Shown here: in pieces, positions 1 to 64,000 of the stretch | How positions within the stretch are numbered: the first letter of the stretch is position 1 | Layout of the letters: each line of letters starts with the position of its first letter | Assembly (NCBI GenBank): GCA_945897825.1 | Contig: CAMDGX010000012.1 | Coordinates: 1-64,000, forward strand | From: Asaia bogorensis | Lineage (GTDB): Bacteria > Pseudomonadota > Alphaproteobacteria > Acetobacterales > Acetobacteraceae | Length of the DNA: 64,000 bases | Direction of reading: 5' to 3' | The notes under the pieces: generated by a model | The model's database searches: none | Seen by the model: the letters and a program-made list of their open reading frames with translations, nothing else | Told to the model about the DNA's origin: nothing | Translations under genes and position numbers: made by a program

Positions 1-599
1 GACGCATCGTGGCGATCGGCGCTTCCACGGGCGGGGTGGAGGCCTTGCAGAGCCTGCTGACCCGCCTGCCCGCCATGTCGCCCGCCGTGCTGGTCACACA
101 GCACATGCCGCCCGGCTTCACCTCCTCCTTCGCCCGCCGGCTCGACGGCCAATGCGCCGTGACCGTGCTCGAAGCCACCGATGGCCGTCGCGTCCTGCCT
201 GGCCATGTCTACATCGCGCCCGGGGCCCGGCATCTGGAACTCGTGCGCACCGGCGCGCACTACGCCTGCCGCCTGCACGACGGGCCGCTAGTGTCCGGCC
301 ACCGCCCCTCGGTCGATGTGCTGTTCACCTCGGTCGCCGCTGCCGCCGGGCGGGCCGCGATGGGCATCATCCTCACCGGCATGGGGCGCGATGGCGCGGC
401 GGGCCTGCTGGAGATGCGGCGCGCCGGCGCCCGCACGCTCGGCCAGTCCGAGGCAAGTTGCGTGATCTACGGCATGCCGAAGGCCGCGATGCAGGCCGGC
501 GCGGTGGAGCAGGAACTCCCGCTGGAGCGCATGGCCGAGCACATCGTCAGCATCGCGATGGCCGGCGCGGGAAGCGCGCTCAGCCCAGCGCCTGGTTGA
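1..599 (+). CDS. cheB: Chemotaxis methylesterase CheB, C-terminal part (5' truncated by window edge)
   Basis: The reading frame is open from the first bases and begins inside the catalytic domain ([11 protein letters not shown]), so the gene starts before the window. This domain hydrolyses glutamate methyl esters on chemoreceptors during adaptation. Visible CheB hallmarks are the Ser motif GASTGG, the His motif VTQHMPPGF and the Asp-containing stretch [10 protein letters not shown], which together form the Ser-His-Asp triad. The receiver domain expected upstream is not visible, so a stand-alone methylesterase domain or a CheB-CheR fusion cannot be excluded. The 3' end overlaps the convergent acetyltransferase gene by 20 bp. 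Confidence 0.88.
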
Positions 600-1431
600 C
601 CAGCGCGTAGGACCGGACCGCAGCTGCTTCCGACGACCCGCCGCGCACCATTCGCAGCGCTTCGTCGACGCACGCCAGCCCCTGCGCCTCCAGCAACGGC
701 GACAGCGCGAAATCCGTGATGTCGATGCGGACGAACGCGCCCTCGCGCCGCGCCAGCATGTGGGTCACCAGCGCCCATGCCGCCGGCAGGTCCGGCGCCA
801 CCACCGGTCCGAGCACCTCGCCGCGGCCAAATGGCCGCAGGATCGCGAACCCGCCAACGAGGCCATCCCGATCCAGCACAGCCGTGTCGCCGGCCGCCAG
901 CAGGGCCGCGAGCACCCTTCCGCGCGCCATGCCGGTTGCGGCCTCGTCCAAAGCACTGATCGCCGCAAGGTCCGTCGCCACGGCCGGCCGCAGCCGCATC
1001 CCCGCCGGCACCGGCGCGGCCGCCACCCGCCCCACCGCGCCCTGGTGCTGGCGGATCGCGCTCGTCGCCTCGAAGCCGAGCCGGCGATACAGCTTCTGCC
1101 CATCCGGAGTGGCGTGCAGCTGCACCGCCCGTCCGCCCAGCCGATCCAGCGCGGCCCCCATCAGCCTGGCACCGAGCCCTTGCCCCTGCTGGTCCGGGGC
1201 CACGATCAGCATGCCGAAGCAGCCCCGCGCCGGCCCGAACGCCCATCCCATCGCCGTGCCGAGCAACCGTTCGCCATCTGACACCGCGAACCCGTCGCCC
1301 ATGTCCAGCGCGAAGCGCCAATCCTCCACCCGATGCGGCCAGCGCACCGCCTGCGTCAGCCCATGCGCCTGCACGAGGTCGTCCGGCAGCAGGGCGCGGA
1401 TCGGCTGGACGGGCGGAAGGCGCTGACGCAT
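580..1431 (-). CDS. GNAT family N-acetyltransferase (double-domain type)
   Basis: A protein of about 283 residues with a clear acetyl-CoA binding motif A ([19 protein letters not shown]) at about residues 75-95, followed by YRRLGFEA typical of GNAT motif B. The second half has another weakly GNAT-like region, as in the YitH-type two-domain acetyltransferases. It should move an acetyl group from acetyl-CoA to an amine; the substrate is unknown. The ATG at 1431 is chosen because GGAG lies seven bases upstream; upstream alternatives are a too-close ATG at 1437 and a TTG at 1455. It is divergent from the dehalogenase-like gene and convergent with cheB. Confidence 0.8.
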
Positions 1432-1576
1432 CGTCATTCTCCGGGTCGTTACCAACCATTGCCATGCGGCGCGACATGTCGCAAACGCTACTTACTCGCA
1501 TTTACCGCAGCGCCCGCTCACCTCGCCCGCCCCACGATGCCCCCCGGCGCCGGGCGTCCCGACCCTGGAGTTCGCC

Positions 1577-2245
1577 ATGTCCAGCCTTCGGCCCAAGTTC
1601 ATCACCTTCGACTGCTACGGCACGCTGACTTGGTTCCAGCCCGGCGAAACCGCTCGCGCCATCCTGGCCGACCGCCTGCCCGCCGACCGCGAGGCCGCCT
1701 TCCTCACCGACTTCATGTGGTACCGCTACGACGAGGTGCTGGGCGCCTGGAAGCCGTATGCCGATGTGCTGAAGTCAGCGCTCGAGCGCGCCTGCCGCCG
1801 CCACGGCATCCCGTATCGCGACGCGGACGGCGAGGCGCTCTACGACGCCGTCCCCACCTGGGGCCCGCACCCCGATGTGCCCGAACCACTCAAGCGCGTG
1901 GCCGCGCGCATCCCGCTGGTGATCCTGTCCAACGCGATGGACTCGCAGATCATGGCCAACGTCGCCCTGCTCCAGGCGCCGTTCCACAAGGTGTTCACCG
2001 CCGAGCAGGCCCAGGCCTACAAGCCCCGCCTGCGCGCCTTCGAATACATGTTCGACATGCTCGGCTGCGACCCGAAGGACGTACTGCACGTCTCCTCCAG
2101 CCTGCGCTACGACCTGATCCCCGCCCATGCGCTGCGCATCGGCCATCGCCTCTACGTCAACCGCGGCTACGAGCCGTCAGTGCCGGAGTTCGGCTACCAC
2201 GAGGCCCCCACAATCGAGGGCCTCGCGAAGCTTGTCGGCGTGTGA
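1577..2245 (+). CDS. HAD superfamily hydrolase, type II haloacid dehalogenase-like
   Basis: 222 residues, the usual length for L-2-haloacid dehalogenases. The nucleophile motif FDCYGTL sits at about residues 11-17, the Ser motif ILSNAMD at about 118 and the Lys motif AYKPRL at about 151, followed by an SSSLRYDL loop in place of the acidic motif. Such enzymes hydrolyse carbon-halogen or phosphate bonds through an aspartyl ester. GGAG is seven bases before the ATG. The next gene begins four bases after this stop, and both amine-oxidase-like FAD genes follow, so the true substrate may be an amine or amino-acid catabolite rather than a haloacid. Confidence 0.8.
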   Translation: MSSLRPKFITFDCYGTLTWFQPGETARAILADRLPADREAAFLTDFMWYRYDEVLGAWKPYADVLKSALERACRRHGIPYRDADGEALYDAVPTWGPHPDVPEPLKRVAARIPLVILSNAMDSQIMANVALLQAPFHKVFTAEQAQAYKPRLRAFEYMFDMLGCDPKDVLHVSSSLRYDLIPAHALRIGHRLYVNRGYEPSVPEFGYHEAPTIEGLAKLVGV

Positions 2246-2249
2246 TGCG

Positions 2250-3527
2250 ATGAAGCGCGACTCCTATTGGCTCGACACCGCGCGGCCCTTCGGCGGCGCC
2301 GCCCTGGATCCCGTCGCCGGCAAGGTCGATGTCGCGGTGATCGGCGCCGGCTTCACCGGCATGTCCGCCGCCCTCGCGCTGGCCCGAAGCGGCGCCTCGG
2401 TCGCGGTGCTGGAGGCTGGGCGCGTCGCCGCCGGCGCCTCCGGCCGCAATGGCGGGCATGTGAACAACGGCACCGCGCACGACTATGCCGGCCTCGCGGC
2501 AAAGCTCGGCGCCGAGCATGCCCGCAGCCTCTACCGCGCCTTCGACGATGCGGTGGACACGGTGGAGCGCATCGTCACCGAAGAACAGATCGCCTGCGAC
2601 TTCCGCCGCAGCGGCAAGATCAAGCTGGCCGCCAGGCAATCCCACTACGACAGCATCGCAAGCGGCTTCGAGGCGCTGAACCGCGACTGCGACCCCGAGA
2701 CCGAGCTGGTGCCGCGCGACCGCCTGCATAACGAGATCGGCTCCGACGCGTTCTTCGGCGGGCTGCTCTATCGCAAGAGCGCCATGATGCACATGGGCAA
2801 GTTCGGCGCCGGCCTGGCCAATGCCGCCAGCCGCGCCGGCGCGCGCATCTTCGAGAACGCCCCGGTCACCGCCCTCGCCCGGCTGCAAGGTGCCGCGCAC
2901 CGCGTCACCACCGCACGCGGTACGGTCGAGGCGGGCCAAGTGCTGGTCGCCACCGGCCCCAGCCGCGAGGGCCCGTTCGCCTGGTTCCGCCGCCGCGTGA
3001 TCCCGGTCGGCAGCTTCATCGTCGTCACCGAAAAGCTCCGCCCCGACCAGCTCGACTCGATCATGCCGACGCGCCGGACCGCCACCACCACGCAGCACAT
3101 CGGCAACTACTTCCGCATCTCGCCCGACGACCGGCTGATCTGGGGCGGCCGCGCCCGCTTCGCCTTCTCCAACCCCACCGAGGACGCGCGCAGCGGCGAG
3201 GTGCTGCGTGCCCAGCTGCGCACCACCTTCCCGCAGCTCGGCGATATCGGCATCGACTATTGCTGGGGCGGGCTGGTCGACATCACCGAGGACAAGCTGC
3301 CACGCGCCGGCGAGCACGAGGGGCTGTTCTACGCCATGGGCCTCTCCGGCCACGGCGCGCAGATGTCGGTGCATCTCGGCCAGCAGATGGCGCGCGTGAT
3401 GGCCGGCGACGCCGCGGCGAACCCGTTCCGCGGCCTGGACTGGCCGGCGATCGCCTTCAACTACGGCACGCCCTGGTTCCTGCCCCTGGTCGGCGCCTAT
3501 TTCCGCATGAAGGACCGCCTGTCATGA
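2250..3527 (+). CDS. FAD-dependent oxidoreductase of the DAO/PuuB family
   Basis: 425 residues. The N-terminus (DSYWLDTARPF) followed by an FAD-binding Rossmann fold with VIGAGFTGMSAALALA at about residues 26-41 is typical of the gamma-glutamylputrescine oxidase-like branch of the DAO family. These enzymes oxidise secondary or primary amines with oxygen as acceptor. The C-terminal FAD contact YAMGLSGHGAQMS is also present. The ATG at 2250 is preferred over an upstream ATG because it follows the dehalogenase stop directly. Translation appears coupled to the next oxidoreductase through an ATGA overlap. The substrate is inferred from family only. Confidence 0.82.
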   Translation: MKRDSYWLDTARPFGGAALDPVAGKVDVAVIGAGFTGMSAALALARSGASVAVLEAGRVAAGASGRNGGHVNNGTAHDYAGLAAKLGAEHARSLYRAFDDAVDTVERIVTEEQIACDFRRSGKIKLAARQSHYDSIASGFEALNRDCDPETELVPRDRLHNEIGSDAFFGGLLYRKSAMMHMGKFGAGLANAASRAGARIFENAPVTALARLQGAAHRVTTARGTVEAGQVLVATGPSREGPFAWFRRRVIPVGSFIVVTEKLRPDQLDSIMPTRRTATTTQHIGNYFRISPDDRLIWGGRARFAFSNPTEDARSGEVLRAQLRTTFPQLGDIGIDYCWGGLVDITEDKLPRAGEHEGLFYAMGLSGHGAQMSVHLGQQMARVMAGDAAANPFRGLDWPAIAFNYGTPWFLPLVGAYFRMKDRLS

Positions 3528-4852
3528 CCACCGTCCTGCCCGGTCCCCCCTTGCCCGGTCACTGGGTCGATCCGGTCGAGGGCGATGCCCGCCCGCCGGC
3601 CTCGGCCGACATCGTGGTGATCGGCGCCGGCATCGCGGGAGCATCCGCGGCCTACACGCTGGCCAAGGCCGGCCACTCCGTCGCGCTGTTGGAGAAGGGC
3701 GTGGTGGCCGGCGAGCAGTCCAGCCGCAACTGGGGCTGGTGCCGGCTGATGAGCCGTGACGAGCGCGAGATCCCGCTGATGCAGCGCGCCCATGCGCTGT
3801 GGGACCAGTGGCCGGCCGAAACCGGGCAGGACATGGGCTTTCGCCGCAACGGCCTGTTCTACGTCACCAAGGACCCGAAGGAGCTGGCCGGCTGGCAGGC
3901 CTGGGCCGACATGGCCCGCCCCTACCAGGCACAGGTGCGCATCATCGACGCCGCCGAAGCCCGCCGCCTCGCCCCGGGGACGCCGCAGGACTGGATCGGC
4001 GGCGTCGTCTCGCCGCAGGACGGCCGGGCCGAGCCGGGCCTCGCCGCACCGGCCATCGCCCGCGCCGCGCGCGCCGCCGGAGCGTCGGTGGTGCAGAACT
4101 GCGCCGTGCGCGGGCTCGACACCACCGGCGGGCGCATCAGCGGCGTGTTCACCGAGCACGGGCTGGTGCGCACCAGCGCCGTCATCCTGGCCGGCGGCGC
4201 CTGGTCGTCGATGTTCCTGCGCCGCCACGGCATCGACCTGCCGCAGAGCTCGGTCCATTCCACGGTGTTCGCCACCACCCCGGCAAAGCAGGTCGTCGAT
4301 GGCGGCTTCTACTCTGCCGATCTCTGCCTCACCCCCCTGCCCGACGGCGGCTACATCGTGGCGGCCAAGGCGCGCACCCGCATCGAGATCACGCCGGCCG
4401 CCATCCGCTACGCGCGGCGCTTCGGCCGCTCGCTTCTGGCCAACCGCAAGGTGGTGGAACTGCGCATGGGGCGCTCCTTCTTCGAGGGACCCGACACCAT
4501 CCACCGCACCTGGCGCTTCGACCGCCCGACGGTGTTCGAGCGCATCCGCGTGCTGAATGCCAAACCAAACACCGCGCTGGTCGAGCCCGCCCTGCGCGAC
4601 ATCATCGCCGCCTGCCCGGAGCTGGCGGGCATCCAGGCCGCGCGCCTCTGGGCTGGCTGGATCGACCTCACCCCCGATGTCGTGCCGGTGATCGACAGGC
4701 TGGACGCCCTGCCCGGCCTCACCGTCGCCACCGGCCTGTCCGGCCACGGCTTCGGCATCGGCCCGGCGATCGGCGAACTGGCCGCCCACCTCGCCACCGG
4801 CACCACGCCCCTGGTCGACCCCACGCCGTTCCGCCTCGCCCGCTTCGACTGA
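3524..4852 (+). CDS. FAD-dependent oxidoreductase of the DAO family
   Basis: 442 residues, overlapping the previous stop by an ATGA. The FAD motif VVIGAGIAGASAAYTLAKAG is at about residues 28-47, and the C-terminal GLSGHGFGIGPAIG completes the cofactor site. EQSSRNWGWCR after the first beta-alpha-beta unit is seen in D-amino-acid or amine dehydrogenase-like members. Two adjacent DAO paralogues downstream of a HAD hydrolase suggest one catabolic operon for an amine or amino acid. It is a soluble or peripheral flavoenzyme with no signal peptide. The gene ends 28 bp before the ModE-like box of modA. Confidence 0.82.
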   Translation: MTTVLPGPPLPGHWVDPVEGDARPPASADIVVIGAGIAGASAAYTLAKAGHSVALLEKGVVAGEQSSRNWGWCRLMSRDEREIPLMQRAHALWDQWPAETGQDMGFRRNGLFYVTKDPKELAGWQAWADMARPYQAQVRIIDAAEARRLAPGTPQDWIGGVVSPQDGRAEPGLAAPAIARAARAAGASVVQNCAVRGLDTTGGRISGVFTEHGLVRTSAVILAGGAWSSMFLRRHGIDLPQSSVHSTVFATTPAKQVVDGGFYSADLCLTPLPDGGYIVAAKARTRIEITPAAIRYARRFGRSLLANRKVVELRMGRSFFEGPDTIHRTWRFDRPTVFERIRVLNAKPNTALVEPALRDIIAACPELAGIQAARLWAGWIDLTPDVVPVIDRLDALPGLTVATGLSGHGFGIGPAIGELAAHLATGTTPLVDPTPFRLARFD

Positions 4853-4880
4853 GCCCCGACGCGCGCCGCCAGCGCTTGCC

Positions 4881-4908
4881 ATCGCTATTCCCAATAGAAT
4901 ATAGCGAT
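4881..4908 (+). promoter_or_regulatory. ModE-type molybdate operator overlapping the modA start
   Basis: An inverted repeat with perfect outer half-sites, ATCGCTAT at 4881-4888 and ATAGCGAT at 4901-4908, in an AT-rich island. Molybdate-responsive ModE/MopA-B boxes of proteobacteria have the form ATCGCTATATA-N6-TATATAACGAT, so the match is close. It ends three bases before the modA ATG, leaving no room for a separate ribosome binding site. Occupancy would therefore block transcription initiation and probably the translation start region. Confidence 0.72.
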
Positions 4909-4911
4909 GTC

Positions 4912-5676
4912 ATGCGAACCTTGCTCCTCGCCCTCGCCGGCCTGTTCGTCGTCGTGGCCCAGCCCCGCGCCCAGCCGCGCGAGGCCCTGCTGATCTTCGC
5001 GGCCGCGAGCCTCACCGAGGCGATGCAGGATGTGGGCGCGCTGTGGGAGGCACGGGGCGAGCCGCGCCCGCGCTTCAACTTCGCTGCCAGTTCCACCCTC
5101 GCCCGCCAGATCGACCAGGGCGCGACCGCCCACGTCTTCGCCTCCGCCGACCAGCAATGGATGGACTGGGCCCAGACCCGCGGCCTGATCGCCACCGACA
5201 CGCGCCGCACCGTGCTCGGCAACCGCCTCGTCCTCATCGCGCCCGCCGACAAGGTCCCACAGGTCACCATCGCCCCGGGCATGGATCTCGTCGCCCTGCT
5301 CGGCCCGAAAGGCCGCCTCGCCACCGGTGACCCCACCAATGTCCCGGCCGGCATCTACGCCCGCCAGGCCCTGACCAGCCTCGGCATCTGGGCCAGCATC
5401 GAGCCCCGCCTGGCCCGCGCCGAAAGCGTCCGCGCCGCGCTGCTGCTGGTCGAACGCGGCGAGGCGCCGCTCGGCATCGTCTATGCCACCGACGCGACCG
5501 TGGCGCGCGGCGTGGCCATCGCCGCCACCTTTCCCGCCAACCTCACCGCGCCGATCACCTATCCCTTCGCCGTCCCCCGCGCCGGCGACACCCCGGCCGC
5601 GCGCCGCTTCCTCGCCTTCCTGGCCAGCCCCGCCGCGCAGGATGCCTTCGCCCGCCGCGGCTTCACCACCGAATAG
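4912..5676 (+). CDS. modA: Molybdate ABC transporter substrate-binding protein ModA
   Basis: 254 residues with an N-terminal signal peptide (MRTLLLALAGLFVVVAQPRA). The mature protein shows the ModA pattern: FAAASLTEAM, then FAASSTLARQI, then an ADQQWMDWAQ segment and NRLVLIAP, with GDPTNVPAGIYARQAL in the second lobe. It binds molybdate or tungstate in the periplasm and hands it to a ModBC channel. No modB or modC lies beside it; the downstream gene is convergent, so this is an orphan modA. The ATG at 4912 is the only start that preserves the signal peptide. Transcription may begin within or next to the ModE-like box, giving a leaderless or very short 5' end. Confidence 0.85.
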   Translation: MRTLLLALAGLFVVVAQPRAQPREALLIFAAASLTEAMQDVGALWEARGEPRPRFNFAASSTLARQIDQGATAHVFASADQQWMDWAQTRGLIATDTRRTVLGNRLVLIAPADKVPQVTIAPGMDLVALLGPKGRLATGDPTNVPAGIYARQALTSLGIWASIEPRLARAESVRAALLLVERGEAPLGIVYATDATVARGVAIAATFPANLTAPITYPFAVPRAGDTPAARRFLAFLASPAAQDAFARRGFTTE

Positions 5677-5679
5677 CTC

Positions 5680-6468
5680 TCAGCCGGCCAGCCCAAGGCT
5701 GCGCGCCAGCATGTAGAACGCGACCACCAGGATCAGCGCGGCGAACACCTGCGTCAGCCGCCCGCGCCGCGCCGCCAGCTTTCGCCCGGCGCGCTGGCCC
5801 AGCAGGCTGCCCGCCACGCCGCCGGCAATGAAGATGCCCGCCATGCCCCAATCCACCAGCCCGGCCACGGCATAGCTCCCGGCCGTGGTCAGCCCGAACG
5901 CCGTCACCGCCACCAGCGAGGTGCCGACCGCCTGCAGGATCGGCATCCCGGTCGCCAGCACCAGCGCCGGAACGATCAGGAACCCGCCGCCAATCCCGAA
6001 GAAGCCGGACACCGCCCCGACCCCCAGCCCCGCCCCCAGCAAGCGCGGCGCATTCTCCCGGTCCAGCCGCACCACGCGGTCGATATCGGCCTCGCGCCGG
6101 CGCAGCATCAGCACCGCGACGACCACCATCATCCCGGCGAAGGCCGCCAGCAGCGACTGGCCATCGACCATCCGCCCCACCCACGCGCCAAGCAGGGCGC
6201 CAGTCACCCCCATGGCCGAGAACACCGCCGCACAGGGCCAGCGCACATTGCCCGCCCGGGCATGGCCGAGCAGCCCCAGCGCGGCGTTCGCGGCCACCGC
6301 CACGGCGCTGGTGCCGATCGCCAGGTGCGGCGAGGGCATACCGACCAGATAGACCAGCAACGGCACCGCCAGGATCGACCCACCGCCGCCCACCAGCCCC
6401 AGCGTGAACCCGACCATCGCGCCGGACCCCGCGCCGAGCAGCGCCTCGAGCGCCGAGATCGTCTGCAT
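5680..6468 (-). CDS. TSUP family sulfite exporter TauE/SafE
   Basis: About 262 residues with roughly eight membrane segments and the two-fold TSUP signature: a glycine-rich LGLVGGGGSIL in the first helix pair and FGIGGGFLIVP in the fifth helix. The family moves sulfur-containing anions such as sulfite, thiosulfate or organosulfonates across the inner membrane. It is divergent from a persulfide dioxygenase-like gene, an arrangement seen in sulfide-detoxification loci. The ATG at 6468 is chosen because AAGG lies upstream and the longer form adds a non-hydrophobic extension. It ends three bases from modA, tail to tail. Confidence 0.82.
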   Translation of the reverse strand: MQTISALEALLGAGSGAMVGFTLGLVGGGGSILAVPLLVYLVGMPSPHLAIGTSAVAVAANAALGLLGHARAGNVRWPCAAVFSAMGVTGALLGAWVGRMVDGQSLLAAFAGMMVVVAVLMLRRREADIDRVVRLDRENAPRLLGAGLGVGAVSGFFGIGGGFLIVPALVLATGMPILQAVGTSLVAVTAFGLTTAGSYAVAGLVDWGMAGIFIAGGVAGSLLGQRAGRKLAARRGRLTQVFAALILVVAFYMLARSLGLAG

Positions 6469-6568
6469 CAGATGCAACCTTTCCGTCCACAGGCACGTTC
6501 CGCCCACGAGACGTCATGAGGGCAATCCATGCCCTTGGCGAGCCCGAAAGCGCCCCGCGTCCGGCCCC

Positions 6569-6605
6569 AATTCAGCTTGAATTTAGTAAGTCTTTTCTTA
6601 TATTC
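6569..6605. promoter_or_regulatory. AT-rich dyads in the divergent TSUP/persulfide dioxygenase promoter
   Basis: Two dyads occur in the 180-bp divergent region: AATTCA-GCT-TGAATT at 6569-6583 (perfect six-base arms) and GAATTTAGTAAG with CTTATATTC at 6579-6605 (imperfect). The stretch is far more AT-rich than its surroundings. In related loci the persulfide sensors BigR/SqrR bind AT-rich ATTC...GAAT dyads, so this is a plausible operator. No such regulator is encoded in the window. Confidence 0.4.
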
Positions 6606-6648
6606 CAGTCAAGCCACCACCACCCGACCGAACCGCCCGGAGGTCATC

Positions 6649-7530
6649 ATGCCCGCCCCCATCATCCGCCCCTTCTTCGACGAGCCGACCAACACCATCA
6701 GCTACCTGGTCTGGGACCCGGCGACGAAGGAAGGCGCGGTGATCGACCCGGTGCTCGACTGGGACAACCGCTCCGGCACCGCCGACACCGCCTTCGCCGA
6801 CCGCGTGCTCGCAGCCGCGGCGCAGGAGGGCGTGACGATCCGCCTGGTGCTCGAAACCCACGCCCATGCCGACCACCTCACCGCCGCCCCCTACATCAAG
6901 GCGAAAACCGGCGCGCCGATCGGCATCGGCGAGCAGATCAAGGACGTGCAGCGCATCTTCCGCCCGGTGTTCGACGCCCGCGACGTGAAGCCCGAAGGTG
7001 CCGATTTCGACCGCCTGTTCAAGGATGGCGAACGCTTCCGCCTCGGCGCGCTCGAGGTTGAGGTGATGCACCTGCCCGGCCACACCCCGGCCGACATCGC
7101 CTACCGCATCGGCGACGACGTGTTCGTGGGCGACACGATCTTCATGCCCGACTACGGCACCGCCCGCGCCGACTTCCCGGGCGGGGACGCGCGCACCCTC
7201 TACCGCTCCATCCGCCGCCTGCTGTCCCTGCCCCCCGAGACCCGGCTCTGGATGTGCCACGACTACAAGGCACCCGGCCGCGACAGCTACGCCTGGCAAA
7301 CCACCGTCGCCGAGCAGCGCGCGCAGAACCCGCATGTGAAGGACGGCATCACAGAGGACGAATTCGTCGCCTTCCGCACCGGCCGCGACGCCACGCTCGC
7401 CGCGCCGCTGCTGCTGCTGCCATCGATCCAGGTGAACATCCGCGCCGGCCGCTTCCCGGAGGCGGAGGCGAACGGCGTGCGCTACCTCAAGGTGCCGGTG
7501 CGCACCCGCAGCAAGGAGGCCCTGTCGTGA
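6649..7530 (+). CDS. MBL-fold persulfide dioxygenase-like hydrolase (Blh/SdoA type)
   Basis: 293 residues of metallo-beta-lactamase fold. Metal ligands are visible as HAHADH at residues 71-76, LPGHTP with His145, GDTIF with Asp162 and WMCHDY with His204. The block [17 protein letters not shown] is characteristic of the bacterial ETHE1/Blh branch, which oxidises glutathione persulfide to sulfite. It is followed without a gap by trxC and then a DUF2892 protein, with a TSUP exporter divergent. The set fits sulfide or persulfide detoxification with sulfite export. GGAGG is about five bases upstream of the ATG. Confidence 0.83.
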
Positions 7531-7970
7531 GTGAGCCCGTCCACGTCGTTTGCCCGCACTGCGACGCCGCCAACCGTGTTCGTCTCGATCGCGCCGATGC
7601 GGCCCGCTGCGGCGCCTGCCGCGCGGCGCTGTTCGACGGCAAGCCGGTCGCGCTGTCGGAAGAGCGCTTCCGTCGCCACGTTCGCCTGTCCGGCATCCCG
7701 CTGCTGGTCGATTTCTGGGCCTCCTGGTGCGGCCCCTGCCGCGCCATGGCCCCGGCCTTCGAGGCGGCGGCCAGGGAGCTCGAACCCGCAATGCGCCTGG
7801 TCAAGGTCTCCACCGAGGAGGCCCCCGCCCTGGCCCAGGAACTGCGCATCAGCAGCATCCCCACCCTGGCCCTGTTCGCCGGCGGGCGGGAGGTGGCGCG
7901 CCAGCCCGGTGCGCTGCCGAAGCAGCAGATCCTCGCCTGGGCTGCCCAGGCCGCCAGCCGCGCCGCTTGA
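7527..7970 (+). CDS. trxC: Thioredoxin 2 (TrxC-like) with N-terminal zinc ribbon
   Basis: 147 residues starting at a GTG that overlaps the preceding stop (GTGA), with AAGGAGG at an ideal distance. The N-terminus carries a CPHC...CGAC zinc ribbon (Cys9, 12, 28, 31), and the thioredoxin domain has WCGPC at residues 67-71, both diagnostic of TrxC. It is a cytoplasmic disulfide reductase, typically zinc-bound and induced by oxidative stress. Its position directly after a persulfide dioxygenase suggests it reduces protein or low-molecular-weight persulfides here. Confidence 0.87.
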
Positions 7971-8043
7971 CGTGCATCAATGAGGCCGGCCGACCACCCT
8001 GGCACCTTGTCGCCGGCCATCCCCTCGCCCAAGGAATCCTGAC

Positions 8044-8241
8044 ATGACCCGCAATGTCGGCGGCATCGACCGCCTCCTCCGCGTCGTCGCCGGCCTCGTC
8101 CTGATCGGCCTCGCCCTGATGGGCACCATCGGCTGGTGGGGCTTCATCGGCATCGTGCCGCTGGCGACCGCGGCGATCGGCTACTGCCCGTTTTACCCGC
8201 TGCTCGGCATGAACACCTGCCCGACCAACCGGCACGCCTGA
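8044..8241 (+). CDS. DUF2892 small membrane protein (YgaP-like membrane domain)
   Basis: 65 residues. The sequence begins MTRNVGGIDRLLRVVAG and has two hydrophobic segments separated by WWGFIG, then GYCPFYPLLGMNTCP; the conserved CPFYPLLG pattern is diagnostic for DUF2892. In YgaP this domain is fused to a rhodanese; here it stands alone at the end of the persulfide operon, a common arrangement. Two conserved cysteines near the membrane could carry sulfane sulfur, but that is inference. AAGGA lies upstream of the ATG. Confidence 0.82.
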   Translation: MTRNVGGIDRLLRVVAGLVLIGLALMGTIGWWGFIGIVPLATAAIGYCPFYPLLGMNTCPTNRHA

Positions 8242-8272
8242 CCGCGACTGGGGCCCGGCGCGGCCCGCTCGT

Positions 8273-9664
8273 TCAGCCGCAGCACCCCTTGCCCGCGCCC
8301 ACCGCGACCGGCGTGGGCGCGCAGCAGCCCGCCTGCCCCGCCGTCTGCGGCGCGCAGCAGCCCGACGACGTATCGACCGTCGCCGGCCCGCAGCACGCTG
8401 AGGCCGCCGGCAGGTCGGTCGCGCACACGCCGGTTTCCGGCAGCTCCAGATGCACCTCCCGCGCCGCCACCCAGTCGCCCGCTGCCGCGGCCGCGATGCT
8501 GCGCACCTGCTCGTAGCCGGTCGCCAGCAGGAAGGTCGGCGCCCGGCCATAGCTCTTCATGCCGGCGATCCAGAACCCCGCCTCGGGGTGGCGCAGCTCC
8601 GCCTCGCCATGCGGGCGCACCGTGCCGCAGGAATGCAGGTTGGGATCGATCAGCGGCGCCAGTGCCGGCGTCGCCTCCACCGCCGGGTCCAGTTCCAGCC
8701 GGACCTCGCGCAGGAACGACAGGTCCGGCCGGAACCCCGCCGCCACGATCATCCGCCCGGCCCGCACGCCGGCCCCGCGCCCATCCTGGCGCCCCGTCAC
8801 CAACAGCATGTCGCCGTCGCGCGCCACGCGGTCGATCAGGAACGGCGCCAGCGCCGTCACCGCGCCGCTTTCCACCAGCGCCTGCGCCCGGCTGCCGAGT
8901 TCGCCGCGCTGCGCCAGCCCGTCGCGCGCCCCACCGCCGAAATTCACCGCCCCGAGCGGCCGGCGGAACGCCCACAGGATGCGCGTCCCCGGCACTTGCC
9001 GCGCCAGCTCCACCAGGTCCAGCACCGCGTTCATCGCCGAATGCCCGGCGCCCACCACCAGCGTCGTCGCGCCGGCATAGGTCGCGCGCGCCGCCCCCAG
9101 CACGTCGGGAATGCCATAGGCGATGCGATCGCCATTCGCCGCCTCGCCGGGCGCCATCATGCCATGCGCCCCGGCCGGGTTGGGCGCGCCCCAGGTGCCG
9201 GAGCAATCCACCACCCCGGCCGCCTCCATCGCCTCGACCGCGCCATCCTGCGCCACGTGCACCACGAAGGGCGCCGCATCCCGCCCTGCCCCGTCATGCA
9301 GCCGCCCATGGTCGCGCCGCGCGATGCCCACCACCCGCGCACCGGTGCGGATGCGCCCGCGCAGCGCCGGGCTCGCCGCCAGCGGCGCCAGGTAGTCGCG
9401 CACCAGCTCGCCGCCGGTCGGATACGCTTCGGGATCAGGCTCCCGCCAGCCATCCGCCGCCAGCAGCGCCCGCGCCGACGCATCGGTGTTGTAGCGCCAG
9501 GGCGAGAACATCCGCACATGCGCCCAGTCGCGCACCGCGTGCCCGACCGCCGCGCCGGCTTCCAGCACCAGCGGCTCCAGCCCGCGCGCCAGCAACTGCG
9601 CCGCCGCCGCCAAGCCTACGGGCCCGGCACCGATCACCACGAACGGAAGGGAGGACTGCGCCAT
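8273..9664 (-). CDS. FAD/NAD(P)-binding flavoprotein monooxygenase-like with a cysteine-pair C-terminal tail
   Basis: About 463 residues. An FAD Rossmann motif VVIGAGPVGLAAAAQLLARG lies at the N-terminus and a second dinucleotide motif LVVGAGHSAMNAVLDLVE lies mid-protein, as in flavin monooxygenases and the ArsO-like proteins of arsenic loci. The last 45 residues are unusual: four Cys-Cys pairs (ACCG, GCCA, GCCA, GCCG) separated by short Ala/Gly/Thr linkers, with no similar tail in ordinary FMOs. The tail looks like a thiol-rich metalloid- or metal-binding appendage. A PadR regulator lies 66 bp upstream on the same strand. The ATG at 9664 follows a GGAG. Confidence 0.75.
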   Translation of the reverse strand: MAQSSLPFVVIGAGPVGLAAAAQLLARGLEPLVLEAGAAVGHAVRDWAHVRMFSPWRYNTDASARALLAADGWREPDPEAYPTGGELVRDYLAPLAASPALRGRIRTGARVVGIARRDHGRLHDGAGRDAAPFVVHVAQDGAVEAMEAAGVVDCSGTWGAPNPAGAHGMMAPGEAANGDRIAYGIPDVLGAARATYAGATTLVVGAGHSAMNAVLDLVELARQVPGTRILWAFRRPLGAVNFGGGARDGLAQRGELGSRAQALVESGAVTALAPFLIDRVARDGDMLLVTGRQDGRGAGVRAGRMIVAAGFRPDLSFLREVRLELDPAVEATPALAPLIDPNLHSCGTVRPHGEAELRHPEAGFWIAGMKSYGRAPTFLLATGYEQVRSIAAAAAGDWVAAREVHLELPETGVCATDLPAASACCGPATVDTSSGCCAPQTAGQAGCCAPTPVAVGAGKGCCG

Positions 9665-9730
9665 GACATGCTCCATCGATGCATTGACCATCAAGGTATA
9701 GCGCCACGCAGCGCGCCAGGCAAGCCCCCG

Positions 9731-10126
9731 CTACCGGCCCGAAAACGCCCGCCCGGTATCCTGCAGCGCCGCCGTCGCCTCCATCCACGCATCCAGCGCC
9801 ACCCGGAACGCCGCCCGCCCCTCGTCCGTCAGCGCATAGACCCGGCGCTGCCGCCCCTGCACCACCTCCTCCTCGACCGTCACGAACCCGCCGGTCTCGA
9901 ATTCGCGCAGCACCGGATAGATCGTCCCCTCGGTCGGAGAGCAGCATCCGCCCGTCACCCGCGCCACCGCGCGCGCCACGTCGTAGCCATGCATCGGCCC
10001 GTCGTGCAGCACGCGCAGGATGAAGAATTTCGACAGCCCCATCTTGATCGTCCCCGCCCAATAGGCGCGGGAGGCATAGTCGACGCGGGGCGGGGAAACC
10101 GGGCGGGGTGTTGGCATCCCCCGCAT
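9731..10126 (-). CDS. PadR family transcriptional regulator
   Basis: About 131 residues. The winged-helix PadR core is clear: FFILRVLHDGPMHGYDVARAV, then TEGTIYPVLREFETGGFV in the recognition region, and RRVYALTDEGRAAF in the wing. A Cys pair sits directly before the TEGTIYPVL motif (GGCCSPTEG), at the start of the DNA-reading region. With the Cys-pair tail of the neighbouring flavoprotein, this suggests thiol- or metalloid-responsive repression. The start is uncertain: ATGs at 10126 and 10117 are both possible. It is divergent from the agmatinase-like gene with a gap of about 90 bp. Confidence 0.78.
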   Translation of the reverse strand: MRGMPTPRPVSPPRVDYASRAYWAGTIKMGLSKFFILRVLHDGPMHGYDVARAVARVTGGCCSPTEGTIYPVLREFETGGFVTVEEEVVQGRQRRVYALTDEGRAAFRVALDAWMEATAALQDTGRAFSGR

Positions 10127-10217
10127 ATACCCATCGCCCCCCAAGGCATCAACCCTCACCGCCTGCCCAGCCCCCGCCGCATCGTCCATACTGCGCGCCC
10201 CAGCCCAGGAGCCCCGC

Positions 10218-11123
10218 ATGGCCGGCCCGCCCACCTTCGCCACCCCGCCCGGCTTCCTCGGCACCATGCGCAATCATCGCGACGCCGCCTTCACCGTCGC
10301 CGGCATCCCGCTCGACATCGGCACCACCAACCGCGCCGGCACCCGCGACGGCCCCGCCGCCATCCGCCGGGCCAGTCGCATGCTCACCGACGGCGCCCAC
10401 CCGCATTTCTGGACCGACCCCGCCACGCTGGACCTCGCCGACATCGGCGACTTCGCCATCGCCCTGGGCGACATCCCCGCCTCGCTCGCCCGCATCGAGG
10501 CCCAGGCCGAGGGCCTCGCCCACCTGCTCTGCCTCGGCGGCGAGCACGGCGTCACCCTGCCGCTGCTGCGCGCGCTTGCCCGCCGCCTCGGCCACCCGTT
10601 GGCGCTGGTGCATTTCGACGCGCATGTCGACACCTGGGAGGACAATTTCGGCCAGGGCTATGCCCACGGCTCGGTGTTCTGGCACGCCATCCGCGAGGGC
10701 CTGGTCGACCCGCGCCAGATGATCCAGGTCGGCATCCGCTCCCCTGTGCAGCGCGAGGTCTGGGACTGGACCATCGGTCAGGGCGTCACGATCCTGACCG
10801 CCCAGGACGTCCACGCCATGGGCCCCGACAGCGTCGCCGCGCGCATCCGCGCCACGATCGGCGAAGCGCCGGCCTATCTCAGCTTCGACATCGACGCGCT
10901 GGACCCCGCCTTCGCCCCCGGCACCGGCACGCCCGAGATCGGCGGCCTCGCCACCTGGCAGGCCCAGGCCATCATGCGCCGCCTTTCGCCGCTGCGCTTC
11001 GCCGGCATGGACGTGGTGGAGGTCGCCCCCGCCTACGACACCGCCGAGATCACCGCGCTCGCAGCCGCCACCATCGCCTGGGAATACCTCGCCCTGGTCG
11101 CCACGAACCTGACCCGCGCATAA
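10218..11123 (+). CDS. Agmatinase/guanidinobutyrase-like ureohydrolase
   Basis: 301 residues of the arginase superfamily. The manganese ligands are present in GGEHGVT, HFDAHVDT and SFDIDALDPAFAPGTGTPE. The family hydrolyses guanidino groups to urea; agmatinase yields putrescine, but guanidinobutyrate and guanidinopropionate hydrolases have the same motifs, so the substrate is open. The ornithine decarboxylase-like gene that follows and the PuuB-like oxidase upstream favour a polyamine role. AGGAG is about seven bases before the ATG. Confidence 0.85.
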   Translation: MAGPPTFATPPGFLGTMRNHRDAAFTVAGIPLDIGTTNRAGTRDGPAAIRRASRMLTDGAHPHFWTDPATLDLADIGDFAIALGDIPASLARIEAQAEGLAHLLCLGGEHGVTLPLLRALARRLGHPLALVHFDAHVDTWEDNFGQGYAHGSVFWHAIREGLVDPRQMIQVGIRSPVQREVWDWTIGQGVTILTAQDVHAMGPDSVAARIRATIGEAPAYLSFDIDALDPAFAPGTGTPEIGGLATWQAQAIMRRLSPLRFAGMDVVEVAPAYDTAEITALAAATIAWEYLALVATNLTRA

Positions 11124-11528
11124 CCATGCAAGGGGGACCTAGCTCGGGTCCGCAATTCGCACTGCACCTTCGCCCCGCGATCGCATAGTTTCCCGCTCCG
11201 CCGCCGACCCGGGCACCCCCCGGGCCAGCGGCTTCGCCGACGCAGCGCACGTGCCGCGAGCCCGCCGGGGCCATAGCGACCCTATGCATCCCTGGGCACA
11301 GCAACGACGAACGCGTCCTTTACGTCCGAACCGGCCATCAGTGGGCCGGGGTCGCAAGGGAAGTGCCGATGTTTGCTGATGGGTCCGCGACGATGCGAAG
11401 ACCTCGCATCGCTTGAGCCGCCTGCCGGAGCGCCCAGCGCCTCCGGTCGCGGCCCATTCACCTTTCCCCATGGTCGCGCTTTCGCATCCCCCGGGACGCG
11501 GAAGCCCGCTGTCGCGAGGATTGCTGCG
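11124..11528 (+). ncRNA. 405-bp structured leader before the decarboxylase, candidate speF-type RNA element
   Basis: No gene is visible in this gap. It contains strong hairpins, including CCGGCC-N7-GGCCGG at about 11331-11349 and the perfect eight-base stem CGATGCGA/TCGCATCG at 11391-11411. The AT-poor leader continues to the decarboxylase start. A long conserved 5' RNA, the speF motif, is known upstream of ornithine decarboxylase genes in alphaproteobacteria, and size and position fit. Assignment rests on context and visible stems, not a covariance search. Confidence 0.45.
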
Positions 11529-12767
11529 ATGTCCAGCCTGCGTGTCCGTTCCGCCGTCTCCCCCCTCCGCCGCCTCCCCGCGCTGCCAGTCATCGCGCCG
11601 GCACCCCTGCCCAGCGTCGATGCACTGGTCGCCGAGCTGCGCCCGGAGGAGCCGTTGCACTGCCTGCGCCCGGCCACCCTGGCCGCGACGGCGCGCACCT
11701 TCATCGCCGCCTTCCCCGGCGACGTGCTCTATGCGGTCAAGTGCAACCCCGACCCCGCGGTGCTGCGCGCCCTGTGGGCCGGCGGCGTGCGCCATTTCGA
11801 CTGTGCCTCGCCCGCCGAGATCGCCCTGGTGCGCACCATGTTCGCGGACGCCGACATCCACTTCATGCACCCGGTGAAGGCCCGCGGCGCCATCCGCGAG
11901 GCGTGGTCCCGCCACGCCGTGCGCGACTTCGTGCTCGATTCGCCTGCGGAGCTGGCCAAGATCCTCGACGAGACCGCCGCCACCGGCGCGTCTGGCGCGC
12001 TCGGCCTGGTCGTGCGCCTCGCCCTGCCTAAGGGCAGCGCCGTGCTCGACCTCTCGGGCAAGTTCGGCGCCGAGGCGGACGAGGCGGTCGCCCTGCTGCG
12101 CGCTGCCCGCCCCGTGGCCGCCCGCCTGGGCATCGCCTTCCATGTCGGCTCCCAGTGCCTGGACCCGACCGCCTGGCGCGCCGCATTCGCCATCGCCGCG
12201 GACATCATCGCCCGCGCCGGCGTCGCCATCGACATCGTCGATGTCGGCGGCGGCTTCCCGGCCGCCTACCCCGGGGCGGAACTGCCCCCGCTCGGCGCCT
12301 ACATGGCCGAGATCGAAGCGGGCTTCGAGCGCCTGGCCCTGCCCGGCGCCCGGCTCTGGGCCGAGCCCGGCCGCGCCTTGGTTGCCGACGGCGCCTCCGT
12401 GGTGCTGCAGGTCCAGGCCCGCCGCGGCGACGTGCTGTTCGTGAACGACGGCGTCTATGGCAGCCTCGCCGACGCCGGCACGCTCGGCTTCCGCTACCCC
12501 GTGCGCTGCCTGCGTCCCGACGCCCCGGAGCCGTCGGCCACGCTGCGCGACTTCGCCTTCATGGGCCCCACCTGCGACAGCGCCGACGCCATGCGCGGCC
12601 CGTTCCGCCTGCCCGAGGACATCCGCGAGGGCGACTGGATCGAGGTCGGCCAGCTTGGCGCCTACGGAACGTGCCTGCGCACCGGCTTCAACGGCTTCGA
12701 CCGCGCCCGCGTCGCCGAGGTGTCCGACCCACCCCTCGGCGGCGGCGGCGCCTATCCCTCCACCTGA
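11529..12767 (+). CDS. Type III PLP-dependent ornithine/lysine decarboxylase
   Basis: 412 residues, an alanine-racemase-fold decarboxylase. PLP Lys71 is in YAVKCNP, His205 in HVGSQC stacks on the cofactor, the phosphate-binding loop is VDVGGGFPAAYPG at about 238-249, EPGRALV follows, and the catalytic Cys349 is in MGPTCDSAD. It converts ornithine (or lysine) to putrescine (or cadaverine) in the cytoplasm. The length and the GPTCDS motif fit ODC rather than diaminopimelate decarboxylase. The N-terminal 25 residues are a poorly conserved extension. A start upstream of 11529 is possible, but the conserved region begins after it. It ends at a hairpin shared with the convergent glycosidase gene. 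Confidence 0.86.
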   Translation: MSSLRVRSAVSPLRRLPALPVIAPAPLPSVDALVAELRPEEPLHCLRPATLAATARTFIAAFPGDVLYAVKCNPDPAVLRALWAGGVRHFDCASPAEIALVRTMFADADIHFMHPVKARGAIREAWSRHAVRDFVLDSPAELAKILDETAATGASGALGLVVRLALPKGSAVLDLSGKFGAEADEAVALLRAARPVAARLGIAFHVGSQCLDPTAWRAAFAIAADIIARAGVAIDIVDVGGGFPAAYPGAELPPLGAYMAEIEAGFERLALPGARLWAEPGRALVADGASVVLQVQARRGDVLFVNDGVYGSLADAGTLGFRYPVRCLRPDAPEPSATLRDFAFMGPTCDSADAMRGPFRLPEDIREGDWIEVGQLGAYGTCLRTGFNGFDRARVAEVSDPPLGGGGAYPST

Positions 12768-12776
12768 CGCAGCTTC

Positions 12777-12804
12777 GGGGGCGCCCCAGCTACACGGCGC
12801 CCCC
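12777..12804. terminator. Bidirectional hairpin between decarboxylase and glycosidase genes
   Basis: A perfect nine-base stem, GGGGGCGCC and GGCGCCCCC, with a ten-base loop. It begins nine bases after the decarboxylase stop and overlaps the last codons of the convergent glycosidase. There is no long T-run, so termination may be weak or Rho-assisted. Confidence 0.55.
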
Positions 12805-13998
12805 GTCCCCTGCCGCCATCGCCGCGACACCCGTGTCTCCTGCCGGCACGCGCCCGCGATGGAACAGCGCGTCCACGTGCCGGACAGACTGCAACGCCGC
12901 CAGCATCGGCTCGCAAACCAGCCGCCCATCCTGCGGCGCGCGATGGCACACCGGGTCCCACAGCCCCATCGGCGTCCACACCTCCGGCGCGTGCCATTCC
13001 GGCATGCCGAGGATCGGATAGAGGCACACCCCCGTCAGCCCCACCCCCTCGCGCAGCAACGCCTCCGACTCCCGCGCCACCTCCAGCATCCAGGGTGCCC
13101 GCGCCTCGCCGACATGCGCGGTCTCGGTGATCATCACCTCGCCGCCGTAGCGCTGCCATACCGACCGCACCAGGTCGCGCAGCCGCGCCCGGCGCGGATC
13201 GTCATGCGCCAGCGGCGGGACCCGCCCGTCCTCCAGCGCCACCCGCCACTCCCACTGGTTGGTCCAGTAGTAGTTGATCCCCACGATATCCAGGTGCGCG
13301 CGCGAGCCCCCAAGCTCCGGCAGCAGCCGCCCGGCCAGCATGTCCCAGGCCTGGAACACCAGCCGCCGATTGAAATCCGCCGCCTCCGCCGCCTCATGCG
13401 GCCGCGCCGGGCTCACCGCCACCCGGCACAGCGGGTCGACATTGACCATCCGCGCCCCCGGGCAGGCATCCCACAGCGCCTCAATCCCCGCGATCGCCGC
13501 CCGGCACAGCGCCACCTTGAGGTCCCAGCCCCGCCCGGTCACATGCGGCGCGAACAGCCCCTGCTCGCCGCCGGCATAGGCCATGAAACTGGGCTCGTTG
13601 ACGGGCGTGAACAGGCACACCCCCTCGGTGCGCGCGCCGATATAGCGCCCGACCGCGTGGCAGTAGTCGGCGAAGCGCCGCGGGAACTCCTCGCCGAACA
13701 GGTCGATCCCCTCCGGGAAGCCATAGTGGAACAGGTCCCAGATCACCTCGACGCCATGCCGCCGCGCTGCGGTCACGAACGGCTCCACCGTCGAGAAGTC
13801 GAACCGCCCGCCGCCCAAATCGACCAGCGGCCAGCGCACCGTCTCGCGTGCCGCATGGATGCCCAGGGCGGCGAGATCGCGGTAGTCGGCCTCCACCGTC
13901 AGGTCATGGCCAGTGGCCACCACCTGGTCGAACCAGTCGCCATGCCGGTTGAACCCCGTCGATCCCTCGAACCCCGCCAGGAAAAAACTCCGGAACAT
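12790..13998 (-). CDS. GH1-like clan A glycoside hydrolase (second of pair)
   Basis: 402 residues. TIM-barrel glycosidase features are visible: an N-terminal barrel start with FNRHGDWFDQV, RETVRWPLVD, the acid/base motif FTPVNEPSF with Glu135, and the nucleophile motif MITETAHVG near residue 288. They resemble family GH1 (NEP and TENG), but the nucleophile loop is atypical and the protein is shorter than the usual 450-480 residues. It begins nine bases downstream of a related gene, so the two are co-expressed. There is no signal peptide. The substrate is unknown, possibly a beta-glucoside or another beta-linked sugar. Confidence 0.72.
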   Translation of the reverse strand: MFRSFFLAGFEGSTGFNRHGDWFDQVVATGHDLTVEADYRDLAALGIHAARETVRWPLVDLGGGRFDFSTVEPFVTAARRHGVEVIWDLFHYGFPEGIDLFGEEFPRRFADYCHAVGRYIGARTEGVCLFTPVNEPSFMAYAGGEQGLFAPHVTGRGWDLKVALCRAAIAGIEALWDACPGARMVNVDPLCRVAVSPARPHEAAEAADFNRRLVFQAWDMLAGRLLPELGGSRAHLDIVGINYYWTNQWEWRVALEDGRVPPLAHDDPRRARLRDLVRSVWQRYGGEVMITETAHVGEARAPWMLEVARESEALLREGVGLTGVCLYPILGMPEWHAPEVWTPMGLWDPVCHRAPQDGRLVCEPMLAALQSVRHVDALFHRGRVPAGDTGVAAMAAGDGGAV

Positions 13999-14007
13999 AC
14001 TGCCTCC

Positions 14008-15309
14008 TCAGCCAGGCACGCTTAACAGCCCGACGCGTGACACCCCGGAACGCGCTAGGCCGCGATAGGCGTCGACCAACGGCGTCGCCACCCGCTCCAG
14101 CCCGCCATCCAGGTCCCACAACCCCATCTGCAACAGGTGCTGCGCGACGTCCCGCCGCCCCTGCCGCCACGCCCAGGTGACCAGCGCGAACATCGGCCAC
14201 CACGTGTAGCCCACCAGCTTCACGCCCTCCTCCCGCACCACCCGCACCGCCTCGACCGATCGCGCCAGCCAGCGCAGCCGCCGCGCGACGGAGCCCGAGG
14301 TCGCCACCTCCGAGATCATCATCGGCACGCCGTAGCGCGCGTGGTACTGCCGCGCCACGCCCTCGATCAGCCCGTCCTCGGTGTACGGCATGCGGATGCG
14401 CAGCCGCCCGCGCCCATCGCGCAGAAGCCGCTTGCGGGTGAACAACGGATACAGGTTCAACCCGATCACCTCCGGCGCCACGCCGCCCGCTTGCAACGCG
14501 GACAACGCCCGTTCCGACGCACCGTGCAAGCGCAGCCAATCCCACAGCGGATGCGCGCCATCCACCCGCCCGGCCACCAGGTCCAGCGCCAGAAACACGA
14601 TCCGCCGGCGCAGCAGCGCCTCGCCTTCCAGCGCCGGCTCGGCGGCCTCGTACAGGTCGGTCGCATCCACATGATAGGCCACGATCTCAGGATCGACCGC
14701 CCGCAACGCCGCCACCGTCGCCTGAATCCCCCGCGCCACCGCCAGCATCACCGCGACGAAGCCGCGCCAGCCGCGCGCATAGGGCGGCCACCAACCCAGC
14801 CGCCCGCAATACCAGGCGGTAATGCGCGGCTCGTTCAGCGGCGTGTACCAGTGGATGCGCCCGCGGAACCGCTCGGCCAGCCGCGCCGCATACTCCGCGA
14901 CCAGCGCCGGATAGTCAGGGTTCAGGTAGGCGCCGTCGATCCACCCCGGCAGCCCGTAATGCACCAGGTCGACCTGCGGCGCGATGCCCAGTTCCAGCAG
15001 CCGCTCCAGCGGCCGGTCGGCATGCGTCCAGTCCCACCGGCCGCGCTCCGGCTGAATGCGATGCCACGGCACGCCATAGCGCGCGCACCCCACGCCCAGC
15101 CCGGCCATCAGCTCCAGGTCGGCCGCCCAGCGCCGGTAATGGTCGGTCAGCTCATACTCATCGAGCGTCCGCCCAGTGGCCGGATGCGGCGCGGTGATGA
15201 AGGTGTCCTCGATCCCCGTCGCCCACCAGAACGCATCGGCCCGTTCCAGCTGCGCGAGCTGCGCGCGTGTCGGCAGCGCCGCCGTTCCATCCAAGCCCCG
15301 CACCTCCAC
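14008..15309 (-). CDS. GH1-like clan A glycoside hydrolase (first of pair)
   Basis: 433 residues. The line CARYGVPWHRIQPERGRWDW followed by LVHYGLPGWID is typical of GH1 barrels; the acid/base Glu160 is in YTPLNEP, and the likely nucleophile Glu is in MISEVATSG in place of the usual ITENG. Its reading frame runs into a paralogue nine bases later. The protein is cytoplasmic by sequence. The pair may act on different linkages of one oligosaccharide or glycoside. The start may lie slightly downstream, since the first 20 residues are not conserved-looking. Confidence 0.72.
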   Translation of the reverse strand: MEVRGLDGTAALPTRAQLAQLERADAFWWATGIEDTFITAPHPATGRTLDEYELTDHYRRWAADLELMAGLGVGCARYGVPWHRIQPERGRWDWTHADRPLERLLELGIAPQVDLVHYGLPGWIDGAYLNPDYPALVAEYAARLAERFRGRIHWYTPLNEPRITAWYCGRLGWWPPYARGWRGFVAVMLAVARGIQATVAALRAVDPEIVAYHVDATDLYEAAEPALEGEALLRRRIVFLALDLVAGRVDGAHPLWDWLRLHGASERALSALQAGGVAPEVIGLNLYPLFTRKRLLRDGRGRLRIRMPYTEDGLIEGVARQYHARYGVPMMISEVATSGSVARRLRWLARSVEAVRVVREEGVKLVGYTWWPMFALVTWAWRQGRRDVAQHLLQMGLWDLDGGLERVATPLVDAYRGLARSGVSRVGLLSVPG

Positions 15310-15369
15310 CGCACCTGCGGCAGAGGGTGGAACGGCGCCGGGCCAATCGGGCTCCCGAATAAAGCGCTT

Positions 15370-16242
15370 TCAGCCGCCGGCGATCTTGTCCTGCGTCTTG
15401 CTGTCGAAATCCGCAGCATCGTGCCGCTCGTGCAGCTGCTCGGCCGGGTTGCCGCTGGTGCGGTTGACGATCCGCCCCCGCTTCACCGCCGGTCGCGCCG
15501 CCAGCTTGTCGGCCCAGGCGATCACATGCGGGTATTCATGCACCGACAGGAACGTGCCCGCGTCGTTGTAGATCAGCCCCTTGGCCAACGCCCCGTACCA
15601 CGGCCAGATCGCCATGTCGGCGATCGTATACTCCGGCCCCGCGATGTACTCGCTCTCCGCCAGCCGCCGCTCCAGCACGTCCATCTGGCGCTTGGCCTCC
15701 ATCGCGTAGCGGTCGATCGCGTATTCGATCTTCACCGGCGCATAGGCATAGAAATGCCCAAACCCGCCGCCCAGGAACGGCGCGCTGCCCATCTGCCAGA
15801 ACAGCCACGACAAACACTCCGCCCGCGCCGCCCCCGAGGCCGGCAGGAAGGCGCCGAACTTCTCCGCCAGGTACACCAGCATCGCGCCGGACTCGAACAG
15901 CCGCACCGGCGCGGACCCGCTGCGATCGACCATCGCCGGGATCTTGGAATTCGGGTTCACCGCCACGAACCCGCTGCCGAACTGCTCACCGGCGCCGATC
16001 TTCACCAGCCAGGCATCGTATTCCGCGCCCGCGTGCCCCAGCGCCAGCAGCTCCTCCAGCAGGATCGTCACCTTTTGCCCGTTCGGCGTGCCGAGCGAGT
16101 AGAGCTGGATCGGGTGCTTGCCGACCGGCAGCTCCTTCTCATGCGTCGCCCCGGCGATCGGCCGGTTGATGTTGGCGAACTGCCCGCCATTGGCCTTGTT
16201 CCAGGTCCAGACCTTCGGCGGCACGTATCCGTCGTCGCTCAT
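15370..16242 (-). CDS. yghU: Glutathione-dependent disulfide-bond oxidoreductase YghU-like
   Basis: 290 residues. The N-terminal [17 protein letters not shown] with [18 protein letters not shown] is the YghU signature, followed by a GST N-domain with [11 protein letters not shown] and [14 protein letters not shown] and an all-helical C-domain. YghU-type GSTs bind two glutathiones and reduce disulfides rather than conjugating electrophiles. The ATG at 16242 has GAGGA eight bases upstream. It lies 23 bp after a maleate-isomerase-like gene on the same strand, with the GH1 pair downstream. Confidence 0.86.
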
Positions 16243-16265
16243 CGCATCCTCCTCGACATCAGCAC

Positions 16266-17051
16266 CTACAGTCGCAGCAGCGCCCCGTAGCCGTCGACCT
16301 CGGCGCGCACCCCGGCCAGCCTCAGGCAATGCCACAGGCTCGCCTGGTTCGCCGTCACCACCTTCCGCCCGAGGTCGCGCTCCAACGCCTCGATGATCCC
16401 GACGCAGCGAAACCCGGTGCCGGCGATCAACACCCCATCCGCCTCCGCCGGGCACGCCGCGCGGATCTGCGCATAGAGCGGCTCGATCTGCTGCGCGAAG
16501 CCCATCCCGCGCCCATACAGCTCGCCCGGCGGCAGCTCGCGCCACCCAGGGCCCGGGTCGTAGCGCATGTGCCCGCCGAGCGTGACGCCCTGGTCGGTGT
16601 AGTAGCGCACCCCGGCCGCCACCGTCGCGTCGTTGAACCACGGCGGAAACACCACGAACGGCCGCACGACCTTCAGCGCCGCCAGCGCCGCCAGGCAATC
16701 GAGCCCGTTCGTCGTCACCGCCGTCCCCGCCGCCAGCAACGGCCGCATCGCCGCCACCGCCGCCTCGTCCCACCCCTTGCCGCCCAGGATGGAGCTGGAA
16801 CTGTGCCCCAGCACCACCGCCTCCAGCGCCATCGCCCCGAATTGCCGGCACCCGCGCGCCAGGTCATCGGCCAGCGCCACGCCCGACCGCCCCGCATCCC
16901 ACGCCGCCCAGGGCGCCGCCGCCGTCACCCGCGCCGCATGCACCGACACGCCGGGTGGGGCCATCGCCCACCACTCCGCCTCCGGCACCGCCTCGTTGCC
17001 GACGATGAACATCCCGATCCGCGCCCGCCAGCCCCAGTTGTCCCGCGCCAT
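16266..17051 (-). CDS. Maleate cis-trans isomerase / arylmalonate decarboxylase family protein
   Basis: About 261 residues of the Asp/Glu racemase superfamily. [12 protein letters not shown] in the middle and [30 protein letters not shown] near the end match the two-lobed maleate isomerase fold. The second lobe has Cys in GFRC, but the first-lobe position [10 protein letters not shown] carries Thr instead of the usual Cys, so isomerisation may be altered or the enzyme may be decarboxylase-like. The ATG at 17051 has GGAGAGG upstream; an ATG at 17066 is possible. It is divergent from cysD with a gap of about 60 bp. Confidence 0.7.
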
Positions 17052-17114
17052 CGCCACCCTCTCCATGCAGATGCCGAGTTGACGCCGCCCCGCCGGCAAT
17101 GCCAAGCCCGGCGC

Positions 17115-18014
17115 ATGCCGCTCCCGCCCCATCTGCGCCGCCTCGAAGCCGAAGCCATCGCCATCCTGCGCGAAACGCTGGCCAGCTTCGCCGCCCCCGC
17201 CCTGCTCTACTCCATCGGCAAGGACAGCTCTGTCCTGCTGCACCTGGCGCAGAAGGCCTTCGCCCCCGCGCGCATCCCCTTCCCCCTGCTGCACATCGCC
17301 ACCGGCTGGGACTTCGCCGATATGCTCGCCTTCCGCGACCGCCGCGCGACCGAACTCGGCGCCTGCCTGCTGGTCCACACCAACCAGGACGGCCTCGCCC
17401 GCGGCATCTCCCCCCTCACCCACGGCTCGCGCGTCCATATGGACACGATGGGCACCGAGGCCCTGAAACAGGCGCTCGACCTGCACGCCATCGACGCGGC
17501 CATCGGCGGCGCGCGGCGCGACGAGGAGAAATCCCGCGCCAAGGAGCGCATCTTCTCGATCCGCACCGCCCATGCCTGGGACCCGCGCCGCCAGCGCCCC
17601 GAATTCTGGACCCTGTTCAACACCCAGCTCGGCCCGGGTGAGACCATGCGCGTCTTCCCCCTCTCCGACTGGACCGAGCTCGACATCTGGACCTACATCG
17701 CCGCCGAGGCCATTCCGGTGGTGCCGCTCTACTTCGCCGCCCCCCGCCCCGTGCTGCGCCGCACCGGCGCGCTGATCGTGCGCGACGACGAGCGCATGCC
17801 CCTCGAACCCGGCGAAACCCCCGAAACCCTCTGGGTCCGCTTCCGCACCATGGGCGACTGGCCGCTCACCGGCGCCCACGAAAGCCGCGCGACCACCCCC
17901 GCGCAGATCCTCGCCGAACTCGCCGCCTCCCGCACCAGCGAGCGCCACGGCCGCCTGATCGACCACGACCAGGACGCGGCGATGGAACGCAAGAAGCGCG
18001 AGGGATACTTCTGA
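17115..18014 (+). CDS. cysD: Sulfate adenylyltransferase subunit 2
   Basis: 299 residues, standard for CysD. The PP-loop [17 protein letters not shown] is at about residues 33-49, with [47 protein letters not shown] and the C-terminal [10 protein letters not shown] all conserved. With CysN it makes adenosine 5'-phosphosulfate from ATP and sulfate in the assimilatory pathway. The stop overlaps the cysNC start by one base, so translation is coupled. No cysH or cysIJ is in the window. Confidence 0.95.
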
Positions 18015-19855
18015 TGCAGCCCCTTTTGCGCCTGCTCACCTGCGGTGCCGTCGACGACGGCAAGTCCACCCTGATCGGCCGCCTGCTGCACGATGCCGGC
18101 CTCATCGCCGATGACACGCTGGCCACCCTGGCCCGCGACTCCCGCCGCCACGGCACCACCGGCGAGGACACCGACCTCGCCCTCCTCACCGACGGGCTGG
18201 AAGCCGAGCGCCAGCAGGGCATCACCATCGACGTCGCCTGGCGCTACTTCGCCACGCCCGCTCGCCACTTCATCCTCGCCGACTGCCCCGGCCACCCGCA
18301 GCACACCCGCAACATGGCCACCGGCGCCGCCCGCGCCGACCTCGCCATCCTGCTGGTCGATGCTCGCGCCGGCCTGCTGCCGCAAACCCATCGCCACGCC
18401 GCCATTTGCGCCCTGCTCGGCATCCGCCACCTCGTCGTCGCCATCAACAAGCTCGACCTGATCGGCTTCGACCCGGCCGTCTTCGACCGCATCGCCGCCG
18501 ACGCCCGCGCCATGGCCGATGCCCTGTCCATCCCCCACCTCGCCGCCATCCCGCTGAGCGCCCGCGACGGCGACAACGTAACGCACCCCTCCGCCCGCAC
18601 CCCCTGGTACGCCGGCCCCACCCTGCTGCAGCACCTCGAATCCGTCACGATCGACGAAGGCGCCCCGGAAAAACCCTTCCGCTTCCCGATCCAATGGGTC
18701 AACCGCCCCGACGACAGCTTCCGCGGCCTCGCCGGCACCGTCGCCTCGGGCCGCATCGCCGTCGGCGCCCCCGTCACCATCGCCACCTCCGGCGCCACCG
18801 CACCGATCGCGCGCATCCTCGGCCCCCGCGGCGACCAATCCGAGGCCCAGGAAGGCGAAGTCGTCACCCTCATCCTCGCCGCCCCGCTCGATGCCGCACG
18901 CGGCGACCTGCTCGCCCCCCCCACCGCCCGCCCGGAGGTCGCCGACCAGTTCGCCGCCCACCTGCTCTGGACCGACGACGCCCCGCTGCTGCCCGGCCGG
19001 CAATACCGGATGCGCCTCGGCCACGCCTGGACCACCGCGTCCGTCACCGCCATCAAGCACCGGCTGGCCCCGCAAACCCAGGCCCACGAAGCCGCCACCA
19101 CGCTCGCCGCCAACGAGATCGGCCTCTGCACCCTCGCCGCTGCCACCCCGCTCGCCTTCGACCCCTACGCCGCCAACCGCGCCACCGGCGCCTTCATCCT
19201 GGTCGACCGCGACAGCAACCGCACCGCCGCCGCCGGCATGATCGCCCACCCCCTTCGCCGCGCCACCAACATCCACCCCGAAGCCTACCCGGTCGACAAA
19301 CAGGCCCGCGGCATCGCCCTGCGCCAGCGCCCCATCGTGCTCTGGTTCACCGGCCTGTCCGCCTCCGGCAAGACCACCGTCGCGAAGCTGGTGGAACAAC
19401 ACCTCCACCACGCCGGCCACCACACCTTCGCGCTCGACGGCGACAACCTCCGCCACGGCCTCAACCGCGACCTCGGCTTCACGCCCCAGGACCGCGTGGA
19501 GAACATCCGCCGCGCCGGCGAAGTCGCGAAACTCATGGTCGAGGCCGGCCTCATCGTCCTGGCCTCCTTCATCTCCCCCTACCGCGCCGATCGCCGCCTG
19601 GTCCGCGAGATGCTCGCCCCCGGCGAATTCATCGAAATCTTCATGGACACGCCGCTGGACCTCTGCGCCGCCCGCGACCCCAAGGGCCTCTACGCCCGCG
19701 CCCGAAACGGCGAGATCCCCAACTTCACCGGCATCAACAGCCCTTACGAACCCCCTGAATCGCCTGACCTGACCCTGAACGGCCAGTTCCCCCCCGATAC
19801 CCTCGCCCACGAGGTCCTCGCCCACATCCTGCCGCGCATCACGCGGGCGGCGTAG
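18014..19855 (+). CDS. cysNC: Bifunctional sulfate adenylyltransferase subunit 1 / APS kinase
   Basis: 613 residues in two domains. The N-terminal GTPase (about 1-420) has GAVDDGKSTLIGRLLHD, DCPGHPQHTRNM and NKLDL, as in CysN. The C-terminal APS kinase (about 430-613) has the P-loop GLSASGKTTVAKLVE and DGDNLRHGLNRDLGF. The fusion makes APS with CysD and then phosphorylates it to PAPS. CysN-CysC fusion is typical of alphaproteobacteria. It starts at an ATG sharing one base with the cysD stop. The following 39 bp hold nothing obvious before the convergent Hint gene. Confidence 0.94.
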   Translation: MQPLLRLLTCGAVDDGKSTLIGRLLHDAGLIADDTLATLARDSRRHGTTGEDTDLALLTDGLEAERQQGITIDVAWRYFATPARHFILADCPGHPQHTRNMATGAARADLAILLVDARAGLLPQTHRHAAICALLGIRHLVVAINKLDLIGFDPAVFDRIAADARAMADALSIPHLAAIPLSARDGDNVTHPSARTPWYAGPTLLQHLESVTIDEGAPEKPFRFPIQWVNRPDDSFRGLAGTVASGRIAVGAPVTIATSGATAPIARILGPRGDQSEAQEGEVVTLILAAPLDAARGDLLAPPTARPEVADQFAAHLLWTDDAPLLPGRQYRMRLGHAWTTASVTAIKHRLAPQTQAHEAATTLAANEIGLCTLAAATPLAFDPYAANRATGAFILVDRDSNRTAAAGMIAHPLRRATNIHPEAYPVDKQARGIALRQRPIVLWFTGLSASGKTTVAKLVEQHLHHAGHHTFALDGDNLRHGLNRDLGFTPQDRVENIRRAGEVAKLMVEAGLIVLASFISPYRADRRLVREMLAPGEFIEIFMDTPLDLCAARDPKGLYARARNGEIPNFTGINSPYEPPESPDLTLNGQFPPDTLAHEVLAHILPRITRAA

Positions 19856-19894
19856 GAGCCGGCAGGCCCCTCACCCAGCCCGCAAGATGGTCCG

Positions 19895-20998
19895 TCAGGC
19901 AGCGAGGCGTAGCACCGGCGGCACCAGCATCGCCCGCAACGCCGCGATCCCCGGATGCTCCGCCGTGATGATCGGCAGGCATGTCCCCTGCCGCTCCGGC
20001 ACATGGCCGGGGAACCGCGCATGGAAATCGCCCGCATTGTCGAAGCTGTCGCGGTTGCGGTCCTCGAAGTAGCTTTCCGCCCAGGCCCCGTTCGCCAGCA
20101 CGCAGTCATGCGGCCCGAGGTCGAGATGGAAATACGCGATCACGCCCCGCATCCGCGCCTGCGTGATGGTGCGGCCGTTCACCAGCGCCCCGGCATGGGC
20201 CAGCACATCGCCCACCAGCCCCCCTTGGATCAGCATCGCATGGCCGGGCGAAACCCACAGGTCGCAGCTCGGCAGGCCATCGCCCAGGCTGCCGCGGGCG
20301 AAGCGGATCGGCTGGTGCGCCGCCCCCGCCAGCCGCCCTTCGAAGCTTTGCGTGCCGATCCACCGGATGGGCCGCAGCCCGCCGAACCTCGTCGCCACCA
20401 GATCCCCCGCGCGCAACATCTCCACCGGCACCTCGCCCCGGCTGGTCAGGATCAGCACGCCGCGCAGGAAGCATGTGGCCTGAACGTCGATCTGCACCGC
20501 GTGCAAGGGCGCGGCCGTTCCCCACGACACGCCGCTGTTGACCGAGATGGCATACCGATCATGGCTGAACCCGCCAGAGGCCGTCGGCGTGATCGTCCCG
20601 CCGCTATGGGTCGCCCAGCGGAACGAACTCGCGGAGGACAGCACCAGCGCATACTGGGTCGAGGCGCTGAGGCTGTAGTTCGCCAGCACGCCCAGCGCCA
20701 CATCGTCGAAATGGAAATAGGCGGCGGTCGAGGTCACCGAAGCCGACAGCGACACGCTGGTGAGCGCCGCGCCCGTCGGCAGGTTGGCGCTGGTGGCATA
20801 GAGCCCGATGGTGAAGGACAGCGTGCCCGCGCTCGCCGCCGCCAGGCCCAGCCGGATGCCGGAGAGTTCCCATGTCGACGTGCCCGACGTGGTGAACACC
20901 TCGCCGCGAAACGTGGTGCCGCCGGAGGAGGCGCCGCCGCCGCCCAGCGCCGCGGTGCCGCCGGAGGTGTTGTCGATAACCGTGACGCTGCCGCTCAT
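19895..20998 (-). CDS. Hint-domain protein with N-terminal beta-sandwich (choice-of-anchor R-like)
   Basis: About 367 residues. The first half is a Ser/Thr/Gly/Ala-rich beta-sandwich (GSVTVIDNTSGG..., then GLYATSANLPTGA) of the type called choice-of-anchor R. The second half is a Hint domain beginning CFLRGVLILTSRGEVPVE with DLVATRFGGLRPIRWIG and WVSPGHAMLI. Hint domains can cleave themselves at the N-terminal Cys; family members are usually surface-exposed, and no Sec signal is visible, so type I or another export route is likely. The start is uncertain (ATG 20998, or GTG 21034). Its genomic neighbours give no further functional hint. Confidence 0.7.
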   Translation of the reverse strand: MSGSVTVIDNTSGGTAALGGGGASSGGTTFRGEVFTTSGTSTWELSGIRLGLAAASAGTLSFTIGLYATSANLPTGAALTSVSLSASVTSTAAYFHFDDVALGVLANYSLSASTQYALVLSSASSFRWATHSGGTITPTASGGFSHDRYAISVNSGVSWGTAAPLHAVQIDVQATCFLRGVLILTSRGEVPVEMLRAGDLVATRFGGLRPIRWIGTQSFEGRLAGAAHQPIRFARGSLGDGLPSCDLWVSPGHAMLIQGGLVGDVLAHAGALVNGRTITQARMRGVIAYFHLDLGPHDCVLANGAWAESYFEDRNRDSFDNAGDFHARFPGHVPERQGTCLPIITAEHPGIAALRAMLVPPVLRLAA

Positions 20999-21077
20999 GT
21001 CGCCGACCGCCCATCCTGCAGGACCAGGCTGCACACTCCCGGGTGGCCGTTAAGGGTCGGTTTATTTCGGCCGCCGG

Positions 21078-21105
21078 ATGCGCCGGTTCCGCAGGGCCGG
21101 CGCAT
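21078..21105. terminator. Hairpin downstream of the amidohydrolase gene
   Basis: A perfect nine-base stem, ATGCGCCGG and CCGGCGCAT, with a ten-base loop, about 20 bp past the amidohydrolase stop and before the Hint gene on the same strand. There is no T-run; it could terminate weakly or protect the 3' end. Confidence 0.45.
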
Positions 21106-21123
21106 TCAACCCGACGGCGGACC

Positions 21124-22167
21124 TCAGGCGATCCCGAGCAACCGCTCCGCCGTGCCGCCCAGGATCGCGCCCCGCTGCTCGTCCGTCAGGCCCGGCGTGT
21201 TCATCACCAGGTCCACTTCGGTGCTGGTCCAGGGGAACGGATAGTCGGTGCCCATCACCACATGCTCCGCCCCCACCTCGGCGATCAGATGCCGCAGCGC
21301 CTCGGGCCTGAACACGATCGTGTCGAAGAACAGCTGCCCGTCCCGGAGATAGGCCGTTGGCGGCTTCTTCGGCAGCGGACCGACCCGATGGGGGAAGGTG
21401 CGGATCACAGCGTCGGAGCGGTTGGCATAGGAGGGCAGGTAGCCACCGCCATGCGCGGCGCAGATGCGCAGGCCGGGATAGCGATCCAGCGTGCCCTCGA
21501 AGATCAGATGCGACAGTGCGATCGTCGTCTCCAGCGGATTGCCGATCGTGTTCGACAGCAGCCCATTGCCCTTCAGACGGCCTGTTGCCTCCAGCTCCCG
21601 CGTCCCCTGGGGGTGCAGGAAGACCAGCGCGCCCAACTCCTCGCACTTGGCCCAGAACGGGTTGAATTTCGGATCCGCCAGTTCGAGGCCTTCTACGCTG
21701 CCGCCAACGCCCACACCGCGGAAGCCGAGCGTCTTCACCGCATGCTCCACCTGCTCGGCGGCAAGCTCCGGATGCTGCAGGGCGGCCGTGGCAAAGGCGG
21801 TGAACCGCTCGGGATTCGCTTCCCGGATCGCGGCCAACGCCTCGTTCTGGATGCGAATGATCTCCGCCGCGGCGTCCCGTTCGGTGGCATACCACCAGGG
21901 GTTGATGGACAGCGCCTCCATGTCGATGCCCTGCGCATCCATGGCCGCGAGACGGCCGGAGGTGTCGGACATCAGCAGGTCTCGGGCGTCCATTCGCCGG
22001 CCAACGACCGCATGGGCCTCCGGTACTTCGCAATGGGCATGGATGTCGATGGTCCGCACCCGCCGCCCGCCGATCGCAACCTCGCGGCGGCGCGGATGCC
22101 CCTGCCCCTGCCGGTGGCCCTCGGCCGCGCGGGTGAAGGCGCAGCCGCAAAACACGATGCCTGCCAT
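21124..22167 (-). CDS. Amidohydrolase of the ACMSD-like family
   Basis: About 347 residues. Metal ligands IDIHAHCE at about residue 40, FLHPQG near 185, AHGGGYLPSY near 240 and GTDYPFPW near 305 match the aminocarboxymuconate-semialdehyde decarboxylase/amidohydrolase_2 fold. Such zinc enzymes decarboxylate or hydrate aromatic ring-cleavage products and related acids. GGAG is nine bases before the ATG at 22167; an in-frame GTG at 22173 is too close. The gene is the last in a leftward series with a SHMT-like enzyme, a hydroxyacid dehydrogenase, an SDR and an M81 peptidase. Confidence 0.8.
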   Translation of the reverse strand: MAGIVFCGCAFTRAAEGHRQGQGHPRRREVAIGGRRVRTIDIHAHCEVPEAHAVVGRRMDARDLLMSDTSGRLAAMDAQGIDMEALSINPWWYATERDAAAEIIRIQNEALAAIREANPERFTAFATAALQHPELAAEQVEHAVKTLGFRGVGVGGSVEGLELADPKFNPFWAKCEELGALVFLHPQGTRELEATGRLKGNGLLSNTIGNPLETTIALSHLIFEGTLDRYPGLRICAAHGGGYLPSYANRSDAVIRTFPHRVGPLPKKPPTAYLRDGQLFFDTIVFRPEALRHLIAEVGAEHVVMGTDYPFPWTSTEVDLVMNTPGLTDEQRGAILGGTAERLLGIA

Positions 22168-22251
22168 GTCCACATTCTCCGTTTCAACGGAGTCTCGCGC
22201 AGCCGCGGCGCCGGTTCAACGCCTGTCGCAAGGCGGCCCGTCCCGCCCGCC

Positions 22252-23571
22252 CTACCCCCGCACGAAATGCAGGCCGGTGAACCCGGCCCGCAGCGTCGCG
22301 GTCCGCGCGGCGACGGCATCCGGCGCGTTGCCGCGCAGCCCCTCGGCGATCAGCTCGGCCAGCGCCGGCGCATCAGCCGGCGTCACCCCGCGGCGCACCA
22401 GTTCCGGCGTGCCGATGCGCAGCCCGTTCAGGTCGCCTTCCACCTCGGCGATCGGCAACCCGATGCCGCAGGCCAGGAACCCCGCCCGCCGCAACGTCTT
22501 CGACGCCGCCTGCCCGCCCCCGAACGGCGCCGCCGCAACGGCGAACTGGTGCGACGTCGTCATGCCCCGTTCGGCCGCGAACACGCCAATGCCCCGCGCC
22601 TGCAACGCGCCTGCCAGCGCCCGCGCCAGCGCCACCATCGCCGCCGCATAGGCCGCGCCATGCTCCCGCCAGTCCAGCAGCGTGATCGCCAACGCGGCGG
22701 ACTTTGCCGCGTCGAAATTCGCCGTCATGCCCGGAAACGCGATCCGGTCCAGCCGCTCGGCGATCGCCGCATCATTGGTCACGATCAGCCCGCCCGCCGG
22801 CCCGCCCAGGCTCTTGTAGGTGCTCATCGTCATCAGATGCGCCCCCTCCGCCAACGGGTTCGCCCAGACGCCACCGGCGATGATCCCGCACTGGTGCGCC
22901 GCGTCGAACAGCACATGCGCCCCCACCTCGTCGGCGATCGCCCGGATCTCGCGCACCGGATGCGCGAACAGGTTCAGGCTGCCGCCGATCGTGATCAGCT
23001 TCGGCCGCACCCGCCGCGCCAGGCTGCGCAGCCCGTCGAGGTCCACTGAATACCCGTCCGCATCCACCGGCGCCGGATGCGTCACCAGCCCATACAGCCC
23101 CGCGCAGCCGGCCGCATGATGCGTCACATGCCCGCCCACGCTGCCCGGCGGCGCGATGATCGCATCGCCCGGCTTGGTCAGCGCCATGAACCCGTACAGA
23201 TTGGCCATCGCGCCGGAGGCCACGCGGATCTCCGCGAACCGCGCCCCGAACACCTCGGCCGCCAGCTCGGCCGCGATCACCTCGATCTCCTCGATCGCCT
23301 CCAGCCCCATCTCATACTTGTCGCCGGGATAGCCGAGCGACGGCCGGCTCCCCAGCCCCCGCGCCAGCACCGCCTCCGCCGCCGGGTTCATCACGTTGGT
23401 CGCCGGATTGAGGTTGAAGCAGTCCCGGTCATGGATCTCGAGATTGCGCACCACCAGCGCCTCGATCCGCGCAGCCACATCGGCCGAAGATGCCCCTACC
23501 TTCGACGCCAGCGCCAGGACATGATCCTCGCAGGCGGGCGGCACCCAAGGGCGGCGGGCGAGATGGGTCAT
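22252..23571 (-). CDS. Serine hydroxymethyltransferase-like PLP enzyme
   Basis: 439 residues with fold type I PLP features in SHMT order: YPGDKYEMGLEAIEEIE (SHMT has YPGxRYYxG), ASGAMANLYGFMAL, GSVGGHVTHH, DAAHQCGIIAGG and STYKSLGGPAGG with PLP Lys253. In true SHMT the lysine motif is TTTHKTLRGPRGG, so the His before Lys is Tyr here and the Arg is missing. This points to a divergent SHMT acting on another amino acid, for example an alpha-methylserine or beta-hydroxy amino acid aldolase. GGAG is seven bases before the ATG at 23571. The upstream gap holds a hairpin repeat. Confidence 0.74.
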   Translation of the reverse strand: MTHLARRPWVPPACEDHVLALASKVGASSADVAARIEALVVRNLEIHDRDCFNLNPATNVMNPAAEAVLARGLGSRPSLGYPGDKYEMGLEAIEEIEVIAAELAAEVFGARFAEIRVASGAMANLYGFMALTKPGDAIIAPPGSVGGHVTHHAAGCAGLYGLVTHPAPVDADGYSVDLDGLRSLARRVRPKLITIGGSLNLFAHPVREIRAIADEVGAHVLFDAAHQCGIIAGGVWANPLAEGAHLMTMSTYKSLGGPAGGLIVTNDAAIAERLDRIAFPGMTANFDAAKSAALAITLLDWREHGAAYAAAMVALARALAGALQARGIGVFAAERGMTTSHQFAVAAAPFGGGQAASKTLRRAGFLACGIGLPIAEVEGDLNGLRIGTPELVRRGVTPADAPALAELIAEGLRGNAPDAVAARTATLRAGFTGLHFVRG

Positions 23572-23591
23572 GGCGGTCTCCAGGCGTAAGA

Positions 23592-23714
23592 AAGGAAGCA
23601 TGTTCTTTTTTGAAAAAAAGAACCAAAAAACTTTTCACCCATGGCGCCGCGCGCGCGGCCTCATGGGTGAAAGTCTTTTTGCTTCTTTTTCTTCAGAAAA
23701 AGAAGGCCTTCCTT
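23592..23714. repeat. Three-hairpin A/T element, copy A
   Basis: This lies one base after the stop of the hydroxyacid dehydrogenase gene and before the SHMT-like gene. It has outer arms AAGGAAG/CTTCCTT, a left hairpin GTTCTTTTTT/AAAAAAGAAC, a central stem of eleven bases TTTCACCCATG/CATGGGTGAAA around a GC-rich core, and a right hairpin CTTCTTTTTC-TTCA-GAAAAAGAAG. A-runs and T-runs flank the stems on both strands, as expected of a bidirectional terminator. Three further copies occur in the window. Confidence 0.85.
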
Positions 23715-23715
23715 G

Positions 23716-24720
23716 CTACCTCGGCGTCGTCACGAACGCCTTGTTGACACAGTTCTCCAGCCGCCCGTCGCGCAGATACCGCGCCGCGGTGCGCGAGGAC
23801 AGGAACCTGATGTCGCGCATGCTTTCCGGCGTGTAGAACGCCGAGTGCGGCGTCAGCACCAGCCGGTGCTTCAGCCACGCCTCGCCATCCTGCCAGGCCT
23901 TGATCAGCCGCCGCTGCGGATCGGCCGGCTCCTCCGGCAGCACATCCAGCCCGGCGGCCAGCACCGTGCCATCCTTCATCGCATCGTACAGCGCATCCAC
24001 GTCCACCACGCCGCCGCGCGCGGTGTTCACCAGGATCAGCCCCTTCTTGGTCGCGGCAAATGCCTCCTTGCCGACCAGCCCGCGCGTCTCGGCATTCAGC
24101 GGCGCATGAACGCTGACGATGTCGCACTGCCCCATCAGCTCCGCCAGGCTGTCCGCACGGCGCACGCCCAGCGCCAACTCGTAGCCGTTCGGCACGAACG
24201 GATCGTAGAACACCACGTCCATGTCGAACGCCGCCGCGCGCCGCATCGCCGCCGTGCCGATCCGCCCCGCGCCGATCACCCCGAAGGTGCACACCGAAAG
24301 CCGCCGGCCGAACGGGTTGTGCGCCGGCCGCCAGTTCGCCTTCAGGTCCTCGCGCAGCATCTGGTCGTGATAGGCGACCGACTTGGCCAGGGTCATCATC
24401 AGCGCCATGGCATGGTCGGCCACCTCGCGGGTGCCGTAGTCCGGCGTGTTCGACACGACGATCCCCATGCCGCCCAGCCGCGCCACGTCCACCTCGTCGA
24501 ACCCCACCGACGCCTTCACATAGATGCGGCAACGCTCCAGCTTCCCGATGTTCGCCGCTCCGGGATAGGGGCCCACCACCGCATCGGCGGTGGCCCACTC
24601 GGCATCGGTCACCTCGTCGATGGCGCGGCGGAAGATCGTCTCGAACCCCGCCCCCACGGCGTCGCGCGCCACCTGCTCGAATTCCGGCTGCATCACGGGC
24701 CAGAGAATGCGCATCGCCAT
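23716..24720 (-). CDS. D-2-hydroxyacid dehydrogenase (CtBP/phosphoglycerate dehydrogenase-like)
   Basis: 334 residues. NAD-binding GVIGAGRIGTAAMRRA is at about residues 147-162; catalytic Arg in NTARGGVVD, Glu in AGLDVLPEEP and His in LTPHSAFYT are all present. The family reduces 2-keto acids or oxidises D-2-hydroxyacids with NAD. It lies 72 bp downstream of an SDR gene and is followed by hairpin repeat copy A, then the SHMT-like gene. AGGA is eight bases before the ATG. Confidence 0.85.
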   Translation of the reverse strand: MAMRILWPVMQPEFEQVARDAVGAGFETIFRRAIDEVTDAEWATADAVVGPYPGAANIGKLERCRIYVKASVGFDEVDVARLGGMGIVVSNTPDYGTREVADHAMALMMTLAKSVAYHDQMLREDLKANWRPAHNPFGRRLSVCTFGVIGAGRIGTAAMRRAAAFDMDVVFYDPFVPNGYELALGVRRADSLAELMGQCDIVSVHAPLNAETRGLVGKEAFAATKKGLILVNTARGGVVDVDALYDAMKDGTVLAAGLDVLPEEPADPQRRLIKAWQDGEAWLKHRLVLTPHSAFYTPESMRDIRFLSSRTAARYLRDGRLENCVNKAFVTTPR

Positions 24721-24792
24721 GTCGGTGTCCTCGGTCGTTTTACGTGGTCGGACGATAGCGCGCCCGGCGCCGTTGTCATCCCACCCCGATGC

Positions 24793-25587
24793 CTACCAGG
24801 GTCGACGCCCGGGCGCCGGGAAGGGCTGCTCCAGCCCGTCCACCTCGATGTTGCGCCCGTTGACCCAGTGCGACCGCGGCGAGGCCAGGAACACGACCAC
24901 ATCGGCCACCTCCTCCCCGGTCCCCAGCCGCCCCATCGGGAAGCCGTGCTCCACATACGCGGCGTATCCCGCCGGCTCGGTCTGACGGTAGCGGTCCCAC
25001 CCGTTGCCCTCGATCAGGATCGAGCCGGGCGAGACAGTGTTCACCCGGATGCCCTGCCCGTTCAGGTCCAGCGCCCAGGTCTCGGTGTTGAAGATCAGCG
25101 CCGCCTTCGCCGCGCCATACTGCCCGGAACTGGCCAGCTGCGGCGTCCAGCCGGAGATCGAGGCGATGTTCACCACCGCCGCCCCCGCCCGCCCGGCCAT
25201 GTGCGGTGCCGCCAGCCGCATCATCCGCACCGTCTGCACCACGTTCAGCTCGAATGTCCGCCGCCAGTCCTCGTCGGTGCTGTCGCCGATCCGCCGCCCG
25301 CCGCCTCCGCCGCCGACATTGTTGACCAGCACGTCGATCCCGCCATGCACCCGCACCGCCTCCGCCACCAGCGCCGCCGCCTGGTCCGGCTCCGTCACAT
25401 CGGCCACCACGGTCGTCACCGAGGCCGCACCACCCAGCTTCGCCTTCGCCGCCGCCAGGTCCGCCGCACTGCGGGCGGAAATCACCACGTGGCACCCTTC
25501 CGCGGCAAAGCACGCGGCCGTCGCCAGACCGATGCCGCGGCTGCCCCCGGTGACCAGCGCGACGCGCCCGGCAAGCTTCAGGTCCAT
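24793..25587 (-). CDS. SDR family NAD(P)-dependent oxidoreductase
   Basis: 264 residues, a classical short-chain dehydrogenase. The cofactor motif TGGSRGIG is at about residues 13-20, NNVGGGGGG at about 89, and the catalytic Ser/Tyr/Lys appear as SISGW...SGQYGAAKAAL. The C-terminus GRNIEVDGLEQPF is typical of the family. The substrate is unknown. It is 34 bp from the M81 peptidase gene and on the same strand. CTGGAGG precedes the ATG. Confidence 0.86.
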   Translation of the reverse strand: MDLKLAGRVALVTGGSRGIGLATAACFAAEGCHVVISARSAADLAAAKAKLGGAASVTTVVADVTEPDQAAALVAEAVRVHGGIDVLVNNVGGGGGGRRIGDSTDEDWRRTFELNVVQTVRMMRLAAPHMAGRAGAAVVNIASISGWTPQLASSGQYGAAKAALIFNTETWALDLNGQGIRVNTVSPGSILIEGNGWDRYRQTEPAGYAAYVEHGFPMGRLGTGEEVADVVVFLASPRSHWVNGRNIEVDGLEQPFPAPGRRPW

Positions 25588-25621
25588 GGTCTATCCTCCA
25601 GGGAGTGTCGAGAGCGGCGCG

Positions 25622-27112
25622 TCAGCCGCGTGTGTAGAGCACCGGCTGCGGCATGAACGTCACGCCGTCATCGAGCGGGAACACCGGCCGGGCGCAGATC
25701 GTGTGGCCGAGCGTCGGCAGGTTGGCCGAGGTGGCGCCGGGGATGTCGATGTTGAAGTTCTTCTCCACCCACTGGTCGTACATGTGGAACTCGGTGTGCG
25801 GCGACTTCACCACGATGGCATCGAAATCCTGCGGGTCGAGGCCGTTCGAGTAATACAGCGCCCGGTCGAACAGGCTCACCGTCCGGCTCATCACCACCAG
25901 TGTCGTGTTGTCGAAGGTCAGCACCGCGGTCGGCCCGGCATCGAGCGGCGCGCGCATCGTCTCCAGCTTCGCGCTGCCGTCCGACAGCAGCTTCACCCGC
26001 GCCGTCACCCGCATCGGCGCAAAGCGCGCGGGGTCGAGGCTGCCGCCGAGATCGACCTCGATGGTCGCTCCCACGCCCGCCTTGTGCGCGGCCACCGCCG
26101 CCGGCTGGTCGACGATCTGCGCCAGCACGCGGCCGGGATAGCCCATGTCGCGCACCGCCTTGATGATCAGGTTCGAATCTCCCGATGCGCCGGAGGACGT
26201 CGCATCCGCCGCGTCGGTGAACAGCACCGGCCCCTTCATCGTCCGCGCCTGCTGGATCGCGCGCTCCAGCGAGATGAACTTGCCCTGCATCCGGTGCCGC
26301 TCCGGCCAGAACATTTTTGCCAGTCGCACCGCTTCCGCAGTCGCCACCTGCGGGTTGTTGTCCGTCATCACGATCGCCTGGCTGCACAGTTCCGGCACAT
26401 CGGTGAACGGGTTGCCGATCATCAGCCCGGCGGCCAGCGCGGTGCCGTCGCGCTCGATGCGCTGGGCTTCGCGGATCATGTCGCCGTAGCAGCCGCTTTT
26501 GGTGATCAGCTCGTCGCCGCGCACCAGGGCCGGAATGGTCACGCGCGCGATGGTCGGCTTCACGCCGCCGTCCATCAGCCTCAACAGCAGCCGCGCCGCG
26601 CGCGCGCCGGTGTCGGCGAAATCGACGTGCGGGTAGGTGTGGTAGATCGCGAAACCGTCCACCTGCCTGAGCATCCGGTCGGTCAGGATGCCGTGCAGGT
26701 CGAGCGACATGACGATCGGCATGGCCGGGCCGGCAAGCGCGCGCACCTCCTTGAGGATCCAGCCCTCGGGGTCGAGTTCGCCCTCCGCGCCCATCGCGCC
26801 ATGCAGCGAGACGTAGATGCCGTCGATGTCCTTCATCGCCGCGGCGACGGCTGCGCGCAGTTCGCCGGACAGTTGCCTCCACCCCGCCGCACTCAGCAGT
26901 CCCGCGCTGCCGGAGCGCGCGGAGAAGACTGGCACCACCTCGACCGAAGCCGCCGCGTCGAACACCTCCAGCGCGCCGCCGATGCCGGTGTTCAGGCCGC
27001 GCTGTGCCAGCAGTTCCGCGCCGCGCTGGATGCCGAAATAGGAGTAGTCGGACGGCACCGGATTGAAGGAGGAAATCTCCTGCATGCACTCGACGATCAT
27101 GATGCGCTTCAT
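25622..27112 (-). CDS. M81 family metallopeptidase (MlrC-like)
   Basis: 496 residues. The N-terminus MKRIMIVECMQEISSFNP, then GIYVSLHGAMGAEGELDPEG, SLDLHGILTDRM, YHTYPHVDFADTG and the C-terminal NGLDPQDFDAIVVKSPHTEF match the MlrC/M81 family. MlrC cleaves a tetrapeptide in microcystin breakdown, but most members sit in catabolic loci as presumed amidases with unknown substrates. It is the first gene of a leftward operon and divergent from an enolase-superfamily gene, with a 76-bp gap holding both ribosome binding sites. Confidence 0.85.
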   Translation of the reverse strand: MKRIMIVECMQEISSFNPVPSDYSYFGIQRGAELLAQRGLNTGIGGALEVFDAAASVEVVPVFSARSGSAGLLSAAGWRQLSGELRAAVAAAMKDIDGIYVSLHGAMGAEGELDPEGWILKEVRALAGPAMPIVMSLDLHGILTDRMLRQVDGFAIYHTYPHVDFADTGARAARLLLRLMDGGVKPTIARVTIPALVRGDELITKSGCYGDMIREAQRIERDGTALAAGLMIGNPFTDVPELCSQAIVMTDNNPQVATAEAVRLAKMFWPERHRMQGKFISLERAIQQARTMKGPVLFTDAADATSSGASGDSNLIIKAVRDMGYPGRVLAQIVDQPAAVAAHKAGVGATIEVDLGGSLDPARFAPMRVTARVKLLSDGSAKLETMRAPLDAGPTAVLTFDNTTLVVMSRTVSLFDRALYYSNGLDPQDFDAIVVKSPHTEFHMYDQWVEKNFNIDIPGATSANLPTLGHTICARPVFPLDDGVTFMPQPVLYTRG

Positions 27113-27188
27113 GGCACTTCCTCCGTTGCCGCAAGTCTGGCCTGCCGGTCGGGTGGCGTCTAGGCTGCGGGCAACAGGAGGAAACCGC

Positions 27189-28355
27189 ATGATCCCGAAG
27201 GCCGCGCTGCCGCCCATCCGCATCACCCGCGTCGAGGTGGCGCCGCTGTTCGGGGAGAGCCCGAAGGGCGGCTGGTCGGCGGAGATCCGGCCGGAGGATT
27301 CGATCCATGCGCTGATCGCCGTGCACACCGATGCCGGGCTGGTCGGCCATGGCAGCGTGTTCACCGACGGGCGGCTGGTGCAGGCCGGCGTGCAGGTGCT
27401 CGAACCCCTGTGGCGCGGGGAGAATGCGCTGGAGCCGGAGCGCGTGTCGGAGAAGCTGCACCAGAACACCTTCTGGATGGGGCGTGGTGGCACGCTGACC
27501 CATTGCATCAGCGGCATCGACATCGCGCTGTGGGACATTCTCGGCCAGGCGACCGGGATGCCGGTGGGGCGGCTGCTCGGCGGCACCTATGCGAAGCGGG
27601 CGCTCCCCTACTGCTCGCTGCTGATGGAAGAGCCGGCGCTGATGGGCGAGGTGGTGGCGCGGTATCGGGCGGACGGGTTCCGGGCGTTCAAGATCGGCTG
27701 GGGGCCGTTCGGGCGGAGGGACAGTTTTGCGAACGACGAGGCGATCATCCGCGCGGCGCGCGAGGCGGCGGGGGTGGAGAACAAGCTGTTTGTCGATCCC
27801 GGTGCCAGCGACGCCAACTGGCCGAACGGGCTGAAATGGGCGATCCGCACGGCGGAGATGTTGAAGGACTACGATATCGGCTGGTTCGAGGAGGCGCTGC
27901 GCCCCGACGCCATCGACGATTTCTGCCATCTGCGCCGGCACAGTCCCGTCCCGATCGCCGGCGGCGAGGTGCTCACCCGCCGCCAGGCGTTCCTGCCGTG
28001 GCTGCAGCGCGGGGCGTTCGACATCATCCAGCCCGATGTCACCAAGTGCGGCGGGATCAGCGAGCAGCGGCGCATCGCCTGGATGGCCGACGATTTCGGC
28101 GTGAAGTATGTCGGGCACGGCTGGAACACGGCGCTCGGGCTGGCGGCCGATCTTCAGTTGGCGTCGGCGTTGCCGAACGTGGACCTGGTCGAGTTCATCG
28201 GCGGCTCGCCCTATGTCGACGGCATCCTGGAAGAGCCGTTCGTGCTCGACGCCGATGGCTACCTGCCGATCCCCGATGTGCCCGGTCTTGGAGTTCGCTT
28301 GTCGCGCGAGAAGCTGGCGCGGTTCACGCCGGATGCGGGAGTGCTGTTCGCATGA
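27189..28355 (+). CDS. Mandelate racemase/muconate lactonizing enzyme (enolase superfamily), first copy
   Basis: 388 residues. The capping domain is followed by the barrel with AFKIGWGPFG (first base), LFVDPGASDANW, WFEEALRPD, PIAGGEVLTRR and the distal GHGWNTALGLAADLQL; magnesium ligands Asp, Glu and Glu are in place. Enzymes of this type dehydrate sugar acids or racemise alpha-hydroxy acids. The replacement of KxK by KxG suggests it is not a typical MLE. The ATG at 27189 has CAGGAGG upstream. It overlaps the next gene by ATGA and is divergent from the M81 gene. Confidence 0.84.
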   Translation: MIPKAALPPIRITRVEVAPLFGESPKGGWSAEIRPEDSIHALIAVHTDAGLVGHGSVFTDGRLVQAGVQVLEPLWRGENALEPERVSEKLHQNTFWMGRGGTLTHCISGIDIALWDILGQATGMPVGRLLGGTYAKRALPYCSLLMEEPALMGEVVARYRADGFRAFKIGWGPFGRRDSFANDEAIIRAAREAAGVENKLFVDPGASDANWPNGLKWAIRTAEMLKDYDIGWFEEALRPDAIDDFCHLRRHSPVPIAGGEVLTRRQAFLPWLQRGAFDIIQPDVTKCGGISEQRRIAWMADDFGVKYVGHGWNTALGLAADLQLASALPNVDLVEFIGGSPYVDGILEEPFVLDADGYLPIPDVPGLGVRLSREKLARFTPDAGVLFA

Positions 28356-29464
28356 AGATCATTGCCGTCGAGACGCATCATATCGCAGTGCCCGCCTCCA
28401 TCGGGGCCGCTGCAGTCGGGTTCATCGGGACCGGGTGGTCGAAGATGAACACGCTGTTCCTGCGCATCGTGACCGACCAGGGGATCGAGGGCTGGGGCGA
28501 GGGTTTCGGGCATGCCACCTGTGCCGCGACGCGGGCGGTGCTGGACCAGCAGCTGGGGCCGATGCTGCTGGGGCAGGATGCGCGCGACATCGCCGGGCTG
28601 CACCGGCGGATGGCGATGGCCTTGCACGTCTATGGCCGCAACGGGCCTGGGGTGTTCGCACTGTCGGCGATGGACGTGGCGTTGTGGGATATCGCCGGCC
28701 AGCAGGCCGGGTTGCCGTTGTGGCGGATGCTCGGCGGCGCGCCAATCGAATCGCACGAGGCCTATGCCTCCCTGCTGCGCTATGGCGAGGGGCGGGCGAT
28801 CGGGGGCGCGGTGTCGCGCGCGGTGGAGCAGGGCTACCGGCACCTGAAGCTGCACGAGATCGCCTATGAGCCGGTCGCGGCCGCACGGGCGGCGGCGGGG
28901 CCGGGGGCGGCGATCATGCTGGATACCAACTGCCCGTGGACGGTGGACGAGGCGATCGGGATGGCACGTAAGTTCGCTCCGCTCGATCTCGCCTGGCTGG
29001 AGGAGCCGGTGTGGCCGCCGGAGGATTTTGCCGGGCTGGCGCGGGTGCGGCGGGAAGGGGGCATTCCCATTGCGGCCGGGGAGAACGCGCAGGGGGTGAT
29101 GGATTTCCGTTCGGCGTTCGATGCGGCGGCGCTGGATGTGGCGCAGCCTTCGGTGGCGAAGATCGGCGGCATCACGTCCATGATGGCAATTGCGGGGTTG
29201 GCGGAGGCGCGCGGGGTGCGGCTGATTCCGCATTGCGCCTATTTCGGGCCGGGCTTCCTCGCCTCCCTGCACCTGCATACGCGGCTGGCGCCGGGAACGC
29301 CGTTCGAGCGGTTGTTCATGACGCTGGAGGCGAGCCCCTACCACGATGCGATCACGGCGACCGGCGGGCGGGTGGCTGTGCCGCAGGGGCCGGGGCTGGG
29401 GGTGGACCCGGATCCGGATATCCTGACGCGCTACGCGGTGTCTCCTGCGACGGTCATCAAGTAA
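28352..29464 (+). CDS. Mandelate racemase/muconate lactonizing enzyme (enolase superfamily), second copy
   Basis: 370 residues, translationally coupled to the first enolase-superfamily gene. Visible barrel elements are YRHLKLHEIAY, AIMLDTNCPWTVDEA, WLEEPVWPPEDF, PIAAGENAQG and LIPHCAYFGPGFLASLHL. The Asp-Glu-Glu magnesium set is present, but KLH replaces the KxK base motif. The paralogues differ strongly in the base motifs, so they probably catalyse different steps or act on different stereoisomers. Its TAA stop is the left edge of hairpin repeat copy B. Confidence 0.84.
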   Translation: MKIIAVETHHIAVPASIGAAAVGFIGTGWSKMNTLFLRIVTDQGIEGWGEGFGHATCAATRAVLDQQLGPMLLGQDARDIAGLHRRMAMALHVYGRNGPGVFALSAMDVALWDIAGQQAGLPLWRMLGGAPIESHEAYASLLRYGEGRAIGGAVSRAVEQGYRHLKLHEIAYEPVAAARAAAGPGAAIMLDTNCPWTVDEAIGMARKFAPLDLAWLEEPVWPPEDFAGLARVRREGGIPIAAGENAQGVMDFRSAFDAAALDVAQPSVAKIGGITSMMAIAGLAEARGVRLIPHCAYFGPGFLASLHLHTRLAPGTPFERLFMTLEASPYHDAITATGGRVAVPQGPGLGVDPDPDILTRYAVSPATVIK

Positions 29465-29593
29465 GCATGTTCTTTTTTGAAAAAAAGAACCAAAAAACTT
29501 TTATCCATTTGCGTGGGTGATGACTGGGAAAGCGCCGCGCAAATGGACGAACTTTTTTTTGCTTCTTTTTGTTCACAAAAAGAAGAATTCTTA
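29462..29593. repeat. Three-hairpin A/T element, copy B
   Basis: It lies between convergent genes, and both stop codons fall in its outer arms (TAAG on the left, CTTA on the right). The left hairpin GTTCTTTTTT/AAAAAAGAAC matches copy A. The central stem TCCATTTGCG/CGCAAATGGA (29504-29513 and 29538-29547) has a different sequence but keeps ten paired bases. The right hairpin is CTTCTTTTTG-TTCA-CAAAAAGAAG: a G-C pair replaces the C-G pair of copy A next to the loop, a compensatory change. Confidence 0.85.
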
Positions 29594-30385
29594 CCTTCCC
29601 TTGAACTCCGGCTTGCGCTTCTCCAGGAACGCCTTGCGCGCCTCCTTGGAATCCTCGCTGGCGAAGGCGAGGCGGATGTTGGCGACTTCGTAGCGGAGTT
29701 GCTGCTGCATGTCGGTGCTGGCCATCGAGGCGCCCATGACGCGCTTGAGCAGGCGCAGGGTGACGGGGGACCAGGCGCAGAGCTGTTCGCAGTATTCGGC
29801 GAGACGGGTGGCGAGCTTGTCGTCGTCGACGGCTTCGCCGGCGAGGCCCCAGGCGACGGCGTCGTCGCCTTGCAGGGTGCGGTTTTCCATCATGAAGCGC
29901 ATCGCCTTCTCGTAGCCCATGGCCTGCGGCAGGGTGATCGACAGGCCGGCGTCCGGCGAGGCGCCGATGCGGGTGTAGCCGGCCATGAGGCGGGCGCCGC
30001 GGGCGAGGATGCGGGCGTCGGCGGCCATGGCCAGGCCCAGGCCGGCGCCGACGGCGGCTCCGTTCACGCCGGCGATGACCGGTTTTTCGCAGCGCTGGCG
30101 GGCGGCGAGCAGGAAGTTGCCGACCCAGCCGATGTCGTCGAGCTGGGCGGTGAGGGGGGAGTGGGGCGAGTAGGTGGCGCTGCCGCCGAGGTCGAGGCCG
30201 GCGCAGAAGGTGTCGCCGGCGCCGGTGAGGGCCACGACCCAGACGTTGTCGTCCTTGGCCGCCGCGTCGATGGCTTCGACGATGCCCCAGGCGAGCTGCT
30301 GGGAGAGGGCGTTCTTCTTTTCCGGGCGGTTCAGGGTGATCGTGCGGACATGGCCGCGATCGGCGGTGGTGACGAGGTCGGACAC
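29591..30385 (-). CDS. Enoyl-CoA hydratase/isomerase family protein
   Basis: 264 residues of crotonase fold. Visible motifs are ITLNRPEKKNALSQQL, GAGDTFCAGLDLGG and NGAAVGAGLGLAMAADARI (oxyanion-hole glycines), then GYTRIGASPDAG, in which Asp takes a place often held by Glu. Crotonases hydrate or isomerise acyl-CoA thioesters. The start is a GTG at 30385 with CGGAGGA five bases upstream, better than an ATG at 30418. It is divergent from the truncated hemoglobin and convergent with the enolase pair. Confidence 0.85.
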   Translation of the reverse strand: MSDLVTTADRGHVRTITLNRPEKKNALSQQLAWGIVEAIDAAAKDDNVWVVALTGAGDTFCAGLDLGGSATYSPHSPLTAQLDDIGWVGNFLLAARQRCEKPVIAGVNGAAVGAGLGLAMAADARILARGARLMAGYTRIGASPDAGLSITLPQAMGYEKAMRFMMENRTLQGDDAVAWGLAGEAVDDDKLATRLAEYCEQLCAWSPVTLRLLKRVMGASMASTDMQQQLRYEVANIRLAFASEDSKEARKAFLEKRKPEFKGR

Positions 30386-30474
30386 GATTTCCTCCGGTTC
30401 GGTTTGGCTGCAATGCATGATGACCGGGGCCGGGCGACTTGTCGCCCTTGGGCGGTGGTGGGATTCTGGATGGC

Positions 30475-30870
30475 ATGAGCGAGACGAACACGGCCACGCC
30501 CTATGAGCGCGTTGGCGGCGAGCAGGGTGTGCGGCGGCTGGTGCATCGGTTCTATGAGCTGATGGACACGCGGCCCGATGCGCGCGCGGCGCGGGCGATC
30601 CATGCGGCGGACCTCGGGCCGAGCGAGGAGAAGCTGTTCATGTATTTCTCCGGCTGGCTGGGCGGGCCGCAGCTGTATGTGGAACGCTACGGGCACCCGA
30701 TGCTGCGGCGGCGGCATCTGCATGCGGCGATCGCTTCGGCGGAGATCGAGGCGTGGCTGGTGTGCTTTCGGCAGGCCTGGGCGGAGACGGTGGACGACGA
30801 GGCGCTGACGGCGGTGCTGATGCCGCAGATCGAGAACCTGGCGCGGCATATGCGGACGCGGGAGGGGTAG
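30475..30870 (+). CDS. Group II truncated hemoglobin
   Basis: 131 residues. TPYERVGGEQGVRRLVHRFYELMD begins the globin, KLFMYFSGWLGGPQLYVERYGHPMLRRRH contains the conserved Tyr/Trp-type distal region and the proximal His, and RQAWAETVDD includes the G-helix Trp typical of TrHbO. It would bind oxygen or nitric oxide in the cytoplasm. The start ATG at 30475 has a weak upstream GGA. It is a single-gene unit; the following gene runs the opposite way. Confidence 0.88.
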   Translation: MSETNTATPYERVGGEQGVRRLVHRFYELMDTRPDARAARAIHAADLGPSEEKLFMYFSGWLGGPQLYVERYGHPMLRRRHLHAAIASAEIEAWLVCFRQAWAETVDDEALTAVLMPQIENLARHMRTREG

Positions 30871-30903
30871 AAGGCCGGGTCCTGGCCACATCCGTTGTTA
30901 TTA

Positions 30904-31398
30904 TTACGAATACGGAACAATTTGGACGCAGGTCGGCGCGGGCGCATCGCGGGGCAAAAATCGACAGGGGTCTGGAGGCGGCACCTTGCAGCGCCTTCGG
31001 GCGCGGTTGCGGGGGATGGGGGGTGCCGGTACGGGCGGGCCGTGCCGCGCGCGGGTCGGACGGATACCTGGCGTGACGTGGCAGAGTACGGACGCGGGGG
31101 ATGGCTGGCGACGGCGCGCGGTTGCCCGGCGGGGGCTTCGGACGCGGGTGGGGATGGGGCGGGGTTCGGCCGCTTGCCGGCGCGGGCGGGCGGGATGTGG
31201 CGGGGGGAGGAGGCCGGCGCGCCAGAGGGTGATCATGCCGTCCAGGCGGGCGACGATGCGGACGAGGAGGGAGAGAATCAGGGCGTGCAGCGCCGCGACC
31301 AGGCTGGCTTCGGCGGCCAGACGGTCGGACTCCGTGCGCAGCTCGGCCAGGAGGCCGGCGACGCACGCGTCCAGGGAGGGTGGGGCACTGATTGACAT
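30904..31398 (-). CDS. Hypothetical protein with one amphipathic helical N-terminal region
   Basis: 164 residues, not recognised. The first 65 residues are helical and hydrophobic (AALHALILSLLVRIVARL), while the rest is a proline/arginine-rich tail likely to be disordered. It lies 77 bp after the giant repeat protein on the same strand, at the end of the exopolysaccharide-type operon. The opposite strand also has an open frame, but its composition is that of a shadow. The tail may be partly spurious, and a real protein could be shorter through a frameshift. Confidence 0.4.
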   Translation of the reverse strand: MSISAPPSLDACVAGLLAELRTESDRLAAEASLVAALHALILSLLVRIVARLDGMITLWRAGLLPPPHPARPRRQAAEPRPIPTRVRSPRRATARRRQPSPASVLCHVTPGIRPTRARHGPPVPAPPIPRNRARRRCKVPPPDPCRFLPRDAPAPTCVQIVPYS

Positions 31399-31475
31399 CC
31401 CCGTTCATTAAACTAACTGCCGTCGGATGGCAAGGGTTTTTTTCTTAGAAGCCCTGCGCGCCCCGATCGCGCGCC

Positions 31476-34316
31476 TCAGCAGATGTACAGCACGCCGATG
31501 CCGCTGACATCGAAGGCCTTTCCGGCGGGCAGGTCGGCCAGGGCCACGCCGGTCCAGGTGACGGCGGTCTCGACCTTTCCGTCGCCGTCGATGTCCGCGA
31601 ACATGGTGGCACCGAGGTAGCCGGGCAGGCCGTCGCTCTCGGACCAGGCGGCCTGGCTCACCCCGTCGCGCCAGCCCCACAATGTCAGCGCCTCGCCGGG
31701 TTCCCAGTCGGTGATGCAGGACCACACGGACAGCAGGTCGCGCCCGTCGACGAAGAACGTGTCCCGCCCGGTGCCGCCGGTGAGGAAGTTCGAGCCGCCG
31801 CCGCCATCGACCACGTCGTCCCCCGCGCCCATGCTGGCCGCGTCGTTGCCGGCGCCGAGATTGGCGAAGTCGTTGCGCGAGGTGCCCTGGAGGACGTCGT
31901 CGCCATTGGTCGCGAGCAGGGTGTAGTCGAGCCCGTTCGGACCGGCGTGGCGCATCGGGAGATGGTACTTCAGCCCGTCCGCGATCAGGTTCAGGTAGAG
32001 CTCGTCGGTGGTCGCCTGGCCGCGCAGCGTGTCCACGGTGATCGTCGCGAACTCGCCGAAGCGCAGCACCTCGACGTTGCGCAACTCGTCGTGGCCATCG
32101 GGGCCGCTCACGCGCACGACGGAGTCGCGCACGCCGACCTGGTACTGGTCGCGCGGCTGGCTGAACACCACCGTGTCGATGCCGGCGCCGAGGTCGAAAT
32201 ACTCGTCTTCCGGGGTCGAGTGGACGACGTTGTGGGTGGAGAGGTTGTCGTCGTCGATGATGGTGCCCTGCCCCCGGGCGCGGGCGATCGACACGCCGTT
32301 GGTGCCGTCTGACAATGTCACGAAGAAGGTTTGCAGCAGGGCCGATTCGTCCGTTGCGTCGCCGTTGACCGCGATGCTGATCGTGCGCATGACCTCGTTC
32401 TCGGCGAAGGCCAGCGTGCCCGAGGCCGGGACGTAGTCGTTGTCCGCGACCGTGGCCCCGCCATCGGAGGTTGCGTAGGCCACGTCGAACGGCTCCGTGC
32501 CGGCGCGGCGCATCACGACGAAGGTGGCCATGGTGGTGCCGTCGTCGCCCTCCGCCACGGTGACATCGCCGATGGAGACCGCGCCGGCGCTGCGCAGGAC
32601 GGTGATCGGGGCGGCGAAGTTGTTGTCGAAGATGTTCGGCTCGCCCGGCACCGGCTCCGCCACCACGCCGATATGGTAGGTTCCGGCCGGGATGCCGGAA
32701 GGGATGGTCGCCTGCAGCTGGGCGGCCGAGGAACTGCCGGGCTTCAGGGCCGGCAGGGTGAAGCGGCCCAGCACCGTGTCCTGCGCGGTGATTGTTTCGT
32801 CGACGGACAGGTAGACGGTGGCGGACGAGGCGGACGCGGCACCGGTGCCGGCATTGCCGACGGCGAAGTCGATCACCGTCTCGCCGCCGGCGACCACGCT
32901 TGGGGTGGCCAGGGTGAGGTGGTCGATGACGAGGTTCGGCCGGGCGTTCGATGCCACGGTGATGGTGAAGGACGTGGCGTAGGTGTTGTCGAACACACTG
33001 GTCTCGCCGGCGATCGGGCCGGCGACCACGCCGATGTAGTAGGTGCCCTCGGCGGTTCCGGCCGGGATGGTGGCGGACAGGGTTCGCCCCGAGGCGCCGC
33101 CGGGAGCGAGGGCGGGCACCGGGAAGGCGCCGAGCAGGATGTCCGCCGTGGTGATCGTCTCGTCGGCGGAAAGGTAGAGCGAGGCCGTGGTGGCGCCGGT
33201 GGCGCCCGCGCCGGCGTTGCCGACCTCGAAGCTGATCGTTTGCAGGCCACCGGCCGGCACCGCGGTCGCGCCGAGCGAGAGCTGGTTGATGACCATGTTG
33301 GGGCTGCCGGCCAGCGACGCCGTGACGGTGAAGGGGATGGCGTAGGCGTTGTCGGTGGCGCTGGCTTCGCCGGGGATCGCGTCCGCGGCGATCGCGATGT
33401 GGTAGGAGCCGGGGGCGAGGTCGGCCGGGAGCGTCCAGGCCATGCTGCCCGAGATGGAACCGCCTTCGACCAGGGCCGGCACGTGGAACACGCCCAGCAC
33501 CGTATCGCCGGCGCCGACCGTATCGTCCTCGGACAGGTAGAGCGTGGCGGTCGAGGCGCTCGAGACGGCGGTGCCGGCATTGCCGATGGCGAAGGCGATC
33601 GTGGTGGCGCCTTCGGCGGGCAGCAGCGTCGTGCCCAGGGACAGGTCGTTGATCACCAGGTTCGGGATCGCGCTGGAGGTGCCCCATTGCCCGAAATCTG
33701 CCTCCGGCGCGGCCGCCAGCCCGCCGGGGGCGGAGCGCAGGATGTCCTGGTCTGGGTATTCCGCCGAGCCCTGCCATTGCGCGGGTTCGGCGAGCCAGCG
33801 GAATTCGGCCAGGCCCGCGTCGTGCACCGCGTCGATGACCAGGCCGCTGCCGTAGACGCCGATGCTGTAGCCGGCCTGGCCGCCCGCCGCCTGGGCGAGG
33901 CCTTCGGCGATGCCGCGGAAATACTCCAGCACATAGGGCATGCCGGCGCTGACATCGGCGTCGATCTCGAAATAGATCGCCGATCCCGGTGCCTGGCCGA
34001 CGGCGCGGGCGAGGAGGTGGGCGCGGGTGCCGTCGGCGACTCCACCGAGACGGGCGGCGTCGCGCAGCACCTTGTCGGAATCCTCGAACAGGCGCGGGTC
34101 GTAGCCGACCGGGCCGCCGGCCGCGCGCTGCTCGGCGCCATCGAACACCGAGACGATCGTCAGCCCGGATGCGATGTAGGCGTTGGCGCGGGACGCGGTC
34201 AGGTATCCTTCCGCGCCGCTGCCGAGATGGGTGAGGACGAAGTCGTAGCCCTGGTCGAGGATCTCGGCCAGCGGGGTGGTGGTGCCGACGGGAATGGTCA
34301 TGCCGCGCATGCTCAT
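31476..34316 (-). CDS. Large secreted DUF1906-like/CARDB/Calx-beta/RTX protein
   Basis: 946 residues with no Sec signal. Order: a DUF1906-like, glycoside-hydrolase-like barrel (about 1-212, with YFEIDADVSAGMPYVLEYF); three tandem CARDB domains of about 119 residues beginning PNLVINDLSL, PNMVINQLSL and PNLVIDHLTL (about 219-575); a Calx-beta domain (about 580-690); and RTX-type calcium repeats with NGDDVLQGTSRNDF and GAGDDVVDGGGGSNFLTGGTGRDTF (about 780-860). This layout is typical of type I secretion substrates. It directly follows a processive glycosyltransferase, suggesting a role in binding, trimming or anchoring the polymer. AAGGGA precedes the ATG. No type I ATPase is in the window. Confidence 0.8.
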   Translation of the reverse strand: MSMRGMTIPVGTTTPLAEILDQGYDFVLTHLGSGAEGYLTASRANAYIASGLTIVSVFDGAEQRAAGGPVGYDPRLFEDSDKVLRDAARLGGVADGTRAHLLARAVGQAPGSAIYFEIDADVSAGMPYVLEYFRGIAEGLAQAAGGQAGYSIGVYGSGLVIDAVHDAGLAEFRWLAEPAQWQGSAEYPDQDILRSAPGGLAAAPEADFGQWGTSSAIPNLVINDLSLGTTLLPAEGATTIAFAIGNAGTAVSSASTATLYLSEDDTVGAGDTVLGVFHVPALVEGGSISGSMAWTLPADLAPGSYHIAIAADAIPGEASATDNAYAIPFTVTASLAGSPNMVINQLSLGATAVPAGGLQTISFEVGNAGAGATGATTASLYLSADETITTADILLGAFPVPALAPGGASGRTLSATIPAGTAEGTYYIGVVAGPIAGETSVFDNTYATSFTITVASNARPNLVIDHLTLATPSVVAGGETVIDFAVGNAGTGAASASSATVYLSVDETITAQDTVLGRFTLPALKPGSSSAAQLQATIPSGIPAGTYHIGVVAEPVPGEPNIFDNNFAAPITVLRSAGAVSIGDVTVAEGDDGTTMATFVVMRRAGTEPFDVAYATSDGGATVADNDYVPASGTLAFAENEVMRTISIAVNGDATDESALLQTFFVTLSDGTNGVSIARARGQGTIIDDDNLSTHNVVHSTPEDEYFDLGAGIDTVVFSQPRDQYQVGVRDSVVRVSGPDGHDELRNVEVLRFGEFATITVDTLRGQATTDELYLNLIADGLKYHLPMRHAGPNGLDYTLLATNGDDVLQGTSRNDFANLGAGNDAASMGAGDDVVDGGGGSNFLTGGTGRDTFFVDGRDLLSVWSCITDWEPGEALTLWGWRDGVSQAAWSESDGLPGYLGATMFADIDGDGKVETAVTWTGVALADLPAGKAFDVSGIGVLYIC

Positions 34317-34376
34317 GTCGCTGTTCCCTTGGGTGTGTGCGGGTGGGTGCGGTGCGGTTGCGGACGAGGGGCCATG

Positions 34377-35807
34377 TCAGTGCCACTTCATCCGCGTGCC
34401 GCGCAGCTCGTCGATGCCGGCGATGGCCCAGCCGCTGTTCACGACGATGCTCAGGTAGAGATCCATCAGCAGCGACAGCGGTGTGAGGACGATCTCGTCG
34501 TCCTGCACGAGGGCGTAGATGGTGGCGGCCATGAGGTTCAGCAGGGCGATGCCGAGGAGCCAGGCGAGGACACCGCCGAGGTCGACGCCCATTGCCGCGG
34601 CGGTGGCCAGCCAGGCCCAGAAGCCGAAGTTGACAAGCGGGATCAGGAAGATGTCGATCGTGTAGCAGCCGGCGACGATCCAATCGAGGCGCGGGTTCTT
34701 CGTCACGGCGTGGGCGCGCAGGTCGCGCAGGTAGATGCGCAGGACCTGCCAGGTGCCGCGCATCCAGCGGTAGCGCTGGCTCATCAGGCTGTCCATGCCG
34801 CCGGGGCCCTTGGTGAAGGCGACGGCGCGCGGCTCGTAGACGACCTTGCCGCCGAGGGCGAGGCAGGAGAGGGAGAGCTGGAAGTCCTCGGCAAAGGTCT
34901 CGCCCGAGAGCGGGCCGTAGACCTTGCCGCTGTCCTCGCCGTGGCTGGCGACCGGGCGCTGGTTGCACGGCAGGGCGGCGACCTGTTCGAAGATCGAGCG
35001 GCGGTAGAGGCCGATGGCGCCGGGGACGATGGTGACGACGCCGAACTGGCTCATCGCCATGCGCATGCCGCCGTTGCCCAGCACGTATTCCAGGGCCTGC
35101 AGGCGGAGCAGGGTGTTCACGCGGTTGCGGATGGTGACCTGGCCGGCGACGCCGACGATGCCGGGCTCGCTTTGCATGCGGGCAACCGCGATCCACAGCG
35201 TGTCGGGGGCGAGGCGGGAGTCGGCGTCGACGCAGAGGAGGAGTTCGCCGGAGGAGTTCGCGAAGCCGAAGTTCAGCGCGCTCCATTTGCCGCCGTTGGG
35301 CTTGGAGTGGACGCGCACGGTGCAGCGGTCGTAGTCGCCCTCGTGTTGCTTGGCGATCGCGTAGGTGTCGTCCTTCGAGCCGTCGTCGATGACGACGACT
35401 TCGTAGCGCGGGTAGTCGAGCGCGATGAGGGAGCGGACGGCGGCGTCCATCGTCTCGGCCTCGTTGCAGGCGGGCACGAGGATGCTGACGAAGGGCTGGT
35501 GGCCGACGCGGCGCGGGGGGGACTCCATGGTGCGGTGGAAGCCGAGGAAGGCGATGGGGTGGACGAAGCACCAGCGCACCATCGTCATCAGCAGCAGGGT
35601 GGCGAACAGGACGTTGCCGATGACGCCGAACAGGCCGAGCGCGCCTTCGTCCAGCAGGCCGTCGGCGAGGTTGAAGGGGAGCGTCAGGGTCAGGCAGACG
35701 CCGTAGATGATGGTGAACAGCATCAGCGCCGGCACCAGCCCGCCGGGCAGGGCGCGGCGGATGGAGCGGAATTCGCCGGCGGGCGTGGCGGGTTGCGCCG
35801 CGCTCAT
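34377..35807 (-). CDS. Processive family 2 glycosyltransferase (BcsA/Alg8-like)
   Basis: 476 residues. The GT2 core has VVIDDGSKDDT, LLLCVDADSRLAP (DxD), ETFAEDFQLSLS (the TED-like base) and SQRYRWMRGT (the QxxRW motif of processive beta-glycosyltransferases). About two membrane helices precede the catalytic domain and about four follow. It should polymerise a sugar from a nucleotide donor at the inner membrane. No PilZ domain is present. The ATG overlaps the stop of the membrane fusion-like gene (ATGA). The polymer is unknown. Confidence 0.86.
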   Translation of the reverse strand: MSAAQPATPAGEFRSIRRALPGGLVPALMLFTIIYGVCLTLTLPFNLADGLLDEGALGLFGVIGNVLFATLLLMTMVRWCFVHPIAFLGFHRTMESPPRRVGHQPFVSILVPACNEAETMDAAVRSLIALDYPRYEVVVIDDGSKDDTYAIAKQHEGDYDRCTVRVHSKPNGGKWSALNFGFANSSGELLLCVDADSRLAPDTLWIAVARMQSEPGIVGVAGQVTIRNRVNTLLRLQALEYVLGNGGMRMAMSQFGVVTIVPGAIGLYRRSIFEQVAALPCNQRPVASHGEDSGKVYGPLSGETFAEDFQLSLSCLALGGKVVYEPRAVAFTKGPGGMDSLMSQRYRWMRGTWQVLRIYLRDLRAHAVTKNPRLDWIVAGCYTIDIFLIPLVNFGFWAWLATAAAMGVDLGGVLAWLLGIALLNLMAATIYALVQDDEIVLTPLSLLMDLYLSIVVNSGWAIAGIDELRGTRMKWH

Positions 35808-37372
35808 GCCTTGCCCTGCTGCGGGTCGATGAACGGCTCTGCCGGGACTTCCGGCTCGGCGCGGGCTGCATCCGGGCGGGGCGCGGGCAGGTGGAGCGAG
35901 AGGCGCAGGCGGTCCAGCAGCATCAGCAGCAGGCCGGCGGCGAGCACCAGCAGGCTGGTGCGCAGGGGGCCGCCATGGAACAGCGGCGGCTGCCACAGCA
36001 GGCGGACCCTCACCGGCTCGCGGCCGATGCCGAGCAGGCCGATGGCATCCTGCGGCAGTTGCGCGTCGAACTGCGCGACCACGCGGCCGGGGTCGAACGA
36101 GGCGGTTTCGGCGGTGCGGAACTCGCCGGGGAAGACCTTCTTGAGCACCGGGTGCTCGAGGGCGAACAGGACACGGCCGGCGGCGGCGACGGCGGCGATC
36201 TCGGTGTCCGGCATGGCGATGTTCGCGACGAAGCCGGTGCCGGCGGAGACCGCGAGCACGGCGGCGCCGTCGGCGGCGAGTCCGGGGGCGGCGTTGCGGT
36301 AGACGATGCGGCCGGCGAAGGGGGCCGCGACCTGCTGGGCGGCGACCGTGCGGTCGCGTTCGGCGGCCAGCGTGGCGACCTGGTGGTGTGCGACCTCGAT
36401 CTCGCGCGCCTGGCGGGTGGCGGCGCGGCCGCGGTCGTGCTCGACGCGGTGCTCGGCCTCGGCGAGGCCGGTTTCCAGTTCGGCGATGGTCGTGGCGGTG
36501 TCGGCCGCCTTGCGGGCGAGGCCGGCCTGCTGGTCGTCGAAGGCGAGGACGGCGCGGCTGTGCTGGTCCGCGGCGAGGGCGCGGCGGGAGGCCAGGCCGG
36601 CCAGGGCGGTGTCGAGCCGGCGCTGCTCGATGTCCAGCGCCAGGAGTGCTGCGGCGCGTTCCTCGTGGAGCTGGACGGTGGCCAGGCCCTGGCGGCGCAT
36701 GGCCTGGGCGCGGGACAGGCGCACGGACGCGGCGGCGCGTTGCGGGCGCAGGGCGTCGCGCGCGGCGGCGAGAGACGTGATCTCCTCGGAGATCTGGCCG
36801 CGCTCGCGCTCGAAGCGGGCGGTTTCGTCCAGGCGGGCGCGGTCGAGTTCGCGCAGGGCGCGGGCGAAGTCCTCGCGGAAATGGAGCTGCTGGGCGAGGC
36901 GGCCGCGCAGCTGCTCGCGCGCCTGCAGCAGCAGCGGGTCGATCTCGGCGGGGCGGGCCTGGAGGGCGGCGATGCGGGCGCGCGCCTCGTCGATGCGGCC
37001 GTCGATGATGCGCAGGCGTTCGTCCTGGCCCGGGGGGTGGTAGGTGGCGATCACGTCGCCGGCGGCGACATCCTGGCGGCCGGTCATGGCCACGTGGCCG
37101 TCGCGGCGGGCATGGACGACGAAGAGGCCGCCGCCGTCGACGATGCCGCTGCGGTCGACGAAGCGGTTCAGCGTCCAGCTGGCGCCGGCGCCGAGCAGCC
37201 CGGCGATGGCCAGCACGGTGCCGGCCTTGAGCACCCAGGTGGCGCCGGAGCGGTTGCCCTTGTTGCGCTTCAGCCAGACATGGGTGGCATACGACGCGCA
37301 GAACAGCACGAAGCCCACGAAGGCGCTGAAGATCACGATGCGCAGGAGGGTGCTACCTTCGATCGGCAGCAT
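35804..37372 (-). CDS. HlyD/Alg44-like membrane fusion protein
   Basis: 522 residues. Two N-terminal membrane helices (LLRIVIFSAFVGFVLFCASY and WVLKAGTVLAIAGLLGAGAS), a biotinyl-lipoyl-like entry (RRDGHVAMTGRQDVAAGDVIATY), a long coiled coil (about residues 130-330), the lipoyl-like return VAAPFAGRIVYRN, a beta-barrel and a C-terminal helix LLVLAAGLLLMLL. The architecture resembles the periplasmic partner in exopolysaccharide synthases such as Alg44, here without PilZ. It is the first gene of the glycosyltransferase operon. The ATG at 37372 lies at the start of the first membrane helix. Confidence 0.78.
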   Translation of the reverse strand: MLPIEGSTLLRIVIFSAFVGFVLFCASYATHVWLKRNKGNRSGATWVLKAGTVLAIAGLLGAGASWTLNRFVDRSGIVDGGGLFVVHARRDGHVAMTGRQDVAAGDVIATYHPPGQDERLRIIDGRIDEARARIAALQARPAEIDPLLLQAREQLRGRLAQQLHFREDFARALRELDRARLDETARFERERGQISEEITSLAAARDALRPQRAAASVRLSRAQAMRRQGLATVQLHEERAAALLALDIEQRRLDTALAGLASRRALAADQHSRAVLAFDDQQAGLARKAADTATTIAELETGLAEAEHRVEHDRGRAATRQAREIEVAHHQVATLAAERDRTVAAQQVAAPFAGRIVYRNAAPGLAADGAAVLAVSAGTGFVANIAMPDTEIAAVAAAGRVLFALEHPVLKKVFPGEFRTAETASFDPGRVVAQFDAQLPQDAIGLLGIGREPVRVRLLWQPPLFHGGPLRTSLLVLAAGLLLMLLDRLRLSLHLPAPRPDAARAEPEVPAEPFIDPQQGKA

Positions 37373-37500
37373 CGTCCGGCCCTTTTGGCCTGGTGTCGGC
37401 GTGGCGCATGGCCCTGGTATCCGCCCGGAGAGGGGTCCGCCGGCCCCGTGGAAGGGGACGCGACGGGCGGGAAACGATCCCGCCGGGCAAGACATAGCTT

Positions 37501-37531
37501 CACACTATGTTAACTACGTTACAATTTGGAC
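37501..37531. promoter_or_regulatory. AT-rich segment before the exopolysaccharide-type operon
   Basis: In the 205-bp gap between two leftward genes, about 140 bp before the membrane fusion gene, an AT-rich stretch contains GTTAAC and then TACGNNACAATTTGGAC. The same 17-position motif (15 fixed bases) occurs at 30915-30931 beside the end of the operon. It is a plausible promoter or regulator site, but -10/-35 elements are not clear. Confidence 0.3.
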
Positions 37532-37577
37532 GGATCCCTCGCTGGGTCGCTGCGTGGCATGGGGCTTGCTGCGTGGA

Positions 37578-38081
37578 TCACGCCGGGGGCGGGGAGCGGC
37601 CGAGGATGGCGCGGGCCAGCCACCAGCAGGCGATCGCCGCGGCGAGATGGCCGAGCAGCAGGGCGAGCTGGGCGACCTGGGTGCCTTCGTCGTCGGTCAC
37701 GATGTCGCCGCCGGTGCGCAGGGCGATGAACAGCCATGGCAGCAGGCTGGCGCCGGCGGCGATGGGCCATGACAGCCGGCCGGTTCGCCGGTCCCAGAGC
37801 GCCACCGCGAGGCCGACCGCGGCGGCGGGGAGGAGGCCGACGACGTAGGCGATGGGCAGGCCGAAGGCGGTGCCGAAGAGCGTCACGGTCAGGAAGGTCC
37901 GGCCGGCGGCGAGCCAACGCGCATCGGCCAGCATCGGCAGGGCGGCGAAGGCGGCGAGGCTGGCGGAGACGGCCAGTCCGCCGAGCGCGGGGCCGAGCAG
38001 GGCGAACACGGCGACGATGGCGAACAACCGGCGGTTGCTCGGTAGCGGCCGTGGAAGATGCGTGGGCGGCTTGGTGGTCAT
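37578..38081 (-). CDS. Hypothetical multi-pass membrane protein
   Basis: About 167 residues, not assigned to a family. Five hydrophobic segments are visible, for example LFAIVAVFALLGPALGGLAV, AYVVGLLPAAAVGLAVALW and AQLALLLGHLAAAIACWWL. The start at 38081 is preferred; an ATG at 38099 adds six residues. It lies about 205 bp upstream of the membrane fusion gene on the same strand and may be independent of that operon. Confidence 0.6.
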   Translation of the reverse strand: MTTKPPTHLPRPLPSNRRLFAIVAVFALLGPALGGLAVSASLAAFAALPMLADARWLAAGRTFLTVTLFGTAFGLPIAYVVGLLPAAAVGLAVALWDRRTGRLSWPIAAGASLLPWLFIALRTGGDIVTDDEGTQVAQLALLLGHLAAAIACWWLARAILGRSPPPA

Positions 38082-38316
38082 GCCGCGATTGTGATGCATG
38101 GCGGCGTGACCGTCACCTTCCGCGGATAGGCGGCGGTTTGGTTGCCCGCCCTGCCGGCGTGGCCAATTGCCTTGCGCAGGCAAGCGGACTTGCCGAGGGG
38201 CCGATGCCGAGCCGCCGGGGGAGCGCGGCGGACGGGGGCTTTCGGGCACGATTGTCAACGTTGCGGTTTCGATTAGCGTATCGAAGCGAAATTGGAATCT
38301 CTCTCGGAGGCCTTGC

Positions 38317-39237
38317 ATGGTGGCGCGACGATTGTCCCTGGGCCCGCTCGCGGTCTCGATGCATGTCGGCGCGAATGGCGTCGGGGTGGGGCTGGACGTG
38401 ACCGGGCGGGGCATCGGCCGCCTGCACGGTTGGGCGGTCGGCCGGTTGCGGCAGCGGCGGGACCGGGCACCGGCCGCCGCGTTGGCGCCGCGGGCGGCGG
38501 AGAGCCGCGAGGCGGAGGCGCTGAAGGCGCGGATCGCCGGGGTGGACTGGTACCATTCGATCGAGCTGGGGCATGGCGTGGTGACGCCAGGGCAGTTCGA
38601 TCATCGGCCGCATCTGGCGCGGTATGGGCTGCCGGCGCGGCTCGATGGGCAGCGCGTGCTGGATGTCGGCAGTTTCGACGGGTTCTGGACGTTCGAGTTC
38701 GAGCGTCGCGGGGCGGCGGAGGTGATGGCACTGGATGTTGCGACGGCCGGGGATCTCGATTTTCCGCCGCCGGTGCGGGCGGGCATGTCGGCCGAGGTCC
38801 TGGCCGGCCGCATGGGGGAGGGGTTCGGGCTGGCGAAGGAGATCCTGGGATCGCGGGCGGAACGGCGGATCGGGACGGTCTATGGCCTGTCGCCGGACGA
38901 TTTCGGGCTGTTCGACACCAGCCATATCGGCAACGTGCTCGTGCATCTGCGCGACCCGGCCCTGGCGCTGCAGAATTTGTGCCGGGTGACGCGCGGCGCG
39001 TGCATCGTGTCGGAAACGATCGACACCTCGCTGGAAGGCGATGCGCGCGGCCCGCTGATGGCCTATCGCGGCGGGCGGCAGGACTGCAACTGGTGGCGGT
39101 TCAACTCGGCCGCCCTGCTGCAGATGACGCTTGATGCGGGGTTTCGCACGGCGGAGGTGGTGGCGCGGTTCACCCTGCCGCACCGTGGCAGCGCGCGGGA
39201 CATGCACCAGGTGGTGATCATCGGGCGCAACGGGTAG
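38317..39237 (+). CDS. Class I SAM-dependent methyltransferase (DUF1698/CmoB-like)
   Basis: 306 residues. DWYHSIELGHGVVTPGQFDHRP precedes the SAM motif RVLDVGSFDGFWTFEFERRGAAEVMALD at about residues 105-135, as in DUF1698 and CmoB-like enzymes, and FDTSHIGNVLVHLRDPALAL is motif IV. It methylates an unknown small molecule or glycan. GGAGG is seven bases before the ATG. It stands alone on the + strand between two leftward operons. Confidence 0.8.
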   Translation: MVARRLSLGPLAVSMHVGANGVGVGLDVTGRGIGRLHGWAVGRLRQRRDRAPAAALAPRAAESREAEALKARIAGVDWYHSIELGHGVVTPGQFDHRPHLARYGLPARLDGQRVLDVGSFDGFWTFEFERRGAAEVMALDVATAGDLDFPPPVRAGMSAEVLAGRMGEGFGLAKEILGSRAERRIGTVYGLSPDDFGLFDTSHIGNVLVHLRDPALALQNLCRVTRGACIVSETIDTSLEGDARGPLMAYRGGRQDCNWWRFNSAALLQMTLDAGFRTAEVVARFTLPHRGSARDMHQVVIIGRNG

Positions 39238-39250
39238 GGGCGGGCCGGGA

Positions 39251-39886
39251 TCAGGGGGCCGCGGCGGACCGGGCGAAGTTGGCGCGCGCCCTTGCCTCGA
39301 AGGCGTCGTGCAGGATGGGGGTGCGGAACAGGCGCGGCGTGGCGGCGATGGTGCGCAGGAAGGTGGCGCGGCCCTGGGCCCAGGCGTCGTCGGACAGGTG
39401 GTGGAATTCGTGGCGCAGGGCTTGGGTGTTGGCGTCGAAGGTGTCGGGGTCTTCGCCGAGGGGGGTGAGGTCGAGGTCGAGCATCCAGGCGCGGGCGGCC
39501 CAGGCGGCGGGGGGCATGCCGGGCTCCGGCTGGGCGGCGAGATGGTGGGCGGTGGCGAGGATGGTGCCGGTGACCCAGGCGACCTGGTCGGGGGGAAGGG
39601 CGGGGGCGGCCTGCTGCCAGAGGGCGGCGGAGCGGGCTTCGTTGTCCTTGCGGGCGGCGTCGTAGATGGCGTCGTGGAAGGCGATGGCGCAGGCCAGTAG
39701 GGTGTTCCAGGGCTCTTGTTGGATCGGCAGGCCGGCGCCGTAGTGGCGGTGGCGGTGCCAGAGCAGGGCGATGTGGGCGGTGCCGTGGTAGGCGCGGGTG
39801 GGTTCGGCGAGGCGGGCGCGCAGGTCGGATTTCGCCGCGTCGGGGACGGGGACGTGGGCGAGGATGTCGGCCAGTGGGTCGGTCAT
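39251..39886 (-). CDS. HD-like metal-dependent phosphohydrolase family protein
   Basis: 211 residues. YHGTAHIALLWHRH and AIAFHDAIYD carry the His and His-Asp pairs of predicted HD-type metal proteins, with ATAHHLA and DLDLTPLGEDPDTF further along. Members of this group are annotated as predicted metal-dependent HD hydrolases without a known substrate. The ATG overlaps the stop of the aminotransferase (ATGA), so the two are co-translated, perhaps in nucleotide or amine metabolism. Confidence 0.68.
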   Translation of the reverse strand: MTDPLADILAHVPVPDAAKSDLRARLAEPTRAYHGTAHIALLWHRHRHYGAGLPIQQEPWNTLLACAIAFHDAIYDAARKDNEARSAALWQQAAPALPPDQVAWVTGTILATAHHLAAQPEPGMPPAAWAARAWMLDLDLTPLGEDPDTFDANTQALRHEFHHLSDDAWAQGRATFLRTIAATPRLFRTPILHDAFEARARANFARSAAAP

Positions 39887-41190
39887 GGTTGGCCTTGGAA
39901 GCAATGGTCCAGCGCGGCCTCGATGGCGGGGAGGTCGTCCAGCGAGAGGCACATCGGGGGGACGAAGCGCAGGATGTTGCGGTTGGCGCCGGATTTGCTG
40001 ACGACGATGCCGGCTTCGCGGGTTCGCTCGAAGATGGCGGCGGTGGCTTCGGTGGCGGGGGCCCGGTTTTGGCGGTCGGTAACCAGTTCGATCGCCTGCA
40101 TGAGGCCGCGGCCGCGGACGGCGCCGATGATCTCGTATTTCTGGTGCAGGCGGTCGAGCACCTGGCGCAGGGCGGCGCCGACGGTGGCGGCGTTCTGCTG
40201 GAGGCGTTCCTCGTCGATGGCCTGGAGCACCGCACGGCCGGCGGCGCAGGAGACGGGGTTGGCGCCGTAGGTGTTGAAGAAGAACTTTTCCCGGAGGACT
40301 TCGGCGACGTGGCGTTGGGCCACCACCGCGCCGAGGGGGAAGCCGTTGCCGATGCCCTTGGCCAGGACGACGATCTCGGGGACCACGCCGTGCGCCTCGA
40401 AGCCCCAGAAATGCGAGCCGGTGCGGCCGAAGCCGGACTGGACTTCGTCCACGATCAGCACGCCGCCGCGGGCGCGGACCTTCTCGGTGGCGGATTTCAG
40501 GTAGCCCTCGGGCAGCTCGACGATGCCGCCATAGCCCTGGATGGGTTCGGCGATGAAGCCGGCGAGCTTGCCGGACGTGGCGAACTGGATGGTGCGGTCG
40601 ATCTCGTCGAGATAGGCCTGGGTGTCGTCGCCGAAGATGCCGCGGAACGGGTCCGGGTTGGCGATGTGGTGGATGCCGCCGAGCAGGGGGATGTTGTGGC
40701 GGAAGCCGGCGATGCCGGTGAGCGACTGCGCGCCGATGGTGGCCCCGTGATAGGCGTTGCGCAGGGCCAGCATGTCGATGTTGCCGGTGAAGGACTGGGC
40801 CATGACGAGGGCGAGGTCGATCGCCTCGGTGCCACTGTTGGTGAAGTGGACGACCCAGTCGTGGCCCGCGGGCATGCGGGCGGCGAGTTCCTCGGCGAAG
40901 TGGGCCGGGACCGGGTGGTAGAACATGGTGGTGCAGTGCTGCAGTTCGGCGACCTGGGCCTGGACGGCGGCGGTGACCTTCGGGTGGGCGTGGCCGACCG
41001 AGATGCAGACGTTCATGCCGAGCAGGTCGATGAACTTCTTGCCGGACTCGTCCCAGAGGTATTGGCCCTGGCCGCGGCGGAAGATCTGCGGGGTTTGGTA
41101 GGGGACGAAGGCGCGCTGGGAGGCGGCGTAGTATTTGTCGCGGCGGGCGACGATGGCGTCGGTGGTCCAGTCGGTTTCGAGATCGGCCAT
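39883..41190 (-). CDS. Class III PLP-dependent aminotransferase (AGXT2/omega-type)
   Basis: 435 residues. Fold type I class III features: GMNVCISVGHAHPKV, FTNSGTEAIDLALVMAQ, LRNAYHGATIG, FIAEPIQGYGG, LIVDEVQSGFGRTG and the PLP-lysine motif VVLAKGIGNGFPLGAVV. The length and GxG pattern resemble alanine-glyoxylate (AGXT2) and omega-amino acid aminotransferases. GGAGGG precedes the ATG at 41190. It forms an operon with the HD-like gene and is divergent from a peptide-type ABC importer, so the amino donor may be an imported peptide or amine. Confidence 0.85.
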   Translation of the reverse strand: MADLETDWTTDAIVARRDKYYAASQRAFVPYQTPQIFRRGQGQYLWDESGKKFIDLLGMNVCISVGHAHPKVTAAVQAQVAELQHCTTMFYHPVPAHFAEELAARMPAGHDWVVHFTNSGTEAIDLALVMAQSFTGNIDMLALRNAYHGATIGAQSLTGIAGFRHNIPLLGGIHHIANPDPFRGIFGDDTQAYLDEIDRTIQFATSGKLAGFIAEPIQGYGGIVELPEGYLKSATEKVRARGGVLIVDEVQSGFGRTGSHFWGFEAHGVVPEIVVLAKGIGNGFPLGAVVAQRHVAEVLREKFFFNTYGANPVSCAAGRAVLQAIDEERLQQNAATVGAALRQVLDRLHQKYEIIGAVRGRGLMQAIELVTDRQNRAPATEATAAIFERTREAGIVVSKSGANRNILRFVPPMCLSLDDLPAIEAALDHCFQGQP

Positions 41191-41459
41191 GACGGTGCCC
41201 TCCTGCGGCGGGGATTGTCCGTGGGATGACGTGCGCGGGCAAGGGTGGCGCAGGCGACGATTGTCGACATCCGGTGTTGCGTGGCGATGGCGGCGGGGGT
41301 TAGGTTTTCGCCAAGGGGGGGGCGCGGCTGGCGTTTTCCTTGAGGCGTCTGAGAAGAAGAAAGAATGCATCCGCACCTGGTAGCCCGTTCTGGGCGCGGC
41401 AGGGTGTTGGCGGGGTCGGTGGGGTATGCCGTCTGCCAGGATCCGGGGCGCGTCATCCG

Positions 41460-42476
41460 TTGAGTGCCTCCGGCGAAGAGGTGCTGCTGGATGTGCGCGG
41501 GCTTGGCATTTCCTTCCTGATGGGCGGGGGTGCCGTCGAGGCGACGCGCGACGTGAGTTTTGCGGTGCGGCCCGGGGAGCGGGTGGGCATCGTGGGCGAG
41601 AGCGGATGCGGCAAGACGATCACCGGGCTGTCGCTGCTGGGGCTGCTGCCGGCGGCGACGTCGCGCGTGGTGGGCGAGGCGATGTTCGAGGGGGAGAACC
41701 TGGTCGGGCTGCCGCTGTCGCGGATGCGGCATGTGCGCGGGCGCAAGATCAGCATGATCTTCCAGGAGCCGATGAGCGCACTCGATCCGGTGTTCACGAT
41801 CGGGCAGCAGATCGGCGAGACGATCCGCACGCATTTCAAGGCGAGCAAGGCCGAGGCGCGCGAGCGGGCGATCGAGGCGCTGGCGAGCGTCGGGATTCCG
41901 AGCCCCGCGCGGGTGCATGATTCGTATCCGCACCAGCTTTCAGGTGGGATGCGGCAGCGGGCGATGATCGCCATCGCCTTGGCGTGCGAGCCGCGGCTGC
42001 TGATCGCGGATGAGCCGACGACGGCGCTGGATGTGACGATCCAGGCGCAGATCATCGATCTTCTGCTGGAGCTTTCGTCGCGCAGCGGCACCGCGCTGCT
42101 GTTCATCACGCACGATCTGGGGGTGATCGCCGAGACCTGCACGCGGATGATCACGATGTATGCGGGGCAGGTGGTGGAGGATGCGCCGGTGGATACGGCG
42201 CTGGTGCGGCCGCTGCATCCCTATACATCCGGGCTGTTGCGGTCATTGCCGCGGCTGTCGGCGCGGGGCGCGGTGCTGCCTTCGATCGCCGGGCGGGTGC
42301 CGACGTTGCGGGACATGCCGACGGGGTGCCGGTTCGCGGAGCGGTGCGGGCATCGGCGTGACGAATGCGCGGCGCCGCAGGTGATCGAGGCGGTAGAGGA
42401 TCATCGGGTGCGGTGCTGGCGGCATGGCGAGCTGGTGCTGCCGGGCGCGCTGACCGACCGGGAGGCCGCGGCGTGA
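41460..42476 (+). CDS. Peptide-type ABC importer ATP-binding protein (DppD/OppD-like)
   Basis: About 338 residues. Walker A is GESGCGKT, the signature is LSGGMRQR, Walker B is LLIADEPTTALDV, and the OppD/DppD C-terminal extension carries GCRFAERCGHRRDEC with an iron-sulfur-like Cys cluster. It powers oligopeptide or other solute uptake with the four downstream genes. The start is uncertain: TTG 41460 is chosen because the conserved domain begins soon after; GTG 41481 and an ATG at 41340 are alternatives. The preceding 269-bp divergent gap shows no clear operator. Confidence 0.86.
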   Translation: MSASGEEVLLDVRGLGISFLMGGGAVEATRDVSFAVRPGERVGIVGESGCGKTITGLSLLGLLPAATSRVVGEAMFEGENLVGLPLSRMRHVRGRKISMIFQEPMSALDPVFTIGQQIGETIRTHFKASKAEARERAIEALASVGIPSPARVHDSYPHQLSGGMRQRAMIAIALACEPRLLIADEPTTALDVTIQAQIIDLLLELSSRSGTALLFITHDLGVIAETCTRMITMYAGQVVEDAPVDTALVRPLHPYTSGLLRSLPRLSARGAVLPSIAGRVPTLRDMPTGCRFAERCGHRRDECAAPQVIEAVEDHRVRCWRHGELVLPGALTDREAAA

Positions 42477-43483
42477 CGAAAGCGATTGTCGCCGTCGAGG
42501 ATTTGCGCATCCGGTTCCCGACGCAGGACCGGCGCGAGACGGTGAAGGCGGTGGACGGGGTGAGCTTCGCGGTGATGCCCGGCGAGACGTTCGGGATCAT
42601 TGGGGAGAGCGGGTCGGGCAAGTCGACGCTGGGCCGCGCCGTGGTTTGCCTGCTGAAGCCGACCGAGGGGCGGGTGCTGCATGGCGGGACCGACCCGTAC
42701 ACGCTGTCGGCGCGCGAGTTGCGGATGCGGCGGCGGGCGTTCCAGATCATCTTCCAGGACCCGAACGCGGCGCTGAACCCGCGCATGAACGTGCTGGATT
42801 CGATCCGGGAACCGTTGGACATCGTCGGCGAAGGGACGCGGGCGGAGCGGGACCGGATCGCGATGGAGATGCTGGAGCGGGTGGGGCTGCGGCCGGAGTT
42901 CGGCGGGCGGTATCCGCATGAGATCTCGGGCGGGCAGAAGCAGCGGATCAACATCGCGCGGGTGCTGACGGTGCGGCCGCGGCTGATCGTGTGCGACGAG
43001 GTGGTGGCGGCGCTGGATGTTTCGATCCGCGCGGACATTTTGAACCTGTTCGCCGATCTGCAGCGGGAATTTGGGCTGACCTACCTGTTCATCACGCACG
43101 ATCTGGGCGTGGTGAGCCATGTCAGCTCGCGGATCGCGGTGATGTATCTCGGCAAGTTCATGGAGCTGGGGCCGGCGGAGGAGATCGCCGAGCGGCCGCT
43201 GCATCCCTATACGCAGGCGCTGCTGTCGGCCGAGCCGATTCCGCTGCCGTCGACCATGCGCGAGACGCGGCGGATCATCCTGCAAGGCGAGATCCCGAGC
43301 CCGACCAATCCGCCGAGCGGGTGCCGGTTCCGGACGCGCTGCCCGTTCGCCCAGGAGGTTTGCGCGACGCGCGAGCCCGACTGGCGCGAGGCCGCACCCG
43401 GGCGGTTCGTGGCGTGCCACTTCGCCGGCGACGTGACCGGCCACCCTGTCGACGTCCAGAAAACCAAGGAGGCGATTGCATGA
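42473..43483 (+). CDS. Peptide-type ABC importer ATP-binding protein (DppF/OppF-like)
   Basis: 336 residues from a GTG overlapping the previous stop (GTGA) with GGGAGG upstream. Walker A is GESGSGKST, the signature is ISGGQKQR, Walker B is LIVCDEVVAALDVS, and the C-terminal extension PPSGCRFRTRCPFAQEVC is the DppF/OppF hallmark. It pairs with the DppD-like subunit. Translation runs into the binding-protein gene through an ATGA overlap. Confidence 0.88.
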   Translation: MTKAIVAVEDLRIRFPTQDRRETVKAVDGVSFAVMPGETFGIIGESGSGKSTLGRAVVCLLKPTEGRVLHGGTDPYTLSARELRMRRRAFQIIFQDPNAALNPRMNVLDSIREPLDIVGEGTRAERDRIAMEMLERVGLRPEFGGRYPHEISGGQKQRINIARVLTVRPRLIVCDEVVAALDVSIRADILNLFADLQREFGLTYLFITHDLGVVSHVSSRIAVMYLGKFMELGPAEEIAERPLHPYTQALLSAEPIPLPSTMRETRRIILQGEIPSPTNPPSGCRFRTRCPFAQEVCATREPDWREAAPGRFVACHFAGDVTGHPVDVQKTKEAIA

Positions 43484-45027
43484 ACGCGCCCACCATCCAT
43501 TCCAACGCCCGGATCGACCGGCGCACGCTGCTGTTGCTGACCGGGGCGGCGGCCATCGGCGGCGGCGGTGCGGCGCAGGCCCAGAAGCGCGGCGGCACGC
43601 TGCGGATGTCGGCGCAGCAGAATCCGTCGAGCCTGAACCCGCAGACGGGCAATTCGGGCAGCGACCATGTGATCCTGTATCCGATGTACGACACGCTGGT
43701 GGAGTGGGACTACGCCACGCTGCAGGCCAAGCCGGGGCTGGCGGAGAAGTGGGTGTATTCGGACCCGACGACGCTGGTGCTGACGATCCGCGACGGGGTG
43801 ATGTTCCACGACGGCACCAAGTGCGACGGTGCGGCGGTGCGCTACAACCTGCTGCGCGCCAAGACCGATGAGCGCTCCAACATCAAGTCGGACCTGGCGA
43901 CGGTGGAGGATATCACCGCCTCCGGCCAGACCGTGACGCTGAAGCTGAAGGGCCCGGACTCGGCGCTGCCGCTGATCCTGTCGGACCGCGCCGGCATGAT
44001 CTCCTCGCCCAAGGCGATGGAGGAGCATGGCCGCGACTACGACCGGCGGCCGGTGGGCACCGGGGCGATGAAGTTCGTCTCCTGGGCCGACAACGAGCGC
44101 GTGGTGATGACGAAGAACGAGAACTACTGGAAGAAGGACCGGCCGTTGCAGGACGGCATGACGTTCCAGATCATCCCGGAATTGCCGACCGGGCTGCGCA
44201 GCGTCACCGCCGGGCAGAACGACCTCGTCTATTACCTGGTGCCGCAGCAGAAGCAGCTGGTCGAGCGGGCGCGCAATGTCAGCTCGGCGGTGGGGCCGTC
44301 GCTGCTGTGCGTACATGCCTATTTCAACTATGGGCGGGCGCCGCTGGACAATGTGAAGGTGCGCCAGGCGCTGAACTATGCGGTGGACCGCGAGGAGTTC
44401 AACAAGGCGACGCATGGCGGCATCGCCGAGACGACGTCGACGATCCTGCCGCGGTCGCACTGGGCCTGCGCGACGGAGTATTCCGGCACCTTCACCTATG
44501 ATCCCGACCGGGCGCGCAAGCTGCTGGCCGAGGGGGGGCATCCGAACGGCATCGACATCCTGGGCGTCGGCTATGCCGAGCAGTTGCAGGTGCAGCAGCA
44601 GGAAGTGCTGATCGAGCAGATGCGCAAGGCCGGCATCCGGCTGCGCTGGGAACGCTACACCGGGCCGCCGACGCCGGCGGCGTTCTTCGCCGAGAAGAAG
44701 GGTGACCTGTTGCTCGCCCCTTGGACCGGGCGGCCGGACCCGAGCCTGACCTACCAGCTGGTGTTCGGCGCCGGCAGCTACTTCAACGCCGGGCGTGGCG
44801 AGGGCGCGCCGGGGCTGACCGAGGCGTTGCTGGCCTCGCGCGCGTCGGACGACCTCGCCGTGCGCAAGGAGGCGTTCCGCAAGCTGCAGAAGATCGTGAC
44901 CGAGAACGCGCTGCACCTGCCGCTGCTGTTCCGCCCGGAGCTGACGGCGTTCAGCCAGAGAGTGAAGGGGTACAAGCCGAACCTGCTGGGCAAGCCGAAG
45001 TTCGAGGACGTGTGGCTGGAGGGCTAG
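43480..45027 (+). CDS. Family 5 solute-binding protein of the peptide-type ABC importer
   Basis: 515 residues. The signal contains a twin-arginine motif (DRRTLLLLTGAAA), so Tat export is likely. The SBP_bac_5 pattern is clear: GGTLRMSAQQNPSSLNP, WDYATLQAKPGLAEKW, GVMFHDGTKCDGAAVRYN, PVGTGAMKFVSW and VRQALNYAVDREEF. It captures peptides, sugars or amines in the periplasm; the ligand cannot be read from sequence. Having the binding-protein gene between the ATPases and the permeases is less common than having it first. Confidence 0.87.
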   Translation: MNAPTIHSNARIDRRTLLLLTGAAAIGGGGAAQAQKRGGTLRMSAQQNPSSLNPQTGNSGSDHVILYPMYDTLVEWDYATLQAKPGLAEKWVYSDPTTLVLTIRDGVMFHDGTKCDGAAVRYNLLRAKTDERSNIKSDLATVEDITASGQTVTLKLKGPDSALPLILSDRAGMISSPKAMEEHGRDYDRRPVGTGAMKFVSWADNERVVMTKNENYWKKDRPLQDGMTFQIIPELPTGLRSVTAGQNDLVYYLVPQQKQLVERARNVSSAVGPSLLCVHAYFNYGRAPLDNVKVRQALNYAVDREEFNKATHGGIAETTSTILPRSHWACATEYSGTFTYDPDRARKLLAEGGHPNGIDILGVGYAEQLQVQQQEVLIEQMRKAGIRLRWERYTGPPTPAAFFAEKKGDLLLAPWTGRPDPSLTYQLVFGAGSYFNAGRGEGAPGLTEALLASRASDDLAVRKEAFRKLQKIVTENALHLPLLFRPELTAFSQRVKGYKPNLLGKPKFEDVWLEG

Positions 45028-45032
45028 GAACG

Positions 45033-45995
45033 GTGCTGGCCAACTCTCCCCGGCTGCGGCTGGTCGGGCGGCGCTTCGTGCAGATCATCCCGGTGATCGT
45101 GCTGGCGACGTTCGTGGTGTTCGGGCTGCTCAAGCTGGTGCCCGGCGACCTCGCGGCCACGCTGGCCGGGGAGTATGCGACCGAGGAGCGGGTGGCGCAG
45201 ATCCGGGCCGAATACGGCCTCGACGATCCGTTCCTGGTGCAGTACGGGCGTTGGCTGCTGAATGCGGTGCAGCTCGACCTGTCGCGGTCGTTCCAGTCCA
45301 ACGAGCCGGTGCTGGACCAGATCCTGCACCGGTTTCCGACCACGATGCTGCTGGTGGTCGGCGCGCTGCTGATCTCGCTGGCGGTGGGGATTCCGCTGGG
45401 CATCCTGGCGGCGACCCATGCGGGGTCGCGGCTGGACATGGCGGTGACGTCGATCTCGAGCTTCGGGGTGGCGCTGCCGAATTTCTGGCTGGCGATGATT
45501 TTGGTGGCGACGCTGTCGTTGTCGTGGGGGTGGTTCCCGGCGACGGGGGCGGTGCGGTTCGCGAATGACCCGCAGGGGGCGATCTGGCATGCGGTGCTGC
45601 CGTCGATTGCGCTGGCGGCGGGCGGGATCGCGGAGGTGGTGCGGCAGCTGCGCTCGGCGCTGATCGAGATCCTGTCGTCGCAGTATGTCCGCACACTGTA
45701 TGCCAAGGGGCTGTCGCCGGCGGCGATCCTGTGGAAGCACGGGCTGAAGAACGTGGCGGTGACGCTGCTGACGGTGATCGGGCTGCTGGCGAGCCGGCTG
45801 CTGGGCGGTGCGGTGGTGATCGAGGCGGTGTTCGCCATTCCCGGCATGGGCAGCATGGTGGTGCGGGCGGCGATCGTGAAGGACTTCCCGGTGGTGCAGG
45901 GGGTGGTGTTCACGATGGTGATCCTGGTGATCGCGATCAACATGGTGATCGACCTGCTCTATACCGTGGTCGATCCGCGGGTGGCGCTGAAATGA
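45033..45995 (+). CDS. Peptide-type ABC importer permease (DppB-like)
   Basis: 320 residues with six membrane segments. The N-terminal FVQIIPVIVLATFVVFGLLKLVPGD and the loop RSALIEILSSQYVRTLYAKGLS (the EAA-type coupling helix) are characteristic of DppB/OppB. The start is a GTG at 45033, five bases after the binding-protein stop, with GGCTAGGAA upstream. An ATGA overlap links it to the second permease. Confidence 0.88.
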   Translation: MLANSPRLRLVGRRFVQIIPVIVLATFVVFGLLKLVPGDLAATLAGEYATEERVAQIRAEYGLDDPFLVQYGRWLLNAVQLDLSRSFQSNEPVLDQILHRFPTTMLLVVGALLISLAVGIPLGILAATHAGSRLDMAVTSISSFGVALPNFWLAMILVATLSLSWGWFPATGAVRFANDPQGAIWHAVLPSIALAAGGIAEVVRQLRSALIEILSSQYVRTLYAKGLSPAAILWKHGLKNVAVTLLTVIGLLASRLLGGAVVIEAVFAIPGMGSMVVRAAIVKDFPVVQGVVFTMVILVIAINMVIDLLYTVVDPRVALK

Positions 45996-46825
45996 GGCGG
46001 TTGCAGGAGTGGCTGGGCGGCAACGCGGCGGCGCTGGTGTCGCTGTTCTTCCTGGTGGGACTGTTCGGCCTTGCATTGGCCGCACCGCTGATCGCGCCCT
46101 ATCCGCCGACGGCGCAGAACCTGGGCAACACGCTGGCCGAGCCGAGCTGGGCGCATTGGATGGGCACGGACGACCTGGGCCGCGACGTGCTGAGCCGGTT
46201 GATCCATGGCGCACCCTCGACGCTGTTCGCGAGTTTCCTGGCGGTGTCGGTGGCGACGGCAATCGGGGTGCCGGTCGGGCTGCTGGCCGGGTTCATGGGC
46301 GGGTGGGTGGACGACATCATCAGCCGGGTGATCGACACGCTGCTGTCGTTCCCGGGGATCGTGCTGGCGATCGGGGTGACCGGGGCGCTGGGGATCGGGC
46401 TGACCAATGCGATGATCGCCGTGGGCATCGTGTTCTCGCCGGGGCTGGCGCGGTTGATGCGGGCGCAGACGCTGGTGGTGAAGCAGGAGCTGTATGTCGA
46501 TGCATCGCGCTGCTTCGGGGCGAGCCTGGGGCGCATCCTGCTGAAGCATGTGGCGCCGAACGCGATCCAGCCGGTGATCGTGCAGGTGACGCTGCTGCTG
46601 GCGGTGGCGCTGCTGGCCGAGGCGAGCCTCTCGTTCCTGGGGCTGGGCGTGCAGCCGCCGCTGCCGAGCTGGGGCGGGATGCTGGCGCGGGCCTACAACT
46701 ACATGGAGATCGCGCCGGAGCAGATGTATGCGCCGGGCATCGCCATCCTGCTGACGGCGCTGGCGTTCAACACGCTGGGCGAGGCGCTGCGCCAGGCACT
46801 GGACCCCACGCGGCGGCGGCGCTGA
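45992..46825 (+). CDS. Peptide-type ABC importer permease (DppC-like)
   Basis: 277 residues. The sequence HWMGTDDLGRDVLSRLIHGAP and the coupling segment RAQTLVVKQELYVDASRCFGAS are the DppC/OppC signatures, with about six membrane helices. It is the last gene of the five-gene importer and convergent with spoVR after 25 bp. No terminator is obvious in that gap. Confidence 0.88.
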   Translation: MRRLQEWLGGNAAALVSLFFLVGLFGLALAAPLIAPYPPTAQNLGNTLAEPSWAHWMGTDDLGRDVLSRLIHGAPSTLFASFLAVSVATAIGVPVGLLAGFMGGWVDDIISRVIDTLLSFPGIVLAIGVTGALGIGLTNAMIAVGIVFSPGLARLMRAQTLVVKQELYVDASRCFGASLGRILLKHVAPNAIQPVIVQVTLLLAVALLAEASLSFLGLGVQPPLPSWGGMLARAYNYMEIAPEQMYAPGIAILLTALAFNTLGEALRQALDPTRRRR

Positions 46826-46850
46826 GGCGGCGGCCGGGGCCCTGCCGTTC

Positions 46851-48344
46851 TCACGACAGGATCGTTTGCCCCGTTGACGCGTGGCGGAGCACAACGGGGC
46901 GGGTCCAGAGGGTTCGCAGGTGGGCGAAGGCGGATTTCGGCTCGAACAGGGCGCGGCCGCGGTAGGGGCGGTATTCGACGGTGAGGGTGCGGCTGGTGCG
47001 GTCGATGTCCACTGCGGCGAGCATGGGGTGGTTGGCATGCCATTCGTGGTCGTCGGCGATGCTGTCCCGCAGCTCGGCATAGCCGCGTTCGTCGTGGATG
47101 GCGGTGACTTCCCAGGCGCGGGCGTCGGCGCGGTCGTGCAGGCGGAACAGGCGGAAGCGGCGCATGACCTTGGGCGAGAGGTATTGGCGCAGGAAGCTCT
47201 CGTCGCGGAAATTCGCGACCGCCTCGCGAATGGCGCCCAAGGGGTCGTGGCATCCGGCGATGGTCGGGAACCAAGCACGATCCTCGTCGTCGGGGGCGGT
47301 CGCGGCGCGGGCGATGTCCTGGAAGACGGCGAAGCCGAGCGCGTAGGGGTTGAGGCCGCCGTAGCGCGGGTCGTCGAAATCCGGCTGGAAGAGCACGTTG
47401 GCGTGCAGGGCCAGGAACTCGATGTGGGCCCCGGGGCTGGTCAGGCCCTGGTCGTGCAGACGGTTCATGATGGTGTGGTGGATGAAGCTGGCGAAGCCCT
47501 CGTTCATCACCTTGGTCTGGCCCTGGGGGTAGAAATACTGGGCCATCTTGCGGGTGATGCGGACCAGCTCGCGCTGCCAGGGCTCGAGGTCCGGCGCATG
47601 CTTCTCGATGAGGTAAAGGAGGTTCTCCTCCGGCTCGGCCAGGATGGGGGGCGCGCGGCGGGCCTCGCGTTGGGCGCCGTAGCCGGGGAGGATGCGGTCC
47701 AGCTCGCTGACCTGGCTGACATCGGCGTCGTCGCGCAGGCGCTGGCGGGCGCGCTCGCGTTCGGGGGAGAGCTTGGACGGGCGGCGGGCGCGGTCGATGC
47801 CGTAGTCGCGCAGGGCGTGGCAGGCATCGAGGAAGCGTTCGACGGCGGGGCGGCCGTGGATGCGCTCCTGCTCGGCGACGTAGTCCCGCGCGAAGACGAG
47901 GTAGTCGACGATGCTTCCGGCGTCGGTCCAGTGGCGGAACAGCTCGTTGTTGCGGAAGAAGTGGTTGTGGCCCATGGCGGCGTGGGCGAGGACGAGCGCC
48001 TGGGTGGTCATGGTGTTGCCGTCCATCAGGTAGTTGATGCACGGGTCGGAGTTGATGACGAGCTCGTAGGCCAGGCCGCTGTGGCCCTTCTTGTAGCGGC
48101 CCCATTCGCGGGCGAAATGCTTGCCGAAGGACCAATGGCTGTAGAACACGGGCATGCCGATGCTGGCATAGGCATCGAGCATCTGCTCGGAGGAGATGAT
48201 CTCGATCTGGTTGGAGTAGCAGGACAGCCCAAGTTCGCCACGGCCGATGCGCTCCACGGCGGCGTAGGTGCGCTCGATATCCGCGAAGGACCATTCGGCG
48301 CCGGTCCAGAGGAGGTCCGGGTTCATCAGGGCAACGAGTGTCAT
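46851..48344 (-). CDS. SpoVR family protein (YcgB-like)
   Basis: 497 residues, typical for SpoVR. Conserved blocks include GLSCYSNQIEIISSEQMLDAY, YSHWSFGKHFAREWGRYKKG, LAYELVINSDPCINYLMDGN and GHNHFFRNNELF. Biochemical function is unknown; the gene is nearly always beside yeaH and prkA and contributes to stress or starvation responses. AGGAG precedes the ATG, and the start overlaps the yeaH-like stop by four bases. Confidence 0.9.
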   Translation of the reverse strand: MTLVALMNPDLLWTGAEWSFADIERTYAAVERIGRGELGLSCYSNQIEIISSEQMLDAYASIGMPVFYSHWSFGKHFAREWGRYKKGHSGLAYELVINSDPCINYLMDGNTMTTQALVLAHAAMGHNHFFRNNELFRHWTDAGSIVDYLVFARDYVAEQERIHGRPAVERFLDACHALRDYGIDRARRPSKLSPERERARQRLRDDADVSQVSELDRILPGYGAQREARRAPPILAEPEENLLYLIEKHAPDLEPWQRELVRITRKMAQYFYPQGQTKVMNEGFASFIHHTIMNRLHDQGLTSPGAHIEFLALHANVLFQPDFDDPRYGGLNPYALGFAVFQDIARAATAPDDEDRAWFPTIAGCHDPLGAIREAVANFRDESFLRQYLSPKVMRRFRLFRLHDRADARAWEVTAIHDERGYAELRDSIADDHEWHANHPMLAAVDIDRTSRTLTVEYRPYRGRALFEPKSAFAHLRTLWTRPVVLRHASTGQTILS

Positions 48345-49621
48345 GCGCGACTCTCCTGCGCCCCGACGGGCAGGCCGGCGAAGAGGGAACGGAAGGCCGG
48401 GACGACGTCGTCATCATCCATCACCTGGCGCATGCCGAGGTTGGCGTGGCGATGGGCGACGCGGTCGAGCACGGTCCAGAGGTCGGTGGTGCGGGTGATG
48501 TGGGCGGGGCCCTCGCGCAGCACCTCGACATAGGCGAAGTGGCGCGCCCGCGGGAGAAGGCGGTCGAGCGCCTCGGCGCAGGAGGGGCCGTCGGCGCCGA
48601 GATTGTCGCCATCGGACACCTGCGCGAAGTAGATGTTCCAGCCATCCGAGGCGTAGCGCTGGGTGAGGACGCGCTCGGCGACGCGATAGGCGGTCGAGAC
48701 GACGGTGGAGCCGGTGGAGCCGGAGGCGAAGAAGGTTTCCTCGTCGCATTCCTCGGCCTCGTGGTGGTGGCGGACAAAGACGATGTCCACCTCGCGATAC
48801 TTCCGATGCAGGAACAGCGAGAGCAGGTGGAAGAACTGCTTGGCCAGGCGGCGTTCGCGCTCGCCCATGGAGGCCGAGACGTCGATGATGCAGACCATGA
48901 CCGCGCGCGCGGAGGGCTTCGGCTGGCGGTCGAAGCGGCGGTAGCGCAGGTCGAGTGGATCGAGGAAGGCGATGGCGCGGGCGCGGGCGGCGAGGCGGGC
49001 GATCTCGGCGTCGATCTCGACACGTTCGTCCTCGGTCTCGGCGGCCTCGCGGGCGCGCTGAAGTTCGGCGATGCGTCCGAGGGAGGGAGCACGCAAGGCA
49101 ATGCGGCGGGCCAGGCTCTGGGACATGGTGCGCTCGACGTCCAGCGCGCTCGGCGGGCCGCTGGGCGAATAGCCGGCGCGGCGCGGCGAGGTGGTTTCGA
49201 CCCCGCCCTCGCTGCGGCGGAGCAGGCGGGGGAGTTCAAGGTCCTCCAGAATGATGTCGACCAGCTCGTCGTGGCTGACGGCGAAGGAGAAGTCGCCCTC
49301 GCCATCGCCGGGCTGGGTGCCGCCGGCGCCGCCGCCGCCGGATTGGGGCTTCTCGATGAGGTCGCCCAGGGAATACTGGCGGTTGCCGGGGAGGATCAGG
49401 TCGCGCTCGCCGCTGCGTGGGTCGTGCATGAAGCGCGGCTCGGCGATGCCGCCGCCGGCGACGGTCAGTTCCGAATCGCTGCGGTCGTTCAGGCCCTTGT
49501 CGCCCAGGGCGCGGTGGGAGGATTTGCGCACGCCGTCGCGAACCCGCTCGATGAAGCGCTGGCGGTTGACCAAGCTGCGGTCCTTCGGATTCTGGCGGCG
49601 GTCGATGATGACGCTGGTCAC
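48341..49621 (-). CDS. YeaH/YhbH family (DUF444) von Willebrand A-like protein
   Basis: 426 residues. MTSVIIDRRQNPKDRSLVNRQ and ALGDKGLNDRSDSEL are DUF444 hallmarks, and CIIDVSASMGERERRLAKQF carries the DxSxS MIDAS of the vWA fold. It works with PrkA and SpoVR, likely as an adaptor. The start is a GTG with AGGAG eight bases upstream. The 153-bp gap to prkA holds hairpin repeat copy C, so expression of the kinase may be uncoupled from the two downstream genes. Confidence 0.9.
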   Translation of the reverse strand: MTSVIIDRRQNPKDRSLVNRQRFIERVRDGVRKSSHRALGDKGLNDRSDSELTVAGGGIAEPRFMHDPRSGERDLILPGNRQYSLGDLIEKPQSGGGGAGGTQPGDGEGDFSFAVSHDELVDIILEDLELPRLLRRSEGGVETTSPRRAGYSPSGPPSALDVERTMSQSLARRIALRAPSLGRIAELQRAREAAETEDERVEIDAEIARLAARARAIAFLDPLDLRYRRFDRQPKPSARAVMVCIIDVSASMGERERRLAKQFFHLLSLFLHRKYREVDIVFVRHHHEAEECDEETFFASGSTGSTVVSTAYRVAERVLTQRYASDGWNIYFAQVSDGDNLGADGPSCAEALDRLLPRARHFAYVEVLREGPAHITRTTDLWTVLDRVAHRHANLGMRQVMDDDDVVPAFRSLFAGLPVGAQESRA

Positions 49622-49639
49622 CGTTTCGGCTCCTTCGCG

Positions 49640-49773
49640 AAGGAAGCATCTTTTTTTTGAAAAAAAGAAGCAAAAAAACTTTTACCCCTTGGCGCCCTGG
49701 TTAACGAGATGAAGCACGGGTCCAATGGATGGAAAGTTTTTTGGTTCTTTTTCCAAAAAAGAACATCTTCCTT
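49640..49773. repeat. Three-hairpin A/T element, copy C (reversed orientation)
   Basis: It lies between prkA and the yeaH-like gene, with outer arms AAGGAAG/CTTCCTT. Here the hairpin ending GAAG is on the left and the GTTC...GAAC hairpin on the right, the reverse of the other copies. The central stem is the weakest of the four (TTGG/CCAA with flanking mismatches). It ends one base from the prkA stop codon. Confidence 0.8.
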
Positions 49774-49774
49774 T

Positions 49775-51709
49775 CTATCCCGACTTGCGCACCCGAAGGT
49801 ACCATTCGACGATGCGGCGCACCTGCCGCTCGGTGTAGCCCTTGGCGGCCATGCGGGCGACGAAATCCTCGTGCTTCTTCTGGTCGTCCTTCGAGGCCTT
49901 GGCGCCGAAGCTGATGATCGGCAGCAACTCGTCAGTGGCGGCGAACATCTTGCGCTCGATCACGCGCTTGAGTTTTTCGTAGGCGGTCCAGGAGACCGGC
50001 TTGCCGGTGTTGGCCTTCTGGCGCAGGACGTATTTGACCACCTCGGCGCGGAAGTCCTTGGGGTTGGCGATACCCGCGGGCTTCTCGATCTTTTCCAGCT
50101 CGGCGTTGAGCATGGCGCGTTCCCAGATCGCGCCCGTTTCGGGATCGCGATAGTCGGTCTCGTCGAGCCAGTTGTCGGCGTAGGTGATGTAGCGGTCGAA
50201 CAGGTTCTGGCCGTATTCGTCGTAGGCCTCCAGGTAGGCGGTCTGGATCTCATCGCCGATGAACTCGGCGTAGCGTGGCGAGAGGGCCTCCTTGATGAAG
50301 GCGAGGTAGCGCTTCTCGGTGTCGGGCGCGAACTGCTCGCGGCGGATGGCTTCCTCCAGCACCAGCATCAGGCGGACCGGGTCGGCGGCGACCTCGTCGG
50401 CGGCGTGGTTGTAGGTGCTCGACAGGACCTTGAAGGCGAAGCGGGTGGAGATGCCGGACATGCCTTCGTCCACGCCCGCGTCGTCGCGGTATTCCTGGAC
50501 GGATTTGGCCAGCGGGTCGGTCTCCTTAAGGTTCTCGCCGTCGTAGACGCGCATCTTGGAGAACAGGGAGGAGTTGGCCGGCTCCTTCAGGCGCGACATG
50601 ACGCAGAACTGCGCGAGGGACGATAGAGTGCGCGGCGCGCAGGCGGCGCGGGCGAGGTCGGAGGCGGCGAGCATCTTGCCGTAGATCTTCTCCTCCTCGC
50701 TGACGCGCAGGCAGTAGGGGACCTTGACCAGGCAGACGCGATCGAGAAACGCCTCGTTGTTGCGGTTGGACTTGAAGCTCTGCCACTCCGCTTCGTTGGA
50801 ATGGGCCAGCACGATGCCGGTGAAGGGAATGGCGCTGATCGCTTCGGTGCCGACGTAGTTCTGTTCCTGCGTGGCGGTCAGCAGCGGATGCAGCGTCTTG
50901 ATCGGCGCCTTGAACATCTCGACGAACTCGACGAGGCCCTGGTTGCCGCGGCAGAGCGCGCCGGAAAACGAGTAGCTGTCCGGGTCGTTCTGGCTGAAGC
51001 GCTCCAGCATGCGGATGTCGGTCTTGCCGACGAGGCTCGAGATGTCCTGGTTGTTCTCGTCGCCGGGTTCGGTTTTCACCACGGCGATCTGTTCGAGGCG
51101 CGAGGGCATGACGCGGGCGACGGTGAACCTGGAAAGATCGCCGTCGAACTCGCGCAGGCGCTTGATCGCCCAGGGAGAGGGAATGGCGGTGAGGTAGCGC
51201 GGATCGATGCCATAGTCGCGCTGCATGATTTCGCCGTAGCGATGGGCGGGGAACAGGCCGAGCGGGCTCTCGAACACCGGGGACATCTGATCGCCGGCGC
51301 ACAGCGCGTAGATCGGCAGCTTCTCCATCAGCTCCTTCAGGCGCTCGGCGATGGAGGACTTGCCGCCGCCAACCGGGCCGAGCAGGTAGAGAACCTGCTT
51401 GCGCTCCTCCAGCCCCTGGGCGGCGTGGCGGAAATAGCCGACGACGCGCTCGATAGCGTCTTCCATGCCGTAGAAGTCGGAGAAGGCTGGATAGACCCGC
51501 ACGGTGCGGTTGAGGAAGATCCGCGACAGGCGGGGATCGGACGAGGATTCCAGCATGCGCGGCTCCCCGATGGCCGCGACCATGCGCTCGGCGGCCGTGG
51601 CATAGGCCATGCGGTCCGTTCGGCACAGGGCGAGATAGGCTTCGAGCGACATGCGTTCCACGCGGGATCCGTCGAAGACCTCGCGGAATTTGCTGAAAAG
51701 TTCAGTCAT
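49775..51709 (-). CDS. prkA: PrkA family serine protein kinase
   Basis: 644 residues, matching PrkA/YeaG length. It has an AAA-type P-loop LYLLGPVGGGKSSIAERL at about residues 108-125, then FSGALCRGNQGLVEFVEMFK, IPFTGIVLAHSNEAEW and a C-terminal kinase-like domain ending in RIVEWYLRV. It is known as a serine kinase or AAA protease-like regulator induced by starvation and other stresses. GGGAGG is five bases before the ATG at 51709. The 284-bp gap to the divergent isochorismatase gene shows no clear sigma-54 or EcfG site by eye. Confidence 0.92.
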   Translation of the reverse strand: MTELFSKFREVFDGSRVERMSLEAYLALCRTDRMAYATAAERMVAAIGEPRMLESSSDPRLSRIFLNRTVRVYPAFSDFYGMEDAIERVVGYFRHAAQGLEERKQVLYLLGPVGGGKSSIAERLKELMEKLPIYALCAGDQMSPVFESPLGLFPAHRYGEIMQRDYGIDPRYLTAIPSPWAIKRLREFDGDLSRFTVARVMPSRLEQIAVVKTEPGDENNQDISSLVGKTDIRMLERFSQNDPDSYSFSGALCRGNQGLVEFVEMFKAPIKTLHPLLTATQEQNYVGTEAISAIPFTGIVLAHSNEAEWQSFKSNRNNEAFLDRVCLVKVPYCLRVSEEEKIYGKMLAASDLARAACAPRTLSSLAQFCVMSRLKEPANSSLFSKMRVYDGENLKETDPLAKSVQEYRDDAGVDEGMSGISTRFAFKVLSSTYNHAADEVAADPVRLMLVLEEAIRREQFAPDTEKRYLAFIKEALSPRYAEFIGDEIQTAYLEAYDEYGQNLFDRYITYADNWLDETDYRDPETGAIWERAMLNAELEKIEKPAGIANPKDFRAEVVKYVLRQKANTGKPVSWTAYEKLKRVIERKMFAATDELLPIISFGAKASKDDQKKHEDFVARMAAKGYTERQVRRIVEWYLRVRKSG

Positions 51710-51993
51710 TCGTGCCTCCCCCACGCGCGGGCCGAACTCCGGCCCTGGTGCCGGCGCCGCGCCTCCACGGGATCAAAAGGAACAAGAGCCCCCTCGGGTT
51801 GCCTTCCCGGACCGGGTGTCGTCACAACGCGGCACCGCTGTGTTCCGCGCGCCCATGCCGGTCACATTCGTGTTGGGGGCGGATTGCAGCGCGGTCCGGC
51901 CGCGGGAACGCCACGCACCGCGCCGCGGGCGGAACCGTCTGCCGTCCTGCCGCTTCACATCGGCGCGGCGCACGAAAGCAGGAGCGGGGCGAC

Positions 51994-52593
51994 ATGGCGG
52001 AACGGCCGGGACGGCAGCGCCATCACCAGCCAGCGCCCGGGGGCGTGGGGCTGCTGCTGGTCGATGTGATCAACCCGATGGATTTCGAGGGGGCGGATGC
52101 CCTGCGCGGGCCCGCGGCCGCAGCCGCCCGCGCGATCCGGGCGCTGCGCGACCAGGCGGACGCGCTGGGGGTGCCGGTTGTCTATGTGAACGACAATTAC
52201 GGGCATTGGGGGTCAGAAAAGGCGGCCATCGTCGCGGCCTGCGGCAGCGCGTCACCGGCGGGGTGGACACTGGTCGACCTGCTGGCGCCGCGGCCGGACG
52301 ACTTTTTCGTGATCAAGCCGCAATTCTCCGGCTTCTATGCCACGAACCTGCCGGTGCTGCTGCCGCATCTCGGGGTCAACCGGGTGGTCATCACCGGGCT
52401 GGTGGCCGACATCTGCGTGCTGTTCACGGCGGCCGATGCCCACATGCGCGAGTACGGCATCTGGGTGCCGGCCGACGCGATCGCCAGCGAGTCGGCCGAG
52501 CGGCGGCACTGGGCGCTGTCGATCATGTCCCGGAGCATGGCGGCGGAGATCCGTCCGGCGGCGGAACTGGCGCTGTCGGACTGGGTCGGCTGA
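51994..52593 (+). CDS. Isochorismatase family cysteine hydrolase
   Basis: 199 residues. The catalytic Asp is in LLLVDVINPMDF, Lys in FFVIKPQFSGFYATNL and Cys in VADICVLFTAADA, the Asp-Lys-Cys triad of the family. Members hydrolyse isochorismate, nicotinamide, ureido acids or N-carbamoyl compounds; the substrate here is unknown. AGGAG precedes the ATG, and the first 14 residues (PGRQRHHQPAP) are not conserved. It is divergent from prkA. Confidence 0.82.
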   Translation: MAERPGRQRHHQPAPGGVGLLLVDVINPMDFEGADALRGPAAAAARAIRALRDQADALGVPVVYVNDNYGHWGSEKAAIVAACGSASPAGWTLVDLLAPRPDDFFVIKPQFSGFYATNLPVLLPHLGVNRVVITGLVADICVLFTAADAHMREYGIWVPADAIASESAERRHWALSIMSRSMAAEIRPAAELALSDWVG

Positions 52594-52603
52594 CGGGGCG
52601 CGC

Positions 52604-53284
52604 CTATTCGATCCGCCCGTCGCGTAGCGAGACCAGCCGGTCGAAGCGGTCGAAGATCTTCTCGTCGTGCGTCACCACCAGGACGGCCGCCTGCTGGGCC
52701 TGGGCGACGTGGCGCAGCAGGTCCATCACCACGCGGGCGCGCTCGGAATCCAGCGCCGCGGTCGGCTCGTCGGCCAGGATGATGCGCGGGCGGTTGGCCA
52801 GGGCGCGGGCGATCGCCACGCGCTGCGCCTCGCCACCGGACAGGCGCGATGGCATCGCTTCCGCGCGGCGGCCCACCTGCAGTTCATCGAGCAGGGCGCG
52901 CGCCCGCAGCCGTGCCTCGGGCGCCGGGGTTCCGGCGAGCGTCATGGCCAGGGCCACGTTGTCGACGGCGGTCAGGAACGGCAGCAGGTTGTGGAACTGG
53001 AAGATGAAGCCGATGCGTTCGCGCCGCAGCCGGCGCAGGTCGGCGATGCGGTAGTGCGCATCCCACACCAATTCGTCGTCGAGCAGCAGCTTTCCGGCGC
53101 TCGGCTCCTGGATGCAGGCGATGAGGTTCAGCAGCGTCGACTTGCCGCTGCCGGACGGACCGCGCAACCCGACCACCTCGCCGGCCGCCACGACAAGGTG
53201 AACGTCGCTCAGCGCCTGCACCGCAGTGTCGCCGTGGCCGAACATCTTGCCGAGCCCCTCGGCCCTGACCGGCACCACCGCCAT
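52604..53284 (-). CDS. ABC exporter ATP-binding protein (LolD/DevA-like)
   Basis: 226 residues. Walker A is GPSGSGKST, the signature is LSGGEAQRVAIARAL and Walker B is RIILADEPTAALDS, the MacB/LolD/DevA pattern. It is the last gene of a leftward exporter operon: membrane fusion gene, FtsX-like permease (GTGA overlap), then this ATPase after three bases. It should energise export of a lipid, peptide or small molecule. Confidence 0.88.
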   Translation of the reverse strand: MAVVPVRAEGLGKMFGHGDTAVQALSDVHLVVAAGEVVGLRGPSGSGKSTLLNLIACIQEPSAGKLLLDDELVWDAHYRIADLRRLRRERIGFIFQFHNLLPFLTAVDNVALAMTLAGTPAPEARLRARALLDELQVGRRAEAMPSRLSGGEAQRVAIARALANRPRIILADEPTAALDSERARVVMDLLRHVAQAQQAAVLVVTHDEKIFDRFDRLVSLRDGRIE

Positions 53285-53287
53285 GCC

Positions 53288-54421
53288 TCAGCCGCCCAGC
53301 GCCTGTTGCGGCTCGATGCGCAATGCGGCGCGGATCGACAGCAGGCTGGCGAGCAGGCAGATCCCGGCGATCACGCCGGCCATGACCGCCACCTCCGCCA
53401 CCCCGAGCGCCACCGTGCGCGGAAACACGTCGCGCACCGCGAACACCCAGGCGACCGCGGCGGCGTAGCCCACGGCACCCAGCAGCAGCGCCTGCTGCAG
53501 CACCAGGCCGACGATCATGCGGTCGGGCGCGCCGATGAGCTTCAGCGTGGCGATCTCGCGCAGCTTGTCCATCGTCATGGTGTAGATGATCAGCGCGATG
53601 ATCACTGCCGAGACGAACAGCAGCACCACCGTGAACATGCCCAGCTGCACCCGGGCGCGGTTGACCACCGATCGCGTCAGCAGGTCCGACTGCTCGGCGT
53701 CGGTCAGGGCCGCGAGGTGCTTCCAGCGGCGCACCGTCTCGGCCACCAGGTTCGGGTCGGCGCCGGGGTGCAGGCGGGCGATCACCGCGTTCACCGTGTC
53801 GGTGGAGCCTTCGCCGGCGCCGGCGGCGAGCGCGCGGCGGGCGGCGGGCGGGGCGAGCTTGAACTGCAGCTCCTGGCTGTCGCGCAGATGGATGAACACC
53901 AGCGGGTCGCCGCCCGAGGACACCAGCCCCCGCGTGGTGCCGACGACGCGGTAGCGGTCGCCGCCGAGCAGGATGGTAGCGCCGGGGGGCAGCCCGCTTC
54001 GGCTGTCCGCCACCACCTCGCGCCGCGCGCCGCCCAGGCCGCGTCCCTCGGCGATCGCCGACGGACCGCCGGGGCGGCCCGGCTCGTGGCCCATCACCTG
54101 CACGCGGATGATCCCCTGCGGCGCATGCGCCTCCGCCGTGCGCAGCGTGATGCTGCCGGACGCCGACACCCCAGGCAGGCGGGCCACGATCTCGCGCGCA
54201 TCGCCGGGCAGGCGCGAGCTTTCGGCGAACGGGCCGCGCGTGCCGGATTCCACCACCCACAGGTCGGCGGCAAGGCTGCGCGACAGCGCCAGGGCCTCGC
54301 TCACCACGCCCTGGTAGATGCCGACCATCGAGAGCGCCACGCCCATCAGCAGGCCGAGCCCGAGGCAGGTGAGCAGGAAGCGGCCGAGCTTGTGGCGGAT
54401 GTCGGCGAGCGCCAGGTTCAC
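53288..54421 (-). CDS. FtsX-like ABC exporter permease (DevC-like)
   Basis: 377 residues. One N-terminal and three C-terminal membrane segments flank a large periplasmic loop: FLLTCLGLGLLMGVALSMVG at the start, then LFVSAVIIALIIYTMTMDKLREIATLKLIGA, AVGYAAAVAWVFAV and VMAGVIAGICLLASLLS. The REIATLKLIGA motif before the third helix is typical of MacB/FtsX-fold permeases. The start is a GTG overlapping the stop of the membrane fusion gene (GTGA). Confidence 0.83.
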   Translation of the reverse strand: MNLALADIRHKLGRFLLTCLGLGLLMGVALSMVGIYQGVVSEALALSRSLAADLWVVESGTRGPFAESSRLPGDAREIVARLPGVSASGSITLRTAEAHAPQGIIRVQVMGHEPGRPGGPSAIAEGRGLGGARREVVADSRSGLPPGATILLGGDRYRVVGTTRGLVSSGGDPLVFIHLRDSQELQFKLAPPAARRALAAGAGEGSTDTVNAVIARLHPGADPNLVAETVRRWKHLAALTDAEQSDLLTRSVVNRARVQLGMFTVVLLFVSAVIIALIIYTMTMDKLREIATLKLIGAPDRMIVGLVLQQALLLGAVGYAAAVAWVFAVRDVFPRTVALGVAEVAVMAGVIAGICLLASLLSIRAALRIEPQQALGG

Positions 54422-55560
54422 GGCACGGAAGTCGCCGCGCGGCCGACCGCGAAGCCCGGCCCGACGCGCACCACCACGGCCACCGCGTCGGCCAGTCCGT
54501 CAGTGATGGCCAGGCGGGCATCGGCCAGCCGGGCGGCGAAGCGCACGCGGCGCTGGGCGAGGCGGCCGTCCTCGATTGTCCAGACCGTGCCCGACACGCC
54601 GTCGAAGCCGAACACCGCGGCTTCCGGCACCAGGCGCGCGCGGGCCAGCCGCCCGGTCTCGATCACCACCTCAGCCTGTTCGCCGAGCACGGGCTGGAGC
54701 GGGCAGCTGCGGCATTTCACATACACGCGCCGCTCCTCGGTGACGCGGTCCGCCTCCAGGCCGATGCGCACGACCTCGGCATCGAGCGGCGCCTCGGGCC
54801 GGCTGCGCAGCGTGACGCGGGCGGGCTGGCCGAGGGCGATGGCGCCGGCGCGGCCCTCGTCGACATGGGCCAGCGCCCACAGGCTGTCGGGCGCCACCAG
54901 GGTGAACACGGCCTCGCCGGGATTGAGCGCGGCGCCGGGCTCGCGGCTGCGGGCGATGACCACGGCATCGAAGGGGGCGACCAGTGCGTGCTTGGCCAGC
55001 GCTGTGCGTTCGGCCTGCAAATTGGCCTGCGCCTCGGCGAGGGCGGCGCGCGCCACCGCGGCGTCGGCCCGGTTCACCGCGACATCGGCCTGGGCCAGGG
55101 TCGCCTCGGTTTCCGCGAGTTCAGCCGCCTCGGCGCTGCCCGCGCCGCGGTTGGCGAGTTCGCGGCGGCGCTGGGCGGTGGCGCGGCGCTGCGCCAGTTG
55201 CGCCTCGGCCCGCTCGCGCTGCGCCTCCGCCCGCGCGACGGCTGCTTGCACGGACTGGATCGCCGCCTCGGCGCGGGCCGTGCGCGCCTGCTGGCTGGCC
55301 GGGCCCAGCCGGGCGAGCACCGTGCCGGCGGCGACCCGGTCGCCATGGTCGGCCAGCACCTCGACCAGCGTGCCTGGGACCTCGAACCCGATGCGGGACA
55401 GCACGCGCGCCTCGATCGACCCCAGGCCGAACACCGTCACGGCCACATCCTGCACCGGGGCGGCGACCGGCACCGCCAGGGGGCGCTGCGTGGCGAACCA
55501 CCACGCCCCGGCCACGCCCGCGGCCAAGGCGATCAGGGGGAGCAGCAGGCGAAGGCGCAT
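54418..55560 (-). CDS. Membrane fusion protein of the ABC exporter (HlyD/DevB-like)
   Basis: 380 residues. An N-terminal signal anchor (RLLLPLIALAAGVAGAWW), the lipoyl-half motif GFEVPGTLVEVLADHGDRVAAGTVLARL, a helical hairpin (about 85-180), the return half APFDAVVIARSREPGAALNPGEAVF and a beta-barrel domain. A CxxC (KCRSC) sits in the barrel region, which is unusual for an adaptor. It connects the permease to an outer-membrane channel that is not in the window. The 115-bp upstream gap is GC-rich with no clear signal. Confidence 0.84.
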   Translation of the reverse strand: MRLRLLLPLIALAAGVAGAWWFATQRPLAVPVAAPVQDVAVTVFGLGSIEARVLSRIGFEVPGTLVEVLADHGDRVAAGTVLARLGPASQQARTARAEAAIQSVQAAVARAEAQRERAEAQLAQRRATAQRRRELANRGAGSAEAAELAETEATLAQADVAVNRADAAVARAALAEAQANLQAERTALAKHALVAPFDAVVIARSREPGAALNPGEAVFTLVAPDSLWALAHVDEGRAGAIALGQPARVTLRSRPEAPLDAEVVRIGLEADRVTEERRVYVKCRSCPLQPVLGEQAEVVIETGRLARARLVPEAAVFGFDGVSGTVWTIEDGRLAQRRVRFAARLADARLAITDGLADAVAVVVRVGPGFAVGRAATSVP

Positions 55561-55675
55561 GGCGTGACGGATCCAGGATCAGGCGTGCCGACCATAGGAC
55601 ACGACCCGGCACCATTCCGCCAGTGGCATGGGGTGGCCGGAAACACTATGCCACAAGCGCCTTTAGCCCGGGCCG

Positions 55676-57673
55676 CTACACCCCCAGCCCGACCCTGGCG
55701 CGGCGCGCCATCAGCCAGGCAATGCCCAGCGCCGGCACCGTCAGCGCCGCGGCGGCCGAGGTCATCGCGAGCGGATCGAGCGGCATCAGCCCGCCGCCCG
55801 GGGCCGCGAACATCAGCCCGCCGATGATCAGGGCACAGCGGATCGGCCATTCCAGCACGCCGCTGCGGCGGATATCCCCGATGCCCGCGAGATAGCCCTG
55901 CAATCCGCCGCACACCACCGCGACACCGATCAGCGCAGTGACGAAATGCCCGACGAAATCCATGAACTCGCCCTGCAGCACCAGCGAGGGGTTCATCACG
56001 AAGAAGAACGGCACGAAGTAGATGATCGCGCCGATCTTCATCGCCTGCACCCCGGTTTCCATCGGGTTCGACTTCGCGACCGACGAGGCGGCGAAGGCGG
56101 CCAGGGCCACCGGCGGCGTGATGAACGACACCATGCCCCAGTACATGATGAACAGGTGCACCGCGATCGGGTCGAGCCCGACCTTGATCAGGCTCGGCGC
56201 CAGCAGCACCGCGAGGAAGATGTAGCAGGCGGTGATGGTCATCCCCATGCCCAGGATGAAGCTGGTCAGCGCGCCCATCAGCAGCAGCAGGATCGGGTCG
56301 TTGCCGGCCATGAACAGCAGGCTGTTGGTCAGCGTCCCGGTCAGGCCGGTCAGCGAGAAGGCGCCGACCAGCAGGCCGATGCCGCCGAGCACCGCGATCA
56401 ACTCGACGAACAGGCGCCCGTTGGCCTCGATGAACGTCACCACGTCCCCCCAGCCCCAGCGGTGCTTGGAAAACAGCTGGTTGAGCACCAGCAGCAGCCC
56501 GGTGGCCAGCCACGGCGCCCAGTTCTCCCGCTTCATCACCAGCAGCAGCACGACCAGCAGGATGATGACGAAGATGAAGTACCAGCCTTCGCGGAACACG
56601 TCGCGCAGCTTCGGCATGTCTTCCTTCGGCATGCCGACCATGGCATCGCGCCCGGCCAGGCAGTCGATCTGCATGAACAGCGCGAAGTAGAACAGGATCG
56701 CCGGCACCGCCGCGGCCATCGCCACGGTGGCGTAGGAGATGTTCAGGAACTCCGCCATGATGAAGGCGGTCGCCCCCATCACCGGCGGGGCCAGCACCGC
56801 GCCGGTCGACGCGCAGGCCTCGATGGCGCCTGCCGTGGCCGGGCGAAAGCCGGTGCGCTTCATGGCGGGAATGGTCATCGTGCCGGTGGTCAGCACGTTG
56901 GAGATGACGCTGCCGCTCATCGAGCCGAGCAGGCCCGAGGAGAAGATCGCCACCTTGGCCGCCCCGCCGCGCAGATGGCCGCACAGCGCGAAGGCGAAGT
57001 TGATGAAGAACGCGCCCGCGCCGGTGTATTGCAGCGCGGTGCCGAAGATCAGGAAGCCGATCACCAGCTCCGCGAAGGCGCGCATCGGGATGCCGAGCAC
57101 GCTCTCGCGCGAGAAGATGTGGTAGGCGGCCGCCTCCATCAGGTCCACCGACGGCGAGGTCAGCGGTTGCGGCATCATGCCGGAGAACAGCGGGAAGAAC
57201 GAGAACACCGCCATGATGGCGAACAGGATGAACCCGCCCGCCCGCCGCAGCGCCTCGAGCGCCAGGCCCCAGATCATGACCGCCGCCGCCATGATCCAGC
57301 CGGGCGCCACCATGTGCGCGCTGTATTCCCAGCCGGACAGGGCGGATTCGCGGGCGGTGGCGATCAGCCCCACGGTAATCGCGCTGGTCAGCAGGAACAG
57401 CGCGATGTCGTAGAGCGGAACGTGGTCGGAATGCAGCCCCGGCTTGATCGGATACAGGATGAAGGCCAGCGGCAGCAGCAGGCCGACCAGCGCCCAGTAG
57501 TACTCCGTGTCCAGCAGCGTCACGTCCATGAAGAACCGCAACGTGAACTGCTGGTTGAAGCACAGCGCGATCGACAGCAGGGTCCAGCCGATCAGCAGAA
57601 CGCGCCACGATGTGGATAGCTGGCGGAAGCGCGGGCCTTCTTCGACCGGCGCGTCGGCTCCTGCCTCGGACAT
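55676..57673 (-). CDS. TAXI-TRAP transporter fused small/large permease
   Basis: 665 residues with many membrane helices, a fusion of a four-helix DctQ-like N-terminal part and a DctM-like part. SSGLLGSMSGSVISNVLTTGTMTIPAMKRTGF, APPVMGATAFIMAEFLNISY and LGMGMTITACYIFLAVLLAP are the TRAP-TAXI permease signatures (GSxSGS and PPVMGA). It uses a cation gradient to import acidic or amino-acid-like solutes delivered by a TAXI binding protein. It starts 20 bp after the first binding-protein gene. Two binding-protein genes and one permease share the locus. Confidence 0.87.
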   Translation of the reverse strand: MSEAGADAPVEEGPRFRQLSTSWRVLLIGWTLLSIALCFNQQFTLRFFMDVTLLDTEYYWALVGLLLPLAFILYPIKPGLHSDHVPLYDIALFLLTSAITVGLIATARESALSGWEYSAHMVAPGWIMAAAVMIWGLALEALRRAGGFILFAIMAVFSFFPLFSGMMPQPLTSPSVDLMEAAAYHIFSRESVLGIPMRAFAELVIGFLIFGTALQYTGAGAFFINFAFALCGHLRGGAAKVAIFSSGLLGSMSGSVISNVLTTGTMTIPAMKRTGFRPATAGAIEACASTGAVLAPPVMGATAFIMAEFLNISYATVAMAAAVPAILFYFALFMQIDCLAGRDAMVGMPKEDMPKLRDVFREGWYFIFVIILLVVLLLVMKRENWAPWLATGLLLVLNQLFSKHRWGWGDVVTFIEANGRLFVELIAVLGGIGLLVGAFSLTGLTGTLTNSLLFMAGNDPILLLLMGALTSFILGMGMTITACYIFLAVLLAPSLIKVGLDPIAVHLFIMYWGMVSFITPPVALAAFAASSVAKSNPMETGVQAMKIGAIIYFVPFFFVMNPSLVLQGEFMDFVGHFVTALIGVAVVCGGLQGYLAGIGDIRRSGVLEWPIRCALIIGGLMFAAPGGGLMPLDPLAMTSAAAALTVPALGIAWLMARRARVGLGV

Positions 57674-57693
57674 GGGGGGATGACCTTCGCGGG

Positions 57694-58851
57694 CTACTGG
57701 AAGATCACGTCGAGCGAAGCCTTCTCCAGCGCGGCCTTTCGCGCCGCCATCCAGGCGGTGGCGAAGGCGGCGTTGTCGGCCGGGGGATTGGCGCGCATGA
57801 AGCCGGTCCACGCCTCGGCCAGCACCTGCTGGCGCTTCATCAGCATGGCGTTGTGCGCCTCGGCCGCCGGTGTCCAGGCGCCGGCTTCCTGCATCGCCTT
57901 CACCGTGCCGGGGTGGTAAGGCAGCACCCAGGTCAGGTTCTGCCGCTTCAGCTCCAGCCCGTCGGCCCCCGGCGCGCCATCCTTGTAGTCGTTGTAGTTC
58001 ACGATCATCGACTTCGCGATGCCGTGGATCAGGTCGACCGGCTGGGACGCATAGGCCATGAAGATCGGATAGGGATAGGCGTGCAGCTCGATCGGGTTGG
58101 CGGCGGAGATGCCGCCGGCGCCGCAGGTGGTCTTGTGCGGATAGTACCAGGGCCCGACCTTGCTCAGCCGCGCCCATCCCTCCTTGTCGCTGGCCGGCGT
58201 GGGGGGCCACATCAGGCCGCGCGGCGAGGCATCCAGCGCGCGCGCCGGCCCGGAGATGGTCGAGGCGATGGCGGCATCCACCTCGTTGTTGTTCATGCCG
58301 TTCCACATCGCGGCATTGCTGGAGAACTGCACGATGCGCACGTCGCCGATGCCCAGCCCGCCGAATGCCAGGATCGCGAAGGCGTTCTGGTTGAGCGCCG
58401 GCGAGCCGACCACGGTGCCCACCCGCTTGCCGCGCAGGTCCTTCACTTCCTTCACGCCGGCGTCCTTGGCCACGCCCAGTGCGATCGCGTTGCACGACGA
58501 GGCGGAAAGGATCAGCTGCAGCGGCTGCGGCCCCCAGTCGCGGCTGGCGAACTCGTACACCCCTTCCTGCGCGAAATAGCCGCCGATGCCCATGGCCGAG
58601 GCCTGCGCCCGGTTCGACTTCAGGGGTACCAGCCGGGCGATGTCGTTGCCGGCGGGCAGGCCGCGCAGGTCGGTGCCGTGCTTGTCCTTCATCATCTTGC
58701 CGATGGCGACCAGGATGCTGAAGCCGGAGGTGCCGGTTTCATAGGCCGTCATGGTCAGCGAAGCTGGCAGCTTGATGTCCTGCGCGCCGGCGGAGCCAGC
58801 GCCCATGGCGGCGGCCGCAACGGCGCCGGCAACCAGAATCCTGCGAAACAT
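57694..58851 (-). CDS. TAXI family TRAP solute-binding protein, copy 1
   Basis: 385 residues with a Sec signal (RRILVAGAVAAAAMGAGSAGA). The mature start LPASLTMTAYETGTSGFSILVAIGKMM, GNDIARLVP, RVGTVVGSPALNQNAF and NNNEVDAAIASTISGPAR match TAXI binding proteins. It feeds the permease gene 20 bp downstream. It is closely related to a second binding protein about 140 bp upstream, with conserved order throughout. Its ATG is at 58851, with AGGGGG upstream. Confidence 0.87.
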   Translation of the reverse strand: MFRRILVAGAVAAAAMGAGSAGAQDIKLPASLTMTAYETGTSGFSILVAIGKMMKDKHGTDLRGLPAGNDIARLVPLKSNRAQASAMGIGGYFAQEGVYEFASRDWGPQPLQLILSASSCNAIALGVAKDAGVKEVKDLRGKRVGTVVGSPALNQNAFAILAFGGLGIGDVRIVQFSSNAAMWNGMNNNEVDAAIASTISGPARALDASPRGLMWPPTPASDKEGWARLSKVGPWYYPHKTTCGAGGISAANPIELHAYPYPIFMAYASQPVDLIHGIAKSMIVNYNDYKDGAPGADGLELKRQNLTWVLPYHPGTVKAMQEAGAWTPAAEAHNAMLMKRQQVLAEAWTGFMRANPPADNAAFATAWMAARKAALEKASLDVIFQ

Positions 58852-58958
58852 TGGCAATCCCCCTATAGGACCGAAGCCTCGCCTGGCCCGGACTGTTCTT
58901 GTGTGTCGGCTGTTCTGCCGGGCGCCCCGACGAAACGCAAGGCATGGTCCGGCGCGGC

Positions 58959-58983
58959 GCGCCCGGGCCGGAAGCCCGGGCGC
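58959..58983. terminator. Hairpin between the two TAXI binding-protein genes
   Basis: A perfect ten-base GC stem, GCGCCCGGGC and GCCCGGGCGC, with a five-base loop, eight bases after the stop of the upstream (copy 2) gene on its strand. There is no T-run. It would limit read-through and set different levels for the two binding proteins. Confidence 0.5.
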
Positions 58984-58991
58984 CAGGCGCC

Positions 58992-60155
58992 TCAGTTGAA
59001 GATCACCGGCAGGCCTTCCTTGGCCAGCGCCGCGCCGCGGGCCGCGAGCCAGCCGCTGTAGAACGCCGGCTGGTCGGCAGGCGGGTTGGTCTTGAGATAG
59101 GCATCCCACGCCGCCGCCAACACATCCTGGCGCTTCATCAGGCCTTTGTTATGCGCCTCGGCCGCCGGCGTCCAAACGCCCGCCTCGCTCAGCGCCTTCA
59201 CCGTCCCGGGGTGGTAGGGGATCACCCAGGTCAGGTTCTGCCGCTTCGCCTCCAGCCCGTCGATGCCCGGCAGCGAATCCTTGTAGGCGTCGTAGTTCAC
59301 GATCATCGCGCGGGTCACCGCATGGATCAGCTCGGCCGGCTGCGAGGCATAGGTCATCCAGATCGGATACGGATAGAACGGCAACTCCATCGGGTTCTGC
59401 GGCGAAATGCCGCCCGCGCCGCATGTGGCCACATGGCGCGTGTAATACGGCCCGACGGCCGTCAGCCGCGCCCATCCCTCGTTGTCGTTGTTCGGTGTCT
59501 GTGGCCACACCAGCCCGCGCGGCGAAGCGTCAAGCTCGCGCGCCTGGCCGGAGATGGTCGAGGCGATCGCCGCATCCACCTCGTTGTTCACCATCCCCTT
59601 CCACATCGCGCCGAAGGAGGAGAACTCCACCACGCGCATGTCGTCGCGCGTCAGGCCGCCGAAGGCGATCATCGAATAGGCGTTCTGGTTCAGCGCCGGC
59701 GAGCCGATCACCACGCCAAGCCGCTTGCCGCGCAGGTCCTTCATCTCCTTCACGCCGGTATCCTTGGCGACCGCCAGCCCAGCCCCATTGCAGGACATCG
59801 CCGACAGCAGAAGCTGCAGCCGCTGCGGGCCCCAATCGCGCGAGCCGAACTCGTACATGCCCTCGGAGGCGAAGAACCCGCCAATGCCCATCGCCGAAAC
59901 CTGCGCGCGCCCGATCCGCATGGGGGTCAGGCGCGCGATGTCGTTCCCCGCGGGCAGCGCCCGGAGGTCGACATTGTGCTTGTCCTTGAACATCTTGCCG
60001 AGCGCCACGACCATGCTAAATCCGGACGAGCCGGTGTCGTAGGCGGTCATTGTCAACGACGCCGGCAGCTTCGGCTCCTGTGCCATCGCGCCAGGTGCTG
60101 CCAGCAATGCGCCTGCCAGCGCCGCGGCAATGCGAATCGATGCAATGTTGTTCAT
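58992..60155 (-). CDS. TAXI family TRAP solute-binding protein, copy 2
   Basis: 387 residues with a Sec signal ending AAPGAMAQ. The same pattern as copy 1 is seen (LPASLTMTAYDTGSSGFSMVV, GNDIARLTP, GSPALNQNAYSMIAFGG, NNEVDAAIASTISGQARELD), about 60-65 percent identical by eye. It has no permease gene directly attached and is followed by a hairpin. It may bind a related ligand and share the single permease. It is divergent from an M20 amidohydrolase through a 220-bp region. Confidence 0.87.
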   Translation of the reverse strand: MNNIASIRIAAALAGALLAAPGAMAQEPKLPASLTMTAYDTGSSGFSMVVALGKMFKDKHNVDLRALPAGNDIARLTPMRIGRAQVSAMGIGGFFASEGMYEFGSRDWGPQRLQLLLSAMSCNGAGLAVAKDTGVKEMKDLRGKRLGVVIGSPALNQNAYSMIAFGGLTRDDMRVVEFSSFGAMWKGMVNNEVDAAIASTISGQARELDASPRGLVWPQTPNNDNEGWARLTAVGPYYTRHVATCGAGGISPQNPMELPFYPYPIWMTYASQPAELIHAVTRAMIVNYDAYKDSLPGIDGLEAKRQNLTWVIPYHPGTVKALSEAGVWTPAAEAHNKGLMKRQDVLAAAWDAYLKTNPPADQPAFYSGWLAARGAALAKEGLPVIFN

Positions 60156-60375
60156 GCGTTTCCCCTGCCCTGCCTTGCCGGGTCCGGTTGCCCCGGCCGG
60201 CTGCTTGCATTCCTGTTAACCCGCCGCCGATGCCGAAGCAATCATCATCGGCCCGCCGATAGGGCCGCGAACAAGTCGTTTTCGATACACTCGGCCCCAG
60301 AGCGCGCCTGTCTCCCGCCTTCCATCCGCGCCCCGCCCCGCGCTAGCCTGACCGCCCCTACCCGGAGCCCCCGCC

Positions 60376-61554
60376 ATGCCCCCGCGCGACCGCATCTGCC
60401 AGTTCCACGACGAAATGACCGCCTGGCGCCGCGATTTCCACGCCCATCCCGAGATCGGCTACGAGGAACACCGCACCAGCGAAATCGTCGCCGCCAAGCT
60501 GGCCGAATGGGGCATCGAGGTGCATCGCGGCCTCGGCGGCACCGGGGTCGTCGGCGTGCTGCGCGGCACCAAGGGCGCCGGCCACGGCAATCGCGCCATC
60601 GGGCTGCGCGCCGACATGGACGCGCTCCCCATGGACGAGGCCAACACCTTCGCCCACCGCTCCACCATCCCCGGCCGGATGCACGCCTGCGGCCATGACG
60701 GCCACACCTCCATGCTGCTGGGCGCGGCCAAATACCTCGCCGAAACCCGCAACTTCTCCGGCACCGTCCACTTCGTCTTCCAGCCCGCCGAGGAGGGGCT
60801 CGCCGGCGCCAAGGCCATGCTGAACGACGGCCTGTTCGAGAAATTCCCCTGCGATGCCATCTACGGCATCCACAATTCGCCCAACGTCCCGCTCGGCCGC
60901 GTGCGCGCCGTCACCGGCACGGCCCTCGCCGCGATCGACTATTTCGTCGTCACCCTGCGCGGCAAATCCACCCACGGCGCCACGCCCCAGAACGGCATCG
61001 ACACCGTCTCGATCGCCGCCCAGGTGATCAACATCATCAACGCCATCCCGTCCCGCCATGTCGACGCGCTCGACTCCGCGATCATCTCCATCGGCATGAT
61101 CCACGGCGGCACCAGCAACATCGTCATCCCCGAAACCGTCGAGATCCGCGGCTCCGTGCGCACCCTCAAGCCCCAGGTCCGCGACCTGGTCGAGGAACTG
61201 TTCCACCGCGGCGTCACCCATTGCGCCGAAGCCCATGGCGGCACGGCGGAGATCGTCTACAACCGTGCCTACCCCCCCACCATCAACACCGCCGCGGAAA
61301 CCGAGCGCGCCGCAATCGCCGCCGGGGCCATCATCGGCGACGCCAATGTCATCCGCGGCGGCCAGCCGATCCTCGCCGGCGAGGATTTCGCCTTCTACCT
61401 GGAGCGCACGCCCGGCGCCTTCCTGCTGTTCGGCCAGGGCGAAGGCGACCGCTTCGCCGTCACCCCGCACAACAGTTTCTACGAGTTCAACGACAACCTG
61501 CTCCCCATCGGGGCCAGCTTCTTCGCGCAGATGGTGGAGCAGGAGCTTGGGTAG
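60376..61554 (+). CDS. M20 family amidohydrolase (hippurate hydrolase-like)
   Basis: 392 residues. WRRDFHAHPEIGYEEHRTS at the start, GLRADMDALPM, MHACGHDGHTSMLLG, FQPAEEGLAGAKAML and GGQPILAGEDFAFYLE contain the metal ligands of the M20D/peptidase dimer family. These enzymes hydrolyse N-acyl amino acids such as hippurate or IAA conjugates. CCCGGAG precedes the ATG. It is convergent with a DUF6065-like gene, and its stop touches hairpin repeat copy D. Confidence 0.87.
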   Translation: MPPRDRICQFHDEMTAWRRDFHAHPEIGYEEHRTSEIVAAKLAEWGIEVHRGLGGTGVVGVLRGTKGAGHGNRAIGLRADMDALPMDEANTFAHRSTIPGRMHACGHDGHTSMLLGAAKYLAETRNFSGTVHFVFQPAEEGLAGAKAMLNDGLFEKFPCDAIYGIHNSPNVPLGRVRAVTGTALAAIDYFVVTLRGKSTHGATPQNGIDTVSIAAQVINIINAIPSRHVDALDSAIISIGMIHGGTSNIVIPETVEIRGSVRTLKPQVRDLVEELFHRGVTHCAEAHGGTAEIVYNRAYPPTINTAAETERAAIAAGAIIGDANVIRGGQPILAGEDFAFYLERTPGAFLLFGQGEGDRFAVTPHNSFYEFNDNLLPIGASFFAQMVEQELG

Positions 61555-61556
61555 GT

Positions 61557-61691
61557 AAGGAAGACGTTCTTTTTTGAAAAAAAGAACCAAAAAGCTTCCA
61601 TCATTTGCACCGTGCCCGACCGTTCAGGCACGACGCAAAGGGATGAAAGTCTTTTTGCTTCTTTTTCTTCAGAAAAAGAAGATTCTTCCTT
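61557..61691. repeat. Three-hairpin A/T element, copy D
   Basis: It fills the gap between the convergent amidohydrolase and DUF6065-like genes, with outer arms AAGGAAG (61557-61563) and CTTCCTT (61685-61691). The DUF6065-like stop lies in the right arm, and the amidohydrolase stop is two bases from the left arm. The left hairpin is GTTCTTTTTT/AAAAAAGAAC and the right is CTTCTTTTTC-TTCA-GAAAAAGAAG. The central region has its own inner stem CGTGCC/GGCACG and an imperfect outer stem (TTTGC...GCAAA, CATC...GATG). Confidence 0.85.
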
Positions 61692-62496
61692 ACTCGCTGT
61701 CCTCCCCCTTGCGCCGCTTGCGCGCCGCCGCAGCATACTGCCCACGCGGGCGCGACTCGGCGACATGCGGCCGGATCACCGTGTCGTAATATTCGTCCCA
61801 GTCCTCGGGCGCGAAGGCCGGCAACCCCTGCGTCACCACGAACCCGTTCTGGGCCGGTTCGTCCAGTGCGATCCGCGGCAGCACCTGCACCTGCATCATC
61901 GGAAAGTTCGGATCGAACTCCACCGGAATGTCGGTGCGCACCAGCTGCATGTTGGTGATCAGCGGCCCGAACCAGCGATCCGTCTCGATGATGCCCTCGC
62001 TCATCACCAGCCCGGCCTTCGGCGGCACGTTGGCCGGCGGACGCACATGCGCGCTCCAGCCCGGCGCCGTGCGCACCATCAGCCCGCTCCACATCTGAAC
62101 CCGGCCAGGCTCGGTCAGCGCCCCCAGGAACGGCGGCCACCAGCCCTTCACCTCGTCGGGCACGTTGGCGTCGAAATACTCGGGAAACCCGGGGACATTG
62201 GCGGTGCTCAGCGGCAGCCATTCCTCATAGCCCGCCGGCCGCCATTTCACCGCGGCACCGTCCCACCACAGCCCGAACCCGATCGGCGGAAACACGTAGT
62301 AGCCAAAGCCCGAGGCCGTCACCACCGGTTCGCAGAACCGGAACGCCCGTGTCGGCAACGTCCCCATCGCCGACTTGTCCGCTCGCTCCGGCGGCCGGGC
62401 CGACGGGATGAGCCGATGGAACAGGATGCGCGGCACGGGCTTGGCGGCCTCATCCTGAGATTGCGGGGTCACCTTGCCGACGGGGGCTTCGCTCAC
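61690..62496 (-). CDS. DUF6065-like protein adjacent to a 14-residue-repeat protein
   Basis: 268 residues from a GTG at 62496 with AGGA upstream. I recognise the family only by a pattern resembling DUF6065: FHRLIPSARPPERADKSA, then RAFRFCEPVVTASGFGYYVFPP and, further on, ETDRWFGPLITN and VQVLPRIALDE. Several aromatic and His/Asp residues are conserved-looking, but no known active site is evident. It ends with a basic tail (AAAARKRRKGEDSE). It is 101 bp downstream of the repeat-protein gene on the same strand, with a hairpin between. A role in recognising or modifying the repeat protein is inference. Confidence 0.62.
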   Translation of the reverse strand: MSEAPVGKVTPQSQDEAAKPVPRILFHRLIPSARPPERADKSAMGTLPTRAFRFCEPVVTASGFGYYVFPPIGFGLWWDGAAVKWRPAGYEEWLPLSTANVPGFPEYFDANVPDEVKGWWPPFLGALTEPGRVQMWSGLMVRTAPGWSAHVRPPANVPPKAGLVMSEGIIETDRWFGPLITNMQLVRTDIPVEFDPNFPMMQVQVLPRIALDEPAQNGFVVTQGLPAFAPEDWDEYYDTVIRPHVAESRPRGQYAAAARKRRKGEDSE

Positions 62497-62530
62497 GACA
62501 ACGATCCTGTTCTAGCGCCAAACACACGAA

Positions 62531-62550
62531 ACCGGGCCAAGGGGCCCGGT
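62531..62550. terminator. Attenuator-like hairpin between repeat protein and DUF6065-like genes
   Basis: A perfect eight-base stem, ACCGGGCC and GGCCCGGT, with a four-base loop, about 48 bp after the repeat-protein stop. On the coding strand it is followed by TTTCGTGTG, a weak tail. This would allow partial read-through and give more repeat protein than DUF6065-like protein. Confidence 0.55.
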
Positions 62551-62597
62551 TCGCTGCATCCTCGGGCGGGGCGATGCCCCACCGCAGTATGGATGGA

Positions 62598-63002
62598 TCA
62601 GAGAGCCGGCGCCATCGCGCCCAGGCGAACCTTCGACCCGCCGAGCGCCGGGCTCATCGCGCCGAGCTGAACCTTCGAGCCACCCAGAGCCGGGCTCATC
62701 GCACCCAGCTGAACCTTCGACCCGCCGAGCGCCGGGCTCATCGCACCCAGCTGCACCTTCGAGCCACCCAGAGCCGGGCTCATCGCACCGAGCTGCACCT
62801 TCGAGCCACCCAGAGCCGGGCTCATCGCGCCGAGCTGAACCTTCGAGCCACCCAGCGCCGGGCTCATCGCACCCAGCTGAACCTTCGAGCCGCCGAGCGC
62901 CGGGCTCATCGCACCGAGCTGAACCTTCGAGCCAGCCAGAGCCGGGCTCATCGCGCCGAGCTGAACCTTGGAAACGGTAGCAATCACGGTGACGTTCGAC
63001 AT
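62598..63002 (-). CDS. Small protein of nine 14-residue repeats (KVQLGAMSPALGGS)
   Basis: 134 residues: an 11-residue head (MSNVTVIATVS), eight full repeats of KVQLGAMSPALGGS (the first has AG for GG), and a truncated ninth, KVRLGAMAPAL. The translated units are nearly identical while the DNA units differ mainly at synonymous positions (Gly, Ala, Leu and Pro codons vary), indicating selection on the protein. There is no Cys and no signal peptide. AAAAGGG precedes the ATG at 63002. Possible roles are a multi-core peptide precursor, a beta-rich surface fibre, or a binding array; none is proven. It is co-directional with the DUF6065-like gene. Confidence 0.78.
   Translation of the reverse strand: MSNVTVIATVSKVQLGAMSPALAGSKVQLGAMSPALGGSKVQLGAMSPALGGSKVQLGAMSPALGGSKVQLGAMSPALGGSKVQLGAMSPALGGSKVQLGAMSPALGGSKVQLGAMSPALGGSKVRLGAMAPAL
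62601..62969. repeat. 42-bp tandem coding repeats, eight full plus one partial
   Basis: Nine contiguous units without spacers (8 x 42 + 33 bp), all in the same frame of the small repeat protein. Units differ from each other by a few third-position changes, so they are not a very recent expansion. The absence of spacers rules out CRISPR. Confidence 0.9.
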
Positions 63003-63090
63003 GATGCAGGCCCTTTTCGTCCGAATGTTTCGAGCCGCCCAAGGCAACCCGTGCTGTTGGAGCCGTTATCGCCATCACCACGCATCCCGT

Positions 63091-63122
63091 CGTATTAACG
63101 CCGTTAAGACGTCGTTAATACG
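63091..63122. promoter_or_regulatory. Dyad with CtrA-like TTAA-N7-TTAA site upstream of the repeat protein
   Basis: A perfect ten-base inverted repeat CGTATTAACG...CGTTAATACG with a twelve-base spacer, about 90 bp before the repeat-protein start. Inside it lies TTAAGACGTCGTTAA (63104-63118), which fits the alphaproteobacterial CtrA consensus TTAA-N7-TTAA. It may be an operator or part of the promoter. Confidence 0.5.
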
Positions 63123-63277
63123 ATCCTTGAACGTCGATTTAACGACGACGAACGATCGCCCCGATTTGAACGCCCAGAAAACCGTCATGCGCCTCGCGCA
63201 CGTGTCAGCCCCCGCGAAAACCCTAGATATATCCGCCAGTTAAACGCAATCGGCCCGGATCAGCGATGACCGGGCTG

Positions 63278-63298
63278 GTTTGCCCCAATAAGGCAAAC
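63278..63298. other. Small hairpin in the gap, possible sRNA or leader element
   Basis: GTTTGCC-N7-GGCAAAC is a perfect seven-base stem. A neighbour, GCCCGG-N11-CCGGGC, lies at 63253-63275. Neither has a T-run. They may belong to a short untranslated RNA or a leader; there is no coding frame. Confidence 0.35.
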
Positions 63299-63372
63299 AA
63301 AGTGTAAAAATCGAACGATCATTCCACCATTGCGCGTCCGCCGGGTATGCAGACGTCACGCAATGCGAAAAA

Positions 63373-63399
63373 ACGCCCCACTCCGTGGGAGTGGGGCGT
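63373..63399 (-). terminator. Strong terminator of tldD
   Basis: A perfect twelve-base stem ACGCCCCACTCC/GGAGTGGGGCGT with a three-base loop, preceded by six A on the + strand (T-run on the - strand) and followed by ATTTTT. This is a canonical intrinsic terminator for the leftward tldD transcript, about 120 bp past its stop, and may work both ways. Confidence 0.85.
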
Positions 63400-63518
63400 C
63401 ATTTTTACACTATCACGATGCCGTCACCGGCCACGGCCGCGCTGCCCGGCCGGTTACCGATTCACGCGGGCCTGAAAGCTTTCACGATGCTCCGGCGCCG
63501 CGCTGTCACGCCCGGCCG

Positions 63519-64000
63519 CTATGCCGCGGTGCCGCCCACGGTCAGCCCGCCGAGGCGCATCGTCGGCTGCCCGACCCCCACCGGAACGCCCTGCCCGCTC
63601 TTGCCGCAGGTGCCGATGCCCGGATCCAGCGCCATGTCGTTGGCCACCAGCTCCACCTTGGTCAGCGCATCCGGCCCGTTGCCGATCAGCGTCGCCCCCT
63701 TCACCGGCGCGCCGATCTTGCCGTTCTCGATCAGGTAGGCCTCGCTCGCCGAGAACACGAACTTGCCCGAGGTGATATCCACCTGGCCGCCGCCGAAATT
63801 CACCGCGTAGATCCCCTTGGAGACCGAGCGGATCACCTCGTCCGGCGTCGCCGTGCCGTTCAGCATCACCGTATTGGTCATCCGCGGCATCGGCGCATGG
63901 GCATAGGATTGCCGCCGCCCGTTCCCGGTCGGGCGCACGCCCATCAGCCGCGCATTCAGCCGGTCCTGCAGGAAGCCGGTCAGAATGCCGTCCTCGATCA
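63519..64000 (-). CDS. tldD: Metalloprotease TldD, C-terminal part (truncated by window edge)
   Basis: The frame is open to the window end. It has the TldD/PmbA C-terminal domain: [62 protein letters not shown] and [15 protein letters not shown], ending in the conserved [14 protein letters not shown]. With PmbA it forms a zinc peptidase that processes peptides such as microcins and CcdA. The HExxxH zinc site would lie in the missing N-terminal part. A peptide-processing TldD only about 0.5 kb from the repeat-protein gene is notable. Confidence 0.88.

Follow-up and report, generated by a model that had tools for sequence, protein, structure and literature searches.

A PadR gene and a gene for a flavoprotein with a cysteine-rich tail

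The window, a stretch of 64,000 nucleotides from an Asaia bogorensis contig, harbours on its minus strand the gene of a PadR-family regulator followed by the gene of a flavoprotein (Table 1). The listed open reading frame of the flavoprotein opens at TTG 9694, and a GGAG sequence lies 6 nt 5′ of the likely ATG at 9664. Convergent with this gene is a sulfur cluster (5680-8241) encoding a TauE/SafE exporter, a persulfide dioxygenase-like MBL protein, a thioredoxin with an N-terminal zinc ribbon and a YgaP-like membrane protein. The MBL protein scored 370 bits against Blh, under the cut-off of 625. An agmatinase is also among the neighbours, and no ars genes are. The window flavoprotein has no adjoining MFS gene; the nearest MFS relative (63%) lies on contig C45 of the window genome. 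Outside the window's contig, this genome also carries ACR3 (381.7 bits, cut-off 282.8).

Table 1. Genes, cysteine sites and predicted operators at the locus (window coordinates)
Feature	Coordinates	Strand	Remarks
Flavoprotein	8273..9664	-	463 aa from likely ATG at 9664; ORF listing and predicted FAD/NAD(P)H fold
Cys tail of flavoprotein, after invariant LPETGVC	8276..8422	-	Four Cys-Cys pairs; predicted disordered, pLDDT <50
Cys424 of LPETGVC, flavoprotein	8423..8425	-	Invariant in 36 proteins
Cys356 of flavoprotein core (NLHSCGTVRPHG)	8627..8629	-	Invariant in 36 aligned sequences
Operator 2 (predicted), strict 21-bp inverted repeat ATGCATTGA-CCA-TCAAGGTAT	9679..9699		Immediately 5′ of flavoprotein start
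PadR-family regulator, 128 aa	9731..10117	-	Alternative start ATG 10126; PF03551 match and predicted structure
Cys58-Cys59 codons of PadR	9941..9946	-	Just before recognition helix
Operator 1 (predicted), degenerate inverted-repeat copy	10129..10149	-	20.1 bits; 27-bp motif at 10127-10153

The flavoprotein matched Pyr_redox_3 of Pfam at 48.7 bits. In the predicted structure, most of the core was modelled well, and residues 351-362, 383-387 and the tail poorly. The best fold match of the model was the bacillithiol disulfide reductase YpdA (Z 31.8, rmsd 2.5, 320 aligned residues), followed by flavin monooxygenases that use FAD and NAD(P)H (Z ~25). Membership of the YpdA/Bdr family (TIGR04018) was rejected, with 38.2 bits against a cut-off of 339.9. 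An assignment as thioredoxin reductase was also rejected, as the CxxC motif is absent from the window protein and from the six plasmid relatives compared. The original prediction had pointed to FMO-like ArsO proteins as known from metalloid loci, a name that had to be abandoned for the protein: the score against the ArsO model (NF040505) was 29.9 bits with a cut-off of 425, and identity to the true ArsO of Streptomyces FR-008 was 26-27%. Relatives are annotated in their records as 'NAD(P)-binding domain-containing protein' or 'FAD-dependent oxidoreductase'.

The tail ends in ...LPETGVCATDLPAASACCGPATVDTSSGCCAPQTAGQAGCCAPTPVAVGAGKGCCG and carries Cys-Cys pairs at residues 434/435, 446/447, 457/458 and 471/472 (numbered from TTG 9694); eight of the eleven Cys of the protein fall in the last 49 residues, as these four pairs. 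The pairs had already been pointed out from the sequence, and their presence and positions were confirmed. Shuffling rarely reproduced them. Not one of 20,000 whole-protein shuffles had even two Cys-Cys pairs in the final 45 residues, and shuffles of the tail only reached four pairs in 66 of 100,000 cases. Among 69 flavoprotein tails, the spacing, the length and the number of pairs (0 to 4) vary; Cys434 of the first pair was at least 90% conserved in 36 proteins. Pairs that persist while their spacing changes are easier to reconcile with a flexible tether for metal(loid) binding than with a structured domain. In MerA and ArsD, vicinal thiols catch a soft metal(loid) and then hand it on, and the tail resembles the C-terminal Cys pair of MerA and the Cys pairs of ArsD in its vicinal thiols, by analogy only. 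One could also suppose that the PadR and the operator described below are real, that the substrate of the flavoprotein is an organic xenobiotic and that the tail serves a structural role or oligomerisation. The monooxygenase folds among the next-best matches and the varying tail length and spacing agree with this supposition; the pairing of 358 of the 383 tail Cys across the 69 proteins and the association with ars genes in three phyla argue against it, and we regard it as very improbable.

Two flavoproteins (L102 and L104) have tails similar in length with no Cys-Cys pairs, possibly owing to a frameshift. Near another cassette, a 321-residue rhodanese-domain protein (L107:3664-4629) has a Cys-Cys tail of its own, which suggests that such a tail is a portable module.

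Concerning the regulator, the protein scored 69.5 bits against PF03551, whose cut-off is 27, and no second PF03551 protein was found in the window genome. Its predicted fold, with helices at 17-39, 44-55 and 63-75, two strands and a helix at 98-127, corresponds to a winged helix with a C-terminal dimerisation helix. The best structural matches of the model were PadR structures, and when the protein was searched against Pfam/NCBIfam-type models at E 0.01, it matched no ArsR/SmtB model. The window PadR reads VTGGCCSPTEGTIYP. The original prediction had placed a Cys pair before the DNA-reading motif, and this held: in the predicted structure (mean pLDDT 89), Cys58-Cys59 falls in the turn that leads into the recognition helix (residues 63-75).

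We then searched a collection of 84,980 species genomes for relatives, using an alignment built from 16 PadR proteins, and kept the best 80 of 110; among the 80 loci, several are near-identical or stem from a single species. The Cys pair was present in all 80, a set biased toward the pair because one of the two search patterns contained CC; eight were matched by the Cys-free pattern alone, and all eight have the pair. A control set of 30 PF03551 loci, out of 39 matches listed, came from 40 genomes that included the window genome. Ten of these loci are Cys-pair PadRs beside the flavoprotein. The other 20 PadRs adjoin no flavoprotein and are devoid of Cys pairs throughout; they lack Cys at the equivalent position (19 aligned there, one unaligned), where Ala-Tyr or Thr-Tyr are the commonest residues. 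A Cys-less version of this PadR beside a tailed flavoprotein, the case named beforehand as a refutation, occurred in none of the 80 loci.

Most relatives carry further Cys in their last 25 residues, at least two in 73 of the 80, one in six and none in one. The window PadR has no C-terminal Cys and only two Cys in the whole protein, and a three-thiol arsenite site is thus not universal. Its reading frame ends (9731-9760) before the C-terminal Cys typical of the relatives, either by natural loss or by sequencing error.

The predicted operator

A 21-bp inverted repeat, ATRCMTYGA-N3-TCRAKGYAT, overlies the padR promoter in all 80 loci. These promoters have a TTGAYG-like -35 element, a 17-bp spacer and a TA-rich -10 element, with the repeat in between; in the window, operator 1 sits between a -35-like TTGATG and a -10-like TATATG. 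The model was built from the 80 upstream regions, using 76 unique sites aligned on a seed taken from them, and the presence of operator 1 is therefore partly built in. Independent tests were provided by operator 2, the controls and a strict-pattern search. A second copy of the repeat lies before the downstream gene in 67 of the 80 loci, with none found in 13 at the threshold used. Elsewhere in the 888 kb of the 80 loci there was a single match. The chosen centre of symmetry was the best of 24 tried, with a mean overlap of 0.64 against 0.19-0.57 for the others. In ten loci, 20 column-permuted models gave 0-1 matches, and the real model 32.

With up to three mismatches, the window genome contained three matches, two of them at the cassette, and a reversed control gave none. 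The strict repeat was found nine times in 200 genomes of the order, each time at a PadR-flavoprotein locus, and again the reversed pattern gave no match. Only nine were found among the 32 cassettes in these genomes because most sites are imperfect. A regulon beyond the cassette was unsupported in the window genome and in the 200 genomes of the order.

The site was also examined where regulator and flavoprotein part company. In flavoprotein loci under ArsR or MarR (8 + 17 + 7 = 32 loci, 281 kb), there were zero sites of at least 15 bits. Copies of the repeat do occur before genes for ArsP (Cupriavidus), an MFS protein (G585) and a transferase (G330), which indicates that the site tracks PadR and not the flavoprotein. 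Among the 20 other PadR loci of the control, a site was found in one only, L189, where a 25-bit match (L189:1867) lies 5′ of an unrelated PadR.

Judged from sequence comparison, the predicted operator and autoregulation by PadR are strongly supported. The operator, which was absent from the original prediction, is the strongest evidence obtained.

Gene neighbourhoods and a probable link to arsenic

The flavoprotein gene directly follows padR in 75 of the 80 loci. In four of the five remaining, an MFS gene takes this position, and at L155 an MFS gene is followed by pieces of the flavoprotein gene further on. An ArsK-like MFS gene lies within 3.5 kb in 65 loci, at least one ars marker (ACR3, ArsC, ArsA, ArsD, ArsO, ArsN or an ArsR-ArsC fusion) was present in 40, and 12, several of them on short contigs, had neither. 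Genes were labelled here by BLAST searches of a limited reference collection, compiled from the proteins of the window and of plasmid records, so that genes lacking a counterpart in it escaped notice. Relatives in the genus of the window carry the PadR-flavoprotein pair and then a convergent MFS gene and an ArsR-ArsC fusion. The ArsK model (NF033733, cut-off 400) was met by the MFS protein of Ensifer with 513 bits and missed by those of Roseomonas (241.8), the window genome (an ArsK-like protein on another contig, 227.6) and L143 (153.2). No Cys-Cys tail was found on 60 MFS exporters.

The downstream gene can differ. On a Cupriavidus plasmid, pRK1-4 (L160, one PadR plasmid match chosen of 21), the Cys-pair PadR and its operator are followed by an ArsP-type permease, and trivalent organoarsenicals are described as export substrates of ArsP in a passage of PMC12607644. 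After the permease gene comes an 89-residue protein (L160:8297-8566) that consists of three near-repeats, each with a Cys-Cys pair, and has no Pfam/NCBIfam match. In G330, a gene for a glutathione-transferase-like protein whose C-terminus is Cys-Cys comes after that of a sister PadR form (CCTPREG), and a true ArsO is nearby. Under the same operator, the sister form with such a transferase-like gene was read at L242:6747-7490 and at L241; the L241 transferase reading frame is apparently shortened, and an integrase-like gene comes next. A record titled Mycobacterium sp. KBS0706 (L149, NZ_VCCH02000093.1) contains an Inquilinus-like copy of the cassette, and its label or assembly may be wrong.

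These neighbourhoods bear on a reading in which the Cys pair of PadR senses persulfide or polysulfide and the YpdA-like flavoprotein reduces persulfides or thiol disulfides. It draws on the persulfide dioxygenase-like protein, thioredoxin, YgaP-like protein and TauE/SafE beside the window cassette, and on YpdA being the best structural match of the flavoprotein model. We consider it improbable: the sulfur neighbourhood was seen in none of the other PadR loci read, whose recurrent neighbours are ars genes and ArsK-like exporters, and the flavoprotein has relatives within ArsR-controlled ars operons. A relative of the dioxygenase (49%) is found ~5 kb from the cassette in five family loci. The sulfur genes of the window were rejected as members of the system, not being conserved in the relatives read.

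The flavoprotein family extends beyond the range of this PadR. In three phyla, ars loci with ArsR or MarR as the regulator contain relatives, and flavoprotein identity was 45-51% in the six compared outside the PadR range. We examined 11 plasmid neighbourhoods, chosen among flavoprotein matches in 133 records. Ensifer has the order ArsR, flavoprotein, ArsK, and ars genes also adjoin the relatives of Shinella, Pseudomonas, Streptomyces FR-008, Arthrobacter, Dietzia, Mycolicibacterium and Cytobacillus. In Rhodococcus, the relative adjoins an ArsR-family gene and an MFS gene. Of 398 sampled genomes of the phylum, 17 besides the window genome had the flavoprotein (E at most 1e-60), with ArsR as the neighbouring regulator in 15 and MarR in two. 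In Acetobacteraceae, 40 sampled flavoprotein loci had PadR in 32 cases and ArsR in eight; a script counted 31 of the 32, the other being L079 with its split or broken flavoprotein gene. Taking into account that the same family is found under ArsR or MarR in ars loci elsewhere, PadR fills the slot of ArsR. The tail is equally kept under ArsR or MarR, and thus belongs to the enzyme rather than to the partnership with PadR. A proposed check, that the Cys of the tail and of PadR should co-occur, was therefore borne out only from one side: this PadR has its pair in every locus where it was found, while the tail persists under the other regulators, and strict co-occurrence was rejected.

Hg(II), Sb(III) and Cd(II) likewise bind to vicinal thiols, and PadR might sense any thiophilic ion, as in a broad soft-metal or an antimony or mercury response, with the tail merely sequestering it. 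Rv3488 of Mycobacterium, a short PadR fold (PDB 5zi8 and others) that is among the best structural matches of the window PadR and ~28-30% identical over the aligned part, binds cadmium. One flavoprotein relative, on a Staphylococcus plasmid, adjoins mer genes including merA, with an ArsR-family gene further on, and a copy on a Roseomonas plasmid adjoins chrA and nickel/cobalt efflux genes. Against this, the adjoining exporters in the loci read are of arsenical types (ArsK-like, ArsP and ACR3), and we judge such a broad response to be unlikely. The suggestion in the original prediction of a metalloid- or thiol-responsive pair is thus supported by the gene neighbourhoods, best for arsenic; its proposal of selenium found no support.

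A proposed mechanism and its relation to known systems

We consider it likely that the locus is an autoregulated PadR repressor cassette for arsenical detoxification, in which a trivalent arsenical releases PadR and an ArsV-like flavoenzyme processes the arsenical. The regulation of the cassette is well supported, arsenic as the inducer rests on gene context, and we infer the enzyme reaction. A PadR dimer would bind the 21-bp repeat over its own promoter and the second copy before the flavoprotein gene, repressing both itself and the downstream gene. Trivalent arsenic, probably organic such as methylarsenite, would be captured by Cys58-Cys59 at the mouth of the recognition helix, probably assisted in most relatives by a second, C-terminal Cys pair. 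From the placement of the pair and the gene context, this capture may shift the reading helix and free the promoter. Judged from its fold, the induced flavoprotein would be an NAD(P)H-dependent FAD enzyme of the YpdA/flavin-monooxygenase type without CxxC, and it most likely oxidises the trivalent arsenical to a less toxic pentavalent form. The flexible Cys-Cys tail may bind the substrate and pass it to an active site near Cys356/Cys424. An exporter would then remove the product; the next gene encodes an ArsK-like exporter in most relatives.

ArsV is a flavoenzyme, and ArsV of Paracoccus and ArsW, reportedly described by Chen et al. in 2021 (Environ Microbiol 23:7550), are said to be a MAs(III) oxidase and an MFS exporter. 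The layout of a flavoenzyme gene plus an MFS exporter in ars loci, seen in most relatives of the cassette but not beside the window copy, resembles theirs; the identity of the flavoprotein with ArsV is a lead drawn by analogy. According to passages of two papers (PMC10080717, PMC11719878), ArsV oxidises methylarsenite or organic arsenicals, and ArsV/ArsW export the product. Control by PadR, in which the present cassette differs, is mentioned nowhere in the passages of the citing papers. ArsO is likewise an FAD/NAD(P)H flavoprotein of ars operons, but that of Streptomyces FR-008 lacks the Cys tail, and the FR-008 cluster holds both families. ArsR/SmtB repressors, including MAs(III)-responsive ArsR, occupy the same gene slot as the PadR described here, whereas the cassette repressor belongs to PF03551 and has its own predicted operator; a two-cysteine MAs(III) site is reported for ArsR in a passage of PMC6514093. 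Among PadR proteins, passages of PMC2936356 describe ChrI of Bacillus cereus SJ1, a PadR-type protein that adjoins a chromate exporter and is induced by chromate, and propose basic residues rather than cysteines for chromate sensing. ChrI and the window PadR family are thus both PadRs beside an oxyanion exporter, but the genes of ChrI differ and its sensing residues, as described there, are not Cys. The nearest precedent found is in PMC6016940, a passage of which gives a network prediction that connects an arsenic-resistance protein with a PadR-like one. PadR is absent from the main text of PMC12652892. The PadR fold, the flavoenzymes of ars loci and the MFS exporters all belong to known kinds. 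No PadR-type arsenical repressor with such an operator came up in the open-access collection of papers searched.

To our knowledge, arsenic sensing in bacteria has been ascribed almost wholly to ArsR-type repressors. It appears fairly likely that Acetobacteraceae and other proteobacteria possess another repressor family responsive to arsenicals, independent of ArsR, which uses the PadR fold, carries vicinal Cys at the recognition helix, has an operator of its own and has displaced ArsR at the same enzyme-exporter cassette. Members with two thiols may be tuned to trivalent organoarsenicals rather than arsenite. If this is the case, the repressor, a PadR whose operator is defined and whose metalloid site is of a different kind, would represent a new type of sensor and an instance of regulator replacement at a fixed gene cassette, as well as a possible biosensor part that might separate organic from inorganic arsenic. 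The named operator makes the regulon immediately testable, and the cassette points to a widespread family of flavoenzymes with a thiol tail, so far annotated only generically in the records read.

Follow-up and report, generated by a model that had tools for sequence, protein, structure and literature searches.

Among described systems, the microviridin pair AMdnA/AMdnC resembles the locus reported here in that a single precursor with several near-identical cores is accompanied by a partner gene, and the microviridin enzyme can process one to several such cores (PMC5934393). Pairings of a multi-core precursor with an ATP-grasp protein, though known, have been described as rare (PMC5934393). 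The microviridin partner is a leader-guided ATP-grasp ligase (PMC5934393), whereas in our locus the partner is predicted to adopt a dUTPase fold, no leader is common to the precursors and the conserved motif lies inside the units. In plant peptides of the burpitide type, the core is modified under the guidance of a recognition sequence, much as we propose below; the enzymes there are copper-dependent plant cyclases, for which no sequence relation to our proteins is expected (PMC12186524). TldD/E, a general protease that is often encoded outside the respective clusters and has other functions, removes the leader peptides of some RiPPs (PMC10885120). In our literature search, which had most subscription papers outside its scope, DUF6065 and the motif strings were unmentioned, and wider searches gave only analogies. 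The pairing of peptide and partner, which recurs in many Alphaproteobacteria, appears to be undescribed, so that it may represent a hitherto unrecognized type of system for processing peptides in bacteria.

The repeat-peptide gene and its homologs

The window, that is, the whole 64,000-nt stretch of Asaia bogorensis DNA that was analyzed, carries on its minus strand a gene for a repeat peptide of 134 amino acids (62598-63002; ATG start at 63002, TGA stop at 62600-62598). A head of 11 residues (MSNVTVIATVS; 62970-63002) is followed by eight full 42-base units (KVQLGAMSPAL[A/G]GS; 62634-62969) and by a ninth, terminal unit, KVRLGAMAPAL (62601-62633), whose final Leu is both the last Leu of the motif and the end of the ORF, as in many homologs. 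The peptide thus reads MSNVTVIATVS, KVQLGAMSPALAGS, seven exact copies of KVQLGAMSPALGGS and KVRLGAMAPAL before the TGA. The original prediction of nine tandem units behind an 11-residue head was confirmed, with the refinement that two of the units are variant and that the last is shortened to 11 residues. TRF reported a period of 42, 8.8 copies and 89% matches. The claim that the units differ mostly at silent sites also held: among the eight full units, differences fell at 7 of 14 third codon positions, at 1 of the 14 second positions and at none of the 14 first positions, giving a pS of 0.315, a pN of 0.0082 and a pN/pS of 0.026. It follows from these values that the amino acid sequence in the repeat frame is what is kept, and the repeat units of the window are under strong purifying selection. 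In the wider set of homologs, pN/pS was at most 0.4 in 38 of 39 arrays.

Precursors differed in copy number, some having a single unit and one contig carrying at least 19. Many contigs stop inside the array, so these copy numbers are lower bounds, and one array (G001) was apparently divided between two contigs. The window's 9 units compare with 11, at least 14 and 2 in the precursors of close relatives. Varying spacers give unit lengths of 14, 15, 17-20 or 22-25 residues around a motif that itself stays at about 11-14 residues. The shortest one-unit precursors are ~30 residues long (e.g., MSNIIVAVPPPVVDLGRIRLGSVFRLPAAG), and at many loci the end of the ORF coincides with the last hydrophobic residue of the motif. 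Across 71 distinct units, entropy was lowest at Gly+3 (0.11 bits), Arg+1 (0.65), Val0 (0.82) and Asp-4 (0.89), some of these low values stemming from the pattern used for finding units, and highest at positions +5 (3.01 bits) and +8 (2.97 bits). The Asp of the motif is absent from the window's own units. To judge from the aligned units, this uneven conservation looks like a recognition part joined to a more variable core.

At two loci (L067 and L070), 9-residue VRLGAMSPA units stand back to back without a spacer and alternate with 17-residue units. Other weak repeat matches in relatives (L040, L043, L044, L048 and L050) looked like unrelated low-complexity proteins and were set aside.

Conservation of the pair and its genomic setting

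Downstream of the repeat-peptide gene, on the same strand, lies the DUF6065-like partner gene (61690-62496; 268 amino acids, GTG start). The hairpin that had been noticed ahead of it was located between the two genes at 62530-62551 on the minus strand; it consists of AACCGGGCC-CCTT-GGCCCGGTT, with a 9-bp stem and without a long U tract. In length, the intergenic stem exceeded 95% of shuffles at 43 of 72 homologous loci, its sequence being alike in many of them, and no known RNA family was matched. The hairpin may set the dose of peptide versus partner, and because it lies between the two genes, the partner is probably made at the lower dose.

The partner gene was present in 21 of 60 related genomes searched. 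A scan of GTDB genomes gave 238 relatives of the partner, the best 80 of which were retained and read; with the second copy in the window's genome and two Rhizobium plasmids, 83 loci were read by script. Sufficient upstream sequence was available at 80 of these 83 loci, and in 75 of the 80 evaluable homologs a small ORF encoding the consensus D-x-G-[KR]-[VI]-R-[LF]-G-[GA]-x-x-P-x-[LF], or a sequence very near to it, was found just upstream on the same strand (L124 is included among the 75, though most of its array is masked). As a control, 5688 small ORFs from other parts of these loci were scanned, and 2 had a comparable motif; the pattern used for this control was not identical to the counting pattern. 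The five homologs at which the peptide was missing comprise three members of one clade (L087, L093 and L102), L131, and L094, in which the partner frame is broken at the start of the match. The tree of partner proteins was a quick one with long branches, and flanking genes were called by a simple codon-position rule. The peptide gene and its partner are a conserved two-gene system.

Most hosts belong to the Acetobacteraceae, with Reyranella, Sneathiella and others also represented; among the cultured hosts are Rhodopila globiformis DSM 161, Roseomonas rosea DSM 14916 and Elioraea tepidiphila DSM 17972. The only plasmid-borne pairs were those of two Rhizobium plasmids, pWSM4643_1 and pSRDI969_1, in which a three-unit peptide gene (units D-[AD]-G-[NKR]-V-H-I-A-N-K-S-P-[AM]-F) is followed by a DUF6065 gene, whose product is 42% identical, and by an MFS gene. 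In SRDI969 the MFS gene is intact and overlaps the partner gene; that of WSM4643 is broken. The window's genome itself harbors a second pair on another contig (C143, locus L024), where the precursor has one unit and the peptide ends in VADSGLVRIGAAVGCPAKR. The partner at that locus has the tail RRRRAECPF, and this Cys-Pro ending marks a clade with mostly few-unit precursors.

The 3' part of a tldD gene lies upstream of the peptide gene on the same strand and runs off the window (63519-64000, minus strand). The original prediction had pointed to this gene as a member of a peptide-processing protease family. The likeness to TldD/TldE-dependent RiPP maturation (PMC10885120) consists in this upstream tldD, which recurs at 15 of the 83 loci, with ctaA further upstream at 12, but all represent one syntenic place (ctaA - tldD - cassette) in the Acetobacteraceae. 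No tldD was found at other locations, including 1.5 kb on either side of the C143 copy. Because tldD is confined to the ctaA-tldD position, we downgraded the functional link to synteny: tldD is probably a neighbor by one inherited gene order.

A BTAD-TPR winged-helix regulator (~690 residues), which had not been anticipated, adjoins 36 of the 83 loci and occurs downstream in convergent orientation, upstream in divergent orientation, or upstream on the same strand. The 4.9-Mb genome of the window has five BTAD genes, one of them divergent beside the C143 copy, so that chance adjacency within 4 kb is estimated at ~1% per locus, the loci being related and not independent. MFS genes were seen at 4 loci. 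RiPP enzymes (YcaO, radical SAM, LanM, ATP-grasp, etc.) were absent from the 25 commonest of 98 neighbor families (97 neighbor proteins), and in the families listed the only protease or exporter genes were tldD, at its one syntenic site, and the rare MFS genes.

Elsewhere in the window, an M20 amidohydrolase gene (60376-61554, plus strand; confirmed with Pfam) adjoins genes that resemble, by eye, those of a TRAP permease and of a tandem pair of related TAXI-type solute receptors (55676-60155, minus strand). Two A/T-rich inverted repeats look terminator-like by eye: the first (61560-61690) separates the M20 gene from the DUF6065-like gene convergent with it, and the second (63301-63418) follows tldD.

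Predicted fold and conserved residues of the partner

The partner belongs to the same superfamily as the core DUF6065 family (Pfam PF19541), with which it has Cys55, Asn156, Glu171 and Asn182 in common. The match of the window protein to PF19541 is weak (E 3e-10, 40.3 bits) and exceeds the curated cut-off of 26.6 bits over residues 135-213 only; all 28 aligned partner proteins matched the profile at E values up to 1. Core members score ~300-350 bits, as opposed to 31-40 bits for the two members in the window's genome. None of 29 core-family loci yielded a motif peptide, and another non-trivial repeat frame was present at one of them only. Homologs without a nearby repeat protein, held at the outset to speak against a dedicated pair, are thus the rule in core DUF6065, whereas in the repeat-linked clade 75 of 80 have the peptide.

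An AlphaFold2 model of the partner, built from 28 homologs, had a mean pLDDT of 86. Foldseek gave a best E value of 7.5e-5, and the 50 matches listed were dUTPases except for one bifunctional dCTP deaminase-dUTPase; with VIA-align the matches listed were all dUTPases, and 3ecy_A was aligned with a Z score of 10.9 and an rmsd of 3.0 over 119 residues. The partner is therefore predicted to have the trimeric-dUTPase fold, which, like the regulator, was not foreseen in the original prediction. Compared with trimeric dUTPases (PF00692), the model has a helical insertion and C-terminal helices, and the protein lacks motifs 1 and 5 and any significant sequence similarity. The Pfam search gave no match to PF00692, and an hhalign comparison with dUTPases of the same bacterial group was not significant (probability 0.4%, E 0.16), although its register agrees with the fold, placing GIIETD against GTIDED at motif 3 (G-x-I-E-T-D). 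The patterns for dUTPase motif 1, motif 3 (catalytic Asp and the Tyr that follows it) and motif 5 were each found in 0 of 82 partner proteins, and Glu occupies the position of the motif 3 catalytic Asp in 80 of the 82. A sequence search of the PDB gave no convincing relative.

About 50 columns are kept in at least 96% of the 82 partner proteins, including Cys55, Arg50, Glu167 and Trp136. Since Cys55, Asn156, Glu171 and Asn182 are common to the repeat-linked clade and core DUF6065, they suggest a pocket, whereas Arg50, Glu167, Trp136, Trp175 and others are invariant in the repeat-linked clade only. From this distribution we infer a pocket inherited from DUF6065 to which a peptide-binding surface would have been added in the repeat-linked clade. 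At one locus (L056), five repeats lie in frame with the partner, and we modeled the readthrough product with the stop codon read as Trp, a device that implies no claim of readthrough in the cell. No repeat was docked and the repeats had a pLDDT of 31-38. The model is weak evidence against strong docking in cis, and it would fit an unstructured array to which the partner may still bind.

A phage or defense origin was considered and rejected: no homolog was found in phage records, and PADLOC assigned no family to any of 28 partner proteins tested. The viral PHROGs family phrog_7084 (function unknown) matched three partner proteins (L013, L024 and L028) weakly over much of their length (best E 2e-6), and on this account a phage relative may exist.

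Possible roles of the peptide and its partner

The explanation we tentatively favor, at slightly less than even odds, is an undescribed RiPP-like pair of precursor and maturase with a recognition motif in every unit. The small ORF would be the precursor, each unit offering its own recognition stretch (D-x-G-K-V-R-L-G) ahead of a short, clade-specific core such as GMSPAL, GFAPTL, AIARTL or SVFRLP, with variable spacers; the DUF6065-like protein would bind each unit in turn and modify it, and the BTAD-TPR regulator, where adjacent, would perhaps control the pair. That the repeats are the partner's substrate, that the change is covalent and what becomes of the product are points that we infer. 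Gene order, the tiny precursors, the pattern of repeats and spacers, the hairpin, the regulator and the partner's conservation, which resembles that of an enzyme, all support this explanation, as does the survival of the pairing in hosts as diverged as those of the two Rhizobium plasmids. Against it count the lack of a leader common to all precursors, of any unit residue both strictly invariant and chemically reactive, and of a conserved protease or exporter or a known RiPP enzyme in the listed neighbor families, together with the five homologs without the peptide and the undocked repeats of the L056 model. Of the original suggestion of a precursor and its modifier, the dedicated two-gene cassette stands, given the upstream motif peptides and the selection on them, and the modifier role is the best reading of it. 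A more specific version, in which the partner, having an invariant Cys-Asn-Glu-Asn set instead of the dUTPase signature, modifies every unit of the tandem precursor, perhaps through transfer of a nucleotide or some other activated group, would constitute a new class of peptide modification and is rather unlikely; we know of no precedent for a dUTPase-fold protein that modifies peptides.

The main and nearest rival is a multivalent docking array, in which each unit, as a short linear motif with a K-V-R-L strand, a G-G turn and a hydrophobic-Pro-hydrophobic end, would bind the DUF6065-like trimer without chemistry and so gather trimers or restrain them. Some trimeric dUTPases do bind protein partners (Stl), and trimeric dUTPases, Stl complexes among them, are the nearest folds of the partner. 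A motif that is kept while spacers vary in length and sequence, the existence of one-unit forms, the predicted disorder of the repeats in L056 and the absence of conserved neighbors for export or proteolysis would all suit such an array. The core part of the unit, however, diverges between clades, the partner's invariant residues, a Cys among them, resemble those of an enzyme, a precursor with a single unit would be unable to cross-link, and the L056 model, a weak test, showed no docking; we consider the array possible but somewhat unlikely. Were the units instead released as short signal peptides that the BTAD-TPR regulator sensed as TPR-type peptide receptors do, and were the DUF6065-like protein a processing or immunity factor, the regulator beside 36 of 83 loci in several orientations and the MFS gene in Rhizobium would find a place, and so would the tandem copies, which also occur in some pheromone precursors. 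This is improbable, as no regulator was seen next to more than half of the loci, the window included (many of the contigs being cut short), inspection by eye gave no secretion signal, and BTAD proteins contain TPR-like domains whether or not peptides are involved.

An ordinary dUTPase or nucleotide hydrolase regulated by the repeat peptide would account for the predicted fold, but motifs 1 and 5 are missing in 82 of 82 proteins, the motif 3 Asp is replaced by Glu in 80, neither the Pfam search nor the profile comparison related the partner to dUTPases, and a normal dUTPase is encoded elsewhere in the genome. We rejected this option on the strength of the motifs and the separate dUTPase gene, and it is very improbable. 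Most improbable of all is a repeat protein of structural or adhesive function accompanied by a handler gene, the structural form of which the original prediction had offered as its second option. The repeats are of low complexity and the units near-identical, as such a protein might have them, but many homologs hold one or two units in 30-60 amino acids, which disfavors a fiber or adhesin; no signal peptide was seen by eye; and the matches to YadA and EmaA profiles (E 3e-4 and 0.4) fall far under the cut-offs and are most likely repeat artifacts.

Should the units be modified, as in the favored pair of precursor and maturase, the fold would to our knowledge be new among peptide-modifying enzymes, and the peptides would form a class of multi-core precursors with a recognition motif in each unit and natural members of 1 to about 20 units. 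Should the units only bind, the system would be a motif array by which bacteria assemble a trimeric protein of the dUTPase fold. The small ORFs are readily overlooked, and in many assemblies a contig ends inside the array; under either reading, many genes now annotated as 'hypothetical' or 'DUF6065' (238 relatives in one genome collection) become part of a testable system.
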